NCBI GenBank assembly: GCA_903910585.1
Contig: CAIWAH010000150.1
Location: 1 to 64,000, forward strand
Length of the DNA stretch: 64,000 nucleotides
Origin: an uncultured Verrucomicrobiota bacterium
Lineage (GTDB): Bacteria > Verrucomicrobiota > Verrucomicrobiia > Limisphaerales > UBA9464
Direction: 5' to 3'
A program made the position numbers and the translations under genes. A model generated the notes under the pieces. The model did not search any database and had not been told where the DNA came from. It saw nothing but the letters and a program-made list of their open reading frames with translations. Of this stretch, positions 1-64,000 are shown piece by piece; within the stretch, counting starts at the first letter, position 1; each line of letters opens with the position of its first letter.

Positions 1-284
1 AGATTGGTGTTCAGGGCGCCGCAGAGGCCCTTGTCGGTCGTGACAAGGATCAGGGCCTTCCGCTTCACTGGACGCTTCTCGAGCAGCGGATGCGAGAATT
101 CCCCGGCTCCGGCCGTGGCGGCCGCGAGGACCTCGTTCATCAGCTGCGCATAGGGACGACCCGCCAGGGCCGCGAGCTGGGCCTTCCGCATCTTCGCCGA
201 GGCCACCATCTGCATGGCCTTGGTGATCTGCGCCGTGTTCTTGACCGACTTGATCCGTCGGCGGAGGTCGCGGGTGCTCGGCAT
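1..284 (-). CDS. atpG: F1Fo ATP synthase gamma subunit, partial (3' end outside window)
   Basis: Central rotor shaft of the F1 motor, coupling Fo rotation to catalysis. The first 94 codons read [20 protein letters not shown] and continue with a typical N-terminal helix ([12 protein letters not shown]). The segment [13 protein letters not shown] lies near the window edge and is conserved in gamma subunits. The ATG is at 282-284, 34 bases after the atpA stop on the same strand, so it is the next gene of the atp operon. The C-terminal two thirds, and presumably atpD and atpC, lie beyond position 1. Confidence 0.96.
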
Positions 285-318
285 AGGTGAGGCGGTTCGT
301 CAGGAAACCCGGGTTCCG

Positions 319-1851
319 TCAGCGGTAGCCCTGCTTGAACTCCACGATGGCGGCCTTGAGCTCCCCAGCCAGAGCGTCGCTGAAGGCCTTCTCGGTCCGG
401 ACCTTGTCGAGGACCGCAGCCTTCCGGGTTGCCAGGAAGTCCATGAGCTTGGTCTGGAAGTCCTTCACCTTCTCGACCGCCACGTCATCAAGGAAGTTGT
501 TCTGCATCGTCCAGAGGACGGCCGACTGAACCTCGACCGGAATCGGGTTGTATTGGCTCTGCTTGAACAGCTCAACGATGCGCTTGCCGCGCTCCAAGGT
601 GGCCTGGGTCTTCGCATCAAGGTCGGAACCGAACTGGGCGAACGCCGCGAGTTCGCGGAACTGCGCGAGCTCAAGCTTGATCTTCCCGGCCACCTGCTTC
701 ATCGCCTTGATCTGCGCTGCCGAGCCGACGCGCGACACCGACAGACCGACGGAAATCGCCGGACGGATGCCCTGGTAGAAGAGGTCGGTTTCGAGGTAAA
801 TCTGACCGTCCGTGATCGAAATGACATTCGTCGGGATGTAAGCCGAGACGTCACCGGCCTGGGTCTCAATGATCGGCAAAGCGGTCAGCGAGCCGTTACC
901 GCTCTTCTCGTTCACGCGTGCCGAACGTTCGAGCAGTCGGCTGTGCAGGTAGAAGACGTCGCCCGGATACGCTTCGCGACCGGAGGGACGCTTCAGGACC
1001 AGCGAAACCTGGCGATAGGCAACGGCCTGCTTGGACAGATCATCATAAATGATCAGGGCGTCCATGCCGTTGTCCATGAACCACTCACCCATCGCGGCGC
1101 CGGCGAAGGGCGCAAGATACTGGGCGGAGGCGGGGGCGTCGGCACCGGCGGCCACCACGATGGTGTCTTCCAGTGCACCGGCCTTTTCGAGCTCGGCGAT
1201 GACGCGGGCGATGTTCGACTGCTTCTGGCCGACGGCGACGTAGATGTTGTAAACCGGACGAAAACTCGGATCACCGGAGGCACGACCCACTTTGTTGATG
1301 CGCGCCTGGTTGATCATCGTGTCCACGCCGATCGTGGTCTTGCCGGTAGAACGGTCGCCGATGATCAGCTCACGCTGGCCACGTCCCACGGGAATCATGG
1401 CGTCGATCGCCATGATGCCGGTCTGCAGCGGCTGGCTCACCGATTTCCGTTTGACGATGCCGGGCGCGATCTTCTCGACGGGATAGGCGGTGTCGGAGGC
1501 GATGGCGCCCTTGCCGTCAACCGGGCGACCGAGCGTGTCCACCACGCGGCCGAGCAGCCCCTTGCCCACCGGCACGGAAAGCAGCTTGCCGGTCGTCCTG
1601 ACTTCGGCGCCTTCCTTGATGCTCAGGTAATCACCCAGCACGATGGCGCCGACTTCGGTCTCTTCGAGGTTCAGGGCGATGCCGGTGACCCCGCCGCCGA
1701 AATCAATCATCTCGTTGAGCATCACGTCGGTAAGGCCTTCGATCTTGGCCACGCCGTCGGAGATTTCGCGGACGACGCCGACGTTCTGCTTGCTGACCGA
1801 CGTCTTTACGCCGGCGATCTGCGCTTCGATTTCCTGAAGGATGTTGCTCAT
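319..1851 (-). CDS. atpA: F1Fo ATP synthase alpha subunit
   Basis: Non-catalytic nucleotide-binding subunit of the F1 hexamer. The protein is 510 residues, the usual length. It has an N-terminal beta-barrel, a P-loop at about residues 165-172, the ATP-synthase alpha/beta signature region around [19 protein letters not shown], and a helical C-terminus. The P-loop reads GDRSTGKT where most alpha subunits have GDRQTGKT, so the usual Gln is Ser here. It lies between atpH and atpG in canonical order. A 551-aa open frame on the opposite strand is its antisense shadow. Confidence 0.98.
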
Positions 1852-1893
1852 CGCGGAATCTGGAGTTGAAAAGATGAAATGGAGAAATTGGAA

Positions 1894-2286
1894 CTAAATG
1901 GCAGAGTCCAGGGCGGCCAACCGCCCGGCCACGCTGCCGTCGAAAATGTCACTGCCAACCTTGATACGAAGACCGCCGATCAGGGCGGGATCCACCCAAA
2001 ATGAAAGGTTCAACCCCGGACCATAGCGGCGGGCGAGGTTTTCCTGAATGGCCTTCATCTGCTCCGGGGTGGTCTGAACCGCGTTGACAACGGTCGCGGA
2101 GCGACGGTCGAGGTCGAGTTTCACCAGCCGCTGGAAATGCGAGAGGGTGGCCAGGAAACCACGGGGTTTGCGGGCCAGCACTTCCGACACAACCTGACGC
2201 ACGCGCCCCTCGTCCAGCAATCCGTTGACGCGGCAGGCGTTGAACAGCGCCTTGCCATCGCGGCGTGCCTGTTTGGTGATTTTCAT
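1894..2286 (-). CDS. atpH: F1Fo ATP synthase delta subunit (OSCP family), short form
   Basis: Peripheral-stalk subunit linking F1 to the b subunit. It is recognised by position between atpF and atpA and by the C-terminal half, where a segment ending in DPALIGGLRIKVGSDIFDGS is the characteristic OSCP/delta C-terminal signature. The protein is only 130 residues against about 175-180 in most bacteria. The N-terminal helical domain appears about 40 residues shorter. No in-frame upstream start restores a full-length N-terminus, because atpF ends at 2308, 21 bases upstream. Confidence 0.93.
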   Translation of the reverse strand: MKITKQARRDGKALFNACRVNGLLDEGRVRQVVSEVLARKPRGFLATLSHFQRLVKLDLDRRSATVVNAVQTTPEQMKAIQENLARRYGPGLNLSFWVDPALIGGLRIKVGSDIFDGSVAGRLAALDSAI

Positions 2287-2307
2287 GGCTCGCTCAGCAG
2301 GGATGGC

Positions 2308-2859
2308 TCAGGCGGTCAATTGCCGGACCGATTCGTCGGCAATCCGGGTCTTCTGGTCACCGGTGAGCACGTCGCCGGTAGAGCGGGCCGCAGCTTGGAC
2401 GACCAAGCGGCCGAATTCTTTGCGAAGCTCACCCTTGAGCCGGGCCAACTCGGCCTCGCCGGCTTCACGGGCTTTGGAGAGAATGTTCTGTGCGTCCGCC
2501 ACGGCCTTCTGCCGCTCCTGCTCGCCCACGGCCGCCGCTGCAGCGCGGGCTTCCTCGATGATACGGTTCGCCTGCTGGCCGGCTTGGGCGATCACTTCCT
2601 GGGCCTTGGCCTGGGCGTTGGCAAGTTCCGCCTTGGTCTTGTCCGCCGCAGCGAGGCCGTCGGCGATCTTCTGGCGGCGGTCTTCGAGGACCTTGAGAAT
2701 GGGTTTGTAGGCGAACTTGTTCAGCAGGAACGCGACCGCAAGGAAGCTGATCACCTGCGAGATGAACAGCGTGCCATTCCAGCCGAAGGTCTCGGAAATC
2801 TGCTGGGGAATGCTTTTCTCCCCGGGGGCCGCAGCCGCCAACATTAACCAAGTCGTCAT
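2308..2859 (-). CDS. atpF: F1Fo ATP synthase b subunit
   Basis: Peripheral-stalk subunit. The protein is 183 residues with one N-terminal membrane helix (about residues 28-48, starting near LFISQVISFLAVAFLL). The conserved segment NKFAYKPILKVLEDR follows, then a long charged Ala/Glu/Lys-rich coiled coil to about residue 160. It is separated from atpE by 63 bases that contain a strong hairpin. The upstream sequence has only a weak Shine-Dalgarno match. Confidence 0.97.
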   Translation of the reverse strand: MTTWLMLAAAAPGEKSIPQQISETFGWNGTLFISQVISFLAVAFLLNKFAYKPILKVLEDRRQKIADGLAAADKTKAELANAQAKAQEVIAQAGQQANRIIEEARAAAAAVGEQERQKAVADAQNILSKAREAGEAELARLKGELRKEFGRLVVQAAARSTGDVLTGDQKTRIADESVRQLTA

Positions 2860-2889
2860 AAATTCTTTGCGTGCTCGTCGAAAGGAAGC

Positions 2890-2913
2890 TCCGGGGCCGT
2901 CGCCGGCCCCGGA
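2890..2913 (-). promoter_or_regulatory. GC-rich hairpin between atpE and atpF
   Basis: Perfect 10-bp stem (TCCGGGGCCG with CGGCCCCGGA) closing a 4-base loop. It sits 9 bases past the atpE stop and 30 bases before the atpF start. No T-run follows on the minus strand, so it is not a standard intrinsic terminator. Inference: an intercistronic structure that stabilises the atpE-containing 3' end or lowers expression of the distal genes, fitting the roughly ten-fold excess of c subunit needed. Confidence 0.65.
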
Positions 2914-2922
2914 ACAATTTGA

Positions 2923-3126
2923 TTAGCCTTTCACCAAGAAGATGGCGAAGAAGATGATACCTTCCGCCAAGGCCGAGCTGATGATGGCCTGGGTCAGGAT
3001 CTGGCCGGAAGCGCCAGGATTGCGCCCCACGGCTTCCGCCGCCTTCATACCGATGATACCGACGCCGATGGCCGAGCCGATGGCCGCCAAACCGACGTGC
3101 AGGCTGCCGCTGATTTCTGCGAGCAT
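2923..3126 (-). CDS. atpE: F1Fo ATP synthase c subunit
   Basis: Membrane rotor ring subunit. The 67-residue hairpin has two membrane helices, the RNP turn at residues 35-37 and the ion-binding Glu55 in SALAEGIIFF. The residue after Glu is Gly, not the Ser/Thr of Na+-type rings, which favours protons. The ATG at 3124-3126 is chosen over a 16-codon-longer frame because the helix begins right after it and an AGAAAGG Shine-Dalgarno lies a few bases upstream. Confidence 0.96.
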   Translation of the reverse strand: MLAEISGSLHVGLAAIGSAIGVGIIGMKAAEAVGRNPGASGQILTQAIISSALAEGIIFFAIFLVKG

Positions 3127-3194
3127 AGTTGTTACCTTTCTGTGTGTTGCCGCCCGCCCCCGCAGTCTGGCCACGGTCCGACGGGCGAAAGTGA

Positions 3195-4163
3195 TCAGTG
3201 TCCCGCGTGCTCCTTGTGCCCGTGGTCGCCGTGCTCCTCATGCCCGCCGTGCGAGCACATCAGGGAGGTGAAGATGGCCGTCAGCAGCATGAACACGAGC
3301 GCCTGCACGAGGCCGACGATGAGCTCCATGAAGTAGAACGGCAGCGGCACCAGCCAGCCGAACCACTTGCCACCCATCAGCGCCATCGCCTCCAGCAGGT
3401 TCTCACCTGCGAAGATGTTGCCAAAGAGACGGAACGAAAGGGACACCGGACGGAAGGCAATGGAGATGACCTCCAGCAGACCGACGGCGAGGAAGACGAG
3501 CATCAGGAAAGCCTTCATGCCCCCCTTGGCATCACCTGAATAGCCGAAGATGTGCTTCACAAAGCCACCGATTCCAAGCGAACCGATGGACCAAGCCAGC
3601 CAGCAGACGAAGAAAGTCATCGCCATGGCCGAAGTCATGTTCAGGTCCGCATTGCCACCCCGAAGAAGGGGTCGGGAGAGATGGTGCAGATGCCCCGTGG
3701 CATCCGGAGTGCCCCAGCCCACGGTGCCCACGCCCGGAATCAGGCCGAACCAGTTGGTGAACAGGATGAAAATGAAGATGGTCGCGAAGAACCAAAACGT
3801 CTTTTTCACCAACTGCTCACCCACGATGCCCGCCAAGAAGCCGTGAAGACTTTCGACCAGCCATTCCCAAAAATTCTGAAGTCCGGCGGGCACCGACTGG
3901 AGGTTGCTGGTCGCAGCCTTGGCCAAACCGATCACCAGCAAGGCCACCACCCAAGTGATGATCATCGAATTGTTGACCTTGAAAAATCCGAGGTCGAACA
4001 CGACCGGAGCCGCCGGAGGCAGGCCGCCATGGCTTTCGCCGTGAGCCGCATCTGCAGCATGTGCGACCGCATCATGGGCCGCCGCCGCGTGATCGGCCGC
4101 AAATCCGAAAAGAGGAAGGGCCAAGCCCAACATCAACGTCAAAATGGTGCGCCAGCAACGCAT
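3195..4163 (-). CDS. atpB: F1Fo ATP synthase a subunit, with signal-like N-terminus and His-rich tail
   Basis: Fo stator channel. The ATG at 4161-4163 is chosen because it begins a signal-peptide-like stretch (MRCWRTILTLMLGLALPLFG). A GTG-started frame reaches 4265 but adds unlike sequence. Residues about 65-300 hold the membrane helices. The essential Arg is in VSLSFRLFGNIFAGEN (Arg245), and ELIVGLVQALVF is the last helix. Unusual features are a His/Ala-rich region after the signal (about residues 24-45) and a C-terminal tail with seven His in the last 18 residues. No atpI lies upstream. Confidence 0.95.
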   Translation of the reverse strand: MRCWRTILTLMLGLALPLFGFAADHAAAAHDAVAHAADAAHGESHGGLPPAAPVVFDLGFFKVNNSMIITWVVALLVIGLAKAATSNLQSVPAGLQNFWEWLVESLHGFLAGIVGEQLVKKTFWFFATIFIFILFTNWFGLIPGVGTVGWGTPDATGHLHHLSRPLLRGGNADLNMTSAMAMTFFVCWLAWSIGSLGIGGFVKHIFGYSGDAKGGMKAFLMLVFLAVGLLEVISIAFRPVSLSFRLFGNIFAGENLLEAMALMGGKWFGWLVPLPFYFMELIVGLVQALVFMLLTAIFTSLMCSHGGHEEHGDHGHKEHAGH

Positions 4164-4250
4164 GTATCGGAGCGGGATCCCGGGGAATGGGCAGAAAAAT
4201 ACCGCCCTGTTCACCCATTGATGCCCGAAAGAGGTGCGGAGTTTGTTGTG

Positions 4251-4266
4251 TGTGAAATTTTTCACA
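4251..4266. promoter_or_regulatory. CRP-type palindrome upstream of atpB
   Basis: The 16-base sequence TGTGAAATTTTTCACA is a perfect palindrome apart from its centre and matches the TGTGA-N6-TCACA consensus of CRP-family sites. Its centre is about 95 bases upstream of the chosen atpB start. A partial -10 match (ATCAAT, 4216-4221 on the minus strand) lies at a distance compatible with activation from about -41. Binding by a CRP/FNR-family protein is inferred from the motif only. Confidence 0.55.
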
Positions 4267-4338
4267 AGAGGTTTTTCCGGGGGAATCGTTTTTTTGCGGC
4301 GCTCGAATTTTCACCGCGCCGGAACCGGTCATGGCACC

Positions 4339-5352
4339 CTATTGCGTCACGTAGCCATTCGCTTCAAACCACGCGATCGCATCGGCCAATGCGGCGGTTG
4401 GAGGCGTCTGGGGCAGCTCCAATTCGCGGATGGCCTTCGCCGGATTGAACCACATTTTGTAGGCGGCCATCCGCACTCCGGCAACCGGTGCCTTGGGGGG
4501 CTTACCGGTCAGCCGGGCAACGGCTTCGTTCAGGTGAGCCGCCAGCAGCGCGACCGAGTGCGGGACCTGGAAACGTGGTGCCCGCAGGCCGGTGATTTGC
4601 GCCAGCAGCCCGAACGCTTCCTTCATCGAAAGGTTGCCGCCTTGGTGGCCCAGGATGTATCGCTCGCCGACCCGCCCGCGCTCAGCTGCCAGGATATGCC
4701 CCTGCACCACGTCCCGGACATGAACAAAATTCAGCCCAGTATCGAGGTAGGCCGGCATCCTGCGATTCCGGAAATCCAGCAGCATCTGGCCCGTCGGGGT
4801 TGGTTTGACGTCACGGGGACCGACCGGTGCGGTGGGATTGACGATCACCACGGGTGCCCCTTCGCGGGCGAGTTCCCGAACCGCCACCTCGGCCTGCCAC
4901 TTGGACAGCTTGTAGGGATTGGTCATCTGGGATTCCGATACGGGCGTCGCCTCGTCGGCGGGCGTAACCTTTCCGTCAGCCGAGGTCTTCGGGAGTCCGA
5001 TGCAACCCACCGTGCTGGTATAAACGATGCGCGAGCAGCCGGCCTTGACTGCCGCGCGGACAACCTTTTGCGACCCGAGCACATTCGCGGCGAACATGGG
5101 CCGATAATCCGGCAACCAGAGGGCATAGCTGGCGGCCACATGGAAGCACCAGTCGCAGCCGTCCATCTTTTCCGCCAAAGAATCGGATTTCTCGGTGATG
5201 TCGCCGGTGACCGCATCGAATTTTGCCCCCTGCAGGCCCCGGAGATCAGCCCCCGGGCGGAGCAGCGCACGCACCTGATGGCCAGCCCGATTCAGTTCGT
5301 GAACCAAGTTGGCGCCGACGAATCCGGAAGCACCGGTGACGAAGCATTTCAC
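4339..5352 (-). CDS. hpnA: NAD-dependent sugar epimerase, HpnA-like (extended SDR)
   Basis: Extended short-chain dehydrogenase of 337 residues. It has the N-terminal Rossmann motif TGASGFVG (6-13), a Ser/Thr-rich strand (YTSTVG) and catalytic Tyr147/Lys151 (YKLSK). The segments NPTAPVGPRDVKPTPTGQ and DTGLNFVHVRDV are strongly like hopanoid-associated sugar epimerases (HpnA). No other hopanoid gene is in the window, so a hopanoid link is not supported by context; dihydroflavonol-reductase-like is the broader label. It ends 175 bases upstream of atpB on the same strand with no clear terminator. Confidence 0.8.
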   Translation of the reverse strand: MKCFVTGASGFVGANLVHELNRAGHQVRALLRPGADLRGLQGAKFDAVTGDITEKSDSLAEKMDGCDWCFHVAASYALWLPDYRPMFAANVLGSQKVVRAAVKAGCSRIVYTSTVGCIGLPKTSADGKVTPADEATPVSESQMTNPYKLSKWQAEVAVRELAREGAPVVIVNPTAPVGPRDVKPTPTGQMLLDFRNRRMPAYLDTGLNFVHVRDVVQGHILAAERGRVGERYILGHQGGNLSMKEAFGLLAQITGLRAPRFQVPHSVALLAAHLNEAVARLTGKPPKAPVAGVRMAAYKMWFNPAKAIRELELPQTPPTAALADAIAWFEANGYVTQ

Positions 5353-5688
5353 CGGCCGCGTTTTACGGAATCAGCCGGCCTGCCGCAAAGCTTTCACTGT
5401 GCCGATCCGCGGCGGGGCCAGCGTTGCCGAGGGCGAGCTCCGGCGGCGGTGCCAAACCGGAATCTATCCGGAATTCGTCGGAGAATTGGGCCCGTGATTC
5501 ACGGCTACAAAGGCAACTTCCGCCATTTGACCCTCACGTGACAATTTTGCGATTGAAGGCACCGGGTTGCCGGATAGAAGTGATTACGTTGGTTCGCGAG
5601 CCGAACACCGTGATTGCAACGATCACAGGATCGGCTCCTGCCGGCACCGACGCCGGCAAAGGAGGTTTAGTTTGGTTGTTTGGGTTAG

Positions 5689-5718
5689 GCGGGCACCGAA
5701 AGGTGCCCGCTTTTTGCT
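5689..5718 (+). terminator. Rho-independent terminator with no upstream gene
   Basis: Stem GCGGGCACC / GGTGCCCGC (9 bp, perfect), GAAA tetraloop, then TTTTTGC. Orientation is plus only, since the opposite strand lacks a T-run. The closest upstream features on this strand are the hairpin and the AAAGGAGG run. Confidence 0.85.
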
Positions 5719-5744
5719 TTCAACCGTCAAACTCCAGACATTGC

Positions 5745-5778
5745 AGAAAAGCAAAAGGCGGCCGCATGGCGGCCGCCT
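5745..5778 (-). terminator. Rho-independent terminator of the polysaccharide export gene
   Basis: Perfect 10-bp stem (AGGCGGCCGC / GCGGCCGCCT) with a 3-base loop. On the minus strand it is followed by TTTTGCTTTT. It lies 27 bases past the stop of the Wza-like gene at 5805. Confidence 0.85.
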
Positions 5779-5804
5779 CTCCTCAACTCTTATCCGTCAG
5801 CAAT

Positions 5805-6398
5805 TCAGAGGCTCTTTTTCTGCACATAAACGCTGTCACCCGGGAAAAGGCGCACGTTCATGCTCGGATCACGGATCGCCTTTTTCACGTTCACCATGAT
5901 CTGCTGTTTATTGCTGGCACGGGTAACAATCACTTCGGCACGGTCTGCAAACGGTGTAAATCCACCCGCCGCATCAATCGCGGAAAGCACCGTCAAATCA
6001 CCGCGATGCACAATGGAGCTGGGTGAACGGACCTCTCCGCCGATCGAGATGAAGGTCGCCTGCTTCTCGATAACTACCGTCATCCGCGTGTAGATTTTGC
6101 GGTCCTGAGTATAGATCTTGGCAATGTCCTTTTCGGCCTCGGCGCGCTTCTTGCCGGCAAACTTGTATTGGACATTCATGTGCAACGTCAGCACGCCGTC
6201 CTCCGGAATCACCTGCTCCACCGCGGGCGGAGGCGTCGGGATGTCGAACAGGATAACCCGGATCCGGTCGCCCACCCTCAGTGCATCGGGTTCGTCAGCC
6301 ACCCCCGAACCATTGGCCACCGGCGGGGCAACCCTCACGGGATCACAGGCCGTCAACAGCATCATCACCGTAATCCAAAGAAAACTCAGAATTCTCAT
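5805..6398 (-). CDS. Polysaccharide export lipoprotein, Wza-like
   Basis: Short (197 aa) polysaccharide biosynthesis/export protein of the outer-membrane auxiliary family. It has a signal peptide with lipobox LLTAC near residue 18. A Poly_export domain follows (DALRVGDRIRVILFD to about residue 120), then one SLBB-like domain (ISIGGEVRSPSSI, GGFTPFADRAEVIVTR). It is half the length of E. coli Wza and resembles the compact one-SLBB proteins of PEP-CTERM/EPS loci. It is the last gene of the run beta-barrel, BY-kinase, export protein, 31 bases after the kinase, and is followed by a strong terminator. Confidence 0.85.
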   Translation of the reverse strand: MRILSFLWITVMMLLTACDPVRVAPPVANGSGVADEPDALRVGDRIRVILFDIPTPPPAVEQVIPEDGVLTLHMNVQYKFAGKKRAEAEKDIAKIYTQDRKIYTRMTVVIEKQATFISIGGEVRSPSSIVHRGDLTVLSAIDAAGGFTPFADRAEVIVTRASNKQQIMVNVKKAIRDPSMNVRLFPGDSVYVQKKSL

Positions 6399-6429
6399 AC
6401 TGCTTTGTCGTTACTATCCGTTGGGACAA

Positions 6430-8586
6430 TCAGGCCTTCGCCGCCGGCTCACCTTTGGAGCGCGACTTGGAACCGGACTTCTCGTCTGACGGCTTGCTGT
6501 CGTCGTTCTTGGAGTAGTAGTCGTAGTAGTAGCCGCTGTAGTAATAGTAGTAGCTGTCCTGGGAGATGTTGATGTTGTTCAACACCACACCCAAGAGGCG
6601 ACCGCCCACCTTTTCCACCATCTGCTTCGCCCGTAGCGTCATCTGCTGGGGATACTTCCGATACTGGACAACGAGAATGGCCATGTCCACCTCGCTGGCC
6701 AAGATCGAGGCGTCGCTCACGCCCATGATCGGCGGAGAGTCGAAGAACACAAAGTCGTAGCGGCTCTTCGCTTCCTCGATGAAAGCGCGCATCTGGGTGG
6801 AGTTGAGGATGCCGATTGAGCTGCTCGGCAGCTTACCTGACGGCAGGAAGTCCAAGGATGGCACAGGCGTCGTCTGGATCACCTCGTCCATCGTGTTCTG
6901 CTTCATCAGGTAGTTGGTCAGACCGAGGCCATTCGAGACTGCCAGAATCTTGTGAAGGCTGGGACGGCGAAGGTCGGAGTCAACCAACAGAACCCGGCTG
7001 CCCTGTTGGGCAAAGGTGGTCGCGAGATTGAAGATCGTCGTGGACTTGCCTTCGCCGGCACCGCCGCTGACCACCGTCATGGTGCGGAAGCCCTGCTCCT
7101 TGCGGGAAAAGAGCACATTGGTTCGCAACACGCGGTAGGATTCGGCGTGCGGACTGTCGGGTCCTTCACGCATGAGGATGCCGACGTTTTGGGGAATGAC
7201 TCCAAGCACGGGAGCCCCAAGGGCCTGCTCCACGTCGTCAATCGTCTTCACGCTGGTATCCAGATACTCGATGAAGAATGCCAGACCGACGCCCAAGATC
7301 ACACCGGCGATCGCACCCAAGACGATGTTCAACGTCTTCCGGGGCTTGATTGGCTTGAGACCAGGCTGGGCTTCATCAATGACCTCAACCGAGGATTTTT
7401 TGGAGATGGCACCGTCAATTTCCTCCTGCGTGATCTTGGTCATCATGATCTCGCGCAACCGGACCAAAGTCTCCAAGTCACGCTTTTCCTTCATGTAGGG
7501 ACGGAACTCCTTGGTGAGTCGGGCTTCATCGACCTTTGCTGAATCAAGCTTCCGGTCGATTTCCTCAATCGCCTTGCGATCGGCATCCACCTGAAGCTTT
7601 AACGCACCAAGGATTTCCACGACCATCGAGTCAATTTGCCCGTTGATCTTGGCGATGATGGCATTGACCCGTTCCACGTCCGGATGGTTGGCGCCAAAAT
7701 CGGGACTGAGGCGGGTCTTCGCCTGTTCAGCCACCTGGAGGTCTCCCAACAGCTGCTGCAATTGGGGATTCGGCCGGGTGACGCTGAGGGAAATTCGAAG
7801 GCTGTCGGCCGGCTTGTTGGCGAGGCTCTTGAGCATTTCGTCATTGATGGCCAACCGGGTCACGATCTCGGTCTTGTTGGCAAGGAGACGACGGAGTTCC
7901 TCAATCTGAATAGACTGGAACGGAGCCGTATCAACCGACTGGTCGGGAATCTTCAGGTCTGCTCGAAGCTGATCCACGATCGATTGCTTGGCCTTAACCT
8001 GCGCATCCAGTTCTTCCAGCTTCAACTTGAGCACCGCCAGCCCGCGCTCATTCCGGCCGGTTCGGGTTGAATTGCGATATTCCTCGTAAACCCGAGCCAC
8101 CGTGTTGGCAATATCGGCAGCCAATTGCTTGTCATTGTGGTCGGCCGAAATCTCGATGATGCTGGTATTGCGGTATTGTTTCACCTCTACCAGATCCTGA
8201 AGCCGCTCGAACGACTGCGCAGGCTGCAACGGCTGATCCAGCTTCAGTTCCTTTGCGAACGTGTCATTCAGGTCCAGCACCTCCACCACCTTGTCCAAGA
8301 TGCGGTGGGATTTGAGGACTTCGAATTCGGTCTGAAGGAAGTAGGGATCGTAAGTCTGATTCCCGCTGGCGTATCCGAGTAGCTGAATGTCCGGCGTGTC
8401 CTTTTCCACCTTGATCCGCGCCATGCTGGAGAAAACCTCCGGAAGCACGAAAGTAACTCCCGTCACCGTGATCAGAACCAGCAGGAAGACCGCAATGATG
8501 ATGACCTTGCGGATCCGGATGATCCTCCAGTAATCAAGGAAGTGCAGCTTGCTGTCGGGCTGCGGCGATGATTTCGAGAGTTCCAT
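6430..8586 (-). CDS. Polysaccharide co-polymerase with C-terminal tyrosine autokinase (Wzc/BY-kinase)
   Basis: Inner-membrane regulator of exopolysaccharide chain length and export, 718 residues. A Wzz-type domain is flanked by membrane helices at about 28-48 and 419-440, with long coiled-coil periplasmic segments between. The cytoplasmic BY-kinase has Walker A SGGAGEGKST (507-516), Walker A' LLVDSDLRR (533-541) and Walker B VFFDSPP (613-619). The tail has ten tyrosines within residues 679-691, the autophosphorylation cluster, then a Lys/Ser-rich end. The only plausible start is the ATG abutting a terminator T-run, with no Shine-Dalgarno. Confidence 0.93.
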   Translation of the reverse strand: MELSKSSPQPDSKLHFLDYWRIIRIRKVIIIAVFLLVLITVTGVTFVLPEVFSSMARIKVEKDTPDIQLLGYASGNQTYDPYFLQTEFEVLKSHRILDKVVEVLDLNDTFAKELKLDQPLQPAQSFERLQDLVEVKQYRNTSIIEISADHNDKQLAADIANTVARVYEEYRNSTRTGRNERGLAVLKLKLEELDAQVKAKQSIVDQLRADLKIPDQSVDTAPFQSIQIEELRRLLANKTEIVTRLAINDEMLKSLANKPADSLRISLSVTRPNPQLQQLLGDLQVAEQAKTRLSPDFGANHPDVERVNAIIAKINGQIDSMVVEILGALKLQVDADRKAIEEIDRKLDSAKVDEARLTKEFRPYMKEKRDLETLVRLREIMMTKITQEEIDGAISKKSSVEVIDEAQPGLKPIKPRKTLNIVLGAIAGVILGVGLAFFIEYLDTSVKTIDDVEQALGAPVLGVIPQNVGILMREGPDSPHAESYRVLRTNVLFSRKEQGFRTMTVVSGGAGEGKSTTIFNLATTFAQQGSRVLLVDSDLRRPSLHKILAVSNGLGLTNYLMKQNTMDEVIQTTPVPSLDFLPSGKLPSSSIGILNSTQMRAFIEEAKSRYDFVFFDSPPIMGVSDASILASEVDMAILVVQYRKYPQQMTLRAKQMVEKVGGRLLGVVLNNINISQDSYYYYYSGYYYDYYSKNDDSKPSDEKSGSKSRSKGEPAAKA

Positions 8587-8619
8587 AAAAAAAAAGGGGC
8601 CAGACAGTATCCAGCCCCT
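8587..8619 (-). terminator. Intrinsic terminator directly abutting the BY-kinase start codon
   Basis: On the minus strand a hairpin (GGGGC...GCCCC, 8596-8618, extendable through G-U pairs) is followed by nine T, and the tenth base begins the ATG of the BY-kinase gene. It would end transcripts of the upstream beta-barrel gene (stop at 8645). It leaves no room for a separate promoter or ribosome site for the kinase gene, so kinase expression must come from read-through or from a promoter inside the beta-barrel gene. Confidence 0.8.
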
Positions 8620-8644
8620 GAAGACCGCAATCTAGACTAAATGA

Positions 8645-9865
8645 TCAAAATTTGGCGGTAACCCCGAGGAAAATGCGGTTACGGCCATAGCCACGGTCAA
8701 AGCCGAGCGCCACCGGATCCGAATTCAGGCTGTCGTGGAAGTAGGAGAGATCCACGGAGACATTGTGCGATACCGCATAGGCTACCGTCGTGCCCAAGGT
8801 CCAGAAGGTTTCCGTCGCTCCGTCAGCGGCACCACCGTTGAACGTGGAGTTCTGGAACTGGGCCATGGCGGTTCCCTTGATACGGGCCGTAAAGGCATGC
8901 CCCCATGCCACCCGGAACAGGGTCGTCTGCTGGTTGGCCGCAAGCAATCCACCGGCGCCGGTCAGGTAAACGTCGGTGGCATTGACCTGATGACGGACGT
9001 TGAAGGTGATGTCGCTGCTAGCGGCATACTGATAAACCAATTTGCCGTCCAAGTAGGGCGACGTCGTCGAATCAACACCCACCAGATCGTAGTCAGTCAC
9101 CTGCGCACCAGCATTCAAAGAGCCGAAGAAGCTCTGAGAGAAACTATGCTTCAGGCCGCCATAAATGCTGTGGATGTTGAAGTCGCGCGCAGCATCGAAA
9201 TCGAAAATGCCGAACTGATATCCGAACGTGGCGCTCGTGGTCTCGGAGAGCAGGTAGGAAAGCTCCAGCGCCGGAAGGTGCTCGACCCGGTTCAGCGAAG
9301 TGGCGAACGCGGCATTGTCATAGTCGAACAGGTTGTTCCGGTAGCTCGCAGTAGCCACAATCGTGTCGGTGGCAGCCAACTCAGCGGAAGCGGAGGCCGA
9401 GTTGCTGATGTTGTCGCCTTCCGCACGCAGCACCAGGCCGGAACCGGGAGCAAACTGACCGGGGTCCTGCGCCGAAACAAACACGTCGGAAACGCTCACC
9501 TTGGCCCGCGGCGAGAAGATGTGGTTCAGGTTGACGGAAGCATTGTGGTTCTGGTCCCAGCTGCTGCCGGGGCGGTTTTCGAACCAGCGGGCCAAGTAGG
9601 TGTAGCCCAGATCGAAGGACGTATTGTCCATCGTGCGCCCGTAGGTAACGGACGGGGAAATGTCGAACCCAATGCTGTCAATCTTCGCGACACCACCCAG
9701 CGCACTCGAATTGGCGGTGAAGATGTTGTCATCGTAGAACCCACGCAGGGACGCGGAGGCAGTCCAAGGCTTGTCACCACCTTCGGCAGCGACGGCGGTG
9801 TGGGTGAGCGCCATGCTGGCAGCCCCGAGAGACAGTGCGCCGGCGGCGCGGATGAGGTTCTTCAT
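8645..9865 (-). CDS. Outer-membrane beta-barrel protein of the exopolysaccharide locus
   Basis: 406 residues from the ATG at 9863-9865, which begins a clean signal peptide (MKNLIRAAGALSLGAASMAL... to TAVAAEG). A TTG 10 codons upstream is less likely. The rest is alternating polar/aromatic strands (for example FDLGYTYLARWFENR, VSVDLSYFHDSL), ending in a C-terminal Phe (GVTAKF), the usual outer-membrane barrel signature. It resembles BBP2-type barrels that accompany EPS/exosortase gene sets. First gene of the locus, with its own promoter; likely an outer-membrane channel or scaffold for polysaccharide, which is inferred from context. Confidence 0.75.
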   Translation of the reverse strand: MKNLIRAAGALSLGAASMALTHTAVAAEGGDKPWTASASLRGFYDDNIFTANSSALGGVAKIDSIGFDISPSVTYGRTMDNTSFDLGYTYLARWFENRPGSSWDQNHNASVNLNHIFSPRAKVSVSDVFVSAQDPGQFAPGSGLVLRAEGDNISNSASASAELAATDTIVATASYRNNLFDYDNAAFATSLNRVEHLPALELSYLLSETTSATFGYQFGIFDFDAARDFNIHSIYGGLKHSFSQSFFGSLNAGAQVTDYDLVGVDSTTSPYLDGKLVYQYAASSDITFNVRHQVNATDVYLTGAGGLLAANQQTTLFRVAWGHAFTARIKGTAMAQFQNSTFNGGAADGATETFWTLGTTVAYAVSHNVSVDLSYFHDSLNSDPVALGFDRGYGRNRIFLGVTAKF

Positions 9866-9917
9866 ACTCAATGACGTTAAAAAATCTCGAACCAAAGTTT
9901 AGCGTGTTGGCCTCAGG

Positions 9918-9946
9918 TTTGTAGGAAGGTGGCTGCGGAGTGTCAA
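9918..9946 (-). promoter_or_regulatory. Sigma-70-type promoter for the exopolysaccharide locus
   Basis: On the minus strand TTGACA (9941-9946) is separated by exactly 17 bases from TACAAA (9918-9923). The predicted start of transcription is near 9911, giving a leader of about 45 bases before the beta-barrel ATG at 9865. It is one of the best consensus matches in the window. Confidence 0.65.
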
Positions 9947-10127
9947 CCAGATTTCCCGACGCAAATGGTTTCGCTTGGGCCTTGAATTTCAAGTTTTTGC
10001 ATCGGTTTGGCCAATCCCGGCGGTCTCCGGAACGTCATTCGGACTGGATGGCAAAGGCTGGCAGCGTTTAGCCGATAGGCGGGCCTCTGCCTTGAGTTTG
10101 CGGAGAGCGCCTGCTTCAATGGCCCCC

Positions 10128-10934
10128 ATGAAGCGGTCATTTTGGAGGAGGCAGGCGGCAGTGGTAACGATTTGCGGCGGCGCGCTAATGCTGTTGTTGG
10201 GAGCAGGCTGCGGGACGGTCGCGGAAACCGGCCGGCGCCAATTCAACTTCATGTCACCCGGCCAGGAGATGCAGCTGGGTTTCTCGGAGTTCGAGAAGAT
10301 GAAGCAGCAGGTCCCGATTTCCAAGGACCCGGGCGCCAACGCCTTGGTCCAGAAGGTGGGCAAACGGGTGGCGGCGGTCGCCGACCTACCCAATGCTCAG
10401 TGGGAATTCGTGGTCTTCGAAAGCAAGGAAGCCAATGCGTTCTGCCTCCCCGGCGGCAAAGTCGGTGTTTACACGGGGATTCTTCCAATCACCAAGGATG
10501 AGGCCGGTCTGGCTACGGTGATCGGCCACGAGGTTGCTCATGCGGTAGCACGCCACGGCGGCGAGCGCATGAGCGTGGCGATGGGGCTCCAAACGGCGGG
10601 AGCGGTCGCCGGAGCCGTCATCGGCAACTCGAAATACGCCAACTACGGCCCTGCGTTCACGCAGGTTTACGGCGTCGGCTCCCAACTGGGGGCGTCGCTA
10701 CCCCACAGCCGCATGCAGGAAGCCGAGGCGGACGAGATCGGGCTCATCTACATGGCCCGTGCCGGCTACAATCCGGAGGCAGCGGTCGGGTTTTGGCAGC
10801 GGTTCGGTGAATTCAACCGGGCCGCCGGGGCCAACACCCCTTGGTTTCTCCGCACCCACCCCACTGACAACCAAAGGGTCGAGAATCTGAAGGCGCTGAT
10901 GCCGAAGGCCAAAGCCCAGTTCCGCGCCCAATGA
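10128..10934 (+). CDS. M48-family metalloprotease lipoprotein (LoiP/YggG-like)
   Basis: Periplasmic or membrane-attached zinc peptidase, 268 residues. The start MKRSFWRRQ gives a signal peptide with lipobox GAGC (Cys28). The zinc motif HEVAH is at 134-138, and the downstream EAEADEIG supplies the third ligand (about Glu200). FCLPGGKVGVYTGIL and RTHPTDNQRVENL are typical of the family. The open frame extends upstream to 9975 but that part is not protein-like. The stop overlaps the start of the next gene by ATGA, so the two peptidases are probably co-translated. Likely role: envelope protein quality control. Confidence 0.92.
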   Translation: MKRSFWRRQAAVVTICGGALMLLLGAGCGTVAETGRRQFNFMSPGQEMQLGFSEFEKMKQQVPISKDPGANALVQKVGKRVAAVADLPNAQWEFVVFESKEANAFCLPGGKVGVYTGILPITKDEAGLATVIGHEVAHAVARHGGERMSVAMGLQTAGAVAGAVIGNSKYANYGPAFTQVYGVGSQLGASLPHSRMQEAEADEIGLIYMARAGYNPEAAVGFWQRFGEFNRAAGANTPWFLRTHPTDNQRVENLKALMPKAKAQFRAQ

Positions 10935-11509
10935 ACCGGACCGCTGCAGCACCGGCGGCCATCGCCATTTTGATCATCGTCCTCGCCGCGGGTTGCTCGC
11001 ACCGCGCCCCGTTGCCCGGAAGGCCGGAATACGTCACGCCCCTTCCCGCGACTTATCCGGCCCCGTCGACGACTGACACAATGGTGACCAGTGGCCCAAG
11101 TGCTCCGCAAAATGGGGTGGACGGCGGGCAGTCGGCAACCCAGGCGGTGTCCGTGTGGAAACAGGCGGCGCAGCCGTGGTTGGGGACGCCGTATCGGATT
11201 GGCGGCCTCTCCCGTGACGGAATTGATTGTTCCGGATTCACGCTGACCCTTCATCGCGAGGTTGCCCAGCGGACCCTCGCCCGCACCTCGCAGGAACAAT
11301 GGAGCCGTTCGGTGCCAGTCAGCCCGAATCAGGTCCGGGCGGGCGATTTGGTGTTCTTCAACACCACCGGCAAGGGCGTGTCCCACGTCGGCGTCTTCCT
11401 TGCCGACCAGGAATTTGTCCACGCCAGCACTTCCAAAGGGGTCATCTTCTCCCAACTGACCGATCCCTATTGGTCAACCCGATATCTGGGCGCGCGCCGA
11501 CCACGTTGA
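10931..11509 (+). CDS. NlpC/P60 (C40) cell-wall hydrolase lipoprotein
   Basis: 192 residues. Lipoprotein signal with Cys22 (LAAGC), a Pro/Ser/Thr linker to about residue 72, then an NlpC/P60 domain. Catalytic Cys100 is in DCSGF, His152 in VSHVGVF and His164 in FVHAST. The family cleaves peptidoglycan stem peptides, typically gamma-D-Glu-diaminopimelate. It starts inside the stop of the M48 gene (ATGA overlap). Convergent with nnrS, whose stop is 20 bases away. Confidence 0.92.
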   Translation: MNRTAAAPAAIAILIIVLAAGCSHRAPLPGRPEYVTPLPATYPAPSTTDTMVTSGPSAPQNGVDGGQSATQAVSVWKQAAQPWLGTPYRIGGLSRDGIDCSGFTLTLHREVAQRTLARTSQEQWSRSVPVSPNQVRAGDLVFFNTTGKGVSHVGVFLADQEFVHASTSKGVIFSQLTDPYWSTRYLGARRPR

Positions 11510-11529
11510 GGCATCGCCGCACGGCGCAG

Positions 11530-12675
11530 TCAGGGCGCATCGGCCCTGAAGACCGCAGGCAGAACCTTCCACGCCCACACCGTCAGCCCCACGGCCCAAA
11601 TCACGGCGCCGTAGCTGTAGTGGGTCACGAGAATCTTTGGCAGCAGGTCTCCGGTGATCCGGGTCAAGGCGGCCATGATCACCACGGAAAACGCCACCGA
11701 CAGCCACACATTGCGGGCGCCCAATCGCTGCGGTTGACCGCTGTGCCCAAACAGCACCCGCATCCCCACCGTCAACGTGATCAACGTCATTCCGACGGCG
11801 AGGGCCAGGTGGAGCCAGGCAACCCGCACGCCCGGAAACAAAGCCACCGTCGCCAAACCCGCCACAAGCAGGATTGCCGCAGCCCGGAGCCACCGGGCCG
11901 CCGCCGTCTTCTTCCCGCCTCCGGCTTCGAGGACCCACTGGCGCCTCAAATAGCCGCCGGCCGCGAGGCACCGCAGTCCATACGCCACCCTGACCCAGCC
12001 GCGGATTTCGAGCCAAAAGCTGAAAAGCACCAGGCTGCCGGCGAGGGCCGCTTCACCGGCCAGATACCACCAGCGGGCGTTCGGCACGCGCATCTCCGGC
12101 AAGTCGTGCCGGTTCGAAACGCCCAGCAACCCCGGGAGAATGTAGGCTCCCACTCCGAGGATCGGCAGGAGCAGGAACCCCTGATAAACGAGGCGGTTTT
12201 GCCAAATCAGTCGTGTAGCCGCAGTTTCGTCGTCGGCCGCCCCCAGACCCATCGGGATGCCCACCATGGCGCAGAGCACCCCGAGAAGTGCCAGCACCAA
12301 TCCCGGCGGCGGCAAATCGGAGCGACCGCGAAACCGCCCCGCCAAGTTTGCTACCAAGACGAGCAAACCGGCCCAAAAGAGGCCGTCCGCAGCGTCATTC
12401 CAGCCGATCAAATGCCCCCCAATCGACAGAATCTGCAAGCCCAGCAGGCCCGCGACACCCGGAGCCGCGAGGGGACCGGTTCCGAGCATCCGCGGCACCG
12501 CCGTGGCGAGAAATCCCAAGACAAAACTCCCGAGAAAGCCGTGGGCCATGATGCGGGCATGCCCGACTCCGGGATAGCCTCCAAGGCCGAGGAAATGCAA
12601 AGGCCAGAGCATCACGCCAAGAATCCCGGCCGCAACGCCCAACGGGAAAAAGAGCCGGAACGGTTCCCGGGCCAT
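11530..12675 (-). CDS. nnrS: NnrS-family membrane protein (nitric oxide response)
   Basis: Integral membrane protein with about ten to twelve hydrophobic segments, 381 residues from the ATG at 12673-12675. REPFRLFFPLG at the N-terminus and HARIMAHGFLGSFVLGF, with conserved His residues, are NnrS hallmarks. The family is haem/copper-containing and protects against NO stress. A GTG-started frame reaches 12771, but an FNR-type box lies just upstream of that point. A start at 12675 leaves room for a promoter and is preferred. No other nitrogen-oxide gene is nearby. Confidence 0.85.
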   Translation of the reverse strand: MAREPFRLFFPLGVAAGILGVMLWPLHFLGLGGYPGVGHARIMAHGFLGSFVLGFLATAVPRMLGTGPLAAPGVAGLLGLQILSIGGHLIGWNDAADGLFWAGLLVLVANLAGRFRGRSDLPPPGLVLALLGVLCAMVGIPMGLGAADDETAATRLIWQNRLVYQGFLLLPILGVGAYILPGLLGVSNRHDLPEMRVPNARWWYLAGEAALAGSLVLFSFWLEIRGWVRVAYGLRCLAAGGYLRRQWVLEAGGGKKTAAARWLRAAAILLVAGLATVALFPGVRVAWLHLALAVGMTLITLTVGMRVLFGHSGQPQRLGARNVWLSVAFSVVIMAALTRITGDLLPKILVTHYSYGAVIWAVGLTVWAWKVLPAVFRADAP

Positions 12676-12774
12676 TCCCTGCCACCGGACGCCGCGTGAA
12701 TCCTCGTTTAACCTGACGTTGGCCACTTGGATGCGGTTCACGGGACAAACATGCGAAAACTGTCGGCGCACGCC

Positions 12775-12788
12775 TTGACCCGGGTCAA
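12775..12788. promoter_or_regulatory. FNR/DNR-type operator upstream of nnrS
   Basis: TTGACCCGGGTCAA is a perfect 14-base palindrome of the form TTGAC-N4-GTCAA, close to the FNR-family consensus TTGAT-N4-ATCAA. It lies about 100 bases upstream of the chosen nnrS start. This is the position expected if it sits near -41 with a 5' leader of about 65 bases. NO or oxygen control through a CRP/FNR-family regulator is inferred. Confidence 0.6.
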
Positions 12789-12812
12789 ACTGGGGTCCGG
12801 AACCCTCACGGC

Positions 12813-14297
12813 CTACGCCACCCCGGCCATCAGCCGCATGAACGCAGCCTGCCCGAACTGGGCCCGGCCCAGTTCACCGGCCACCTGTCCCTGGCGCATC
12901 ACCAGCACCCGCCGGCTCAGGTTCATCACCTCCGGCAGTTCGCTCGAAATCACCAGCACCGCCACGCCCTGGCAGGCCAGTTCATCCAGCAATCGGTGGA
13001 TCTCCGCCTTGGCGCCGACATCCACGCCCCGGGTCGGTTCGTCCACGATGAGAACGGAACACTCCCGGGCCAGCCACTTCGCCAGCGCGACTTTCTGCTG
13101 GTTGCCCCCGCTCAGCCCGGCGATGCCGGTCTCGATGGACGGAGCCTTCAGCCGGAGCCGGTCCGCGAATTTCTGAGCGACACTGCGCTCGGCCGGCCGG
13201 TCCACCCAGCCATACGAGGACAGCCGGTCGAGCGCGGCCAGCGAGGTGTTCTCGCGGCAGTTCATGGTGAGCACCAGGCCGAGCCGCTTCCGGTCCTCCG
13301 GCAGGAAGCCCATTCCGGCCGCCAACGCCGCCGCCACGGAATGACGCCGAAGTTCAACGCCCCGGACGAACACCTTGCCGGTTGCGTGCGGATCCAGGCC
13401 AAACACCGCCTGGGCGACTTCGCTCCGGCCCGCGCCGATCAGCCCGGCGAATCCCAGCACTTCGCCAGCCCGCAGCGAGAAACTGACATCTCTGAACTTG
13501 CCCGGAGACGACAGCCCCTCGACCCGGAGCACTTCGTCACCGAGGGCGCGCTGAAGGTGGTCCGGCTCGTGATGGTCCACGTCGCGGCCGATCATCTGGT
13601 GGATCACCCGTTCCTGGTCGGTCTCGGCGATGCGTTCCGTCGCCACATGCCGGCCGTCGCGCAGCACGGTGATGGCATCGCACAGGCGGAAGATCTCCTC
13701 CATGCGATGCGACACGTAGATGACCGTGATGCCACGCTGTTTCAGGTGCGCCAGCAGCTCGAACAGATGTTCGCTTTCCGCGACCGACAGCGAGCTGGTC
13801 GGCTCGTCGAAGACAATCACCCGCGCGCCGGTGCCGACCGCCGCGGCGATCTGCACGAGCTGCTCCTGGCCCGTGGTCAGCTCGCCGATCGGCCGGTCCA
13901 CGTCGAATTCCGTGCCGATCTCCGTGAGCATCGCCCGGGCCCGCGACCGCATCGTTTCCCGGTCGAGCCAGCCGGCCTTGGACGGCATTTCGCCCAGGCA
14001 CAGGTTTTCCGCGATGGAGAGGTTCGGGCAAAACGCCAGTTCCTGGTGCACCATCGCAATGCCAAGGCGGCGCGCGTGCAGCGGATCCGTCGGGTGGATC
14101 GGCTGGCCCTCCAGGCGCAGTTCACCGGCATCGGCCCGGTAAACGCCCGCAAGAATCTTTCCCAGCGTGCTCTTGCCGGCGCCGTTCTCGCCCATCAGCG
14201 CGTGGCAACTGCCCCGCTCCACCGCAAAACTCACGTCCTCCAGCGCCTGCACTCCGGGAAAGTGCTTGGCGATGCCGTGGAACGTGAGGAAGGACAT
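12813..14297 (-). CDS. Sugar ABC transporter ATPase, RbsA/MglA type (two ABC domains)
   Basis: 494 residues with duplicated ATPase domains. The first has Walker A GENGAGKST, a degenerate signature (LTTGQEQ) and Walker B VIVFDEPTSSLS. The second has a non-canonical Walker A region (GAGRSEVAQ), signature LSGGNQQK and VLIVDEPTRGVDVG. This asymmetry is normal for the CUT2 (ribose/galactose/xylose) family. Two alternative ATGs (14309 and 14333) lie upstream. No permease or periplasmic binding protein is adjacent, so the partner subunits are elsewhere or lost. Confidence 0.9.
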   Translation of the reverse strand: MSFLTFHGIAKHFPGVQALEDVSFAVERGSCHALMGENGAGKSTLGKILAGVYRADAGELRLEGQPIHPTDPLHARRLGIAMVHQELAFCPNLSIAENLCLGEMPSKAGWLDRETMRSRARAMLTEIGTEFDVDRPIGELTTGQEQLVQIAAAVGTGARVIVFDEPTSSLSVAESEHLFELLAHLKQRGITVIYVSHRMEEIFRLCDAITVLRDGRHVATERIAETDQERVIHQMIGRDVDHHEPDHLQRALGDEVLRVEGLSSPGKFRDVSFSLRAGEVLGFAGLIGAGRSEVAQAVFGLDPHATGKVFVRGVELRRHSVAAALAAGMGFLPEDRKRLGLVLTMNCRENTSLAALDRLSSYGWVDRPAERSVAQKFADRLRLKAPSIETGIAGLSGGNQQKVALAKWLARECSVLIVDEPTRGVDVGAKAEIHRLLDELACQGVAVLVISSELPEVMNLSRRVLVMRQGQVAGELGRAQFGQAAFMRLMAGVA

Positions 14298-14446
14298 GGC
14301 CGGAAGCATTCCTGAGCCGCCCGCGGACGACAATCCCCCGCCGCGGCTAACTCACCTGCCGCCGCCGGGCTCGGGATGATTTCCCGTCCGCGTGCTGGCA
14401 TCTGGCGCCGGTTCGGCTACTTCTCCGCGCTCAGATTCGCTGACTC

Positions 14447-16057
<1,611 letters not shown>

Positions 16058-16065
16058 CGGAGGTG

Positions 16066-16172
16066 ATCCGCAGATTGCGCGGATTTCGCAGATGAGAAGC
16101 AGGCAAAGTTCGCCTCAAGGGTGAATCCGCATGCACGCCAAAGAATCTGCGCAATCTGTGTAATCTGCGGAT
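16066..16172. repeat. Inverted repeat with ATCCGCAGATT arms (dispersed intergenic palindrome)
   Basis: Left arm 16066-16093 begins ATCCGCAGATT. The right arm, 16144-16172, reads the same on the other strand with about 24 of 28 bases matching, around a 50-base spacer. Each arm is internally repetitive, with CGCAGATT-like units every 9-11 bases. This pattern is familiar as a dispersed intergenic repeat in diverse bacteria. It lies between the ABC-F gene and the next gene and fakes an extended N-terminus for the latter. Confidence 0.75.
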
Positions 16173-16261
16173 GCCCCACTGCGGATAACTTTTCCCACAA
16201 ACGGTTTGCCCGCGGCCCGTTCCAGCACGACAACCGCCGCCCAGTTTTCGCCGTCCCTGCC

Positions 16262-16945
16262 ATGAAAGCCACCGGTCTCAACGACGCCCAATTCCTCGAC
16301 CTGCTCCAGAAGGTGTTGCCCGAAGCCACTTCCGACACCCGCCTCGCCGCGAAAATTTACGATCGCGTCGCGCAGGAAGTCCGGCTCATCAACAACCTCA
16401 AGTCCCTCGAAAAACTCTGCACCGAGGGCGCGCTGCCCAACCTCGAACCCGACACCGTCGCCGAACTGCAAAGCCGGCTGGAGACCAACTTCGGCCAGGC
16501 CAACGTCGTCGTGAAGCCGTCCGAAAAGGGTGACGCGGCGTCCGTCGAGATCGTCCTGCCCGACCGCACCATCACGAACCGCGTCAAGGTGCAGCCGCCC
16601 GGCGAGGAAGGCGACGACGAGGCCAAGGTGCCCTTCGTGCCCTTCCCGGTGGCCTTGCCGGAAGACCCCGATCTGCTCTGGGTGCTCGCCCGCCGCGAAG
16701 ACCTGGCGCCGGAGGAAGCCACCCGCGCCTTGGTGCTGCTGGAGGAGGAGTTCTGGGAAACCAAGGCCGGCCAAAAGCTGCTGCGCGACAAGGTGGAGAA
16801 GAACTTCGCCGAATTCATCGCCCGCGTGCCCGCCGCCGCCCTCGCCGATCATGGCCTGAAGCGCCACTACAAGGCGCCCGAGCCCCGGCAGACGCTGCGC
16901 CGGCTGGTGCCCGCCGAACAGGCGGAGCTGTCGGCGTTGTCCTAG
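16262..16945 (+). CDS. Hypothetical protein, 227 aa
   Basis: Not recognised. The start MKATGLNDAQF at 16262 is chosen because upstream codons to 16121 come from the repeat. The N-terminal 60 residues are helical and charged. The middle contains a Glu/Asp-rich linker (about 115-130) around PPGEEGDDEAKV. The C-terminal half is helical (LAPEEATRALVLLEEEFWE). No signal peptide or membrane segment, so probably cytoplasmic. The phrase AQFLDLL also occurs in the unknown protein at 24486-25280, but overall similarity is not evident. Confidence 0.7.
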   Translation: MKATGLNDAQFLDLLQKVLPEATSDTRLAAKIYDRVAQEVRLINNLKSLEKLCTEGALPNLEPDTVAELQSRLETNFGQANVVVKPSEKGDAASVEIVLPDRTITNRVKVQPPGEEGDDEAKVPFVPFPVALPEDPDLLWVLARREDLAPEEATRALVLLEEEFWETKAGQKLLRDKVEKNFAEFIARVPAAALADHGLKRHYKAPEPRQTLRRLVPAEQAELSALS

Positions 16946-17022
16946 CCGCGCCTCGCCGCGGACGAAACCCATTTGTCACCGCAAGGTCACTTCGACGCCA
17001 CCGGGCGGCGGGAGTGTCGAGA

Positions 17023-17061
17023 GGCATCTGTCACTGCCTGAGGGCAAATTGCTCAGATGCC
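17023..17061 (+). promoter_or_regulatory. Leader hairpin before the PEP-CTERM gene
   Basis: GGCATCTG (17023-17030) pairs perfectly with CAGATGCC (17054-17061). An internal CTGAG/CTCAG pairing is nested inside. It ends 18 bases before the ATG of the PEP-CTERM gene and leaves the start exposed. No T-run follows. A role in mRNA stability or translation is only a guess. Confidence 0.4.
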
Positions 17062-17079
17062 CAAAACGACAATTCCAAA

Positions 17080-17808
17080 ATGAAATCACATCCCTTAATC
17101 GCCGTGGCCGCCGGCCTCGCCTTGACCGCTGCGCCGTCACTCCGCGCTCAGGTGTTCACCCAATGGGACTTCAACTCCCCAACGGGTGACGCCACCACCA
17201 CGACAGGCACGCTGGAACCGAGTGTCGGTTCCGGCTCCATCGCATTGATCGGGGGCGTCACCAGCTCGTTTGCCAGCGGCGCCTCGAATGGCGGTTCGAC
17301 CGACCCGAACACCACCGACGACTCAGGATTGGGCGTCACCACCTGGGCCGCCCAGGGCAACGAAAACAAAACCCGCGGCGTGCAGTTCAACGTCAGCACC
17401 GTCGGTGTGCAGGACATCACCGTCTCTTGGGACCAGCGCCACAGCAACTCGTCGTCGGAATACGTCGTGTTCCAATACAGCACCGACGGCACGACCTTCA
17501 GCGATTTTGTCACCTTCCAAGGCCAGACCGGGGACACCTGGTTCAACGGCCGCTCGGCCGACCTGAGCGCGATCGCCGACGTGGACGACAATCCCAACTT
17601 CGCGTTCCGCATCGTGCAGTCGTTCGGTGCAGACAATCTGAACTACGAGGCCTCGAACCAGACGGCCGCCTACGCCACCACCGGCACCTGGCGCTTTGAC
17701 ATGGTAACCGTCAACGCCACGCCGGTGCCTGAACCCGAGGAATACGCGGCGATGGCTGCCGGCGGCCTGCTGGCCTTCGCAATCTGGCGTCGGCGTCAGT
17801 CCCGGTAA
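17080..17808 (+). CDS. PEP-CTERM sorting-domain protein
   Basis: 242 residues. Signal peptide from MKSHPLIAVAAGLALTAAPS with cleavage near SLRAQ. A Thr/Ser/Gly-rich beta-sandwich-like body carries the phrase TFSDFVTFQGQTGDTW. The C-terminus is a canonical PEP-CTERM tripartite signal: PVPEPEEYA, a hydrophobic stretch and a basic end RRRQSR. Such proteins are processed by an exosortase and are often surface or EPS-associated. No exosortase gene is in the window. A strong terminator follows, so it is probably monocistronic. Confidence 0.88.
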   Translation: MKSHPLIAVAAGLALTAAPSLRAQVFTQWDFNSPTGDATTTTGTLEPSVGSGSIALIGGVTSSFASGASNGGSTDPNTTDDSGLGVTTWAAQGNENKTRGVQFNVSTVGVQDITVSWDQRHSNSSSEYVVFQYSTDGTTFSDFVTFQGQTGDTWFNGRSADLSAIADVDDNPNFAFRIVQSFGADNLNYEASNQTAAYATTGTWRFDMVTVNATPVPEPEEYAAMAAGGLLAFAIWRRRQSR

Positions 17809-17828
17809 TCGCATCGTGATCCGCCAAG

Positions 17829-17861
17829 GCCCGGCCGCTTCGGTGGCCGGGTCTTTGTTTT
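17829..17861 (+). terminator. Rho-independent terminator of the PEP-CTERM gene
   Basis: Stem CCCGGCC (17830-17836) with GGCCGGG (17845-17851) around a CTTCGG-type loop, followed by TCTTTGTTTT. It lies 21 bases past the stop. The tail of the convergent pseudopilin gene begins at 17883. Confidence 0.85.
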
Positions 17862-17882
17862 GGCCCATACCAACCGGCCGGG

Positions 17883-18701
17883 TCAGTTCGGATCGTTCTC
17901 CGGATCGGTGGTCCAGATGACCTCGGTCTGGGGATAAAACGCCCGGCCCTCGGTCGGGGAACCGGCCTTGGTGTCCAGCACCCGGTTGCCGCGCATTCCC
18001 TGGGCATGGCCATCGGCGAAAATGAGATTTCCATTGCCGCCGTGCCGGGCGCTGAAGCGGTTGGCAAACGCATGGGGCTGGCCCGTGTAACTGGCCTGCC
18101 GGGCATGGAACTTCGGTTCACCCGGCAATCCGGCCTCCGTAAACGCCACCGTGTCCACCGGCCGCTGGATCTGGGGCACCCGGACCTGGGCCCCGTTCTG
18201 GATGAGCTTCGAGTTCATCGCCAACGAGAAGTGCGGGTAGTTGGCCAGCTTGTCCTTGGGCAGCACCGCCGCCGGGCAGGTGAACAGGGCGGACTTCGCG
18301 TAGAACACGAGCTTGTTGGCGTTGGTGGCGTGGCTGGCGACCGGCTGGAGGCCGATCTTCAGGGGCAGGGCGTTGGCCCACAGGTCGGCGTTGCCCGGAT
18401 CAATCGCTCCCCGCCAGCCCAGAATGTCCTGGCCGAGAAAATCCTTCTCGCGGGGCAGGAACTCCCGGTTGTCGTCGGTGTAAAGCGTCAGGGCGAGCCC
18501 CCATTGCTTGAGCTGGTTCAGGCAGGCGATGCCCGTGGCCTTGCTCTTCGCCTTGCTCAGCGCCGGCAGCAGCATGCCGGCCAGAATCGCAATGATGGCG
18601 ATGACCACCAGGAGCTCGATCAACGTAAAACCGGACCGTCGGCCAGAGCCGCGGACCGGTTGTGCGGTCTTCCCGAAGGCGCCTGCGGGTTGACGGGTCA
18701 T
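17883..18701 (-). CDS. Pseudopilin-like protein (prepilin N-terminal cleavage/methylation domain)
   Basis: 272 residues. After a basic 23-residue leader comes [15 protein letters not shown], the type IV prepilin/pseudopilin cleavage and methylation signature, followed by the hydrophobic helix [10 protein letters not shown]. The body has the Planctomycetes/Verrucomicrobia pattern ([19 protein letters not shown]) and ends with NLIFADGHA, the DG motif of this expanded family. Exported and assembled or anchored through a type II secretion/type IV pilus machinery, which is not in the window. Its ATG overlaps the stop of the lamin-tail gene (ATGA), so it is translationally coupled to it. Confidence 0.9.
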
Positions 18702-20701
18702 TCGGCGAGGATGCGGTAAAGTTGTGCCGCGACCGCACCGGGCTGCGGCTTGACGAAAGTAACCGGACCCGCCTGCACCGGCGTCTGGACATCACCGGTC
18801 GGGGTCCAGACCGATTCATTGAGGTCCGCCTTCACCTCCAGCCGGTAGGTGCGTCCGGCCTGGGCGGTGAAGGTAAGCGTGACCTGGTCGTTGGCCACAA
18901 TGGCCACCAGCTTGGGAGTGACCAGCGGCGGCAGCACATTGCCCGCGCGGATGCGGCCCGGAGAACCCAGGTTCTTGTAGGTGGTGTTGAGTTCGGCATC
19001 GATGCTTCCGGGGGCCTGATACACCCCGTTCACGCCGGCTACGCTCAGCCCGCCGAACACCGCGGTGTCCGGATCGTAATTAAAGGACACGCCGGGATCG
19101 CCCGCCGGAAAATCCACCTTGGCGACGGTGTTCGCGTCCACCGTCGCAGCGGCATCCCACAGGCGCACGCCGTCGCCGGCCGAGCTCAACCCGAGCCCGG
19201 AGCCGGAGTAGGTGATCAGTTTGAGTCCCGCGGGAAGTTCGTTGGTGCCCCACCAGGCCTGAAACTGCTCGAACGTAAGCCGCTCGACGAAAACCACGGT
19301 CTCGCCAGGATTGATCGCGACGTCATTGGTAACCGTGTAGGAGTTGGCCAAGCGGCCGCTGCCGTCGTCCAAGCGCCACCCTTTCAGGGACACCGGCTCC
19401 GCTTCAAACGAGGTCACTTCCCACCAATCCTGCTGGGGAAAGGACAGTGCGGTCACCCGTGCGGCTTCCGGCGTGGCGCAACCGCACTCGGACTGCGCCC
19501 GCAAAGTGCCCATGCGTCGGGCGAAATCCACGTCCACCGTCTCCGTCGAGGCGCTGTGAACCTCCGTGATGCGGAGGTCCGGCTTGTCCTTCACGGTAAG
19601 CACCAAGGCCAGCGTCACGGCGCCGCTCGCGTTGGTGGCGGTCACGGAGTATTCGCCGGCCTGGTCCAAGGTCACGTTCGTGAGGGTCAGCGTGCCGCCG
19701 GCTTCTGCCAGCAGACTGCCCTTGAAGCGCCATTCAAACGCCGGCTGGGGCACCCCGGTCGCCCCCGCCACAAAACTCACCGTGCCGCCGAGCAGCACCG
19801 ACTGATTGGTGGGGGCGAGCGTGAAGGTCGGCGCCACCGGCGTTTCGGCGAGTTTCAGCTCCGCCGCCGTGCTGGTAACCGTTGTCAGTCCGTTTTGCGC
19901 CCGCACCCGGTAGCTGCCCACGGTGGCCGGCGAAGCGTTGGTCACCGTCAGGCTGGCGGCGGTCTGGCCGGGCAAATCCTCGCCGTCCTTTTGCCACTGG
20001 TAGCGGGGGCGGGGAAACCCGTGGACCACCGCGGAAAAGGTCACCGCATCGCCGGGATTCGCGGTCACAGACGCCGGCGGTTCCGCCACACTGAGGGCGA
20101 CGGTCCCGGTCGTGGATCCGGGCGAGCCGACATCCCCGCCGTCGGCCGCGGTGAACGCCCCGCCGATGCCATTGGTGCTCAGGGACCCGAACAGGCCCGT
20201 GACCGGGTCGTAGGTAAAGGTGATGCCCGCAGTTGCCGCCCCGAATTCCACGCGGTCGGTCCACTGCGCCTCGTCCGTCACCGACGCATTCCACACCGTC
20301 AGCGAGTCACCGCCGGAACCGAGCCCGATGCCATTCGTCGTGTAGGTGAACACCCGCACGGACGCCGGCAGGTTGGCGCCCCACCAGGTGGAAAAATCGG
20401 AAGCCGTAGGCTGTCCCGTGGTGGCGGACTGCTCCAGAAAAATGACCGACTCGCCCGCACCCAGCACCAAAGTGTCCATCGTCACCGCACCGGTCACCAG
20501 GCCGCCGGTCGCGTCATTGAAGCGGTAACCGCTGACGTCCGCCGGCTCGGAACCGAAATTGGTCAGCTCCCACCAGTCCGCCTTCAGCGTCACGGTGCCG
20601 TTGGTGGTCTGACTGGAATGAACTTCGGTAATCGCCACTTGGGCACATGGCCGGATGGCCGCCAGCAACGACAAACTGATGAGAAGAACGAGTCTCAGCA
20701 T
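18698..20701 (-). CDS. Secreted lamin-tail/immunoglobulin-domain protein
   Basis: 667 residues with a signal peptide ([19 protein letters not shown]). Two lamin-tail (LTD)-like domains at about 22-190 and 375-570 share the phrases ITEVHS, DWWE(L/V)T, GY/GWR and [10 protein letters not shown] or [10 protein letters not shown]. Between them are two Ig-like domains ([20 protein letters not shown]) with typical Cys-less bacterial folds. The C-terminal region ([20 protein letters not shown]) is a verrucomicrobial sandwich seen at the end of many secreted proteins. Likely a surface or extracellular protein. A 692-aa open frame antisense to it is a shadow. Confidence 0.82.
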
Positions 20702-20845
20702 GGGAGAATCCTAGCCGCCCCCTCACCGCCCATCCCGTGACGGAACGGTAACAATTCCGTGACACACCCCGCACTCCTGCCGGCGGGCGGGCGCTTTTTG
20801 GGAGTTTTCGCGCAGGCCGCCTCCGCCTTACCGTCCGCCGCAGCG

Positions 20846-21652
20846 ATGAACCTCTTTGATCTCACGGGTGAAGTCGCCGTCGTCATCGGCGGCACGGGTG
20901 TTTTGGGTGGAGCCTTGGCAGAGGGCCTCGCGGCCGCTGGCGCCGCAGTCGCCGTGGTGGGCCGCAACGCAGAACGAGGCGAGGCCCGCGCGGCCGCCAT
21001 TCGCGCCGCGGGCGGCAAGGCGATCTTCGCCGCTGCGGACGCCGTCAATCGCGACGATCTCAAGGCCGCCCACGCCGCCATTTGCGCCGCCCTAGGCCAG
21101 CCGACCGTTCTCCTCAACGCCGCCGGAGGCAACGATCCGAAGGCGACCGTCACCGACACCAATCGGTTCGAGGACCTGTCGCTCGACGCGTGGCGCGGCA
21201 ACTTCGACCTGAACCTGGTCGGCGGTGTGCTGCTGCCCTGCCAGGAGTTCGGCCCGGCGATGTGCGCGGCCGGCCGTGGCAGCATCATCAACATCGCCAG
21301 CGTGTCCGCCCACATCCCGCTGTCGCGCGTGGTGAGCTACTCGGCGGCCAAGGCGGCGGTGCTCAGCCTCACGCAGTTCCTCGCCCGCGAATGGGCGCCC
21401 AAGGGCGTGCGGGTGAACTCCCTGACACCCGGGTTCTTCCCGGCGGAACAGAACCGCAAGCTGCTCTTCAACGACGACGGCACCCCGACGGCGCGCACGA
21501 AGTCGATCTGGGGCCACACGCCGATGGGCCGCTTCGGCAAGTCCGAGGAACTGGTCGGCACCGCGGTCTTCCTCGCGAGCGAACGGGCCGCGTCCTTCGT
21601 CACCGGCTCCGATGTGAAGGTGGACGGCGGGTTCCTGGCGCAGACGATTTGA
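20846..21652 (+). CDS. SDR oxidoreductase, D-mannonate/fructuronate oxidoreductase-like
   Basis: 268 residues, classical short-chain dehydrogenase. N-terminal GGTGVLGG, NAAGG, a catalytic Ser in IINIASVSA and YSAAK with Tyr/Lys. The C-terminal stretch TPGFFPAEQNRKLL, with HTPMGRFGKSEEL, is characteristic of SDR-type D-mannonate oxidoreductases that interconvert D-fructuronate and D-mannonate. The start at 20846 follows SDR convention; the frame runs upstream to 20759. The uronate-isomerase-like gene at 25375 supports a role in hexuronate breakdown. Exact substrate not proven. Confidence 0.78.
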   Translation: MNLFDLTGEVAVVIGGTGVLGGALAEGLAAAGAAVAVVGRNAERGEARAAAIRAAGGKAIFAAADAVNRDDLKAAHAAICAALGQPTVLLNAAGGNDPKATVTDTNRFEDLSLDAWRGNFDLNLVGGVLLPCQEFGPAMCAAGRGSIINIASVSAHIPLSRVVSYSAAKAAVLSLTQFLAREWAPKGVRVNSLTPGFFPAEQNRKLLFNDDGTPTARTKSIWGHTPMGRFGKSEELVGTAVFLASERAASFVTGSDVKVDGGFLAQTI

Positions 21653-21692
21653 GCAGGCTTGTCTTTCTCCTTTGCCGTGGGACTGTCCCACC

Positions 21693-21950
21693 ATGATTTT
21701 GGTAGCCGACAGCAAAGGGCGCATCGCCAGCCGGGAACTTTTCAAACCCGGGGTGGCCTATGAATTTGATCCGAGCGGGAGGTATCACGAATTGGGACGG
21801 GTGCGGCGGGCGCGCCCCCACGCCGTCGGCAGTGTCGTCACCGATTCTTCCGGGCTGAAAGTATGGGAAGGTGGCCATTTCGACGAAGACCCCGCAGACG
21901 CCGCCGTCCGGCACCGGAATGAAGACGACCGCAATGCGAACCTATTTTGA
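21693..21950 (+). CDS. AbrB/MazE-like antitoxin
   Basis: 85 residues. The N-terminus MILVADSKGRIASRELF resembles swapped-hairpin AbrB-type DNA-binding antitoxins (strand, SKGRI turn, strand). The C-terminal half is acidic (GGHFDEDPADAAV) and presumably wraps the toxin. It overlaps the downstream PIN gene by 17 bases, the normal arrangement of a vapBC-like operon. Family assignment rests on this pattern, its size and its partner. Confidence 0.65.
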   Translation: MILVADSKGRIASRELFKPGVAYEFDPSGRYHELGRVRRARPHAVGSVVTDSSGLKVWEGGHFDEDPADAAVRHRNEDDRNANLF

Positions 21951-22353
21951 CAGTTCCGCCCTGGTTCCCCTGCTGCTGCGCCGTTCCCGCTTTCACGCGA
22001 GCGCGACGGCCGTGTTGCGGGAGGCCGGGACGGAGGCCGTGACCTCCACCCATGCGCTCGCCGAAACGTTTCGCACGCTGACTTCGCTGACACCCGATCC
22101 GCTTCCGCCCAAGGCAGCCCGCGAACTGATTCGTTCACTAGACAAGGTCATGGAAGTTCGCCCGCTGGAGCGGGGCAATTACGACGACGCGCTTGCGGCG
22201 ATGGCCGCCCAGGGCCTATGCGGCCCGATCGTTTACGACGCACTTCATTGCTGCGCAGCCCAGCAGGCCAAAGCCAGACGGATTGTCACCCGGAACGCCA
22301 AACATCTGCGCCTTTTCGCCGGCCCAACCGCGGTCAAAGAACTTGGCGACTGA
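21934..22353 (+). CDS. PIN-domain toxin (VapC-like)
   Basis: 139 residues from the ATG at 21934. The PIN fold is indicated by YFDSSALVPLL (first acidic residue), a Glu in HALAETFRTL, an Asp in VYDALHCCAA and the end motif IVTRNAKHLRLF. VapC-like PIN toxins are Mg2+-dependent RNases acting on tRNA or rRNA. The gene starts inside the upstream antitoxin gene. The pair sits between sugar-acid genes as an isolated module. Confidence 0.85.
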   Translation: MRTYFDSSALVPLLLRRSRFHASATAVLREAGTEAVTSTHALAETFRTLTSLTPDPLPPKAARELIRSLDKVMEVRPLERGNYDDALAAMAAQGLCGPIVYDALHCCAAQQAKARRIVTRNAKHLRLFAGPTAVKELGD

Positions 22354-22369
22354 AGCCTCGGACCACCCA

Positions 22370-23632
22370 ATGAACCAGTCCATCCTTGGATCCATCGCCA
22401 CCGACGGAGCGCTGCTAACCCACGCGCAATACACCGACCTCGTCGCCCGTGCCTGCCCGGCCGCCGACTACCGCGGGAAGAAGATCCTGCTGATCATCCC
22501 CGACGGCACGCGCACCGCGCCCATCGGCACGATGTTCAAGGCGCTGTTCGCGCAGCTCGGCGACGTCACGGCGGCGTTCGACATCCTGATCGCGCTGGGC
22601 ACGCATCCGCCGATGCCGGACGAGGCCATTTGCCAGCGGCTGGAGATCACGCCGGCGGAATGGCGCTCGCAGTTCGCCAAGGTGCGCTTCTTCAACCACG
22701 AGTGGGACAATCCGGCCGCGCTGCGGCGGCTCGGGGTGATTCCCGCCGAGGAGATCCGGGCGCTTTCCGGCGGCCTATTCGCCATGGACGTGCCGGTGGA
22801 CGTCAATGCGCGCGTGTTCGACTACGACGAAGTCATCATCGTCGGGCCGGTGTTCCCGCACGAGGTCGTCGGGATGAGCGGCGGCAACAAGTATCTGTTC
22901 CCCGGCGTCGGTGGCGCGGACATCCTGAACTTCTTCCACTGGCTCGGCGCGGTGGTCACCAACATGGGCATCATCGGCAACCCGCAGACGCCCGTCCGCG
23001 CCGTCGTGGACCGCGCGGGCGCGATGGTGAACGTGCCCAAGAAATGCTTCGCGCTCGTGGCCAAGGGCGCAGGCGCCGTGGGCGTCTTTGCGGGCACGCC
23101 GGAAGCCGCGTGGGCCGCCGCGGCCCGGCTGTCGGCCGAACATCACATCGTGTGGAAGGACCGCTCGTTCCACACGATCCTTTCCTGCGCGTCGCCGATG
23201 TATGACGAACTGTGGGTCGGAGCAAAGGCGATGTATAAGCTCGAACCGGTCCTGGCCGACGGCGGCGAACTCATCATCTACGCGCCGCACATCCACGAGG
23301 TCAGCATCGTGCACGGGAAATTCATCCGGCAGGTCGGCTACCATTGCCGGGACTACTTCCTGAAACAGTGGGACCAGTTCAAGGACCTGCCGTGGGGCAC
23401 CCTTGCACACTGCACGCACGTCTTCGGCGGCGGTTCCTACGAAAACGGCATCGAGATTCCGCGGGCCAAGGTCACGCTGGCAACCGGCATTCCCGAAGCC
23501 GTGTGCCGCGAGATCAATCTCGGTTACCGCGACTGGCGCAGCATCCGCGTGGAGGATTACGCCAACCGGGAATCCGAAGGCGTCCTGCTGGTGCCCAAAG
23601 CGGGCGAACAGCTCTACAAACGGCGCGGCTGA
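22370..23632 (+). CDS. LarA-like nickel-pincer racemase/epimerase family protein
   Basis: 420 residues. The lactate racemase family is indicated by LIIPDGTRTAP (44-51), ALGTHPPMP (75-83), FPHEVVGMSGGNKYLFPG (162-179) with the His and Lys positions expected for cofactor binding, and VTNMGIIGNPQTP. LarA homologues racemise or epimerise 2-hydroxy acids using the NPN nickel cofactor. Many act on substrates other than lactate. The cofactor genes larBCE are not in the window. Its place next to uronate genes suggests a sugar-acid substrate, which is inferred. Start MNQSILG at 22370; upstream frame not protein-like. Confidence 0.82.
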   Translation: MNQSILGSIATDGALLTHAQYTDLVARACPAADYRGKKILLIIPDGTRTAPIGTMFKALFAQLGDVTAAFDILIALGTHPPMPDEAICQRLEITPAEWRSQFAKVRFFNHEWDNPAALRRLGVIPAEEIRALSGGLFAMDVPVDVNARVFDYDEVIIVGPVFPHEVVGMSGGNKYLFPGVGGADILNFFHWLGAVVTNMGIIGNPQTPVRAVVDRAGAMVNVPKKCFALVAKGAGAVGVFAGTPEAAWAAAARLSAEHHIVWKDRSFHTILSCASPMYDELWVGAKAMYKLEPVLADGGELIIYAPHIHEVSIVHGKFIRQVGYHCRDYFLKQWDQFKDLPWGTLAHCTHVFGGGSYENGIEIPRAKVTLATGIPEAVCREINLGYRDWRSIRVEDYANRESEGVLLVPKAGEQLYKRRG

Positions 23633-23735
23633 GCCGGGCGACGGGACCGTTCCGGAACCCGGCCGAACCATGGCCGCCGTTGACATCCCGACGGCAGAAG
23701 CCGACAGAAGGACGGACATTCTCAGAATTTACCGC

Positions 23736-24452
23736 ATGGCAGATCAAACGCCCCAGCAATTCGACACCATACGCGAAGCCTTTTGTGCGGTGCACCGGTG
23801 CCCCCCGGAGGCCTTCGAGAAGAAGGTGCTCTGGTTCGGCCTGCACCGGCACGCCTGGCTGCCCGCGCACTGGATGTGGTGGTTCGAGCGCGATTATTTC
23901 GTGGATGACCTTGGGGCCATCCGGCACATGGGCGACGCCCGGTCCGAGCCGGAGCTCCAACGCGCCAGCGACGATCTGGAGAACCTCAAGCTGGTCGAGC
24001 GCAGCATCCGCCGCGGCACGTTGGCCATCCGGGTTTCGGCCACGCGGACGATCCGCCTGCTGCAGCCGCTGGTGCCGCTGCTGAAGCCACTGCCCTCGCA
24101 GACCGAAATCCTCCGCCCGCCGACGAACAACAACACCCCGGCCACCGGCGCGTATGCCCGCGTCGGGACCGCCGCCGAGCCGGGGCCGCGCAACGAAGGC
24201 ACCGCCCTGACCATTCGCCGGCTCAAACGGCTGCACGCCGACGTGGTCGCGGGCCGCGACTGGAAGTTCGCCCTGGCCGACAGCGGGCTCGAATCGGACC
24301 GCGTGGGCCCGCTGCTGGCGGACAACGCCGAGGGGCGTCCGGAACTGGTCTGGCTGCGCCAATATCTCGCCGAGCACCGCGAACTGGTGCAGCTCCGGGA
24401 AGAAAACGACCGGCTCAAGAAGGCCCTGGAGGCACTGACCCAAAAGGGCTGA
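23736..24452 (+). CDS. Unknown protein, first of a tandem paralogous pair
   Basis: 238 residues from MADQTPQQF. Not recognised. An N-terminal domain of about 115 residues begins with QFDTIREAFCAVHRCPPEAF and has a Cys-x4-Cys followed by P-x-x-FEK, then a Trp-rich helix. A Pro/Asn/Ala linker at about 120-150 follows. The C-terminal domain (TIRRLKRLHADVV...ALADSGLE...) ends in a Leu/Glu/Lys coiled coil. The next gene has the same architecture and aligns along its full length. Probably cytoplasmic. A longer start at 23670 is possible. Confidence 0.75.
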   Translation: MADQTPQQFDTIREAFCAVHRCPPEAFEKKVLWFGLHRHAWLPAHWMWWFERDYFVDDLGAIRHMGDARSEPELQRASDDLENLKLVERSIRRGTLAIRVSATRTIRLLQPLVPLLKPLPSQTEILRPPTNNNTPATGAYARVGTAAEPGPRNEGTALTIRRLKRLHADVVAGRDWKFALADSGLESDRVGPLLADNAEGRPELVWLRQYLAEHRELVQLREENDRLKKALEALTQKG

Positions 24453-24485
24453 CCGCCAAGTTCCCGTTGCCCACGACGGGCCGGC

Positions 24486-25280
24486 ATGGCGAAAGTCCGC
24501 GCCACAGACATGGCCAATCCCGCCGACGGCAAACAGTTCAACGATTTCTTCGAGGCGTTCTGCCACCATTACGGGTGTGCCCCGGGCGATTTCGAGAAAG
24601 CCGCCTTCTTCAAGGCGGTTCCCGCATTAAGGCTCCCGCTGGTGTGGGTGTTGTTCCACATCACCCCCGACCTGTTTGACATCGACCTCGACATCATCGA
24701 GGAGCTCGGCAAGACGCGGACCCGGGACGAGTTTTCAGGCGTCCTCGACGAATTCCACAACGCGATGCGGGTCAACCGCAGCGCAGCCAAAACCAGATTC
24801 GGCATGCGCATGCAGGGCGGCCGGCTGATGGAGATCCGCGAGCAGCTGGACCACCTGATCGTCCCCTTGCCCAGCCGGCGAAAGAACTCCGCCCCCCCGC
24901 AAAATCCGCCCGCGCCCGCCGCGGCGACCGATCCGGGTAAGTCCGCCGCCACCACCAGCGCGCCGACCAGAGCCGCGATGGTGCCGACCGAATCCCGGGC
25001 GCTGATGCTGCGAAAGACCCGACAGACCCACGCGGCCGTGACCGGAGGAACGCCGCTCGCACAGGCCCTGGCCGACAACGGGCTGGAGGAAGCCCAGTTC
25101 CTCGATCTGCTGGCCGGCGAATCGGCCGCGAATCCTGGCTTCGGCTGGTTGCGCGACCAATTGCTCCGGGCCAAGCGACTCGAGGCGGCCGAGGCCGAGG
25201 TCGCCCGCCTCAATCGCGCCATCGCGGACCAGAGTCGCGAAATCGCGGAACTGCGCGAACGCCTGGCCCGCCCAGCCTGA
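24486..25280 (+). CDS. Unknown protein, second of a tandem paralogous pair
   Basis: 264 residues. It aligns with the preceding protein: QFNDFFEAFCHHYGCAPGDFEK has the same Cys-x4-Cys-x-P-x-x-FEK motif. An Ala/Pro/Thr linker at about 135-180 follows, then a C-terminal LRKTRQTHAAV...ALADNGLEEAQFLDLLAGES and coiled coil. The two C-terminal domains share ALADxGLE and a following WLR. No known domain is visible. Start at 24486; an alternative ATG is at 24510. Tandem duplication with divergence suggests a heteromeric pair. Confidence 0.75.
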   Translation: MAKVRATDMANPADGKQFNDFFEAFCHHYGCAPGDFEKAAFFKAVPALRLPLVWVLFHITPDLFDIDLDIIEELGKTRTRDEFSGVLDEFHNAMRVNRSAAKTRFGMRMQGGRLMEIREQLDHLIVPLPSRRKNSAPPQNPPAPAAATDPGKSAATTSAPTRAAMVPTESRALMLRKTRQTHAAVTGGTPLAQALADNGLEEAQFLDLLAGESAANPGFGWLRDQLLRAKRLEAAEAEVARLNRAIADQSREIAELRERLARPA

Positions 25281-25374
25281 GACCCCGGCACTCCGGGGCA
25301 CCGCTGCCAACCCGGAGGGCCGGACCGGGCAACTTTGCCCTTTGCACTTCGCGCCCGGAACTTTGAACTCCGGC

Positions 25375-26613
25375 ATGTCTTCGTCCGCTCCGCTGTCCGC
25401 CCGCGTGGAACGCATCCTCGCCGCCACGCCGGTCCACGACATCCACACGCACCTTTACGATCCTGCGTTCAGCTCGCTGCTGAGCTGGGGCATCGACGAA
25501 CAGCTCACCTACCACTACCTCGTCAGCGAATCGTTCCGGCAGATGGACGTGCCGTTCGACCGCTTCTGGAGCGCCTCGAAGACCGAGCAGGCGGACTTCA
25601 TCTGGAACGCCCTCTTCGTCGAGCATTCGCCCGTGTCCGAAGCCTGCCGGGGCGTGCTCACCACGCTGAATGCGCTGGGGATCGAGCCGAGGAAACACGA
25701 CCTCGCGTCGCTGCGGAAGTGGTTCGCCGCCTGGAAGCCGGCCGACTTCGTGGAACGCGTCCTGTCGCTGGCGAACGTCGCCTCCGTCGGCATGACCAAC
25801 TCGCCGTTCGACGACGAGGAACGCGCCTACTGGAACGCCAACCTGCCGCGCGACGCCCGGTTCCGCGGCGCCCTGCGCATCGATCCGCTGATCCTCGGCT
25901 GGACCGAGGCCGCACCGCGGCTCCGCCGGTGGGGTTACGCCGTGGGCAATGAACTGAACCAGGCCACCGCCGACGAGGTGCGCCGCTTCCTCGCCGACTA
26001 CACGCGGAAGTATGGCGCCAGCTACTGCATGGTGTCGTTGCCGCCGACCCTCAGCTATCCGGCCGCCGGCGAAACCGCGTGGCTCATTGACCACGCCGTG
26101 CTGCCGCACTGCCGCGACCACGGTCAGCCCTTCGCGCTGATGATGGGCGTGAAGCGTGCCGTGAACCCGCTGCTCCGCATGGCCGGCGACGGCGTGGGCC
26201 GCAGCGACCTGACCGCGCTCCAGAACCTGTGCTCAGCCAACCCGGCGAACCGCTTCGCCGTCACCTGCCTCGCACGAGAGAACCAGCACGAACTCGTGGT
26301 GCTCGCCCGGAAGTTCCGGAACCTGCACCCGTTCGGCTGCTGGTGGTTCACCAACACGCCGCAGCTCATCGAGGAGATCACCACGATGCGGCTGGAACTG
26401 CTCGGCACCAGCTTCACCCCGCAGCACAGTGACGCCCGCGTGCTCGACCAACTGATCTACAAGTGGCAGCACTCACGCGCCCTGATCGGCCGCTGCCTCG
26501 CCCGCAAATACGAAACCCTCGAAGCCGCTGGCTGGGCTGTGACCGATGCGGAAATCCAGCGCGACGCGACGGAACTGCTGGGTGGCGGGTTTGCGAGGTT
26601 TTGCGGGCTGTGA
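25375..26613 (+). CDS. Amidohydrolase-fold protein, divergent uronate isomerase (UxaC)-like
   Basis: 412 residues from MSSSAPLSAR. Metal-binding HDIHTHLYDP near the N-terminus (His24, His26), a KRAVNP segment mid-protein, HSDARVLDQLIYKW and a C-terminal helix set resembling the uronate isomerase branch of the amidohydrolase superfamily. It is shorter than E. coli UxaC (about 470). Similarity is weak, so another amidohydrolase activity is possible. With the mannonate-oxidoreductase-like SDR at 20846 it suggests hexuronate metabolism. Its TGA overlaps the GTG of the next gene. Confidence 0.65.
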   Translation: MSSSAPLSARVERILAATPVHDIHTHLYDPAFSSLLSWGIDEQLTYHYLVSESFRQMDVPFDRFWSASKTEQADFIWNALFVEHSPVSEACRGVLTTLNALGIEPRKHDLASLRKWFAAWKPADFVERVLSLANVASVGMTNSPFDDEERAYWNANLPRDARFRGALRIDPLILGWTEAAPRLRRWGYAVGNELNQATADEVRRFLADYTRKYGASYCMVSLPPTLSYPAAGETAWLIDHAVLPHCRDHGQPFALMMGVKRAVNPLLRMAGDGVGRSDLTALQNLCSANPANRFAVTCLARENQHELVVLARKFRNLHPFGCWWFTNTPQLIEEITTMRLELLGTSFTPQHSDARVLDQLIYKWQHSRALIGRCLARKYETLEAAGWAVTDAEIQRDATELLGGGFARFCGL

Positions 26614-26906
26614 CTTCGCTCGATCCAGTGTTCAAAGACTCCCATCAAAAACCGCTGTTGTTTTTCCTGGTGCTGGCCTTGTTTTTTATCGTGGCCGGCG
26701 TGGATGTGCTGAAGCCCGGGATATTCCGTCTGGCGGTCGCCTATTGCCTTCTCAGTGGGTTTACTTTCTGGGGACGGAGCGAACCGGTAGGCGTCCTTCG
26801 ACCGGTCAATCTGCGCACGCTCCATGTGGGAATCGGCGCCGTCGGCATGACCGTAATGTTCCTGCTGCTGTTGGTGAAGAAGGCTTCGCTGGCACCTTCG
26901 CACTGA
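26610..26906 (+). CDS. Small membrane protein of unknown function
   Basis: 98 residues from a GTG that overlaps the preceding stop (GTGA), so it is probably translationally coupled. Three hydrophobic segments: about 15-33 (KPLLFFLVLALFFIVAGV), 40-55 and 72-90 (IGAVGMTVMFLLLL). No homologous family recognised. Coupling to the amidohydrolase gene suggests a transcriptional unit, not necessarily a shared function. Confidence 0.65.
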   Translation: MTSLDPVFKDSHQKPLLFFLVLALFFIVAGVDVLKPGIFRLAVAYCLLSGFTFWGRSEPVGVLRPVNLRTLHVGIGAVGMTVMFLLLLVKKASLAPSH

Positions 26907-26915
26907 TTTTCTGCC

Positions 26916-27368
26916 GTGAAGTCCGTCCGCTACGTTCATACCAACCTGACGACCCGCGACTGGCGCCGGCTCGCGCGGTTCTATTGCGACGTCTTCGGCT
27001 GCGTGCCCCAGCCGCCGGAACGCGACCTTTCCGGCGCCTGGCTGGATCAGCTAACCGCGTTGCCGGGCGCCCATCTCACCGGCCTGCACCTGCGTTTGCC
27101 TGGTCATGGCGACAACGGTCCGACGTTGGAGATCTTCCGCTACGACCAGATGGTCGAAGGCTCGCGCCCCGTGGTGAACGAACCCGGCTTCGGCCACCTC
27201 GCCTTCCAGGTCGCGGTCGTCGCCGGCGCCCTGGCCGCCGTGCTTGCGGCGGGCGGTTCCGCGGTGGGCGGAATCAGCTCCACCGACGTGCCCGGAGTGG
27301 GCCGGTTGTGCGTCGTTTACGCCCGCGATCCCGACGGCAACATCCTCGAACTCCAGAGCTGGAGCTGA
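26916..27368 (+). CDS. VOC-family (glyoxalase/dioxygenase fold) protein
   Basis: 150 residues from a GTG. Typical vicinal-oxygen-chelate features: VRYVHTNLTTRDWRRLARFY at the start (first metal His), GPTLEIFRY (Glu), GFGHLAFQV (His) and a C-terminal DPDGNILELQSW (Glu). Two beta-alpha-beta-beta-beta units are evident. The substrate cannot be told; members include glyoxalase I, epimerases and dioxygenases. It follows the small membrane gene by 9 bases. Confidence 0.85.
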   Translation: MKSVRYVHTNLTTRDWRRLARFYCDVFGCVPQPPERDLSGAWLDQLTALPGAHLTGLHLRLPGHGDNGPTLEIFRYDQMVEGSRPVVNEPGFGHLAFQVAVVAGALAAVLAAGGSAVGGISSTDVPGVGRLCVVYARDPDGNILELQSWS

Positions 27369-27435
27369 ACGAGTTCCAGACCGCGATTGCCAGTGAGTTC
27401 AGGACCGAGTTTGCTGCGGGGCAACTTACCCGCGC

Positions 27436-28182
27436 ATGCACCTTCGCCCCGTCTGCCTCCCGGATCGCCGCGGCTTCACGCTGATCGAGCTGCTGGTCGT
27501 CATCGCCATCATCGCGATCCTGGCCGGCATGCTGTTGCCGGCGCTCGCCAAGGCCCGTGCCAAGGCCAATGAGACCTACTGCCTCAACAACCAGAAGCAG
27601 ATCGGCCTCGCCATCGCGATGTATTCGGGGGACTACGCCGCGCGCTTTCCGCTCGTGAAGAACTGGGGTCGCGCGTGGGGTTCGGACAATGCGTTGCGCT
27701 CCGATGACAAATGGCTGCCCGAACTGCTGGAGCCCTACCTGATCCGCAACGGCAACAAACCCACGAACTACTCCACCAAGGTCACCGCCGCGCCCAAGGC
27801 CGGCACCTTCGTTTGCCCCGCCGGCATCAAGCAGAAGGATCCGGCCATCGGGATGCTGAACAACCTGCTCCGCGACAACGACCACGTGACCTACATCTGG
27901 AACCACATCTTCGTGAAGGCCGACGGCACCTACGAGACCAAGCGCCCCGTCAGCGGCCGCAAGGACAACGACGTGGTCAGCCCCAGCCGGGCCGTGCTCG
28001 CCTGGGAAATCCCCTACTGGAACTGGGACAAGTCCGCCCACGGCACGAAGCTCAACCTGATCTTCGCCGACAACCACGCCGCGCCGGAGAAACGCCAGAA
28101 GGACGAATACGACTGGTGGGCCTTCCACAGCCGCCGCGGCTGGGACGACGACACGCCCACCGGCAAATCGGTCAAGCAGTGA
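27436..28182 (+). CDS. Pseudopilin-like protein (prepilin cleavage/methylation domain)
   Basis: 248 residues. An 11-13 residue basic leader, then [15 protein letters not shown] and the helix [17 protein letters not shown]. The body [19 protein letters not shown] and a C-terminal [12 protein letters not shown] match the verrucomicrobial pseudopilin family, with DN instead of the more common DG. The second such protein in the window. A perfect hairpin lies 6 bases past its stop. Confidence 0.9.
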
Positions 28183-28188
28183 GCGGAA

Positions 28189-28209
28189 GCAGGAAACGAC
28201 GTTTCCTGC
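28189..28209. terminator. Hairpin after the pseudopilin gene (weak terminator candidate)
   Basis: GCAGGAAAC (28189-28197) and GTTTCCTGC (28201-28209) form a perfect 9-bp stem with a 3-base GAC loop, directly after the pseudopilin stop. Neither side has a T-run, so intrinsic termination is uncertain. It may protect the 3' end of the mRNA. Confidence 0.45.
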
Positions 28210-28284
28210 CTGGTTACGGGGACCAGATTTGTGACAGCCACGCGCAGCCCGGGGCTGACACCTGAAAGCGGAGTTGGGACCGCA

Positions 28285-29475
28285 TTAAGGCGAAGGCACC
28301 AGAATCGGCCGGAATCCAAATGCATTGCTCTCCGGCGGCAGAGTGTTCGGTTCCCAATAGATAAGTTCATAACCGGCCGGTTTGACCCCATAAAACCCGC
28401 CCCGCAGGATCCGAAAAGTATCCGTGCCCGAATCAACCCATTCCCGGGCATTCCCAACCATGTCGAAGAGGCCCCATGCGTTGGGAAGTTTGCTGCGAAC
28501 GACAAAGGTCGTCGACAGGACTGCGTCCCAACCCACCCAAGCATAACTGCCCATCATACCTGCATCGTCTCCCCAGTAATAGGCAGTCCGGGTTGCTGCC
28601 CGTGCAGCATACTCCCACTCCTCGCTGGTGGGCAGACGGTAGGAATATCCTGATGGCAGGAGGCCCCCGGCTCGGTCCAGCACGGTCCGGGTCTGGCAGT
28701 AGGTGGTGGCCTCCTTGAAATTGACGCGTTCCACTGGACGCATGCCGACCGGCGACAATCCCGGAAGATTGGTCCACGTAATCGGGGTGGTAAACCAACT
28801 CGGGTTGAACCCCATCACCGCGACGAACTCGTCCTGAGTGGTTTCATGGTCACTCATCCAGAACCCCGCCTGGTTGGTCAGCGTGCCGTTGATCCCCGGA
28901 GGGATCCACACGAAGCCCTGTGGCCGAACACCGGGTGGTTCACCGGCCGCCCCGCAGGGGCAAACACCGCCATCCACCGCCCGGTAAAACCGCGGCGTGT
29001 CACCAATCTCCAAATCCACCACCTTCACGCCCTCGCCGCCGCCAAGGACGTTGGTGAACAGGTTCCAGACCGCGTCCGTGCCCAGTTGGCCGGCCCATTC
29101 GACGCGAGCCACGTTACCCGCCTGGCCCCGGATGGTGATCTGCGGCACCAACCGGACCGACGTGGTCCATGGTTGCGGAGGCGGCTCAATGACCACGGTC
29201 GGGGCATTTGTGTAGCCGCTGCCGGCGGTCAAGACGATGATTGCGGACACGACGTCCCCGGAAAGAAAGGACCTGGCAGTGGCGCCATTTCCCCCGCCGC
29301 CCACGAGGGCGACCTCTGGCGCCCGCTGGTAGCCACTTCCTCCGAAGGTAAGGGTGACGCCCGTGACGAATCCCTGATTGACGGTTGCCACCGCAGCGGC
29401 GGGAAACGGATCGGCGTGGGTCGGGAAAAGCCAAGCGAAGCACACCGTAACGGCAAACATGACCCGGGCGAACAT
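28285..29475 (-). CDS. Secreted SUMF1/FGE-fold protein with Gly-rich GSGYTNAP repeats
   Basis: 396 residues from the ATG at 29473-29475, which begins a signal peptide (MFARVMFAVTVCFAWLFPTHA). Residues about 30-95 contain two GSGYxxAPxV repeats with GGGGNGA, a module frequent in verrucomicrobial surface proteins. The C-terminal 215 residues are a formylglycine-generating-enzyme-like domain: MSDHETTQDEFVAVMG, RPVERVNFKEA, YRLPTSEEWEYAA, MVGNAREWV and RILRGGFYG. The two active-site Cys of true FGE are not seen, so a binding role is more likely than sulfatase activation. Confidence 0.82.
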   Translation of the reverse strand: MFARVMFAVTVCFAWLFPTHADPFPAAAVATVNQGFVTGVTLTFGGSGYQRAPEVALVGGGGNGATARSFLSGDVVSAIIVLTAGSGYTNAPTVVIEPPPQPWTTSVRLVPQITIRGQAGNVARVEWAGQLGTDAVWNLFTNVLGGGEGVKVVDLEIGDTPRFYRAVDGGVCPCGAAGEPPGVRPQGFVWIPPGINGTLTNQAGFWMSDHETTQDEFVAVMGFNPSWFTTPITWTNLPGLSPVGMRPVERVNFKEATTYCQTRTVLDRAGGLLPSGYSYRLPTSEEWEYAARAATRTAYYWGDDAGMMGSYAWVGWDAVLSTTFVVRSKLPNAWGLFDMVGNAREWVDSGTDTFRILRGGFYGVKPAGYELIYWEPNTLPPESNAFGFRPILVPSP

Positions 29476-29628
29476 CAAGCCCAATAGACCTTTTCTCAAC
29501 GGCCTTTCAACCGCTTTTCCAGCCACAAACACCACCCCCGATTCAGATCGACATTCGTTGAACGCAGGACATCGACGTGCCTGCAGTGCGACCTTGCGCC
29601 GGTGTCATCACGATGGATTCATCGCCCG

Positions 29629-31056
29629 GTGAACTTCCTTCGTCCCGCCCTTGCCGGCTGCTGCCTGACCGTGGCCTTGGCTGCCGAGTCCCACTGGCCC
29701 CAGTTTCGCGGCCCCGGCGGTCTGGGCGTGGCGGACGAGTCCGCCCAACCGCCGGTGCGGTTTGATCCCGCCACCAACGTGGCCTGGCGGATCGCCAGCC
29801 CAGCCGGAAACTCTTCACCGATCATCTGGGGCGACCGGCTTTTCCTCACCGGCCTGGCCGACGGCAAGTTGCTGACCCTCGCCTATGACCGCACCACGGG
29901 ACGCGAACTGTGGCGTCAGGCCGTCACGCCGGAGAAGCTTGAGGAAGTGCATCCGGCCTTGGGCCATCCGGCGACCGCGACGCCCGCGACGGACGGCGAA
30001 CGGGTCTATGTCCACTTCGGGTCGTTCGGCCTGCTCGCCTACGATTTCACCGGCCGCGAGGTGTGGCGGCAGCCGATGAAGCTCACGCAGACCGAATACG
30101 GCGCAAGTTCCTCGCCCATCCTCGCCGGTGAAAACGTGATCCAGTTGCTCGATCAGGATGGCGATTCCCATCTCGTCGCCCTCGACCGGCGCACCGGCAA
30201 GGTAGCGTGGCGCGTGGACCGCCCGGAGATGCGGCGCGGATTCGGCACGCCGATCCTGTGGAACCACGACGGGGCGACCGATCTGGTTGTGCCCGGCACG
30301 CTCTGGCTCCGCGGACTTGATCCGGCCACCGGTGCCGAACGCTGGCAGGTCAGCGGCCTCGCGCGCATCACCTGCACGTCGCCGGTGGCGGGCGACGGTT
30401 TGCTCCTGGCCGCCAGCTGGACCACCGGAGGCGACCTTGGCCCCAGCCATCTGCTGATGCCGAAGTTCGACGAAGTGCTCGCCGCGAACGACGCGGACAA
30501 GGACGGCCGGTTCACGTTCGCCGAACTGCCGCCCGGACCGGCGAAGGAGCGGTTCAAACACCTGGACGGCAACCGCAACGGCTTCGTCGAACGTGCGGAA
30601 TGGGAGACCATGGCCGACATCTTCGCCCGCGTGGAGAACCAGGCCTTCGCGGTGAAGCCCGACGCCCAGGGCCGGGTCTCCGACGCCGGCGTGCTCTGGC
30701 GTTTCAAGAAGGGCCTGCCCTATGTCGGATCGCCGCTCCTTTACCGCGGGCGTTTCTATCAGGTGAAGGACGGCGGCATGCTGACCTGCCTGGACCCGAA
30801 AACCGGTCAGGCCCTTTACCAGGAAGAACGCCTGGGACCGATCGGCCCCTACTACGCCAGCCTGCTGGGCGCCGCCGGGCGGATCTATGTCACGTCGCAA
30901 CGCGGCACGGTGGTCGTCGTGCGGGCCGGCGACACCCTGGAAATTCTCGCGCGCAATGAGCTCGGCGAAACGGCTCAGGCCAGTCCCGCGGCGGTGGGCG
31001 ACACGCTGTTCGTGCGGACGGCGGAACACTTGGCGGCGTTCCGGGACCGCCGCTGA
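29629..31056 (+). CDS. PQQ-like beta-propeller protein with EF-hand insert
   Basis: 475 residues from the GTG at 29629, which gives a better signal peptide (NFLRPALAGCCLTVALAAE) than the GTG at 29602. SHWPQFRGPGGLGVADE is the standard start of this verrucomicrobial/planctomycetal propeller family. Blade motifs DRTTGRELWRQ, DRRTGKVAWRV and DPKTGQALYQE are visible. At about residues 295-345 there is an EF-hand pair (DADKDGRFTFAE, LDGNRNGFVERAE) inserted in the propeller. Probably periplasmic; enzymatic activity with PQQ not indicated. Confidence 0.85.
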   Translation: MNFLRPALAGCCLTVALAAESHWPQFRGPGGLGVADESAQPPVRFDPATNVAWRIASPAGNSSPIIWGDRLFLTGLADGKLLTLAYDRTTGRELWRQAVTPEKLEEVHPALGHPATATPATDGERVYVHFGSFGLLAYDFTGREVWRQPMKLTQTEYGASSSPILAGENVIQLLDQDGDSHLVALDRRTGKVAWRVDRPEMRRGFGTPILWNHDGATDLVVPGTLWLRGLDPATGAERWQVSGLARITCTSPVAGDGLLLAASWTTGGDLGPSHLLMPKFDEVLAANDADKDGRFTFAELPPGPAKERFKHLDGNRNGFVERAEWETMADIFARVENQAFAVKPDAQGRVSDAGVLWRFKKGLPYVGSPLLYRGRFYQVKDGGMLTCLDPKTGQALYQEERLGPIGPYYASLLGAAGRIYVTSQRGTVVVVRAGDTLEILARNELGETAQASPAAVGDTLFVRTAEHLAAFRDRR

Positions 31057-31079
31057 ACCGTTTGGGAGAAACATTTCTG

Positions 31080-32045
31080 TCACGCCCGGGTGGTCGTTCC
31101 CTGACAATCGGCACTTTTGGGCGGAACCTGCAGCAGTCGCTGGCCCATGCGCACGCGGCAGCCCGTGGCGATGCCCGGGCAGAGCTTGAAGCCGCGCGGA
31201 GCGAACATGATGATGGTCGAGCCGTGTTCAAACCAGCCGAGTTCCTGACCACGTCCGACCGGATGATCGCAGGGGATTTCATTGGGGCCGTTCCAGCGCA
31301 GATGCAGGAGCACGTCGAGAAAGTGCAGCCGGATGCTGGCGACCAGAATGGCGGCAACCGCGACCAACGCCACCGGATACCCGGCTCTGAGGCGCATCCT
31401 CAACACCGCGCGTTCGTTCCGGCAAAAAAGCCTTTCAACGCGGCGCAATGCGATCGGGTTGACGTTCCAGGTGTCGCCGCTGATGTAGGTGACATGTTCC
31501 ACCGTCGCATCGTCCGGCGCATGAAACCGGTGATACATGTCCGAAGTCAGCCGCAGCGTGACGTAGCAGCCGTCCTCAAACGGTGCCGCGGCCGCCGCGC
31601 TGCCGAACAGGTCGGCCAACGAATAGGGAAAGCCCTTTGCCTGAAATACGCCCAGACCGCGAACCTCCCCCGCCTCCCCGATGATGCCGTCGCAGGGACT
31701 GACGAGAACGTCACCCGCCGCCTCGATGGGCCGGGAGCCTGGCCTGAGTTCACGGGTGAAGCATTCGTGAAGGCTGCCAAATCGGGAGTGGCGGGCATCG
31801 CTCAGGTCGAGGTCAGTGAACAGCCGCCAGGCCGCGAGCGAGGCCTTGACCACGTAGCGGTTGCGAATCCGGCTGAACCTCCCCATCAGGCGGGTCGCAA
31901 GCAGGCGGGGCAGGCGGTTGGTGACGAGGAAATTGAGGTTCTCCTGAAGCAGCAAACGGTCCCGCCAGCTCCGCAGGCGGGAACGGTGGGTGTCCGAAAG
32001 TTTGACGGACGGGCGAAAGCGGAGATTTCGTTTCGGTTTTCTCAT
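31080..32045 (-). CDS. Phosphatidylserine decarboxylase-like protein
   Basis: 321 residues. The Psd family is supported by SPCDGIIG (Asp119), SDMYHRFHAP (His residues 172-175), SGDTWNVNPIALRRVERLFCRN and the self-cleavage site region. The cleavage motif reads HGST (274-277) in place of the common LGST. Psd is made as a proenzyme that cleaves between Gly and Ser to form a pyruvoyl group and decarboxylates phosphatidylserine to PE. The start codon shares CATG with the divergent aminotransferase gene. The conserved N-terminal segment ENLNFLVTNRLPR requires a start close to this one. Confidence 0.88.
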   Translation of the reverse strand: MRKPKRNLRFRPSVKLSDTHRSRLRSWRDRLLLQENLNFLVTNRLPRLLATRLMGRFSRIRNRYVVKASLAAWRLFTDLDLSDARHSRFGSLHECFTRELRPGSRPIEAAGDVLVSPCDGIIGEAGEVRGLGVFQAKGFPYSLADLFGSAAAAAPFEDGCYVTLRLTSDMYHRFHAPDDATVEHVTYISGDTWNVNPIALRRVERLFCRNERAVLRMRLRAGYPVALVAVAAILVASIRLHFLDVLLHLRWNGPNEIPCDHPVGRGQELGWFEHGSTIIMFAPRGFKLCPGIATGCRVRMGQRLLQVPPKSADCQGTTTRA

Positions 32046-33699
32046 GACTAATCCATGGCTGACATCACTGCTGGTGCTTGCTCCCGCGGCGGTCGTGGCG
32101 CACCTCGTCCGCCGCCGCCTTCAGCTTTCGCTGGCCAAACACCCCTCGCTCACCGGCCACGTCCGGATGGCGAAGCGCGTCGCCGGCTGGCTGCCGGGGT
32201 ATTCGTATGACGAGGAGAGGTTCTTCGCCGCCGATCAGGCACCGGGGGAGGTTGTGGCCCGGCGTCGGGAAGGTTTCCGGCGGCTGGCGGTTCATTTCGC
32301 CGGCCGGCATTCCAAATCCATAGCGCTGTCGGCGGCTGCCGCCGCGCGAATCTCCGACCTGCAGTTCACCCGAACCTACCGGGTGCCATTCCCCTTCAGC
32401 CGTCATTTGCGGGAAAATCTCAAACTCGGCGGCTTCGTCGCGGCGAGTTCGGGCGTCACCCTCACGGACCTCGACGGCCAGACCGGATACGACTTGGGCG
32501 GGGCCTACGGCGTCAACGTCTTCGGCTACGACTTCTACAAGGAATGCATGGCGGAAGCAGCCACCCGCGCGGCCGCGCTGGGGCCGGTGCTGGGGCCGCT
32601 CCATCCGTGCGCGGCCTGGAACGCGGAGCGCCTGTGTCAGATTTCGGGCAAGGACGAGGTCTCCTTCCACATGTCCGGCACGGAGGCGGTGATGCAGGCC
32701 GTGCGGTTGGCGCGCTATCATACCCGTCGCCGCCATCTGGTGCGCTTCTGTGGCGCCTATCACGGATGGTGGGACGATGTGCAGCCGGGGCCGGGAAATC
32801 CAATGCCCGCGGCCCACACCTACACGCTCAAGGAAATGGATGCCGCGACCCTGCGGGTGCTCCGGACACGCCGCGACATCGCCTGCGTCCTCGTGAATCC
32901 GCTGCAGGCGCTGCACTCGAATCTCCCGGCCCCGGGAGATTCGTCCCTCGTGGACGGCAGCCGACGGGCCGGATTTGACCGCGACGCCTACACCCGCTGG
33001 TTGCGGCAGCTCCGTGAGGTCTGCAGCGACCGCGGGATCGTGCTGATTTTCGACGAGGTGTTCCTCGGCTTCCGCCTCGCTCCGGGAGGCGCCCAGGAAT
33101 ATTTCGGCGTCCAGGCCGACCTCGTCACTTATGGCAAAACGTTGGGGGGCGGCTTGCCCGTGGGTGTGGTCTGTGGGCGCCGGGACCTGATGAAACGGTT
33201 TCGCGAGCAACGCCCCGCCGACCTCTGCTTCGCCCGCGGGACCTTCAATTCCCATCCCCTCGTGATGGCCGCAATGCAGGTTTTCCTCGAACGCCTGGAG
33301 ACGCCCCAAATCCGGTCGGTCTACGACGGGCTCGAAGAACGCTGGAATGGCCGGGCGGCCGAACTCAACCGGTGCCTGACCGAGGCCCAACTGCCCGTGC
33401 GGGTTGCCAACCTGTCCTCGGTCTGGACGGTCACCTACGAGGTGCCTTCCCGCTACAACTGGATGTTTCAGTTCTACCTCCGCGCCGAGGGGCTTGTCCT
33501 GAGCTGGGTTGGCAGCGGCCGTTTCATCTTCAGTCTGAACTACTCCGAGGCGGATTTCGCGGAGGTGGCGGCCCGGTTTGTCCGGGCCGCCAAGGCCATG
33601 CGCGAGGACGCCTGGTGGTGGCATCCGCCCGGCATCACCAACCGGGATATCCGCCGAAGCATGCTTGGGGAGGCGTTCCGGCACCTGCGGGGGAACTAG
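32044..33699 (+). CDS. Membrane-anchored class III PLP-dependent aminotransferase
   Basis: 551 residues. An N-terminal hydrophobic anchor (about 5-22, LTSLLVLAPAAVVAHLV) and a 100-residue leader precede a class III aminotransferase domain. This has SGTEAVMQAVRLAR (phosphate binding), AYHGWW, IFDEVFLGFR (Asp337) and VTYGKTLGGGLPVG with the PLP Lys365. Nearest relatives by motif are glutamate-1-semialdehyde aminotransferase-like enzymes, but the membrane anchor and neighbours argue for a lipid or amino-lipid substrate. It is flanked by and shares codons with its neighbours: start CATG with psd, stop CTAG with the Mpo1-like gene. A GTG start at 31990 is possible. Confidence 0.82.
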   Translation: MTNPWLTSLLVLAPAAVVAHLVRRRLQLSLAKHPSLTGHVRMAKRVAGWLPGYSYDEERFFAADQAPGEVVARRREGFRRLAVHFAGRHSKSIALSAAAAARISDLQFTRTYRVPFPFSRHLRENLKLGGFVAASSGVTLTDLDGQTGYDLGGAYGVNVFGYDFYKECMAEAATRAAALGPVLGPLHPCAAWNAERLCQISGKDEVSFHMSGTEAVMQAVRLARYHTRRRHLVRFCGAYHGWWDDVQPGPGNPMPAAHTYTLKEMDAATLRVLRTRRDIACVLVNPLQALHSNLPAPGDSSLVDGSRRAGFDRDAYTRWLRQLREVCSDRGIVLIFDEVFLGFRLAPGGAQEYFGVQADLVTYGKTLGGGLPVGVVCGRRDLMKRFREQRPADLCFARGTFNSHPLVMAAMQVFLERLETPQIRSVYDGLEERWNGRAAELNRCLTEAQLPVRVANLSSVWTVTYEVPSRYNWMFQFYLRAEGLVLSWVGSGRFIFSLNYSEADFAEVAARFVRAAKAMREDAWWWHPPGITNRDIRRSMLGEAFRHLRGN

Positions 33700-34316
33700 T
33701 GGCCGGGGGCCTGGGTGTGCACATGCAGCATCGGGTCGAGCAGCTCGCCCCGGAGCAGCGCCAGTGGCGAACGCCAGTAGAGCATGATGTCATGGAACGG
33801 ATCCGTGACGATTTTCAGCATCCAGATGAGGCCGGTCATCACGTCCTTCAGGAAGAAGAGATGCACCGTCCGGAATACGAGCCCGCCCAGGCCGATCCAG
33901 AGCCAGGCCATGCCGACCTGGTGAAGGTATTCGCCGAGTCCGGAAGCGGGGGTCAGCGCCCCCCACAGGGAAGGGCTCAGCAACAGCAGCACCGGGGCCG
34001 CCGCCCAGATGGACATCAGCACCACCTTCCGCCGGAGATTGTAGCCCAGCTTGATGTCCTCCTTGTGCTCGTGGGTCGCCTGATTGACGCGGTCGAACCC
34101 GCGGGGCTCGAAGAAGAAATGCCCCGCCTGACGGGTGGTCATTGAAATGCCCCAGGCAATGAGTGCCGAGATGGCGGGATCAAGGAACAGGAAGACGTAG
34201 GCGACCAGAAAGCTGACCGCGCTGACGAAGTGCAAAGCCTGGTTGATCCGGCTTTGATGATAATAGCGATGGTCATCCCAGCGCTGGATTCGGAGGGCTT
34301 CTAGATAGGGTTTCAT
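33696..34316 (-). CDS. Mpo1/DUF962-like His-rich membrane protein
   Basis: 206 residues from the ATG at 34314-34316. Four or so hydrophobic helices. DDHRYYHQSRINQALHF near the N-terminus, with RQAGHFFFEPRGFD and a THEHKEDIKLG stretch, resembles the conserved His pattern of the DUF962/Mpo1 family, whose yeast member is an iron dioxygenase acting on 2-hydroxy fatty acids. Assignment is by motif only and other His-rich membrane oxygenases are possible. Its stop codon overlaps that of the convergent aminotransferase (CTAG). Confidence 0.6.
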   Translation of the reverse strand: MKPYLEALRIQRWDDHRYYHQSRINQALHFVSAVSFLVAYVFLFLDPAISALIAWGISMTTRQAGHFFFEPRGFDRVNQATHEHKEDIKLGYNLRRKVVLMSIWAAAPVLLLLSPSLWGALTPASGLGEYLHQVGMAWLWIGLGGLVFRTVHLFFLKDVMTGLIWMLKIVTDPFHDIMLYWRSPLALLRGELLDPMLHVHTQAPGH

Positions 34317-34476
34317 GTGGTGGAGGGCCGTGGGTGGCTCAGCAATGTGGTCGGCGACCCGAGGCGCCTCAATTCTGGATGTTCCTGTGTGAAGCACTGA
34401 TGGCGGATGCGTTTCGATACCGGAATATCAGAAGATCGCCACGGGGTCGTCGCCAACCCGCGGCAACTGTCCCGAC

Positions 34477-35736
34477 ATGGAGATTCCAAGTCGCTCCGAC
34501 GGACAAGCCGGCCCCGAAGGACGATCCGCGCTCCGCCTCGCCGTGGTGACCGAAACTTACCCGCCGGAGATCAACGGGGTTGCCATGACCGTCGCCCGCC
34601 TGGTTCAGGGCCTGTGTGCCCGCGGGCACACCGTCCAGTTGGTCCGGCCACGTCAGCACGCCAAAGACGTGGCGAACCGAACCCACGGCTGCACCGAACT
34701 GCTGACCCGCGGGCTGCCGATTCCCCGATATCCGGAACTCAAAGTCGGACTCCCTGCGGGGCGCGCCCTGGAAAAGGCGTGGGCGGATTTCCGCCCGGAC
34801 GCAGTTCAGGTCGCAACCGAAGGTCCGCTGGGCTATTCGGCGGTGCAAATCGCCCGGCGGCTGGGAGTGCCGGTGGTCTCGGAGTTTCGGACCAATTTCC
34901 ACGCCTACAGCCGCCACTACGGCATTGGCTTCCTGCGCCGGCCCATCCTGTCCTACCTGCGCGGATTCCATAACCGCACCGCGTGCACCATGGTGCCGAC
35001 CGCCAAGCTAGCCGCGGAACTCGCCGCCGAGGGGTTTGAGCGCCTGCGGGTCGTGGGGCGGGGGGTGGAAACGTCCCGCTTTCATCCCGGCCGCCGCTGC
35101 GCCGCCCTTCGCCGGCAGTGGAATGTGCCGGACGAAACCCCCGCGGTGATCGCCGTCGGCCGGCTTGCACCGGAGAAAAACCTCGACCTGCTGCTCGCCG
35201 CCTTCGCCCGGATCAAGCTCCGCCAACCCGGAGCCCGGCTGGTGATCGTCGGCGATGGCCCGGCGCGCGCCTCGTTGCAGGCCCGCTGTCCCGACGCAGT
35301 GTTCGCCGGCCGCCGCTATGGGGAAGATCTCGCGAACCATTACGCCTCCGCCGACCTGATGCTGTTTCCCAGCCTGACCGAGACGTTTGGCAACGTCACA
35401 CTGGAGGCCATGGCCAGCGGCCTGGGGGTGGTGGCATTTGACTACGGCGCGGCTGGTGAACACATCCGCACCGGCGAAAACGGCTGGACCGCGCCATGGG
35501 GAGACCATGAGGAATTCATGCGGTTGGCCGCCGCCGCCGTGGCGGATTTCACGTTGATCCGGCAACGTGGCCAGGCCGCCCGGGAAACCGCTCAAAAGAT
35601 GGGCTGGGACCAGATTGTAACCCAGGTCGAATCGCACCACCGGGCAGCAATGCAGTCGGCTCGACCCGCCGGGCGCCCACACCTCGCCGCGGGTTCGGAA
35701 ATCGAGGTCGAGTGGGCGCCAGCAACCGAGCCGTGA
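34477..35736 (+). CDS. Glycosyltransferase family 4 (MgtA/mannosyltransferase-like)
   Basis: 419 residues, GT-B fold. The N-terminal nucleotide-independent domain begins LRLAVVTETYPPEINGVAMT, followed by FRTNFHAYSRHYG. The C-terminal donor domain has AVGRLAPEKNLDLLLAAF, VIVGDGPARA and the EX7E motif within SLTETFGNVTLEAMASG. Most similar in pattern to GDP-mannose or UDP-sugar transferases that build glycolipids. It begins about 160 bases from the divergent Mpo1-like gene, consistent with a membrane-lipid function. Confidence 0.85.
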   Translation: MEIPSRSDGQAGPEGRSALRLAVVTETYPPEINGVAMTVARLVQGLCARGHTVQLVRPRQHAKDVANRTHGCTELLTRGLPIPRYPELKVGLPAGRALEKAWADFRPDAVQVATEGPLGYSAVQIARRLGVPVVSEFRTNFHAYSRHYGIGFLRRPILSYLRGFHNRTACTMVPTAKLAAELAAEGFERLRVVGRGVETSRFHPGRRCAALRRQWNVPDETPAVIAVGRLAPEKNLDLLLAAFARIKLRQPGARLVIVGDGPARASLQARCPDAVFAGRRYGEDLANHYASADLMLFPSLTETFGNVTLEAMASGLGVVAFDYGAAGEHIRTGENGWTAPWGDHEEFMRLAAAAVADFTLIRQRGQAARETAQKMGWDQIVTQVESHHRAAMQSARPAGRPHLAAGSEIEVEWAPATEP

Positions 35737-35894
35737 TCGGCGCGCAAACGTCTGCGCGGACCCCGACCCATACGACCTTCAGGCCGAGGCCGGCGCGTTC
35801 TCCGGTGTTCAGCGTCGAACGCCTCCGGACCGGACGCCCGCTCGTGACGGGCCGACGTCGGGCGATCCGTGTCGGTCTTTGAGGGGAGCTTCGC

Positions 35895-36755
35895 TCACAC
35901 CACAGCCACGCGGTTCACGAGTTCGCCGATGCCGGAGATGCGGATGCGCACCACATCACCGACGGCGAGAGTGAACTCGTTCGCCGGCACCACGCCGGTG
36001 CCGGTCAGCAGCACGGCGCCCTGCGGAAAGGTCTGCGAGCGATGCAGCCAGCCGGCCAGTTCGTCGAAGCTGCGCTTGATCTGGCCGACGCCGGTTTCGC
36101 CGCTGAACACCGCGGCGCCATCGCGCTCGATCTGCACGCCAATGGTCCATTCCCGCGCTGCGGTTTCGCTCACACCGACGGTGATGAACGGTCCCAGCGC
36201 GCAGGACGCGCGATAGGTCTTCGCCTGCGGCAGGTAGAGCAGGTTCTCGCCCTCGATGTCGCGCGAGCTCATGTCGTTGCCGATCGTGTAGCCGACCCGT
36301 TCGCCGCGGCGGTTGAAGACGAGTGCGAGTTCAGGTTCGGGCACGTTCCACTTCGCGTCGGCGCGGATGCCGACGTCGCCGCCGGTGGCGACCGTCTTTT
36401 CGCCGAGCGACTTGAAGAAAATCTCCGGCCGCGGGGCGTCATACACGCGGTCGTAGGCTGTGGCGCTGAAGTCCGATTCCTCCATGCGGGCCTTCTTGCT
36501 GCGCAGATAGGTCACGCCGGCGGCCCAGACTTCCTGCTGCTCGACCGGCGAGAGCAGGGTGACTTCGGAAAGCTTCAGGTGCCGGGCTGGCGCCGTGGCC
36601 AGCGACTGGAGCCGGGCAACCAGATCGGGCGAATCCAGCAAGGTGGTGAGGCAGTCCACCCCGACCGACGACAGGTCAACCAAAGTGTCCGCGGTAGCCA
36701 GCAGACCGATGCAGGGCCAGGGACGGTGGGCAGAACGGAAACGGCAGAGCTTCAT
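35895..36755 (-). CDS. Fumarylacetoacetate hydrolase-family protein
   Basis: 286 residues from MKLCRFRSAHRPWP. The FAH fold shows in IFFKSLGEKTVATGGDVGIR, the metal-binding Glu pair in WNVPEPELALVFN, IGNDMSSRDIEGENLLYLPQ and LLTGTGVVPANEFTLAVGDVV. Members hydrolyse or dehydrate 2-keto-3-deoxy sugar acids and other beta-diketo acids. A role in sugar-acid breakdown fits other genes in the window but is not proven. It is separated from DUF971 by 162 bases on the same strand. Confidence 0.85.
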   Translation of the reverse strand: MKLCRFRSAHRPWPCIGLLATADTLVDLSSVGVDCLTTLLDSPDLVARLQSLATAPARHLKLSEVTLLSPVEQQEVWAAGVTYLRSKKARMEESDFSATAYDRVYDAPRPEIFFKSLGEKTVATGGDVGIRADAKWNVPEPELALVFNRRGERVGYTIGNDMSSRDIEGENLLYLPQAKTYRASCALGPFITVGVSETAAREWTIGVQIERDGAAVFSGETGVGQIKRSFDELAGWLHRSQTFPQGAVLLTGTGVVPANEFTLAVGDVVRIRISGIGELVNRVAVV

Positions 36756-36917
36756 GCGCCGGAGGTTGCCGAGGGCGGGGGCGGAAGGGAAGTCCGGGCG
36801 GGCCGCCGCGAAAGTGCTGCCGGTTTCCAACTGGCAGACCCCGTGAATCGGAGCAGCCTTTCCACGGTGAACGCACGACGCGGGCTTCAGCTCTGGCCGG
36901 AGGCCACCACCCGTTTC

Positions 36918-37229
36918 TCAGCCTTTCGCCTGCGCGTCGGCCAACCGGCGCAGATAATCCCACGCGAAGATGCCCGTGCCGTGACCGTCAGCCCACAGCG
37001 GCTGCATGCCATAGCCGCCGACCTCGCTGAAGCGGACCAACTGGAAGGCGTTCGCCGCGTAAGGCCGCTCAGGGGCCTTGTAGGTGTTGCCGAAGATGTC
37101 CTGCTCGCCCATGCAGGCGGCGCACGGACAGAAGCGCCGCAGGGTTTCGAGCGGGACAAAGCTCTCGGAGCCATCGTCCCACCGGACGGCGAGTTCATTC
37201 GGAAAGGCGGTAAGGTCAACCGGACGCAT
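36918..37229 (-). CDS. DUF971-family protein
   Basis: 103 residues from MRPVDLTAFP at 37229. The DUF971 signature LAVRWDDGSESFVPLETLRRFCPCAAC (split here by position: WDDGSE at about 16-21, CPCAAC at about 34-39) and ...DGHGTGIFAWDYLRRL at the end are clear. This domain also forms the N-terminus of gamma-butyrobetaine hydroxylase and binds zinc or iron-sulfur; its stand-alone function in bacteria is unsettled. A longer frame upstream is antisense to the TPR gene and rejected. Confidence 0.85.
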   Translation of the reverse strand: MRPVDLTAFPNELAVRWDDGSESFVPLETLRRFCPCAACMGEQDIFGNTYKAPERPYAANAFQLVRFSEVGGYGMQPLWADGHGTGIFAWDYLRRLADAQAKG

Positions 37230-37350
37230 GGCGGCAGTTTCGCCGGGAAACGACCGCTGTCGAATCCGCGTCGGGGCAGCCCGTTGCTTCGGTCTTTCCG
37301 GAGATTTCCTTGGCGCAACCGGGACAGTCCACCACGGTAACCGGCGCGTC

Positions 37351-39288
37351 ATGGCCGATACGCCCCCAGAAGCCTCCGATGATTCCGCGCCCAAACCCGG
37401 CGCGGCCCGCCCACCGTGGGTTTTGGACGAGATGGAAGTGCAGCAGCGCCTGAGCAACTGGCCGTTGCTCCGCCTGCTCTGGCACGACCCGACCTTTCGC
37501 TGGGCGTTTTTGGGATGCCTGATCGCCGGTTTCATCGGGGTGGTTTCCATCCTGAAGATCTGGGTCGTCACGCCGCCGGGCATGGCGCCGCGCATCCGCA
37601 TCAGCGCCCTCGATTTCCTCGAGGCGGGCCTCCACAAGACCCTCGCCCAGCGGGAAGATGCCGCGCAGAAATTCGAGCAGGCCCAGTATCACTGGCGCGT
37701 GGCCGTTCAGAACAACCCGGCCCGGCCGGACCTGCTCCTCGGCTATCTGACCAACCTGATGGCCCAGCCGCCGCGCAGCCCGCAGCGTTCGCGGACCGCG
37801 CTGGAACAGTCCTTCTGGCTCATGCGGCTCCGCGCCACCAACGCCGCCAACATGGCGGTGGTGCTGCGCGCGATGGAGCATTTCCGGTTCGACGAACTCG
37901 CCCTCATGTGGGCCACAAACGCCCCGACGCCGCTGCCTCCGACCCATCAGGCAACCGCGCTGCGCTCGTTCCTCCGGCTCGGTCAGGGCGACAAATACGC
38001 GGCCTACCGCGCCGGGGTTTCCAACAGCCTGCCCGCCGCGGAGCATATCGACCTGTTCGACGCCGCATGGAATCTCGGCTGGGGCAACCGGAGCGAGGCC
38101 GCGGCCGCCGCGCTGCGACAGGCCGAGGCCACGCGGGATACCGCGGTCACGGCGCTCGAGCTCCAGTTGCTGCTGGCTACCCGCCGAAATGACGTGAACG
38201 CCTACGGCCAGGTCCTCGCCCGGCTGCGGGACCTGCACGGGGACACCCCTTCCCAGCACGCCTCCTACTGGAACCTGCTCCGGTTGGCCAAGCGCTCCGA
38301 GGAGGCCCAGAAGCTGGCGCTCGACTTCGCCGATCCACCGGTCAGCTCGATGGAGATCATGCGTGTCTCCGGCGCCTTTCTTGGCCTCGGCCTCACCAAT
38401 CACGCCGCGAAGTTCCTGGAGCATTTCGTGCCGGAACTCGGCGCCACACCGGACACCTGGACCTTGCTGGGCGACGTGATGCTGTCGCAGCGCCGTTGGT
38501 CCGATCTGCGCGGCCTCGCGGTCGAGATCCGGCGGAATCCCCTCGCGGCGGGTTCGCTGGCCGGCTTCAGCCATTTCCTCGACGGCGCCGCCTCCTACGG
38601 GGAGTTCGCGACCGAGGATGCGATGGCCGCCTTCGCGCGCGTGCCGCGCAATCCGATCAATGAGGACGGCATCGCCTACAACGTCGCCCAAGCATTGATC
38701 TTTTACCGGGCCTGGGCACCCGCCCGCGACCTGCTGGTGCCGCGCACCAACCGTTTGGGCCGCTCCGTGGAATACTGGCAGACGCTCGTCCGGGTCGCCT
38801 ACCAGTTGCAGGACAGCCCGCTGCTCCTGCGGGCGGCCCGCAAGGCCCGGGAACTGGCCCCAGACCGAATGGACACATTGACCGACCTAGCGGCGGCGCT
38901 GCTGGTCGAGCGCGTGGACCCGGAGGAAACCCTCGCGGTCACGCGGCGGCTGGTGCAGACGGCCCCGAAGTCGGTCTCGGCCCGCATGAACTACGCGCTT
39001 GCCCTGCTGCAAAGCGGGCAGGCGTCCGCCGCCAAGGCCATCCTGCTCACCTTCGAACCGGACCGCCTCGGCGCGGTCGAACGGGGTGTCTGGCATTTCG
39101 CCCGGGCGCAGATGCTGGATTTGGAAGGCGACTTCACCGGCGTGCTGGCCGCGCTCAACGAGGTGGACGTGAAGGTGCTCTTCCCCAAGCAGCTCAATCT
39201 GGTCAACGAACTCCGCCTGAAAGCCGAGGCCAAACTCGGACTCCAGCCGGCCCCGATCGCCCCGGAACCGGCGACGACGGGAAAATGA
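37351..39288 (+). CDS. Membrane-anchored TPR-like repeat protein
   Basis: 645 residues. A Pro/Ala/Asp-rich start, one membrane helix at about 51-73 (WAFLGCLIAGFIGVVSILKIW), then about 550 residues of helical repeats with TPR-like periodicity (for example ARLRDLHGDTPSQHASYWNLL, RKARELAPDRMDTLTDLAAALL). No catalytic motif. Likely a periplasmic or cytoplasmic scaffold. Upstream frame to 37084 runs opposite to DUF971. No other TPR system gene is adjacent. Confidence 0.72.
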   Translation: MADTPPEASDDSAPKPGAARPPWVLDEMEVQQRLSNWPLLRLLWHDPTFRWAFLGCLIAGFIGVVSILKIWVVTPPGMAPRIRISALDFLEAGLHKTLAQREDAAQKFEQAQYHWRVAVQNNPARPDLLLGYLTNLMAQPPRSPQRSRTALEQSFWLMRLRATNAANMAVVLRAMEHFRFDELALMWATNAPTPLPPTHQATALRSFLRLGQGDKYAAYRAGVSNSLPAAEHIDLFDAAWNLGWGNRSEAAAAALRQAEATRDTAVTALELQLLLATRRNDVNAYGQVLARLRDLHGDTPSQHASYWNLLRLAKRSEEAQKLALDFADPPVSSMEIMRVSGAFLGLGLTNHAAKFLEHFVPELGATPDTWTLLGDVMLSQRRWSDLRGLAVEIRRNPLAAGSLAGFSHFLDGAASYGEFATEDAMAAFARVPRNPINEDGIAYNVAQALIFYRAWAPARDLLVPRTNRLGRSVEYWQTLVRVAYQLQDSPLLLRAARKARELAPDRMDTLTDLAAALLVERVDPEETLAVTRRLVQTAPKSVSARMNYALALLQSGQASAAKAILLTFEPDRLGAVERGVWHFARAQMLDLEGDFTGVLAALNEVDVKVLFPKQLNLVNELRLKAEAKLGLQPAPIAPEPATTGK

Positions 39289-39319
39289 CAACCGGCCCGT
39301 GCTTCCCTAGGTTCTGCCC

Positions 39320-39790
39320 ATGCCGAGCGGCTTCCTCCAATTCCTGCAGCGCTGGGTGGTGACCACCCTCGCGGTGCTGGTCGCCAGCACCGTGGTGCGC
39401 GGGATCAAGTATGACTCGGTCACGGCGATCCTCGTGGCGTCGCTGCTGCTCGGCTTCCTCAACGCCTTCATCCGCCCGCTGCTGTTCGTCGTGTCCGCGA
39501 CCCTGCTCGTGGCCACCGTCCGTTCCCTGCTCACCATCGTCCTCGGCGTCGTCCTCATCCCGGTGATCAATGCGGTGCTGCTGATGTTCGTGGGCGGCAC
39601 CGTGAAGGGCTTTCACGTCGCCGGCTTCTGGGCGGCGTTCTGGGGCGGACTCGTCATCGGCATCGTCTCGCTGGTCGCCAGCCTGTTCCTCGGCCGCGGA
39701 CCCAAGGTCGAAGTCCGCCGCGGGGGCCGGCCCAAGAATCCGTCCGACGGACCGGACGCCGGCGGCAGCGGCCCGGTGATCGACGTCTGA
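39320..39790 (+). CDS. Phage-holin superfamily IV-like membrane protein
   Basis: 156 residues with four hydrophobic helices at about 14-30, 35-50, 57-76 and 105-125. The phrase LLGFLNAFIRPLLFVVS is typical of the YvlD/holin IV family (DUF360). These small proteins occur in non-phage bacteria with unclear membrane roles. No phage gene is adjacent. C-terminal 35 residues are basic then Gly/Pro-rich. The next gene begins 4 bases past its stop. Confidence 0.8.
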   Translation: MPSGFLQFLQRWVVTTLAVLVASTVVRGIKYDSVTAILVASLLLGFLNAFIRPLLFVVSATLLVATVRSLLTIVLGVVLIPVINAVLLMFVGGTVKGFHVAGFWAAFWGGLVIGIVSLVASLFLGRGPKVEVRRGGRPKNPSDGPDAGGSGPVIDV

Positions 39791-39794
39791 AGCC

Positions 39795-41018
39795 GTGGCG
39801 CGCCGAAGTTCCAAAGCCAAGTCCAACCCGGAGGGCGGCCCCGGACGTTGGCTGCTGTTCGCGGTGCTGATCGTCGCCATTGTCGGCGGACTCTGGTGGC
39901 GTTGGAAATCCCCGCCCGCCCCGGCACCGACACCCGCTCCGACTCCGCCCCCGACGGTGATCGAACCCACCCCGCGTCCGGAGCCACCGCGCCCGCCGCC
40001 CACCAACCTCATCACCGCTCCCGCTCCTCCCACGCGCACCAATCCGCCCGTGGTCGTCGTCACGCCGCCGGTCACCAATCCTCCGCCCGCGCGGCCGCCC
40101 GTCACCAACATCGTCGTCACGCCCGCCGCGACCAACTCGCCGCCGGTGCCAGCGGAGCCTTGGACTCCACGCTCGGTGACCAACATCCTGGAAGCACAGA
40201 TCGCCCTGACGTGGCATGGCATCTCCTGCGGTCCCATCGACGGCAAAGGCGGCGGCCAGACCGAACTCGGCCTCAAGGCGTTTCAGTTGCTGAAGCACCT
40301 CGAACAGTCCGGCCGGCTGGACCGCGACACTTTGGCCGAACTCCGGCTGGAACGCCCCCGCACCGTCCGGCGTGTCCTCACCGACGCCGACTTCGCCCGG
40401 CTCATCCCCACGCCCGACACCTGGCTCGGAAAATCCCAGGTCACCTTCCTCGACCACGAGACGCTGCTCGAGCGCCTCGCCGAACAATCCCAGGCGCATC
40501 CCGACCTGCTCCGTCAGCTCAACCCCGCCGTGAACTGGCAGACCGTCACCGTCGGCACGGAGGTTGTCCTGCCCAACGCGGGTTATCCGACCGCCCGGCG
40601 GGCGAATCTGGTGCGAGTAAATCTCACGCAGAAATGGATCCGCGCCTTCGACGCCAATGGCAAGCTGCTGGGGCACTTCCCGTGCAGCATCGGCAAGATC
40701 GCGGAGAAACGTCCGGTCGGCGAACTCTCGGTCGCCGTCGCCGTGAAGGATCCGAACTACACGTTCAATCCGGAGGTGTTCCCGGAGTCCGAGGAAGGCC
40801 GGAAGCTCGGACGAAAACTGGTCGTGCCGCCCGGACCGAACAACCCCGTGGGCGTGGCCTGGATTGGCCTGAGCAAGCCCGGCTACGGCATCCACGGCAC
40901 CCCCATCCCGGAAAAGGTGGGCCGCACCGAAAGCCACGGCTGTTTCCGGCTCGCCAACTGGAACGCGGATTACCTGCGCCAGATGGTCCGCGTCGGCACG
41001 CCGGTGTGGATCGAGTGA
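39795..41018 (+). CDS. L,D-transpeptidase (YkuD) with Pro-rich linker
   Basis: 407 residues from a GTG, 4 bases after the holin-like gene. One N-terminal membrane helix (about 19-35), a Pro/Thr/Val-rich stretch at 38-120, a peptidoglycan-binding-like helical region (HGISCGPIDGKGG) and a YkuD catalytic domain at about 270-407. Active site: GIHGT (His367) and ESHGCFRLAN (Cys383). Forms 3-3 peptidoglycan crosslinks or attaches proteins to the wall. The long Pro-rich linker would span the periplasm to the wall. Confidence 0.9.
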   Translation: MARRSSKAKSNPEGGPGRWLLFAVLIVAIVGGLWWRWKSPPAPAPTPAPTPPPTVIEPTPRPEPPRPPPTNLITAPAPPTRTNPPVVVVTPPVTNPPPARPPVTNIVVTPAATNSPPVPAEPWTPRSVTNILEAQIALTWHGISCGPIDGKGGGQTELGLKAFQLLKHLEQSGRLDRDTLAELRLERPRTVRRVLTDADFARLIPTPDTWLGKSQVTFLDHETLLERLAEQSQAHPDLLRQLNPAVNWQTVTVGTEVVLPNAGYPTARRANLVRVNLTQKWIRAFDANGKLLGHFPCSIGKIAEKRPVGELSVAVAVKDPNYTFNPEVFPESEEGRKLGRKLVVPPGPNNPVGVAWIGLSKPGYGIHGTPIPEKVGRTESHGCFRLANWNADYLRQMVRVGTPVWIE

Positions 41019-41063
41019 GCCGGCCTTCCGGCGTCGGTTCCATCCGGAGGCCGACGGCGAAAC

Positions 41064-41690
41064 TCACCGCACGCCGAAGCGGAAGACCAGCCACAGCAGC
41101 ACGGTTCCCCCCAGTCCGATCCACAGCCCGGAATTCCGGCGCCGGCGCACATAGAACAGCAGCCACAGGCCGGAGATCGCCACCAGCATCAGGAGCACCG
41201 CCGTGACATCGATGAGCACGGCCCACGCGGCGCCGGTGTGCCGGCCCTTGTGCAGATCGTTCACCAGCGCCAGCCAGCCTTCGGAGGCCACGGTCAGCTG
41301 GTAGGCGCCGGTCTGCCGGTTGACGAAGGCATCCGCGGAACTGCCCGGGCCCTTGAACGCGACGGAACACTCCGTGTCGTCCACGCGGAATTCATCCACG
41401 AGTCCGCCCAGGCCATGCGCCCGCCGGAGTTCCTCGACCACGGCCAGCTTGTTCACCGCGGACTCCCCCTGCCCCGCGGCCAGCCAGAGTGCGGGCAGCT
41501 GTCCCGTGAGCCGCTGCTCGTGTCGCCGACCCCCGAGCATCCAGTCCGGATGGTTCAGGGTGATGCCGGTGACGCTGAAGAACAGCAGCGCGCCGAGCCC
41601 GAGCATCGAAAGGTAGATGTGCAGCCAGCGCATCCGGCCCGGCATGCGCCGCACCTCGATCGGGATCGGCGGTTCACTTGCGGAAGACAC
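41064..41690 (-). CDS. PepSY-associated membrane protein
   Basis: 208 residues. N-terminal membrane helix in MRWLHIYLSMLGLGALLFFS, then VTGITLNHPDW. A periplasmic domain with DLHKGRHTG at about 150 precedes two C-terminal helices separated by RRRR. PepSY-TM proteins are thought to mediate electron transfer across the membrane, often with flavinylated partners. Its first 17 bases overlap the end of the ApbE-DUF2271 gene, so the two are translationally linked. Confidence 0.85.
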   Translation of the reverse strand: MSSASEPPIPIEVRRMPGRMRWLHIYLSMLGLGALLFFSVTGITLNHPDWMLGGRRHEQRLTGQLPALWLAAGQGESAVNKLAVVEELRRAHGLGGLVDEFRVDDTECSVAFKGPGSSADAFVNRQTGAYQLTVASEGWLALVNDLHKGRHTGAAWAVLIDVTAVLLMLVAISGLWLLFYVRRRRNSGLWIGLGGTVLLWLVFRFGVR

Positions 41691-43212
41691 GGCGATACTC
41701 CAGCGCGGCCGACTTGATCTCCTCGTTTCCCTTCAGCTCGGCAGTGAAGGCCGGTCCGCCGACCGCAAACTCATGTTTCACCAGCTGATAGGTGCCGTGC
41801 TCGCGCGCAGCTTCGAGATAGAAGGTGTAGTTGCCCGGCTTGAGCGGCTCACCGTGATCATCCTTGCCGTCCCACACGACCGAGTATTTGCCGGGATTGC
41901 GGGTCGCCCCCGAAACGGTGGCCACGAGGTCCTTTTCCTCGGCCAACCGCCGGACCTGGTCGCCGCGATACCAGCGGCGCAGGTCGGGAATCCAGCGCTG
42001 CCCCTTCTCGGACTGGAGCAGCCAGAGCAGGACCGTGCGCACCGGAAAGGCGTCCTTGTCCTCGATCCAAGCCGCCACGTAGGGGCGCTGATAACGGCCG
42101 CCCTCGGGCCGGTTGATCTCGAAGCTGATCACCAGTTCCAGCGCCTCACCGGTCGCCGTCGCGGCAGGCTTGGCCGCGACGCCTTCGGCCACCGGGGAAA
42201 AGCTCCACCCATCCGCCGGCCAACGGGCGCTGCGCAGCTGCCGGCCATCCGGCAATACCAGCAGGCAGGCCACCCCCGGTGTGGACTCGGCCAAACGCAG
42301 GCTTTCGTCGGCCGCCAGCACGCTGAAGGTCGTGGAGAGGGCGTCCGCCGTCATTGCGTCCGGCGCGAGCACGGTGACCCCCGCCGTGTGCCGGACCGGT
42401 TCTCCGGACCGGGGATCGATCAGGTGCGACCGGCGCTGGCCGCGGACGGTCACAGTGCGCCGGTAGCCGCCGCTTGTCGCGAGGGCCTGGTCGGCCACCG
42501 GGACCGTGAGCAGCGGCGCGGCGTTCTCCTCGTCGTGCCGCGGATCGGTAACCGCGATGTTCTCCGGAAATCGTCCCCGGACCCGCAGGTCGCCGCCGAT
42601 CTCCAGGAGCAATCCGGCCACTCCGGGCACCTGGGCCGCCGCCGCGCTGGCCTCCTCGATGATGTAGCCCTTCGCAAGCGCGTTCAGGTTCAGCGGGACT
42701 TCGGTGAGGTGTTCCGCGGTCCGCGCCGATGCGTCCAAACGCCAGGCTGGGCGGGCGACCTGCACCGCGACGTCGGACAGCTCCTTGGTCGTCGGTTCGG
42801 CGTTGTCGGCAGCGGCCCGTTGCCACAGCCGGCTGAACGCTTCCGCGCCGGGGTTGAAGGCCCCGTGCGATTCCCGTTGCCACCGTTCACTCGCCCCAAG
42901 GACCGCCAGGAGATCGGCGGAAACGGGTTCGGCCGTATGCCGGGTGCGCTGCCAGCGGCTGAACTCACTGTCCGGCGAGTAGCTGCTGAAGACCCGTGCC
43001 AGCCGGTCAATCTCCGCGAGCGCCCGTGCCTCGGCGTGTCCCGCCGCCTCGGCAGAAGCGGCCCGGACCCGCAGTTCAAACGAGGTCCCCAGCACGTTTT
43101 CATGCTGGAACCGGAACGTTTCGGGATCGGGTAACGCGGCGCCCAGTGCGCCCGCGCCGGCCAAGGTCAGGAACAGCAGCGACACGCCGCCGGCCCGGAG
43201 GGGAGACTTCAT
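41674..43212 (-). CDS. FAD:protein FMN transferase (ApbE) fused to DUF2271
   Basis: 512 residues from MKSPLRAGGV. Signal peptide to about residue 27. ApbE domain at about 35-325: GGDLRVRG (206-213), HLIDPRSGEPV and the DAMTADALST motif (285-294) with divalent metal/FAD contacts. DUF2271 domain at about 355-512 contains VSGATRNPG (433-441), which matches the SGA[ST] form of FMN-attachment sites used by ApbE. The fusion suggests the transferase and its own substrate are on one chain. First 5' neighbour is the EF-hand gene (4-base gap). Periplasmic. Confidence 0.85.
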   Translation of the reverse strand: MKSPLRAGGVSLLFLTLAGAGALGAALPDPETFRFQHENVLGTSFELRVRAASAEAAGHAEARALAEIDRLARVFSSYSPDSEFSRWQRTRHTAEPVSADLLAVLGASERWQRESHGAFNPGAEAFSRLWQRAAADNAEPTTKELSDVAVQVARPAWRLDASARTAEHLTEVPLNLNALAKGYIIEEASAAAAQVPGVAGLLLEIGGDLRVRGRFPENIAVTDPRHDEENAAPLLTVPVADQALATSGGYRRTVTVRGQRRSHLIDPRSGEPVRHTAGVTVLAPDAMTADALSTTFSVLAADESLRLAESTPGVACLLVLPDGRQLRSARWPADGWSFSPVAEGVAAKPAATATGEALELVISFEINRPEGGRYQRPYVAAWIEDKDAFPVRTVLLWLLQSEKGQRWIPDLRRWYRGDQVRRLAEEKDLVATVSGATRNPGKYSVVWDGKDDHGEPLKPGNYTFYLEAAREHGTYQLVKHEFAVGGPAFTAELKGNEEIKSAALEYRRVFRK

Positions 43213-43216
43213 GGGC

Positions 43217-43810
43217 TTACTTGGCCTCCGCGGGACGTTCGCCGCGTTCACCCCGTTCACGGCGCGGTCCGCCTTCGCGGCGTTCCGGCGGATTGGCCAG
43301 CGCCTTTTCCAGCTCCGCCTTGGTCAGGAAGCCGTCCTTGTCGGCATCGGCCCGCGCCATGACCCCCTTCATGCGCTCCGGCAGCTCTTCGGCGGTCAGC
43401 TTGCCATCGCCGTTCTTGTCGTTGCTCATGAACCGCGCCACGGCCTCCGCATCGCCCTCGGCCCGGGCGCCACCGGGACCGCCTTCGCCGAAATTCGGGC
43501 GGAGTTCCTCGGCGGAAAGTTTGCCGTCGCTGTTCTTGTCCAGCGTCTTGAGGGCCGTTGCCGCAGCGGCGATCTCCGCCGCGGAGAGTTCGCCGTTCTT
43601 GTCGGCGTCGAGGGCCACCATGAGCGGACCGCCACGCATCATCATGCCCCGGCCACCGCCGGGACCGCCCGGGCCTCCCGGTCCGCCTTCCCGGCGCTGG
43701 GGCCGTTCGCCGCCCGGACCCGGAGGCGTGGCCGGTGCCTGCTGGGCGGCGGAATTGAACGTGGCGGTGCCAACGGCGGCGAGGACGAGAGCGTGGAGGA
43801 TCGATTTCAT
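43217..43810 (-). CDS. Secreted EF-hand protein with four calcium loops
   Basis: 197 residues from MKSILHALVL with a signal peptide, then a Pro/Gly-rich segment (about 25-60). Four EF-hand loops at about 68 (DADKNGELS), 91 (DKNSDGKLS), 131 (DKNGDGKLT) and 155 (DADKDGFLT). The tail is Arg/Glu-rich. Placed just before ApbE-DUF2271 and PepSY in one operon. EF-hand proteins commonly accompany this cluster in Proteobacteria as well, but their role there is unknown. Confidence 0.85.
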   Translation of the reverse strand: MKSILHALVLAAVGTATFNSAAQQAPATPPGPGGERPQRREGGPGGPGGPGGGRGMMMRGGPLMVALDADKNGELSAAEIAAAATALKTLDKNSDGKLSAEELRPNFGEGGPGGARAEGDAEAVARFMSNDKNGDGKLTAEELPERMKGVMARADADKDGFLTKAELEKALANPPERREGGPRRERGERGERPAEAK

Positions 43811-43889
43811 GTGTTTCAAAGGACCGCCGGAGCGGCTGCCGGCTACAGCAAACTTTGCGGATGGTTTGGGCAAGCCTGCGCCGGCCGGC

Positions 43890-44924
43890 CTAGGGGGAAC
43901 CGGTGTTGGCTCCGGGAACCCGGAAGGTGACCGCATAGAATCCCTTGGTCGCCTTCTGCTCGACGAACACGTCGAGGCTGCCTTCCGCCGTGGCCGTGTG
44001 AATGCTCCGGTCCACCGTCCCGGTCTGCGTCAGCGAAAACGGCAGCGCCTGCCAGCCCAGGTCCGCGAAAGTCGGGTTGCCGTAGATTTCGTAGCTGTAG
44101 CCCGCATAGGCCGGAATCGTGAGCTTGAACCGCGCGTTTCCGCTGCTGGGGCCGTCCACCGGCGCGCCCGCCACGACCAGGCTGCCGCCGTTCGGATAGG
44201 TCGGCTCGGTGTAGGTCCGCCCGGCCACGTAGTCCCAGGTCGCCTCGACCTCGCCGGTGGTCGCGCCCGCGACCGCGGTGAAGTCCAGCAGCATCGCGGA
44301 CCGTTGGGCGGAATTGGAGACCGTGCTGAAGACATTGTCATTGGAGTTCTGCGTTTCCCACACGGCGCCGTTGAGATCCAGGGCGGTTTCATTCCAGCCG
44401 GTCTGGGTCGTCGTTCGGGTCTTTTCGCCGGGCAACGTGATGCCCCAATGGAGGTGCCGCGTGCGCCCGCGATAGAGCCCGGCCTTGATCGTGCGGAAGA
44501 GATAGCGGCCGTCGGCGCCGGTGAAGTATTGGCCAAAGCCGGCGAAGTTGGCGTCGCAGGCCGAGTTCCGGGCGGCCGAGGTCGAATACAGGTAATCGCC
44601 CTCGCGGTCCGCGTGCCACAGTTCGACCAGGGCGCCCTTCACCGGGTTGCCGCTGCTGTCGAGCACGCGCCCGGTGATCCACGTCACCACGCCGGCGGCG
44701 AGGATGAGATTGTCGTTGAGCTGGACCAGGTCGTTGTCCTTGTCGAGCGGGATGTTCTTCGCCAGCGGATAATACGGCCCCTGGGTCACGGTGGGCGAAA
44801 GCGTCAGCGCCTCGGCGAGGTAGCCCCGGAGGCTGAAGCCGGCGGACGCCACCGCCAGCGCGCGCAGCAGGCGGCGACGGCTCAGCGGGATGTGGAAGCG
44901 GGGCGGAACAAAGACGGGTTTCAT
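43890..44924 (-). CDS. Intradiol ring-cleavage dioxygenase-like protein, Tat-exported
   Basis: 344 residues from MKPVFVPPRF. Tat-like signal SRRRLLRALAVASA (15-28). The dioxygenase motifs are TQGPYYP (47-53), VVTWITGRVLDSSGNPVKGA, ELWHADREGDY (101-111), and GRYLFRTIKAGLYRG with RHLHWGI (His157, His159) as the iron-binding region. The fold is that of protocatechuate 3,4-dioxygenase-like enzymes, which cleave aromatic diols. An exported form is unusual for catabolic use. C-terminal domain (about 240-344) is a beta-rich extension of verrucomicrobial type. Confidence 0.82.
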   Translation of the reverse strand: MKPVFVPPRFHIPLSRRRLLRALAVASAGFSLRGYLAEALTLSPTVTQGPYYPLAKNIPLDKDNDLVQLNDNLILAAGVVTWITGRVLDSSGNPVKGALVELWHADREGDYLYSTSAARNSACDANFAGFGQYFTGADGRYLFRTIKAGLYRGRTRHLHWGITLPGEKTRTTTQTGWNETALDLNGAVWETQNSNDNVFSTVSNSAQRSAMLLDFTAVAGATTGEVEATWDYVAGRTYTEPTYPNGGSLVVAGAPVDGPSSGNARFKLTIPAYAGYSYEIYGNPTFADLGWQALPFSLTQTGTVDRSIHTATAEGSLDVFVEQKATKGFYAVTFRVPGANTGSP

Positions 44925-44987
44925 GGTGTCGCAGGTTGGAGTGCCGTAGCAGCCCGTTTCAGACTGCGGCACCAGTGAAGCGACCCC

Positions 44988-45030
44988 GTGTAAACCCCTA
45001 TTTTGATTCCGACGGCCTTGTGTAAACCCC
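44988..45030. repeat. Direct repeat GTGTAAACCCC, two copies 32 bp apart
   Basis: Copies at 44988-44998 and 45020-45030, exactly 32 bases between starts (about three helical turns), with a partial third GGTAAACC at 45032. On the minus strand each contains TTTACA, a possible -35-like hexamer. The site lies in the promoter region of the intradiol gene (start 44924) and past the end of the DMT gene (45051). Confidence 0.5.
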
Positions 45031-45050
45031 CGGTAAACCTCCCGCAGCGG

Positions 45051-45938
45051 TCAGCGCCGCAGTCCCGCCGTGAGGGCAAGCACCACGCCGCCCAAAATGA
45101 GCGCGGCACCCGCGAGCCGTTGCGCCATCACCCGGGGGCCGGTCGTATGCCGCTCGGTGTTCTTCATCCAGTGACCGGCCGTCCACACGAGGGCGATGCT
45201 CCACAGACCGCGCGTCGCATAGACGACGTTGACTCCGGCCGCATCCTTCCACACCGCGATGGTGCCGGTGATGATGATCGCCTGGAGGCCGGACAGCGCG
45301 GCCCCCACCAGAATCCACCGCCACGCTTTCCACGGAGCGCGAAGTGAACTCATCCCGAAATAGGGCATCAGGCTGGCCGAGATGGCGCCCACCGCCGCGA
45401 ACACCAGCGCCAGAAATCCCCAGGCACCGAAGCGCGGCCCCCACGCCTGGATCATGGTGTCGGTCAGGGCGAATCCGAGCGCGCAACCGAGGGCGGTGAC
45501 GGTCGTGAGTCCGGCCCGTTTGCCGCCGCGGAAGTCGGTCAGGCCCATCGTGATCACGCCGGCCGTGGCAAGTCCGGCGCTGACCCAGCGGCCGGCCGTC
45601 AGTTCCTGCCCGAAGACGAGGTGGCCGATCAGGGCGACGAAGATGACCTTCGACCCGAGCAACGGCGTCGCGAGGGACACGTCGCCCAGGCGCAGGGAAA
45701 TCACGTTGAGCAGATGTCCGGTCGCCCACGCCAGGGCCGTGACCACCGGGAGCATCCAGTCGCGCCACGGAATCGGGTTCGGCTCCAGGAAGATCAACGG
45801 CAGGAAGACCAGTCCGAGGATGACGTTGTTGACCACCGCCAGATGCGCCAGGCCCGCACCCTCCTGATAGGCCCGCTTGTAAACCATCGCCCCCAGCGCA
45901 AAGGCGAGGGCGGCGAGCAGGGGCAGCAGCAAATACAT
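45051..45938 (-). CDS. DMT-superfamily (EamA-like) transporter
   Basis: 295 residues with ten hydrophobic segments, starting MYLLLPLLAALAFALGAMVY. The two-fold EamA internal repeat is evident, with Gly/Ala-rich helices and GxxL turns. The substrate is not inferable; the family exports metabolites, amino acids and nucleotide sugars. Divergent from the DUF1365 gene, with starts about 113 bases apart. Confidence 0.8.
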   Translation of the reverse strand: MYLLLPLLAALAFALGAMVYKRAYQEGAGLAHLAVVNNVILGLVFLPLIFLEPNPIPWRDWMLPVVTALAWATGHLLNVISLRLGDVSLATPLLGSKVIFVALIGHLVFGQELTAGRWVSAGLATAGVITMGLTDFRGGKRAGLTTVTALGCALGFALTDTMIQAWGPRFGAWGFLALVFAAVGAISASLMPYFGMSSLRAPWKAWRWILVGAALSGLQAIIITGTIAVWKDAAGVNVVYATRGLWSIALVWTAGHWMKNTERHTTGPRVMAQRLAGAALILGGVVLALTAGLRR

Positions 45939-46051
45939 GCGTCGGCGGCAGGGTAATGGGGCCCGTCCGCCGGCGGCAAACCGGGCGCTTGGTGATTTGC
46001 CGAACCGGTGCCACTTTGCCGCGGCGGGAAGTCCCCGCCATCAATCAGTCC

Positions 46052-46975
46052 ATGTCCCGGAAACGGTCCAACGCGGAAACATCGCCCTGGCGCTCGTGCC
46101 TCTACGAGTGCCGCGTGATGCATCACCGGCTGGCCCCGAAACGCCACCGGTTCGAATACGGCATCTTCATGGCGCTGCTGGACTTGGACGAACTCGACGC
46201 ACTGACCCAAGCTTCCCGCCTGTTCGGCCGCAACCGGTCGCGGCCTTACCACTTCCGCGACGCTGATCACCTTCAGTTTCCTTCGCCCGAAAGCGGTGCC
46301 GATGAAGCCCCGGACCTCAAATCGTCGGTGCGGCGATGGCTCGTCACGCAGGGAGTGGAGACCCAGCCGGACTGCCGCATCCGCCTGCTCACGTTGCCCC
46401 GCGTGTTCGGCTACGTGTTCAACCCGGTCAGCTTCTATTTTGTGGAGGACGCCGCGGGCGTCCCGGTCTGCGCGGTTGCGGAGGTGGGCAACACGTTCGG
46501 CGAGCTGAAACCGTTTCTGGTCCCGCTTGCCGGCGCTCCGGGAAGCAGGGACGGCGAACCGGAAGCATCCGCCCCTTCGTTCCGGCTCGTCGCGCCGAAA
46601 CACTTCTACGTCTCGCCCTTCAGCGACCTCGAACTCAGATTCGACTTCCGGCTGCAGTCACCGGACGAAGCGCTCGCCATCGGCGTCAACGACGTCACCG
46701 CCGCCGGCGAAACGGTCCTCATCAGCGCCCTCACCGGTCGCCGGCGGCCGTTCAGCGATGCGGAACTGCTCCGGCTGACTGCGCGGTATCCGCTCGTGAC
46801 GCTCCACGTCATCACGCTCATCCACTGGCACGCGCTGAAGCTCTGGTGGAAACGCGTGCCGTGGTTCCGCAAGGCCGACCGTCCCGAACGGCAACTGGGC
46901 GTCTTCCGCCCTCATTCCAGCCTGCCCTCCGCCCACTCCGTGGCGGCCCAGCCCCTCAAGTTCCCGACCGCATGA
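46052..46975 (+). CDS. DUF1365-family protein
   Basis: 307 residues from MSRKRSNAET. RSCLYECRVMHHRLAPKRHRF, then RIRLLTLPRVFGYVFNPVSFYF and KHFYVSPF, are conserved DUF1365 segments. This family nearly always sits beside a cyclopropane-fatty-acid synthase and a flavin oxidoreductase in lipid-modification operons. Here a CFA synthase lies 2.3 kb downstream in the same run. It has no signal peptide. Its stop overlaps the next ATG (ATGA). Confidence 0.88.
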   Translation: MSRKRSNAETSPWRSCLYECRVMHHRLAPKRHRFEYGIFMALLDLDELDALTQASRLFGRNRSRPYHFRDADHLQFPSPESGADEAPDLKSSVRRWLVTQGVETQPDCRIRLLTLPRVFGYVFNPVSFYFVEDAAGVPVCAVAEVGNTFGELKPFLVPLAGAPGSRDGEPEASAPSFRLVAPKHFYVSPFSDLELRFDFRLQSPDEALAIGVNDVTAAGETVLISALTGRRRPFSDAELLRLTARYPLVTLHVITLIHWHALKLWWKRVPWFRKADRPERQLGVFRPHSSLPSAHSVAAQPLKFPTA

Positions 46976-48201
46976 CCACATCCGCCGCCGTAACCGCCGC
47001 CCTGCTCCTGTGCCTGCCCGCCCTTGCCACGGACTGGCCCTCGTGGCGCGGCCCCAGCCGCGACGGCATCACGCCGGAAACCAATTGGAGCCACGAGTGG
47101 CCCTCCGATGGCCCGGCCCGCGTCTGGAAAGCCAGTGTCGGCACCGGCTTCGCGTCGATGGTGGTGGCCGACGGCCGGCTGTTCACCTTGGGCTGGGACA
47201 CCGATCGGGACGTCGTGCTGTGCCTGGACGCCGCCACGGGCCGCACCAACTGGTCCTTCAGCTACCCCGAGGCGCTCGCCAACAAGATGTATGAGGGCGG
47301 GCCCAATTCCACGCCGTTGGTCGCCGGTGACCGGCTGTTCACCGCCAGCAAGACTGGCAATCTGCACTGCTTCGAGGCCGCCACGGGCAAGCTGCTGTGG
47401 AACCGGAACCTGAAGCAGGACATTGACGCCAAGCTGTCCGATTGGGGCGTCTCCGGCGCCCCGGTCCTGGCCGACGCCAGCACGCTGCTGATCAACTACG
47501 GCCCGCACGGCGTCGCCCTTGGCCCGGCCACCGGCAAGCTGCTTTGGGAATCGGGCACGAAGAAGGACATGAGCTTCGCCGCCCCGGTCGTCACGCGCCT
47601 CGGCGATTCGCCCGCGGCGCTGTTCATCATGTCCGAAGCCCTCGTGGCGGTGGACCCGAAGACCGGCAAGGCCCTTTGGAAATCGAAGTTCGGCCAGGGC
47701 TACCGCACGCATTGCTCCGATCCGGTCGTGAATGGCGACCTCGTGTTCATCAGCTCCGGCGACGACGGCGGCGAACTGCTCCGCGTCAGCGCGAAGTCCG
47801 CCGAGCGCGTGTGGAAGAACAGGAACCTCTCCACCTTCACCGGCACGGCGGTGCTGATCGGCGGCCACCTCTACGGCCACGAAACCGCCGGCTACAAAAC
47901 GGCCAACCAGCAGCTGCGCTGCGTGGACTTCGCCACCGGCGAGGTGAAGTGGGGCGAAGGCGGCTTCGGCCAGGGCTCCGTCATCGCCGCCGGCGACCGG
48001 CTGATCGTGCTCAGCGACAAGGGCGAACTGAGCGTGGTCCGGGCCAATCCTACCAAGTTTGAACTGCTCGCCCGCACCCAGGCCATCGGCGGCAAGTGCT
48101 GGACCGCCCCCGCGCTCGCCAACGGCCGGATCTACGTCCGCAACGCCAAGGGTGACCTCGCCTGTTTTGATGTGGCACCGCCGAAGTCCGCTTCACTCTG
48201 A
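46972..48201 (+). CDS. PQQ-like beta-propeller protein
   Basis: 409 residues, starting inside the stop of DUF1365. Signal peptide (TTSAAVTAALLLCLPALA), then TDWPSWRGPSRDGITPE, the typical start of this propeller family. Blades carry DAATGRTNWSF, EAATGKLLWNRN, DPKTGKALWKSK and DFATGEVKWGEG. No EF-hand or catalytic insertion, so probably binding or assembly. It takes the place usually held by a flavin oxidoreductase between DUF1365 and CFA genes. Confidence 0.82.
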   Translation: MTTSAAVTAALLLCLPALATDWPSWRGPSRDGITPETNWSHEWPSDGPARVWKASVGTGFASMVVADGRLFTLGWDTDRDVVLCLDAATGRTNWSFSYPEALANKMYEGGPNSTPLVAGDRLFTASKTGNLHCFEAATGKLLWNRNLKQDIDAKLSDWGVSGAPVLADASTLLINYGPHGVALGPATGKLLWESGTKKDMSFAAPVVTRLGDSPAALFIMSEALVAVDPKTGKALWKSKFGQGYRTHCSDPVVNGDLVFISSGDDGGELLRVSAKSAERVWKNRNLSTFTGTAVLIGGHLYGHETAGYKTANQQLRCVDFATGEVKWGEGGFGQGSVIAAGDRLIVLSDKGELSVVRANPTKFELLARTQAIGGKCWTAPALANGRIYVRNAKGDLACFDVAPPKSASL

Positions 48202-48226
48202 ACCGCGATTTTCGTAACCCGACCGA

Positions 48227-49234
48227 GTGAGACGCATCGCCACACATCTGCTGTCCCTGATCCAAGCGTCGGTTGGGGTCGTTGTGCTCTTCGTGGCTGC
48301 AGGCTGTCAGTATGACCCGTATGGGCATCTCTATTTGACCGATCGCACTCCGCCGAGGGAGTCCGTGGCAGGGACATATCTTCTTCGCTGGGATTGGTTG
48401 GGTGGTCCCGGAACACCGTCCGCCGCCGGGACGAATGCGAGTTTGGAACTGAAGCCGGACGGTTCGTTTGAGGCGAACCGCTTTCCGGTGGTTACCGCCT
48501 CAAACGGTTGGGACTTTGCCCGCACCGGCGAAACCAACCTGACGGGACGATGGGAATTCGCGGAAACAGGCGTGCTGAGTCCCGGGCAACATTCCATCAG
48601 CGGCATCCGGCTCTGGCGCACCGATGCCGGACAATTCCAATGGGGAGAATCCGGAGTGGATTCGATTTCCGCAACGCTGCTGCGCCCATCATATCCTCAT
48701 GGGCTGGCGTTCGGTTTTGGTGATCCGGATTCCGGGAACGTCCTGATTTTTGAACGGCCGGAGCGCTTTCACGCAACGTCGCCGGATGCTGTGGAAGACG
48801 ACGCAGTTCCCTTTGCATCCGTATTTGGGCTGGTGGGGGCAGTCGGCTTCGTCGCGCTGATCGCATTGGTGTTTCTCGCCGCTCTGGCAGGCCTCGCCGC
48901 TCTGGGCCTTTTGGTCGGCTTAGGCGTGGTGTCGTCCTCCGTGCTGTTCGGGATCTGGAAACGAAATGCCACCATCGGATTTCGGGTCCTGTTCATCCAA
49001 ATCGGCATCGGCCTCGGTGCGCTTTCCGGCCTGACAGCCGGCGGGTTGCACCGAACCTTTTCGGCTCCGCCTCACCTGGACATCCTGTGGCTCGCGGTTC
49101 CGACGCTGGCGGGAGCTGCATTTGGTGTCCTGATTGCCCTTCTCTTCAACCTCGCTTGGACACGGCTCCTAAACTGGCTGGGAACATCCGTCTTCAAACC
49201 CACACCTCCTGACTCAACTCATTCTCCGTCGTGA
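48227..49234 (+). CDS. Lipoprotein-like membrane protein of unknown function
   Basis: 335 residues from a GTG. N-terminal signal with lipobox LFVAAGC (about Cys27). A 150-residue soluble part has a conserved-looking ELKPDGSFEANRF strand pattern. Then four hydrophobic segments at about 195-235, 255-275 and 285-315. Both a lipoprotein signal and C-terminal helices in one chain is unusual. No family recognised. Coupled to the CFA gene by a GTGA overlap. Confidence 0.7.
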   Translation: MRRIATHLLSLIQASVGVVVLFVAAGCQYDPYGHLYLTDRTPPRESVAGTYLLRWDWLGGPGTPSAAGTNASLELKPDGSFEANRFPVVTASNGWDFARTGETNLTGRWEFAETGVLSPGQHSISGIRLWRTDAGQFQWGESGVDSISATLLRPSYPHGLAFGFGDPDSGNVLIFERPERFHATSPDAVEDDAVPFASVFGLVGAVGFVALIALVFLAALAGLAALGLLVGLGVVSSSVLFGIWKRNATIGFRVLFIQIGIGLGALSGLTAGGLHRTFSAPPHLDILWLAVPTLAGAAFGVLIALLFNLAWTRLLNWLGTSVFKPTPPDSTHSPS

Positions 49235-50535
49235 ACGAACTCGAATCCAATTCCCTGGCCTTCGCCACGTCCGCCGCCCAGGAAGCCGCCGTCACCCCGG
49301 GAGCCGGCGCCCGTTCCCTGACGGATCGCGTCTGCGAAGGGCTCATCCTCCGCGCCTTCGCCCCGATGACCCGCGGCCGGCTGACGCTCCGTCTGCCCAA
49401 CGGTTCGGTCCGCGCCTTCGGCACCGGTGAGGACGGGCCCGCGGCGGAGATCGTGGTCCGTTCGGCCGGATTCTTCCACCGCTGCGTGCGGCACGGCGAC
49501 ATCGGCTTCGGCGAGGCGTATCAGGCCGGCGAGTGGGATTCGCCCGACCTGTGCGCGGTCGTCGGCTGGTTCTGCGCCAACGTCGAGCAGGCCCCGACAC
49601 TGAGCGGCTCGCGCAATCGTGGCTGGTTCGCGGCCTTGGGCAGCTTGGCGAACCGCCTGCGCCACGCGCTGAACCGCAATTCCCTCGCCGGCTCCAAGGC
49701 GAACATCCACGCGCACTACGACCTCGGAAACGCCTTCTACTCGCTGTGGCTCGACTCGACGATGACCTATTCGGCCGCCCTGTTTGAATTTCCCGATCAG
49801 GATCTCGCCGCCGCCCAGACCGCCAAATACGACCGCCTGTGCCGCGAACTGCGGCTGCAACCCACCGACCACGTCCTCGAAATCGGCTCCGGCTGGGGCG
49901 GCTTCACCGAACACGCCGTCCGGAACTACTGCTGCCGCGTGACCACCGTCACGATCAGCGAGGAGCAGCGGAGATTCGCCGCCGAACGCTTTGTCCGCGC
50001 CGGCATCGCGGACCGGGCCGAAGTGCAGCTTCAGGACTACCGCCTGCTCACCGGCCGCTTCGACAAGATCGTCAGCATCGAGATGCTCGAGGCCGTGGGC
50101 GACCAATACCTCGAGACCTACTTCGGCAAGGTGCAGTCGCTGCTCGCGCCCCACGGGCTGTTCGCCGCGCAGTTCATCACCTGTCCCGATTCCCGCTACG
50201 CCGAACTCCGCCGCGGCGTGGATTGGATCCAGAAGCACATCTTCCCCGGTTCGCTCCTGCTGTCGCTCAACCGCGTCGGCCAGGCGATCCAGCGGACCGG
50301 TCCGCTGTCGCTTCACAACCTGCAGGATATCGGCCTCGACTACGCCCGCACGCTCCGGCACTGGCGGGAACGGTTCAATGCCCAACTCCCGGCCGTGCGG
50401 GCACTGGGCTTCGACGAGCGCTTCATCCGCACCTGGAACTACTACCTCGCCTACTGCGAGGCCGCGTTTGCCTGGCGCAACATCAGCGTCATCCAAGCCA
50501 CCTGGACCGCCCCGAACAACCGCTCGCTGCGATAG
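49231..50535 (+). CDS. Cyclopropane-fatty-acyl-phospholipid synthase
   Basis: 434 residues from the GTG overlapping the previous stop. SAM-binding motif VLEIGSGWGG (215-224), HYDLGNAFYSLWLD (162-175), then DYRLLTGRFDKIVSIEML and SLHNLQDIGLDYARTL, typical of CFA synthase. N-terminal 100 residues are the lipid-binding part. Methylates unsaturated acyl chains of membrane lipids in place. Coupled with DUF1365, propeller and membrane protein genes into a lipid-modification operon. Confidence 0.93.
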   Translation: MNELESNSLAFATSAAQEAAVTPGAGARSLTDRVCEGLILRAFAPMTRGRLTLRLPNGSVRAFGTGEDGPAAEIVVRSAGFFHRCVRHGDIGFGEAYQAGEWDSPDLCAVVGWFCANVEQAPTLSGSRNRGWFAALGSLANRLRHALNRNSLAGSKANIHAHYDLGNAFYSLWLDSTMTYSAALFEFPDQDLAAAQTAKYDRLCRELRLQPTDHVLEIGSGWGGFTEHAVRNYCCRVTTVTISEEQRRFAAERFVRAGIADRAEVQLQDYRLLTGRFDKIVSIEMLEAVGDQYLETYFGKVQSLLAPHGLFAAQFITCPDSRYAELRRGVDWIQKHIFPGSLLLSLNRVGQAIQRTGPLSLHNLQDIGLDYARTLRHWRERFNAQLPAVRALGFDERFIRTWNYYLAYCEAAFAWRNISVIQATWTAPNNRSLR

Positions 50536-50624
50536 GCCGATCCGTCGGATCCGGTTCAGATCCGCCCGAAATGCCGCCCTTCCACCGGTTGGTGGCAGAG
50601 GCGGCCGCCAAGGGGGTCTACGCC

Positions 50625-50870
50625 CTAGCCACCGGACGATTCATCGCCATCGTCGTGCGCCCCGAGCTGCTGATCCCAAGTATTTGCCCCCATTCCGGTT
50701 TGAACACCGGTCCGCCTCGTGACCTCGGCCATGCCTTCCTCGGTTTCCCGATCTTCGGCGCTCAGGCGAAACTCATGGCCGCGGCGTTTCAGGAACCAAA
50801 CCAGACCGCCTCCGATCAAAGCGACGAACCCGAGGACAATGGTCAGCCAAAGCAACAGGTTAGCGGGCAT
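50625..50870 (-). CDS. Small single-helix membrane protein
   Basis: 81 residues. One N-terminal helix (LLWLTIVLGFVALIGGGLVWFL), then a charged tail with RLSAEDRETEEGMAEVT. Lies 43 bases after the glutamine synthetase stop on the same strand. No family recognised. Confidence 0.55.
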   Translation of the reverse strand: MPANLLLWLTIVLGFVALIGGGLVWFLKRRGHEFRLSAEDRETEEGMAEVTRRTGVQTGMGANTWDQQLGAHDDGDESSGG

Positions 50871-50913
50871 GGCGGACGATTAATCACGCTCCGGTCATCG
50901 GTCACGCCATTCC

Positions 50914-52260
50914 TCAAATCCGCTCGAAATAACGCTGCTTCTCCCAGTCGGTGACGGCGTCGCTGAAGGCCTGGTGTTCCAGCCGCGCGTGGTGCGTATA
51001 GAACTCGACCACTTCGGCGCCGAACGCGGACTTCGCCAGCGCGGAATTCTCGAACAGGTCGGTCGCATCGCGCAGGGAGCTCGGCAGACGGGCGAGCTTG
51101 GGATCGAGATAAGCGTTGCCCTCATAGGCGGGGCCGCAGTCGAGGTTCTCTTCGATTCCCGCGAGGCCGGCCGCGAGCATGGCGGCGAAGGCGAGATACG
51201 GATTCGCGTCCGCGCCGGGCATGCGGTTCTCGGGCCGGTAACCGTTGCCGTGGCCGACGACGCGGAAACCGGTCGTGCGGTTGTCGGTCGCCCAGGCCAT
51301 GCGTGTGGGCGCCCAGGAACCGGGCTGGTAGCGCTTGTAGCTGTTGATCGTCGGTCCGTAGAACAGGCACAGCTCGGGCGAATACTTCATCAGGCCGCCG
51401 AGGAACTGCCGGAAGAGCTTTGAGCCGGCGTGCGCCTTGGCGTCCCAGAAGGCGTTCTTTCCGCCCTTCCACAGGCTCATGTGGATGTGGCACGAGTTGC
51501 CGGCCTCGCTCGGCGCATACTTCGCCATGAAGGTGACGGCCTTGCCGTGCTGTTCGGCGATCTCCTTCACGCCCTGCTTGAAGATGACATGCATGTCCGC
51601 CATCGGCAGCGGCTGGTCGTAGGTGAAATTGATCTCGTGCTGGCCGCGGCTCCACTCGCCCTTGCTGCTCTCGACCGGCACGCGGGCGGCGGTGAGCTGG
51701 TTGCGCAGCGCGCGCATGAGCGGCTCGTCGCGCGTGGGCTGCATGAGGTGGTAATCAATCCGGTAATCGCTCGACGGCTGGAGGTTCCGGTAACCGTCGG
51801 TGAAGGCGGCGTGGTAGGTCTGGTTGAAGAGGTAGAACTCCAGCTCGCTCGCGCAGAAGCAGGTCATGCCGAGCTTCGCCACGCGGTCCAACTGCCGGCG
51901 CAGCACCGACCGCGGCGCTTCGGCCACAAACGATCCGTCGTGCCTGAGGAAGTCGCAGAGCACCAGCGCCGCGCCCGGCTGCCACGGCAGCAGGCGGATC
52001 GTGTCGAGGTCGGGCCGCATCTCGAAGTCGCCGAAGCCGGCGTCCCAGTTGGCGACCTTGAACCCGTCGAGCGGGTCCATCTCCATGTTCACGGTGAGCA
52101 GGTAGTTGCAGCCGTGCGTGCCGGACTTCACCACGGAATCGAGGAAGAAGTCGGCGCGGAACCGCTTGCCGACGAGCCGGCCGAAGGGGTCGGGAATGGC
52201 GACGAGGACGGTGTCGATGGAGCCGGCCTTCACCGCGGCCTGAAGCTGGGCGAGTTTCAC
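50914..52260 (-). CDS. Glutamine synthetase family protein (GlnT/PuuA-like)
   Basis: 448 residues. GS signatures: VEMEMDPLDG-like N-terminal turn, SELEFYLFN (metal Glu), EVNF-type segment in GQHEINFTYD, GNSCHIHMSLW (ammonium/His region), PTINSYKRYQPGSWAPTRMAW, and NRTTGFRVVGHGNGYRPENRMPGADANPYLA. The last is characteristic of gamma-glutamyl ligases rather than core GlnA. Substrate could be glutamate-ammonia or an amine such as putrescine. A palindromic cluster of hairpins lies upstream. Confidence 0.85.
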   Translation of the reverse strand: MKLAQLQAAVKAGSIDTVLVAIPDPFGRLVGKRFRADFFLDSVVKSGTHGCNYLLTVNMEMDPLDGFKVANWDAGFGDFEMRPDLDTIRLLPWQPGAALVLCDFLRHDGSFVAEAPRSVLRRQLDRVAKLGMTCFCASELEFYLFNQTYHAAFTDGYRNLQPSSDYRIDYHLMQPTRDEPLMRALRNQLTAARVPVESSKGEWSRGQHEINFTYDQPLPMADMHVIFKQGVKEIAEQHGKAVTFMAKYAPSEAGNSCHIHMSLWKGGKNAFWDAKAHAGSKLFRQFLGGLMKYSPELCLFYGPTINSYKRYQPGSWAPTRMAWATDNRTTGFRVVGHGNGYRPENRMPGADANPYLAFAAMLAAGLAGIEENLDCGPAYEGNAYLDPKLARLPSSLRDATDLFENSALAKSAFGAEVVEFYTHHARLEHQAFSDAVTDWEKQRYFERI

Positions 52261-52321
52261 GCGGGCGACGCTAGGTAAGCCGTCTCGCGGAGAGAAGCCC
52301 TAGAAAGGGGCAGTGAAACCG

Positions 52322-52449
52322 GCGCGACCCGGGGTCGCGCTTCGGCCGTGGGACAACCGCCCCGGCTGTCACCCGTGCAGCGGGCACCCTCGCCGGCCGG
52401 ACACCAGGCGGGGGCGCCTGGCGGACCCATCACCGGCGAGGCGCCGGTG
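52322..52449. repeat. Three perfect GC-rich hairpins in one intergenic stretch
   Basis: Stem 1: GCGCGACC/GGTCGCGC at 52322-52340 (CGG loop). Stem 2: CCAGGCG/CGCCTGG at 52404-52421 (GGGG loop). Stem 3: CACCGGCG/CGCCGGTG at 52431-52449 (AGG loop). They lie in the leader of the sigma factor gene and upstream of the divergent glutamine synthetase gene. Related GC palindromes may recur in the genome as dispersed repeats; that was not testable here. Confidence 0.7.
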
Positions 52450-52534
52450 CCACTCCCGCTGGCAGTGCCCCACAGCACCCTCTGGAATCCGTGTCGGATT
52501 TCCCGCGCGGCGGGTGTTACCTGCCGAAAAGCCG

Positions 52535-53953
52535 ATGCACGCCGACGCCGATCAAGAACTGCTTCGCCGCTACGCCGACCACGGCAGCGACGAAGCCTTC
52601 ACCGAGCTGGTCCGCCGGCACCTCAATCTCGTCTGGGCCGCCGCCCGCCGGGTGACCGGCAACGCCGAACTCGCCCGGGATGTGGCCCAACTGGTTTTCA
52701 CAGACCTCGCCCGCAAGGCCCGCACGCTGCCGCCGGAAACGGTGATCGCGGGCTGGCTGCACCGGGCCGCCTGTCTTGCCGCGGCCAAGCAGATTCGCGG
52801 CGAGGTGCGGCGGTCCCAGCGGGAACAACTCGCCATGAGCACGGTCACGTCCGACCCGGCCGGCCCGGACGAATCCCAGGCCGCGGCCGAGCTTCAGCCC
52901 GTGCTGGACGACGCCCTCGCCGAACTGCCCGCGACCGACCGGGACGCCGTGGTGCTCCGGTTCCTGGCCGGGCGAAGTTATGCCGAGGTTGGCGCGAGCC
53001 TGGGCACTGGCGAAGACGCTGCCCAAAAGCGGGTCAGTCGGGCGCTGGAAAAGCTGCGGGAAGGTTTCCGCCGCCGGGGCCTCGACGTGAGCGGCGGACT
53101 GGTCGTCGCCGCGCTCGGTGTTGCCGGTGCCCAGGCGGCCCCGCTCGGTCTCGCCGGCACGGTGGCGGCCGGTGCCCTGGCCGCGGCCGGAACGGCCGGC
53201 GGGACGGCCACGCTCGTTTTGCTCATGAAATCAAAACTCACTCTGGGAATCGTGGGTGGCGCGGCGCTGGTAGCCGCGCTGGCCTGGCAACAGCACAACC
53301 TCAACCAGTTGACCGCGGAGAACGCGGCTCTTCGCAGCCAAATTGCCTCTTCGGCGGCAGCGGATCCTTCCGCGGCCGTGTCTGCGAAGGCCGATGCCGC
53401 ATCGATCGCCCGGTTGCGGGAACAGCAGGACGAATTGCTCCGGCTGCGCGGTGAAGTGGCCCAACTCCGGCAAGCCGCCCGCCAACCCGCCGTCCGTCCT
53501 TCCGCAGTGCCGCCGGCTGGGACAGGCGACATTGACGCTCTGACCACGCAAACGCTGATCGCCGAGGCAACGTCCGTCCGGATTGTCAATGCGCAGAAAC
53601 ATCTGGCCCTGGCTGCGCACATCTATTCCAACGAACATCAGGAGCGCTTGCCGACCACGTTTGAGGAGCTGAAGCCCCTTCTGGGGGACGCCCTCAATCC
53701 CGATGGCACCGTGACGGGAGTATCCCTCGATCTGCTCGAGTTTCACCCCCACGAACGGAACATCCAGCGATTCGAGCCTCAGTTAATCCTGTTGCGCGAA
53801 AAGCAGGCCCGGCGGTTACCCGACGGCACGTGGGAACGTATTTACGGTCTGTGTGATGGTTCCGTGCAGCGGATCAACCGCGCCGATGGGGACTTCAGCG
53901 AGTTCGAATTGGCCGGCACCGCGACGGCGGCGAATGCGCCCAAGCCGCGCTGA
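52535..53953 (+). CDS. ECF-type sigma factor with membrane segment and pseudopilin-like C-terminal domain
   Basis: 472 residues from MHADADQELL. Sigma-70 region 2 at about 8-75 (AFTELVRRHLNLVWAAARRV) and region 4 at about 122-178 (LPATDRDAVVLRFLAGRSY). After region 4 come an Ala/Gly-rich hydrophobic tract (187-230), a membrane helix at about 234-251 and a coiled coil (253-315). A C-terminal domain follows, with HLALAAHIYSNEHQERLPTT and a DGSV turn resembling the body of pseudopilins. So a cytoplasmic regulator is joined to an extracytoplasmic sensor-like domain in one chain. Start chosen because the upstream 74 codons hold the hairpin repeats. Confidence 0.85.
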   Translation: MHADADQELLRRYADHGSDEAFTELVRRHLNLVWAAARRVTGNAELARDVAQLVFTDLARKARTLPPETVIAGWLHRAACLAAAKQIRGEVRRSQREQLAMSTVTSDPAGPDESQAAAELQPVLDDALAELPATDRDAVVLRFLAGRSYAEVGASLGTGEDAAQKRVSRALEKLREGFRRRGLDVSGGLVVAALGVAGAQAAPLGLAGTVAAGALAAAGTAGGTATLVLLMKSKLTLGIVGGAALVAALAWQQHNLNQLTAENAALRSQIASSAAADPSAAVSAKADAASIARLREQQDELLRLRGEVAQLRQAARQPAVRPSAVPPAGTGDIDALTTQTLIAEATSVRIVNAQKHLALAAHIYSNEHQERLPTTFEELKPLLGDALNPDGTVTGVSLDLLEFHPHERNIQRFEPQLILLREKQARRLPDGTWERIYGLCDGSVQRINRADGDFSEFELAGTATAANAPKPR

Positions 53954-53968
53954 GCCCAAGACCACGCC

Positions 53969-54879
<911 letters not shown>

Positions 54880-54883
<4 letters not shown>

Positions 54884-55611
54884 GGGCAGGCGAGGCCGGC
54901 GGGCAGTCCCGCGGCCGCGGCGGGATCGAGGAACAGGGTGACGTCGGGATGCCCCTGCAACAGCGAGGCCGGACAAACCGGAGAGCGGGGGCCGGCGACC
55001 ATGTCGCGGACGGCGGCGGTCTTGTGCGCGCCATAGGCCAGCACCAGCGCGCGGCGGGCAGAAAGGATGGTGCGCATTCCCACCGTCACGCCGTGATCCG
55101 GCGCGTAGTCGCCGCCGAACCACTTCCGGTTCGCCTCGATGGAAACCGTCTCCAGGTCCAGCACCCGGGCAACGGAATCTTCCGCGCTGCCCGGCTCATT
55201 GAACCCGAGGTGTCCGTTCTGACCGAGTCCGAGGACGATGACATCCAGGCCGCCGGCGGCGGCGATGCGCTGCTCGTGCTGGCGAACGCTGGCCAGCGCC
55301 TCGGCCGCCAGTGAACTCACGCTGAAGTATTGGCCGGCCGGCACGCCCCACGGCTCCACGGCGGTCCGGCGGATCAGGTTGGCGCAATTGCGCGGCTCGG
55401 CCAGCGGGACGCCGACGTATTCGTCGAGCGCGAAGACCTGGAGGTGCCCCAGCGAATGGCCACCGGCCGCGACCAGGCGATAGAGTTCCAACGGCGTGTT
55501 GCCGGCCGCGAGCATGACGTTGCGGACGCCCGGAGCGGTCAGCCAGCCGCCGAGCAGCCCGGCCGCGGCGACATTGGCCGTGGCTGCATCGGGATGGATC
55601 GCTGGTTTCAT
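54880..55611 (-). CDS. nagB: Glucosamine-6-phosphate deaminase family
   Basis: 243 residues from MKPAIHPDAATAN. Active-site region FALDEYVGV and GLGQNGHLGFNEPGS, with the catalytic His and Glu, and the C-terminal phosphate-binding Lys/Arg turn (AYGAHKTAAVRDMV). Converts glucosamine-6-P to fructose-6-P and ammonia. Following ROK kinase shares codons with it; the methyltransferase upstream ends 7 bases before. Together with the ROK kinase it suggests amino-sugar use. Confidence 0.9.
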
Positions 55612-55618
55612 GGCCGGC

Positions 55619-56569
55619 TCACTTCGCCACGGCCTCACCGACACCGCGGGCCAGCGCCTTGATGTAGGCGGCATTGCAGCCGCAGCAGCCGCCGGCGTAG
55701 GCGATGCCCTCGGCGCGGGCGGTGCGGCCGAATTCGGCGAACTCCGTCCGGGCGATCTGGATGGTCTCCAGCGAGTCGGGGAACGCGGGCAGCCGGGTGA
55801 AGGAATGGCATTCCTCCGTGGTGTGAAAGGCGGCCGGCTGGGCGGCGAGGGGAACCGGGCTGGCGGCCCGCATCTCGCGGAGGAGCTGCCGCATCCGGCG
55901 CGGGTCCTGTTCGCAGTTCGCCCCGACCGCAACGGCGCCCAGGTCCGCCATCACGCGCGCACACTCGGCCGGCGTGTGACCGTCGGTGCATTGGGCGATC
56001 AGCGGCCGGAAACTCATCGTGGCGACCGCGGGGAGGCCGGACTTCGCCGCGGCCTCGAGCGCGACCTTCATCTCCGCGAGGTGGAAGAATGTCTCGAGGA
56101 TCAGGAAATCCACCCCGGCATCCTTGAGCAGGCGAATCTGCTCGGCGATGTGGTCGGCGGCCTTGCCCAGGGACTCCATGCCCTCGCGCTCAATCAGCTG
56201 GGTGCGCGAGACGCTGCCGGCCACGAGGGCGCGCTCGCCGGCGACTTCCTTGGCGAGCTTCACGGCGGCCGCGTTGATGCGCTCCATGTCGGAACCGTAG
56301 CCGGCCCGGTTCAGCTTTTCGCGCGTGCCGAAGAAGGTGAGGGCCTGCAAGACCTGCGAACCGGCGTGAAGAAACTCCCGGTGGAGTTCACGCAATGCCT
56401 CGGGATTCTCGATGGCGATCTCGGGGGTGAACTGCCCGCTGCCGCGGCCGGTGCCGACCTTTTCGCGGCCGGACCCGCTGTCCACATAACCGCGGCGTTC
56501 GAGTTCGATGAGGTAGCCGCCGTCACCAAGGACGACGCCGGAACGGAGTAGTTCGACGATGGATTTCAC
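55619..56569 (-). CDS. Homocysteine S-methyltransferase-like (BHMT/MetH N-terminal fold)
   Basis: 316 residues. Zinc-binding GANC (Cys219) and GGCCGCN (Cys295/Cys296) at the end of a TIM barrel. LEREGY-type N-terminal turn (IELERRGYVD) and LTFFGTREKL near residue 80 are typical. Transfers a methyl group to homocysteine from betaine, S-methylmethionine or a corrinoid; donor not decidable. Part of the minus-strand run with nagB and eamA. Confidence 0.85.
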   Translation of the reverse strand: MKSIVELLRSGVVLGDGGYLIELERRGYVDSGSGREKVGTGRGSGQFTPEIAIENPEALRELHREFLHAGSQVLQALTFFGTREKLNRAGYGSDMERINAAAVKLAKEVAGERALVAGSVSRTQLIEREGMESLGKAADHIAEQIRLLKDAGVDFLILETFFHLAEMKVALEAAAKSGLPAVATMSFRPLIAQCTDGHTPAECARVMADLGAVAVGANCEQDPRRMRQLLREMRAASPVPLAAQPAAFHTTEECHSFTRLPAFPDSLETIQIARTEFAEFGRTARAEGIAYAGGCCGCNAAYIKALARGVGEAVAK

Positions 56570-56614
56570 GGGTGAGTGGCGCGGAGCGAACCGGCTGCCG
56601 CCCGCCTTCGCAAC

Positions 56615-57496
56615 TCAAATGTCCGGCGGCCGGGCCGGGGCCGGCACGGACGGCTCCCACGCCAGCCCGACCGCCGCGACCAGCGCCACCCCGATGCCGA
56701 TGGCCTCCCGTTGGCCAATGTTTTCCCCCAGCAACAGCAGCAACGGCAGGCTGACGAGCGGGAAGAGATTGCTCAGCGGCGAGATCACCGCGGCCTTCCC
56801 GCCCCGGGCGAACGCGGCGAGCACCGCCAGGTTTCCCAAGGCCAGGAAGAATCCGAGGCCCGCGACGAGCGCCCAGTTCCGCGCGGACACGGCGGCCGGC
56901 CAGGGTTCGGCGAAGGCGTAGGCGACGCCGACGGGAACAAAGGCACCCAGATACCAGAGCGCCGCCTGCTCCCCGTTCAGGTGGTTGGTGGCCAGTTTCT
57001 GGAGAAAGCCGGAAAGTCCGAACAGCACGATCGGCAGCAGGGCGTGGATCAGGACCGGAGAAATGAGACCGCCGGCGGGCGGAACATTGAACAGCCAAAG
57101 CGCGATCAGTGAACCCACGGCCCCGGCTGTCTGGATGACGCCCAGTCGTTCGCGCAGCACCAGCAACCCCAAGGTCACCGTCACCAGCGGCGCCAGGGCG
57201 GCGAGGGTCACCACGGTGGCGGCCTGCCCGCCGCGATTCAGCGCCGCGTAGTAGGCCACGTTGCCGAGGCAGGTCACCACGCCGCCCGCCAGCGCCATCA
57301 CCGCCCCACGCCAGGACGCATGCCGGAGGCCACTACGCTGCCGCCAAAGCAGCGGAAACAGCAGCGGGATCAGTCCCACCGTGGAGAACGCCTGACTCAG
57401 TCCCGGTGACAGCGCCTCGCCCAGCAGCCGGGAAAGCACCGCCCAAAGACCCCAGGAAACAACGGCTACCACCGTCCAAGCCAACCAGGGAGACAT
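56615..57496 (-). CDS. DMT-superfamily (EamA-like) transporter
   Basis: 293 residues from MSPWLAWTVV. About ten hydrophobic helices with the two-repeat EamA pattern (AALNRGGQAATVVTLAALAPL; ARGGKAAVISPLSNLFPL). Substrate unknown. Follows Rsm22 gene on the same strand with a 130-base gap and precedes the homocysteine methyltransferase by 45 bases. Second such transporter in the window. Confidence 0.82.
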   Translation of the reverse strand: MSPWLAWTVVAVVSWGLWAVLSRLLGEALSPGLSQAFSTVGLIPLLFPLLWRQRSGLRHASWRGAVMALAGGVVTCLGNVAYYAALNRGGQAATVVTLAALAPLVTVTLGLLVLRERLGVIQTAGAVGSLIALWLFNVPPAGGLISPVLIHALLPIVLFGLSGFLQKLATNHLNGEQAALWYLGAFVPVGVAYAFAEPWPAAVSARNWALVAGLGFFLALGNLAVLAAFARGGKAAVISPLSNLFPLVSLPLLLLLGENIGQREAIGIGVALVAAVGLAWEPSVPAPARPPDI

Positions 57497-57626
57497 GGCC
57501 GGAGGCTTTCGCGAAGCCCGTGTCGCTGGCCAACGAAAAGTCATGCCCTCGTCGCGGAGCCCGGCATTTCGCATTGGCGATCGCGGTCCGGCGCCGTGGG
57601 CGGAAACGACAGCTCAGGTCATCAGG

Positions 57627-58613
57627 CTAAAGCGGCCGCACGCGATCGCCTTCACGCCGCCAGCGTTGCAGCGGCGGGGATTCGCCGTCCTTGAGCGCCT
57701 TGTAGTGCTCGGGCGCGTCCCGCTTCTGGAGCATGACTTCCCCCACCCCACCCGCATCGCAGGCGAAGATTTTGGCGTAGCCCTTGTAAACCCGGGCCCT
57801 TCCCAGCGTGCGGGACAGACCGGTCGCGGGGGAAGATGCCGCACCTTCCGACCGCCGCTGGAGCACAAGAAAGCTGAACGGCAGGCTGCGCAGATCCACG
57901 CCAAGGCGCTGGGCGAACTCGCTCCAGTTGGGGTCGGTGAAAATCTCCCACGGGGGCCGGCCAAAGAAATGGCACCAATCGGCGGCCCGCTCCGGCGCCA
58001 GCAATCCGCACGCCTCACAATGCGTGCAGGGGGCAATGACCTCGAACTCCCCGCGGAGCGCCTCCCGCACCGCGATCAGCGCCCGGCTGTCAGCGTGCGT
58101 GCCCGGTTCCACCCAGAGCACCGCGGTGGCGCGGCGGACGAACCGGACGAGCTGGGCGCGATCCCGCTCGGCCATCTCGCTGAGCACATGGCTGATCACC
58201 ATGGTTCCCAGCGGGCCATCGCCCTCGAGTTCCGCGGCGCCCAAAACCGAGCCGGGCAAGTCCGGGAACAGCTCCCTTGCCCGCCCCAAGGCGAACGACT
58301 CCGCGAGTCCGGAACGATCGTGCAACCGCAACGCGCTGAACTGCCCGGCCCCGAACGCCGCGATCACCCGCCGTCCGGCGACACCGCTGCCACAGCCAAA
58401 GTCCACCAGCGGCCCCGCCGGCGGCTTCCAACCGGCCGCGGTCAGTTCGGCGAGCACGGCATCCCACTTCCAGCCGATCCGCTCGCCCAAGGTCAGATCG
58501 TAGGCGTGAAGGTCAGCCGGTGACGTCCAATACGCCCTTCGCTGCGGACCGCCCTCGAGGAAGATTTCCCGCAGGCGGGTGACCGCCGCCCAATCAAGCG
58601 AGGAGAGGTTCAT
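57627..58613 (-). CDS. Rsm22-like small-subunit rRNA methyltransferase family protein
   Basis: 328 residues. SAM motif PLVDFGCGSGVAG (68-80). A four-Cys set (Cys196, Cys199, Cys202, Cys214) in PCTHCEACG and DWCHFFGRPPW matches the iron-sulfur-like motif of the Rsm22 family, required for assembly of the mitochondrial small ribosomal subunit in eukaryotes. Bacterial members are thought to act on 16S rRNA. C-terminal region (RVYKGYAKIFACD) completes the fold. Between ychF and eamA on the same strand. Confidence 0.8.
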   Translation of the reverse strand: MNLSSLDWAAVTRLREIFLEGGPQRRAYWTSPADLHAYDLTLGERIGWKWDAVLAELTAAGWKPPAGPLVDFGCGSGVAGRRVIAAFGAGQFSALRLHDRSGLAESFALGRARELFPDLPGSVLGAAELEGDGPLGTMVISHVLSEMAERDRAQLVRFVRRATAVLWVEPGTHADSRALIAVREALRGEFEVIAPCTHCEACGLLAPERAADWCHFFGRPPWEIFTDPNWSEFAQRLGVDLRSLPFSFLVLQRRSEGAASSPATGLSRTLGRARVYKGYAKIFACDAGGVGEVMLQKRDAPEHYKALKDGESPPLQRWRREGDRVRPL

Positions 58614-58646
58614 GCGGCGCGCCGGCGTGCGGAACCCGGGCTCCGC

Positions 58647-59750
58647 TCACACGTTGAACTTGAACAGCAGCACGTCGCCGTCGGCCACGACGTATTCCTT
58701 GCCTTCCATGCGGTAGAGGCCCTTCTCGCGGGCGACCGCCACGGAACCGCAGTCCACCAGGTCCTTGTAGGCGACCGTCTCGGCCTTGATGAAGCCGCGC
58801 TCGAAGTCGCTGTGGATCACGCCGGCCGCCTTGGGGGCCGTGTCGCCCGCATGAATCGTCCAGGCGCGGACCTCCTTTTCGCCGGCCGTGAAGTAGGTGC
58901 GCAGGCCCAGCAGGTGATACGTGGCGCGGATCAGCGCGCCGACGCCGGATTCCTTCACGCCCAGCTCCGCGAGGAAGGCCTTGGCCTCGTCCTCGGAAAG
59001 GTCCACCAGATCGCTTTCGATCTGGGCGGAGATCACCACGGCCTCGCACGCCAGGTGATGCTGCACGTAGTCGCGCACCTTGAGCACGTAAGGATTGCTG
59101 TCCGCCGTCGCCAGGTCGCCTTCCTTCACGTTGCAGGCGAAGATGGTTGGCTTGTCGGTCATCAGCCAGAAGGTCCGGGAAAGCGCCTTGTCCTCGGCGG
59201 TGAGCTCGAGGGTGATCGCCGGTTTGCCCTCGTTGAGATGGGGTTGGAGCTTCTGGAGCACGCCCTGTTCGGCGAGGGCCGCCTTGTCACCGCGCTTGGC
59301 GTCCTTGGCGACCTTCTCGAGGCGCTTGTTCACGGCTTCCAAGTCCGCCAGCACGAGCTCCGTGGTGATCGTCTCGATGTCGCGGACGGGGTCCACGCTG
59401 CCGGCGACGTGATGGATGTCGGCGTCCTCGAAGCAGCGCACGACCTGCACGATCGCATCCACCTCGCGGATGTGGCTGAGGAACTTGTTGCCCAGGCCCT
59501 CGCCCGCGCTGGCGCCCTTCACGAGGCCGGCGATGTCCACGAACTCGATGGCCGCGGGGATGACCACGTTGGTCTTCGCGATCTTCTGAAGAACGTAGAG
59601 ACGTTCGTCCGGCACCGTCACGACACCCACGTTGGGATCGATGGTGCAGAACGGATAGTTGGCCGCCTGCGCCTTGCGGGTGCGGGTCACGGCGTTGAAG
59701 AGGGTGGACTTGCCGACGTTCGGCAGCCCCACGATGCCAGCCTTGAGCAT
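58647..59750 (-). CDS. ychF: Redox-regulated P-loop ATPase YchF/OLA1
   Basis: 367 residues. GLPNVGKST (8-16), [21 protein letters not shown] (Switch II region), and the NxxE pattern CNVKEGD in place of the GTPase NKxD, which is diagnostic for ATP preference. Central coiled coil and a C-terminal TGS domain. Binds ribosomes and is linked to oxidative stress response and translation. First gene of the run continuing to the ROK gene; divergent with the lipoprotein gene at 59841. Confidence 0.96.
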
Positions 59751-59840
59751 ATTGAGGCGCGGAGCATGGCGAGGGCCGGGCCACTGACAAGGGCGAACGC
59801 CGGTGCTTGTGCCGCGCCGGCGCCCGGATAGTTTTCACCC

Positions 59841-60227
59841 ATGAAGCCCATTTTCTGTTCCGTTGCCTGCCTGTCGGTCCTGCTCCTGGTGGTTGGCTGC
59901 GAGCGGAAACCGGCCGCAAAGCCAGCCGATTCCGGCAACAGCCCGGTAACGGCGCCGCTCGACTACCTGGCGGCCCAGGGCAAAGCCAAGAAGTTCGCCG
60001 AGAAGACCATCACGGCGGCGGAGCTCACCTCGGCCATCCAGAAATTCAACGCGATGGAGGACCGTTTCCCGGCCGACCTGAACGAACTGGTCCGCGAGCA
60101 TTACCTTCAAGGCCCGCCGGCCGCGCCGGCCGGGATGCGGTGGCACTACGACCCGCAGACCGGAGCGGTCCGCCTGGTGGCTGCCCCCACGCCGCCCCCG
60201 GCCGCGCCGGCGGCTTCGGCCAAGTAA
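59841..60227 (+). CDS. Lipoprotein with T2SG/pseudopilin-like C-terminal module
   Basis: 128 residues. Signal with lipobox LLVVGC (Cys20). C-terminal segment ELTSAIQKFNAMEDRFPADLNELV and GMRWHYDPQTGAVRL resembles the soluble body of type II secretion pseudopilins (short helix, PADLNEL, strand with YDP). Ends in a Pro/Ala-rich tail. Function unknown. Comparable in theme to the C-terminal part of the sigma factor fusion. Confidence 0.7.
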   Translation: MKPIFCSVACLSVLLLVVGCERKPAAKPADSGNSPVTAPLDYLAAQGKAKKFAEKTITAAELTSAIQKFNAMEDRFPADLNELVREHYLQGPPAAPAGMRWHYDPQTGAVRLVAAPTPPPAAPAASAK

Positions 60228-60414
60228 TCGGTTTCAACTGTAAACAAAAGCTTGCACCGGCGGCCGGGGCTTGGCCATCTACCCGGGCAACCACCCGCTC
60301 TCGTTCAACCGCCATCATCCCCGGTTAACCGTCAGTCGTCTGGTGCAGGTCCGCGCCCAACCAAGCCCGGACAGCCGAGTCGGCCGAGCGGTCCGGGGAC
60401 CAAACCGCTTCACC

Positions 60415-63400
60415 ATGCTCCGCTTACTTTGGCCCACCTGCCTCGCCGGCCTCTGCGTCTCGCTTTCGGCCGATTCCCTGCCTGAACTGCTCACCCGCCG
60501 GAGCACCCAGCTGCCATTCCGGCGGGCGGCGTCGGGGATCTCCGCCGATGGCGTTTTCAGCGGGGACGGCCGGTGGGTCGTGTTCAGCAGCGACGCCGCC
60601 GATCTGGTGGTTCCCGATCCCAACGGCTCGCGGATGGACGTCTTTCGCCACGAACTCGCCACGGGAAAGACGGAGCTCGTCAGCGTCCCGGAACCTTCCG
60701 GACTGCCTGTCAGCATGACTTCCTATGCTGCCAGCGTCTCGGAAGACGGACGTCGGATCGCGTTCATCGCCGACAAGCAGGTCGGCAATTCCAGCGCGGC
60801 TGCATATGTGAGGCATTATCCGGCGAATGCCGGAGAAGCTCCGTGGACGGAGTTGGTGTCCGGAAGGATGGGCGGCGCCGAGACTGCCAACGGCGAAATC
60901 ATCGGCGCCCAGATCTCCGGTGATGGCCGCTTTGTGCTCTTCGAGTCGCTGGCCACCGACCTGGTGGCGGAGGCCGATGGCAATCTCAACCGCGACATCT
61001 TCCTGCGGGACGTGGAGAACCGGACGACCATCCGGCTCAGCAACCGGTCCGCCGATGGTCAGGCAGGCAACGCGATCTCCCGCGACCCGGTGATGAACCG
61101 CAACGCCAGCGTGGTCGTGTTCCGCAGCGACGCCACCGACCTCACGGGGCCGGTCACCGGAAACGCCACCGACCTGTATCTCTGGAGCCGGGGCAACGCG
61201 GGCCTGAGGCGGATTCTGGTGCCCGGGACACCGCTCAGCGCCAGCCAGCTGCCCGTGCGGGTGATGAATCCCGTGCTCAGCCCGGACGGCCGTTACCTGG
61301 CGTTCCGGACCGCGGTCAGTTCAGCCGGCGTCACCGCCCTGAACGCCGTGTGGTGGTTTGACCTGAACGCCGGCACGAACGTGAACGCATCCGCCGGGCT
61401 GACCGTCGGGGCCGCCATCGCGGCCGATGATGCCCGGGGACCCGTGATGTCGGCGGATGGCCGGACGATTGCCTTTGATGCCCTGGTCGGCACCGACGCG
61501 GTCCCGAAAGTCCACCTGTGGAAGGCCGACACCGGCCTGCACACCCTCGATTCCCTGCGGCAAACCGTCCCTCCCGGCGGTGGTGAGCCCGTTCACTCGG
61601 AATCGCCCGTGCTCAGCCCGGACGGCCAGAAGCTCGCGTTTCTGTCCCGGACGGCGATCCCCGGAACCGAAGTCACCACGGACGGCGAATACCGGTTGGT
61701 CGTCTGGACGCTGGCGACCGGTCAACCGTGGCTGGCCCCTTTGGGACCGGATGGCAATGGCTACGACCTTCCCTTCCCGGAGTTCAGTCCGGACAGCGGC
61801 TGGCTGCTGTTTCAGACGGAATCGCCCATCGGGTCCGACGCGGACGAAAACGAGACGTTTGACGTCTTCCTGGCCGATCCGGCCAAGAACTCCGTGACCC
61901 TGATTTCGGCCGCCCCGGAAGCGGTGACCACCGTCACGCCGACCGGGTTCAGCTCGATTCCCGGGCAGCCGATTTCCGCCGATCGCCGACACGTGCTGCT
62001 GGGTTCGTTCGCGGATGATCTGGTCGCGGGCGACACGAACGGCTTCCGCGACGTTTTCCGGCTGGATCGTCAGACCGGCGAAATGCGGAAGGTCAGCGTC
62101 GGCCTCGATGGCGCCGGTCCCAACGGGCACAGCACGCCGCTCCAGATCTCCCCGGACGCCCGGTTCGTGCTGTTTTCCAGCCACGCCCGAAACCTGAGCA
62201 CGAATGACGTCAACAACTTCGAGGACCTCTTCGTCACCGATCTGGCCAACCAGACGACCCGGCTCGTGAGTGCCAAGAACGTCGGCGGAACCAGCAGCAC
62301 CGCGGGCGGAACCTCGCAGGGCATCATGTCCGCCGACGGGACCCGGGTGCTCTTCGCCTCCACGGTCGGCGACCTCGTGACGGCCGTGACCACGGGAACC
62401 AAGCTGTATTTCCGCGACCTCAGCCTCGGACAAACCCGCCTGGTCAGCCGCAATCAGCCCGAGGGGTTTTTCGGGGTTGAAGGCCGGGTCCTTCAGTTTG
62501 GCTTCGCGGAAGACGGCCGGATCGCGGGTTTCGTCGCCGGCAGCAACCAAGCCCGGGACATTTACCTCTACGACGCCGAAGCGGACTCGGTTCGCCGGCT
62601 GACGACCAACCAGTCCGTGGTGGAATTTGCCCTCTCACCGGATGCCAGCCGACTGGCCTACGTGAGTTCCTTGGTCGGCCTCCCGCGGCAGCTCCGCGTC
62701 GTTGACGTGGCTTCCGGCACGACGACGGCCCCGCTGTCCCTTGCGAGCTCGACGGCGCTGGATTCATTCCAGTTTTCCCGTGACGGCCGGTTCCTGGTGT
62801 TCGGGTCGCCGGAGGCATTTTCGGCGGATCTGATCGGCCTGCAGGACACGAACGGCGTCGCCGACATCTTCCGGATGGAGCTCGCAACGGGAACCTTGCG
62901 ACTGGTGAGCATCGGAGCCGACGGGCAGTTGGGCGACGGCGCGGCCAACCAGCCGGAGACCAGCGCGGATGGAAGCCGCATCGTCTTCCGCAGCACGGCG
63001 TCCAACTTCGCGGCCGGGGACGCCAATCTGTTGGCCGATGTCTTCCTGTGGGAGGCCTCCACCGGCCGGTCCCGGCTGATCTCCGCCAATCCCGCGACCG
63101 GCCAGCCCGCCAACGGCCTGTCAACCACCCCGGCCATCAGTGCCGACGGCCTGCTGCTGCTGTTCGTTTCGTCCGCCGCCGATTTCGTGCCCGGCGACGC
63201 GAACGCGGCCGCGGACCTCTTCGGCGTGAGCCTGGACCCGGTCGTCGGAGGCGACACGGACGCCGACGGGCTGCCCGACGACTGGGAGCGGACGAACTTC
63301 GGCAGCCTGGACGCCACGGCCGCGGGCGATCCCGACGGCGACGGACGGTCAAACCACGACGAGTTCATCGCGGGCACCAATCCCGTCAGCGCCGCCTCGG

Positions 63401-63618
63401 TTTTTTCCGTGACGCTGACCGGACCGTCGGTCGAGAGCCTCGTGCTGCGCTGGCAAAGCCGGACCGGCGTGACCTACGTGGTCGAGACCGCGACGACGCT
63501 GGACTCGGCCGCCTTCGTGGCCACGGGCACCGTCATCGTCGGCGACGGCCTCGAAAAGTCCGTGACGCTGCCGGCGGGCGATTCCGCGGGCTTCCTCCGC
63601 GTGCGGGCTCAGAGGTAA
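60415..63618 (+). CDS. Large secreted WD40-like PD40 propeller protein
   Basis: 1067 residues from MLRLLWPTCLAGLC with a signal peptide. Sixteen or so repeats of the form S-x-D-G-x-x-(hydrophobic)-x-F-x-S, for example SGDGRWVVFSSDAADLV, SPDGRYLAFRTA and SADGSRIVFRSTASNFA, forming two or more TolB-like propellers. C-terminal region has a thrombospondin type 3-like calcium block (DTDADGLPDDWERTNFG...DPDGDGRSNHDEF) and a final beta-sandwich. Probably exported and surface-associated. Its stop is convergent with the HupE-like gene, overlapping by 10 bases. Confidence 0.85.
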   Translation: MLRLLWPTCLAGLCVSLSADSLPELLTRRSTQLPFRRAASGISADGVFSGDGRWVVFSSDAADLVVPDPNGSRMDVFRHELATGKTELVSVPEPSGLPVSMTSYAASVSEDGRRIAFIADKQVGNSSAAAYVRHYPANAGEAPWTELVSGRMGGAETANGEIIGAQISGDGRFVLFESLATDLVAEADGNLNRDIFLRDVENRTTIRLSNRSADGQAGNAISRDPVMNRNASVVVFRSDATDLTGPVTGNATDLYLWSRGNAGLRRILVPGTPLSASQLPVRVMNPVLSPDGRYLAFRTAVSSAGVTALNAVWWFDLNAGTNVNASAGLTVGAAIAADDARGPVMSADGRTIAFDALVGTDAVPKVHLWKADTGLHTLDSLRQTVPPGGGEPVHSESPVLSPDGQKLAFLSRTAIPGTEVTTDGEYRLVVWTLATGQPWLAPLGPDGNGYDLPFPEFSPDSGWLLFQTESPIGSDADENETFDVFLADPAKNSVTLISAAPEAVTTVTPTGFSSIPGQPISADRRHVLLGSFADDLVAGDTNGFRDVFRLDRQTGEMRKVSVGLDGAGPNGHSTPLQISPDARFVLFSSHARNLSTNDVNNFEDLFVTDLANQTTRLVSAKNVGGTSSTAGGTSQGIMSADGTRVLFASTVGDLVTAVTTGTKLYFRDLSLGQTRLVSRNQPEGFFGVEGRVLQFGFAEDGRIAGFVAGSNQARDIYLYDAEADSVRRLTTNQSVVEFALSPDASRLAYVSSLVGLPRQLRVVDVASGTTTAPLSLASSTALDSFQFSRDGRFLVFGSPEAFSADLIGLQDTNGVADIFRMELATGTLRLVSIGADGQLGDGAANQPETSADGSRIVFRSTASNFAAGDANLLADVFLWEASTGRSRLISANPATGQPANGLSTTPAISADGLLLLFVSSAADFVPGDANAAADLFGVSLDPVVGGDTDADGLPDDWERTNFGSLDATAAGDPDGDGRSNHDEFIAGTNPVSAASVFSVTLTGPSVESLVLRWQSRTGVTYVVETATTLDSAAFVATGTVIVGDGLEKSVTLPAGDSAGFLRVRAQR

Positions 63619-64000
63619 TTCCGCAGCGCCGCGACGAGGAAATACAGTCCGCCCAGGCCGACCACGGCGGAACCCCAGCGCAGCACACGGGCGGTGAACG
63701 GCTCGCCCAGTTCCGCCCGGCCGGCGCGGAGCATGGACCAGAACGGCAGGCCCACGCCGAGGTGGCCCAGTTCCACGCCCAGACAAAACGCCACGATCGC
63801 CAGCGCCAGCGGGGCGCCGCCCGCCCCACCGATCGCCTCGTTCAGGCCGCCGGCAAACCCGAGGCCGTGCACGAGTCCGAATCCGAACGCCACCGCCAGC
63901 CGGCTGCGGCCCTGCGCCGCCTTGGGTGTGACGGCGTTCTGCACCGCCACGAACACGATGCTCCCGGCGATCACCGGTTCGACGAACCACGGCGGCAGCC
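63609..64000 (-). CDS. HupE/UreJ-like membrane protein, 5' end outside window
   Basis: Partial: the last 130 codons up to a stop at 63609-63611. Helices include SIVFVAVQNAV and FGFGLVHGLGFAGGL (His in helix 2), then ALAIVAFCLGVELGHLG and a final helix near FLVAALRNYL. HupE/UreJ family members are nickel or cobalt-associated permease-like proteins. Sequence upstream of position 64000 is required to see the N-terminal HPF region. Confidence 0.75.
   Translation of the reverse strand, partial: LPPWFVEPVIAGSIVFVAVQNAVTPKAAQGRSRLAVAFGFGLVHGLGFAGGLNEAIGGAGGAPLALAIVAFCLGVELGHLGVGLPFWSMLRAGRAELGEPFTARVLRWGSAVVGLGGLYFLVAALRNYL

Follow-up and report, generated by a model that had tools for sequence, protein, structure and literature searches.

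We identified a four-gene cassette in the 64,000-nucleotide stretch of DNA analyzed here (the window), which comes from an uncultured Verrucomicrobiota bacterium, and we read it, at roughly two chances in three, as a horizontally transferred unit that remodels membrane lipids under phosphate limitation. Within this reading, conserved gene order, co-occurrence, gene fusion, Pho boxes in proteobacterial relatives, and horizontal spread were observed, and we infer the substrates and products of the cassette. Its features are as follows.

31080-32045, minus strand: psd paralogue of the cassette type, phosphatidylserine decarboxylase-like, 321 aa (PF02666, TIGR00163)
32043-32046, no strand: CATG, the overlapping start codons of psd and the aminotransferase gene, with both ATGs inside
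32044-33699, plus strand: AT, class III aminotransferase with a presumed membrane anchor, 551 aa (PF00202; PLP lysine K365)
32053-32136, plus strand: N-terminal helix of AT, residues 4-31, presumed membrane anchor (AlphaFold2 model)
33696-33699, no strand: CTAG, the overlapping stop codons of the AT and Mpo1-like genes, with both stops inside
33696-34316, minus strand: Mpo1/DUF962-like multi-helix membrane protein, 206 aa from the ATG at 34316 (PF06127 in relatives)
34317-34476, no strand: divergent intergenic region between the Mpo1-like and GT4 genes, where proteobacterial relatives carry the Pho box
34411-34429, plus strand: GTTTCGATACCGGAATATC element, retained at many loci in the verrucomicrobial clade to which the window belongs and present once in the window's genome
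34477-35736, plus strand: GT4 glycosyltransferase, candidate diacylglycerol glycosyltransferase, 419 aa (PF13439/PF00534)

The reading frames and the shared CATG and CTAG of the initial annotation agree with the sequence. Strands alternate across 31080-35736 (psd minus, AT plus, Mpo1-like minus, GT4 plus, as checked in the sequence), and an operon reading of the window's four genes was therefore rejected; a co-directional version of the cassette is present in one other locus (L127). Within the window's own verrucomicrobial clade, all 21 loci that could be tested keep the shared CATG start, versus 7 of 56 other loci, a conservation that exceeds chance; the 4-base shared stop of the AT and Mpo1-like genes is kept in 6 loci only. 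The conserved element GTTTCGATACCGRAATATC was rejected as a genome-wide operator because of its single occurrence in the window's genome.

Among 80 relatives retrieved from Verrucomicrobiota and Proteobacteria, distantly related bacteria of water and soil, nearly all share this four-gene order. The initial annotation had tied its proposal to gene order outside this genome, and conservation in 2 phyla leaves the proposal standing. Pairwise distances of the four cassette proteins correlate (r 0.57-0.85), and the block is far more constant than any neighboring Pho gene. Of 146 genomes in the bacterial order, AT and the Mpo1-like gene are both present in 7 and both absent from the rest, and in a divergent locus (L129) they are fused into one 738-aa ORF facing PlcP-BtaB-BtaA. 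Further, verrucomicrobial AT sequences nest within proteobacterial ones at three places, which indicates that the cassette spreads horizontally. As a cluster of four neighbors, the earlier description holds for gene order, but the genes are not co-directional and GT4 is separable from the psd, AT, and Mpo1-like trio, being absent from seven Zoogloea-type loci. PlcP is also missing in Zoogloea-type genomes, and the glycolipid part is thus optional.

Among the family assignments made earlier, those of Psd, the class III aminotransferase, and GT4 score above cut-offs, and that of the Mpo1-like protein falls short. The window Psd reaches 190.4 bits to PF02666 (cut-off 22) and 146.6 to TIGR00163 (cut-off 111.75) and shares with phosphatidylserine decarboxylases the catalytic D, the His of YHRFH, and the GST self-cleavage serine, as aligned with canonical Psd from the same genomes. 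However, the surroundings of the active site differ systematically from canonical Psd, with HGST instead of LGST and MYHRFH instead of DYHRIH throughout the cassette family, and GDTWNVNP for PGxLFSVNP. Identity to the canonical Psd proteins compared is 29-39%, and a second psd, distinct from the cassette copy, was present in 29 of 30 genomes. The cassette gene is a paralogue of the housekeeping psd by these comparisons, with a predicted phosphatidylserine (PS)-decarboxylating role. In genome G174, the cassette copy is the sole Psd found, so it can plausibly make phosphatidylethanolamine (PE). Two genomes (G260 and G266) have AT and the Mpo1-like protein without a cassette-type psd and with only the canonical one, which argues that Psd is no obligatory step.

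AT scores 111 bits to Aminotran_3 (PF00202), and K365, D337, and S211-G212-T213 are invariant in 41 relatives. Residues 4-31 form a predicted helix (AlphaFold2, mean pLDDT 84) with a conserved segment (R25, L28, S29, K32, and others) at its end, and the model thus supports the membrane anchor already proposed for AT. The nearest solved structure, by both sequence and fold, is the AMT domain of the mycosubtilin synthase MycA (PDB 6kfm), from which AT differs in being free-standing outside any megasynthase, in its N-terminal anchor, and in an additional conserved region roughly 100 residues long. Of the class III enzymes, MycA-AMT, beta-transaminases, and HemL are those nearest to AT. A heme role as HemL (glutamate-1-semialdehyde aminomutase) was rejected, as AT scores 171.6 bits to the equivalog TIGR00713, far under its cut-off of 527, and the gene context is lipid-related.

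The Mpo1-like protein of the window scores 21.5 bits to PF06127, under the Pfam gathering cut-off of 24; all 42 aligned relatives match this family at E<=0.1 and no other family consistently. It shares with yeast Mpo1, a 2-hydroxy fatty acid dioxygenase (PF06127/DUF962), the histidine region HxxxH...NQxLH...GHxxFE, but the match is confined to the N-terminal portion. H16, H20, H29, H66, and E70 are invariant, and the four histidines are candidate metal ligands by family name. The structure was modeled with a pLDDT of 91, and no solved relative was found in a PDB fold search with the model. The ORF can be extended to a GTG at 34397, but relatives start at an ATG equivalent to 34316, which is probably the start, the GTG lying too far upstream. 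Solo Mpo1-like genes were also seen on Bradyrhizobium plasmids and are uninformative on the cassette.

The GT4 domains of the window protein (PF13439/PF00534) score 67-113 bits. By analogy with Agt, this enzyme probably glycosylates diacylglycerol. In other loci, a different, Agt-type GT4, to which the cassette GT4 is only about 34% alike, fills the slot beside the trio, next to PlcP. Recurrent neighbors of the cassette include PlcP, BtaA/BtaB, PmtA, LplT, and polyphosphate or phosphate genes, with PPK, PhoU, and alkaline phosphatase genes clustering in the same islands. A PlcP homologue was identified in 7 of 12 Verrucomicrobiota with AT and 5 of 33 without (Fisher p 0.007), and BtaA in 6 of 12 and 3 of 33, respectively (Fisher p 0.006), both tests ignoring the relatedness of the genomes. 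Among 20 Proteobacteria with AT, 17 had PlcP and only 3 had BtaA; for this last reason, Psd acting on the diacylglyceryl-homoserine of BtaA was rejected as a general function. The window's genome harbors a PlcP homologue (matching the PlcP-like protein of locus L109 at E 3e-77) on a contig (C249) other than that of the cassette, and BtaA was not found in it. We infer the PlcP identity of these homologues from bta/agt context and a sub-cut-off LpxH-like score. In the lipid remodeling described in the literature, PlcP lies next to bta genes or agt together with Pho boxes (PMC4796936). The cassette shares with PlcP-Agt and PlcP-BtaA/B remodeling the Pho boxes of its proteobacterial copies, PlcP beside a GT4 or BtaA/BtaB, and diacylglycerol as presumed hub, but the trio is absent from the published contexts examined (PMC4796936, PMC9239053).

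Of the proteobacterial loci, 67% have a Pho box, called at a threshold of at least 11 of 14 matches, upstream of GT4 and 27% have one upstream of AT, against a background of about 1%. This enrichment occurs only at the canonical 11-bp repeat spacing, and permuted half-sites gave 2% on average. The signal in Verrucomicrobiota is weak or degenerate, with a degenerate form in half of the loci. No Pho box was recognizable in the window's own intergenic regions, and a verrucomicrobial version was rejected there because its weight matrix score (1.3 bits) was not above background. The phosphate-starvation link through Pho boxes, PlcP, and BtaA is new relative to the initial annotation. Against the remodeling reading stand this weak signal and its absence from the window, the off-contig PlcP and missing BtaA of the window's genome, the lack of GT4 and PlcP in Zoogloea-type genomes, the dispensability of the cassette psd, and the sub-cut-off Mpo1 membership.

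In the proposed mechanism, PlcP would cleave phospholipids to diacylglycerol, which GT4 would glycosylate. The membrane-anchored AT and the Mpo1-like protein, a putative iron-type oxygenase, would form one functional unit with a lipid as substrate, and the Psd paralogue would supply or decarboxylate an amino-acid-type intermediate. With these roles, the trio would make an amine-bearing, phosphate-sparing polar lipid, probably an undescribed one, by a putative chemistry. The chemistry that we favor, itself improbable taken alone, centers on an acid's alpha carbon, where all three trio families would act: the Mpo1-like protein would convert 2-hydroxy to 2-oxo, AT 2-oxo to 2-amino, and Psd the 2-amino acid to an amine, with the resulting lipid amine N-methylated by PmtA in alphaproteobacteria. 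The proximity of AT to beta-keto/beta-amino enzymes argues against it. The uncharacterized amino- or glycolipid pathway suggested earlier fits all the evidence, and its lipid product remains predicted.

Remodeling of the PE head group is an unlikely alternative, in which Psd converts PS to PE, AT then takes off or transfers the amine of ethanolamine, or else eliminates the head group, and the Mpo1-like protein oxidizes the resulting aldehyde, with phosphate then recovered from the lipid. Such an elimination is carried out on free phosphoethanolamine by ethanolamine-phosphate phospho-lyase, another class III enzyme. The intact Psd triad, the sole Psd of G174, the persistence of AT and the Mpo1-like protein with only canonical psd in G260 and G266, and PmtA, which acts on PE and adjoins the trio in Bradyrhizobium and Sphingomonas (in the latter named only as methyltransferase), are in line with it. 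However, the affinities of AT lie away from other class III enzymes, and PlcP, present in most of these genomes, already frees the head group. Those same affinities suit amination of a beta-keto acyl group by AT, as in mycosubtilin synthase, to give a beta-amino acyl lipid, with the Mpo1-like protein, whose family by its Pfam name acts on fatty acids, oxidizing a neighboring position and Psd and GT4 separate in the same regulon. We consider this somewhat less probable still, as the conserved block, across the neighborhoods of relatives, includes neither an acyl carrier protein nor a ketosynthase or acyltransferase.

Equally doubtful is shared regulation only, with all genes under Pho control but Psd, AT/Mpo1-like, and GT4 in separate pathways. 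The dispensability of GT4 and psd, each in some loci, and the phosphate genes of the same islands would fit, but the constancy of the block and the fusion and perfect co-occurrence of AT with the Mpo1-like protein speak for a joint role. That the cassette decorates lipid A or an envelope polysaccharide, and is no glycerolipid pathway, is very improbable: GT4 enzymes frequently act in LPS and exopolysaccharide, and UDP-glucose dehydrogenase is a neighbor in a few loci, but no LPS or capsule gene was conserved with the block in the neighborhoods of relatives, where PlcP, BtaA/B, PmtA, and LplT recur.

Phosphate-free lipids are a main bacterial way of coping with low phosphate. Several aminolipids of phosphate-limited cells have no assigned enzymes, and uncharacterized ones are listed in PMC4796936. 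No paper describing the cassette was found in the open-access literature searched, which does not prove that none exists. Returning to the remodeling reading, the trio may, at somewhat less than even odds, be an undescribed biosynthetic pathway whose products, phosphate-free amine lipids of a new class, stand in for PE or phosphatidylcholine across Proteobacteria and Verrucomicrobiota. The cassette is compact, mobile, and, judging from its proteobacterial copies, probably Pho-regulated, and it occurs in cultured strains (Variovorax soli NBRC 106424, Methyloversatilis thermotolerans 3T, Bradyrhizobium sp. SRS-191, and Zoogloea sp. LCSB751), thus offering named genes and a predicted trigger. If the trio does make a new aminolipid, a pathway would be added beside those of ornithine, glutamine, and betaine lipids.

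The initial annotation had proposed a compact lipid-modification cluster at 31080-35736 with overlapping start and stop codons, and the window sequence bore out its positions and strands for all four open reading frames, the CATG shared by psd and the membrane-anchored class III aminotransferase (AT), and the CTAG shared by AT and the Mpo1/DUF962-like (Mpo1-like) gene.

Features of the cassette in the window sequence
31080-32045, minus strand, psd
32045, minus strand, psd start codon
32044-33699, plus strand, AT
32044, plus strand, AT start codon
33696-33699, CTAG with the AT and Mpo1-like stop codons
34477-35736, plus strand, GT4 glycosyltransferase

Given these two start positions, one CATG contains both start codons. 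The strands alternate, psd (-), AT (+), Mpo1-like (-) and GT4 (+), as a convergent pair between two divergent pairs, which rules out an operon reading of the window cassette. The CATG containing both ATGs was identified in 21 of 21 testable loci of the window's clade versus 7 of 56 elsewhere, which makes it a trait of this clade; in most proteobacterial copies, intergenic sequence separates psd from AT instead, and the overlapping AT/Mpo1-like stop was not widely conserved. Immediately flanking the cassette (28285-31056 and 35895-36830) are genes for a protein with a sulfatase-modifying-factor domain, an EF-hand-bearing PQQ beta-propeller protein, and an FAA hydrolase, none with a lipid link.

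Pfam clearly supported Psd, the class III aminotransferase, and GT4. The Mpo1-like window protein matched weakly (21.5 bits against a cut-off of 24), all 42 aligned relatives matched the same family, and the histidines and GHxxFE were invariant; its true start is probably not the GTG at 34397, the conserved protein beginning at 34316. Its predicted structure was confident (pLDDT 91), with no fold match among solved structures. The nearest solved relatives of AT were the AMT domain of mycosubtilin synthase, beta-transaminases, and HemL. Around its active site, cassette Psd is distinct from the housekeeping enzyme, with catalytic residues retained, and it was an extra copy in 29 of 30 genomes, being the sole psd found in genome G174. 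The window genome has two more psd genes (G000:C143 and G000:C379), one adjoining a pssA-like gene (a housekeeping pair) and the other a HAD-like ORF.

Gene order outside the window genome had been named beforehand as a test. We searched one genome per species and found 387 AT relatives; among the best 80, which were fetched, nearly all sufficiently long loci had the same alternating order, spanning Verrucomicrobiota, many Betaproteobacteria (Zoogloea, Variovorax, Rubrivivax, Methyloversatilis, and others), and Bradyrhizobium. When ORFs were clustered, only the four cassette genes proved constant, with varying flanks, and pairwise distances of their proteins correlated (r 0.57-0.85). The AT family is rare and patchy, occurring in 7 of 146 genomes of the window's order (exactly those recovered with the Mpo1-like profile), 1 of 289 in the phylum sample (the window's own), 8 of 229 in the class of Variovorax and 3 of 289 in that of Bradyrhizobium (each including the centre genome), and on one Sphingomonas plasmid. 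In the AT tree, rooted by choice on locus L129, verrucomicrobial sequences fell within proteobacterial ones at three places, which makes transfer between the two phyla the simple reading. Several MAG titles, such as Klebsiella pneumoniae and Akkermansia muciniphila (loci L078, L043, L046, and others), conflict with the tree and flanking genes; L078 groups with verrucomicrobial L056, and record titles are unreliable taxonomy. In relatives from the window's order such as L013 and L014, open frames 1300-3900 codons long contain AT-like domains (30-37% identity) that are presumably the aminotransferase domains of PKS/NRPS proteins.

Seven Zoogloea-type loci with psd, AT, and Mpo1-like but no GT4, genomes G260 and G266 keeping AT and Mpo1-like without a cassette-type psd, and a single 738-aa ORF fusing AT with an Mpo1-like domain (L129:8007-10223, +) all point to AT and the Mpo1-like protein as the predicted functional unit, with Psd as a close partner and GT4 as an added glycolipid arm. 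In the Zoogloea-type loci, a glycine/cysteine-rich protein lacking any Pfam match (L097:12434-13249 and relatives) occupies GT4's place, and no strong PlcP match was found in three of three of their genomes. In L129 the fused gene diverges from PlcP-BtaB-BtaA, with an Agt-type GT4 and an alkaline-phosphatase-like gene close by. A 902-aa ORF in another locus (L127:9844-12552, +), co-directional with AT, psd, and Mpo1-like, resembles a fusion of a GT4 with a PHP-type metal hydrolase domain (domains assigned by eye). Lone Mpo1-like genes without AT nearby occur on Bradyrhizobium plasmids (L133:9001-9576, amid transposases, and similar).

A PlcP-like metallophosphoesterase gene was identified in 16 fetched loci, and some loci had BtaA (DUF3419) with BtaB, a GT28 diglucosyl-DAG-synthase-like protein, PmtA, UDP-glucose dehydrogenase, PhoU, polyphosphate kinase 2, alkaline phosphatase, or LplT, the last of which may merely mark a common chromosomal site. 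In Verrucomicrobiota, PlcP and BtaA were commoner in genomes with AT (7/12 and 6/12) than in those without (5/33 and 3/33); PlcP was present in 17 of 20 AT-bearing Proteobacteria tested, and genome G118 has BtaA, PlcP, and the cassette directly next to one another. Scanning the fetched loci for the Pho box consensus CTGTCAT-N4-CTGTCAT turned up 21 strong sites where about 3 were expected; many lay upstream of AT or GT4. In proteobacterial loci, a site of at least 11/14 lay within about 130 bp upstream of GT4 in 67% (background 1%) and upstream of AT in 27% (background 0.8%). The signal dropped at neighbouring spacings (to 0-14% for GT4) and averaged 2% with permuted half-sites, the single high permutation for AT being a register-shifted TGTCATC. 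With a weight matrix derived from the proteobacterial sites, verrucomicrobial loci had a mean score of 6.6 versus a background of 0.06, and half exceeded the 95th percentile. The window itself scored 1.3, so we can only infer phosphate regulation of the cassette in its organism. Between Mpo1-like and GT4, the window has GTTTCGATACCGGAATATC (34411-34429), which is kept in many clade loci and occurs once in the window genome. We read the cassette, with a probability of about 0.68, as a phosphate-limitation lipid-remodelling cassette.

Hydroxy acid oxygenases, amino/keto exchange enzymes, and amino acid decarboxylases all act at the alpha carbon of an acid. This common chemistry suggested a route, unlikely though it is, in which the Mpo1-like protein would oxidize a 2-hydroxy to a 2-oxo acid, AT would convert this to the 2-amino acid, and Psd would decarboxylate it to the amine. 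A PE head-group route for the same three proteins is likewise improbable, and a beta-amino acyl route more doubtful still; both match parts of the data as well as the alpha-carbon route does.

In the part of Sebastian et al. consulted, plcP that adjoins bta genes or agt and is accompanied by Pho boxes is the context of phosphate-starvation lipid remodelling (PMC4796936); psd, an aminotransferase, and an Mpo1-like gene go unmentioned there. The open-access literature searched contained no description of the cassette, the AT/Mpo1-like pairing, or the distinct Psd subfamily. Lipid remodelling in phosphate starvation is an already known process; the cassette, this pairing, and the Psd subfamily appear to be new within that literature.
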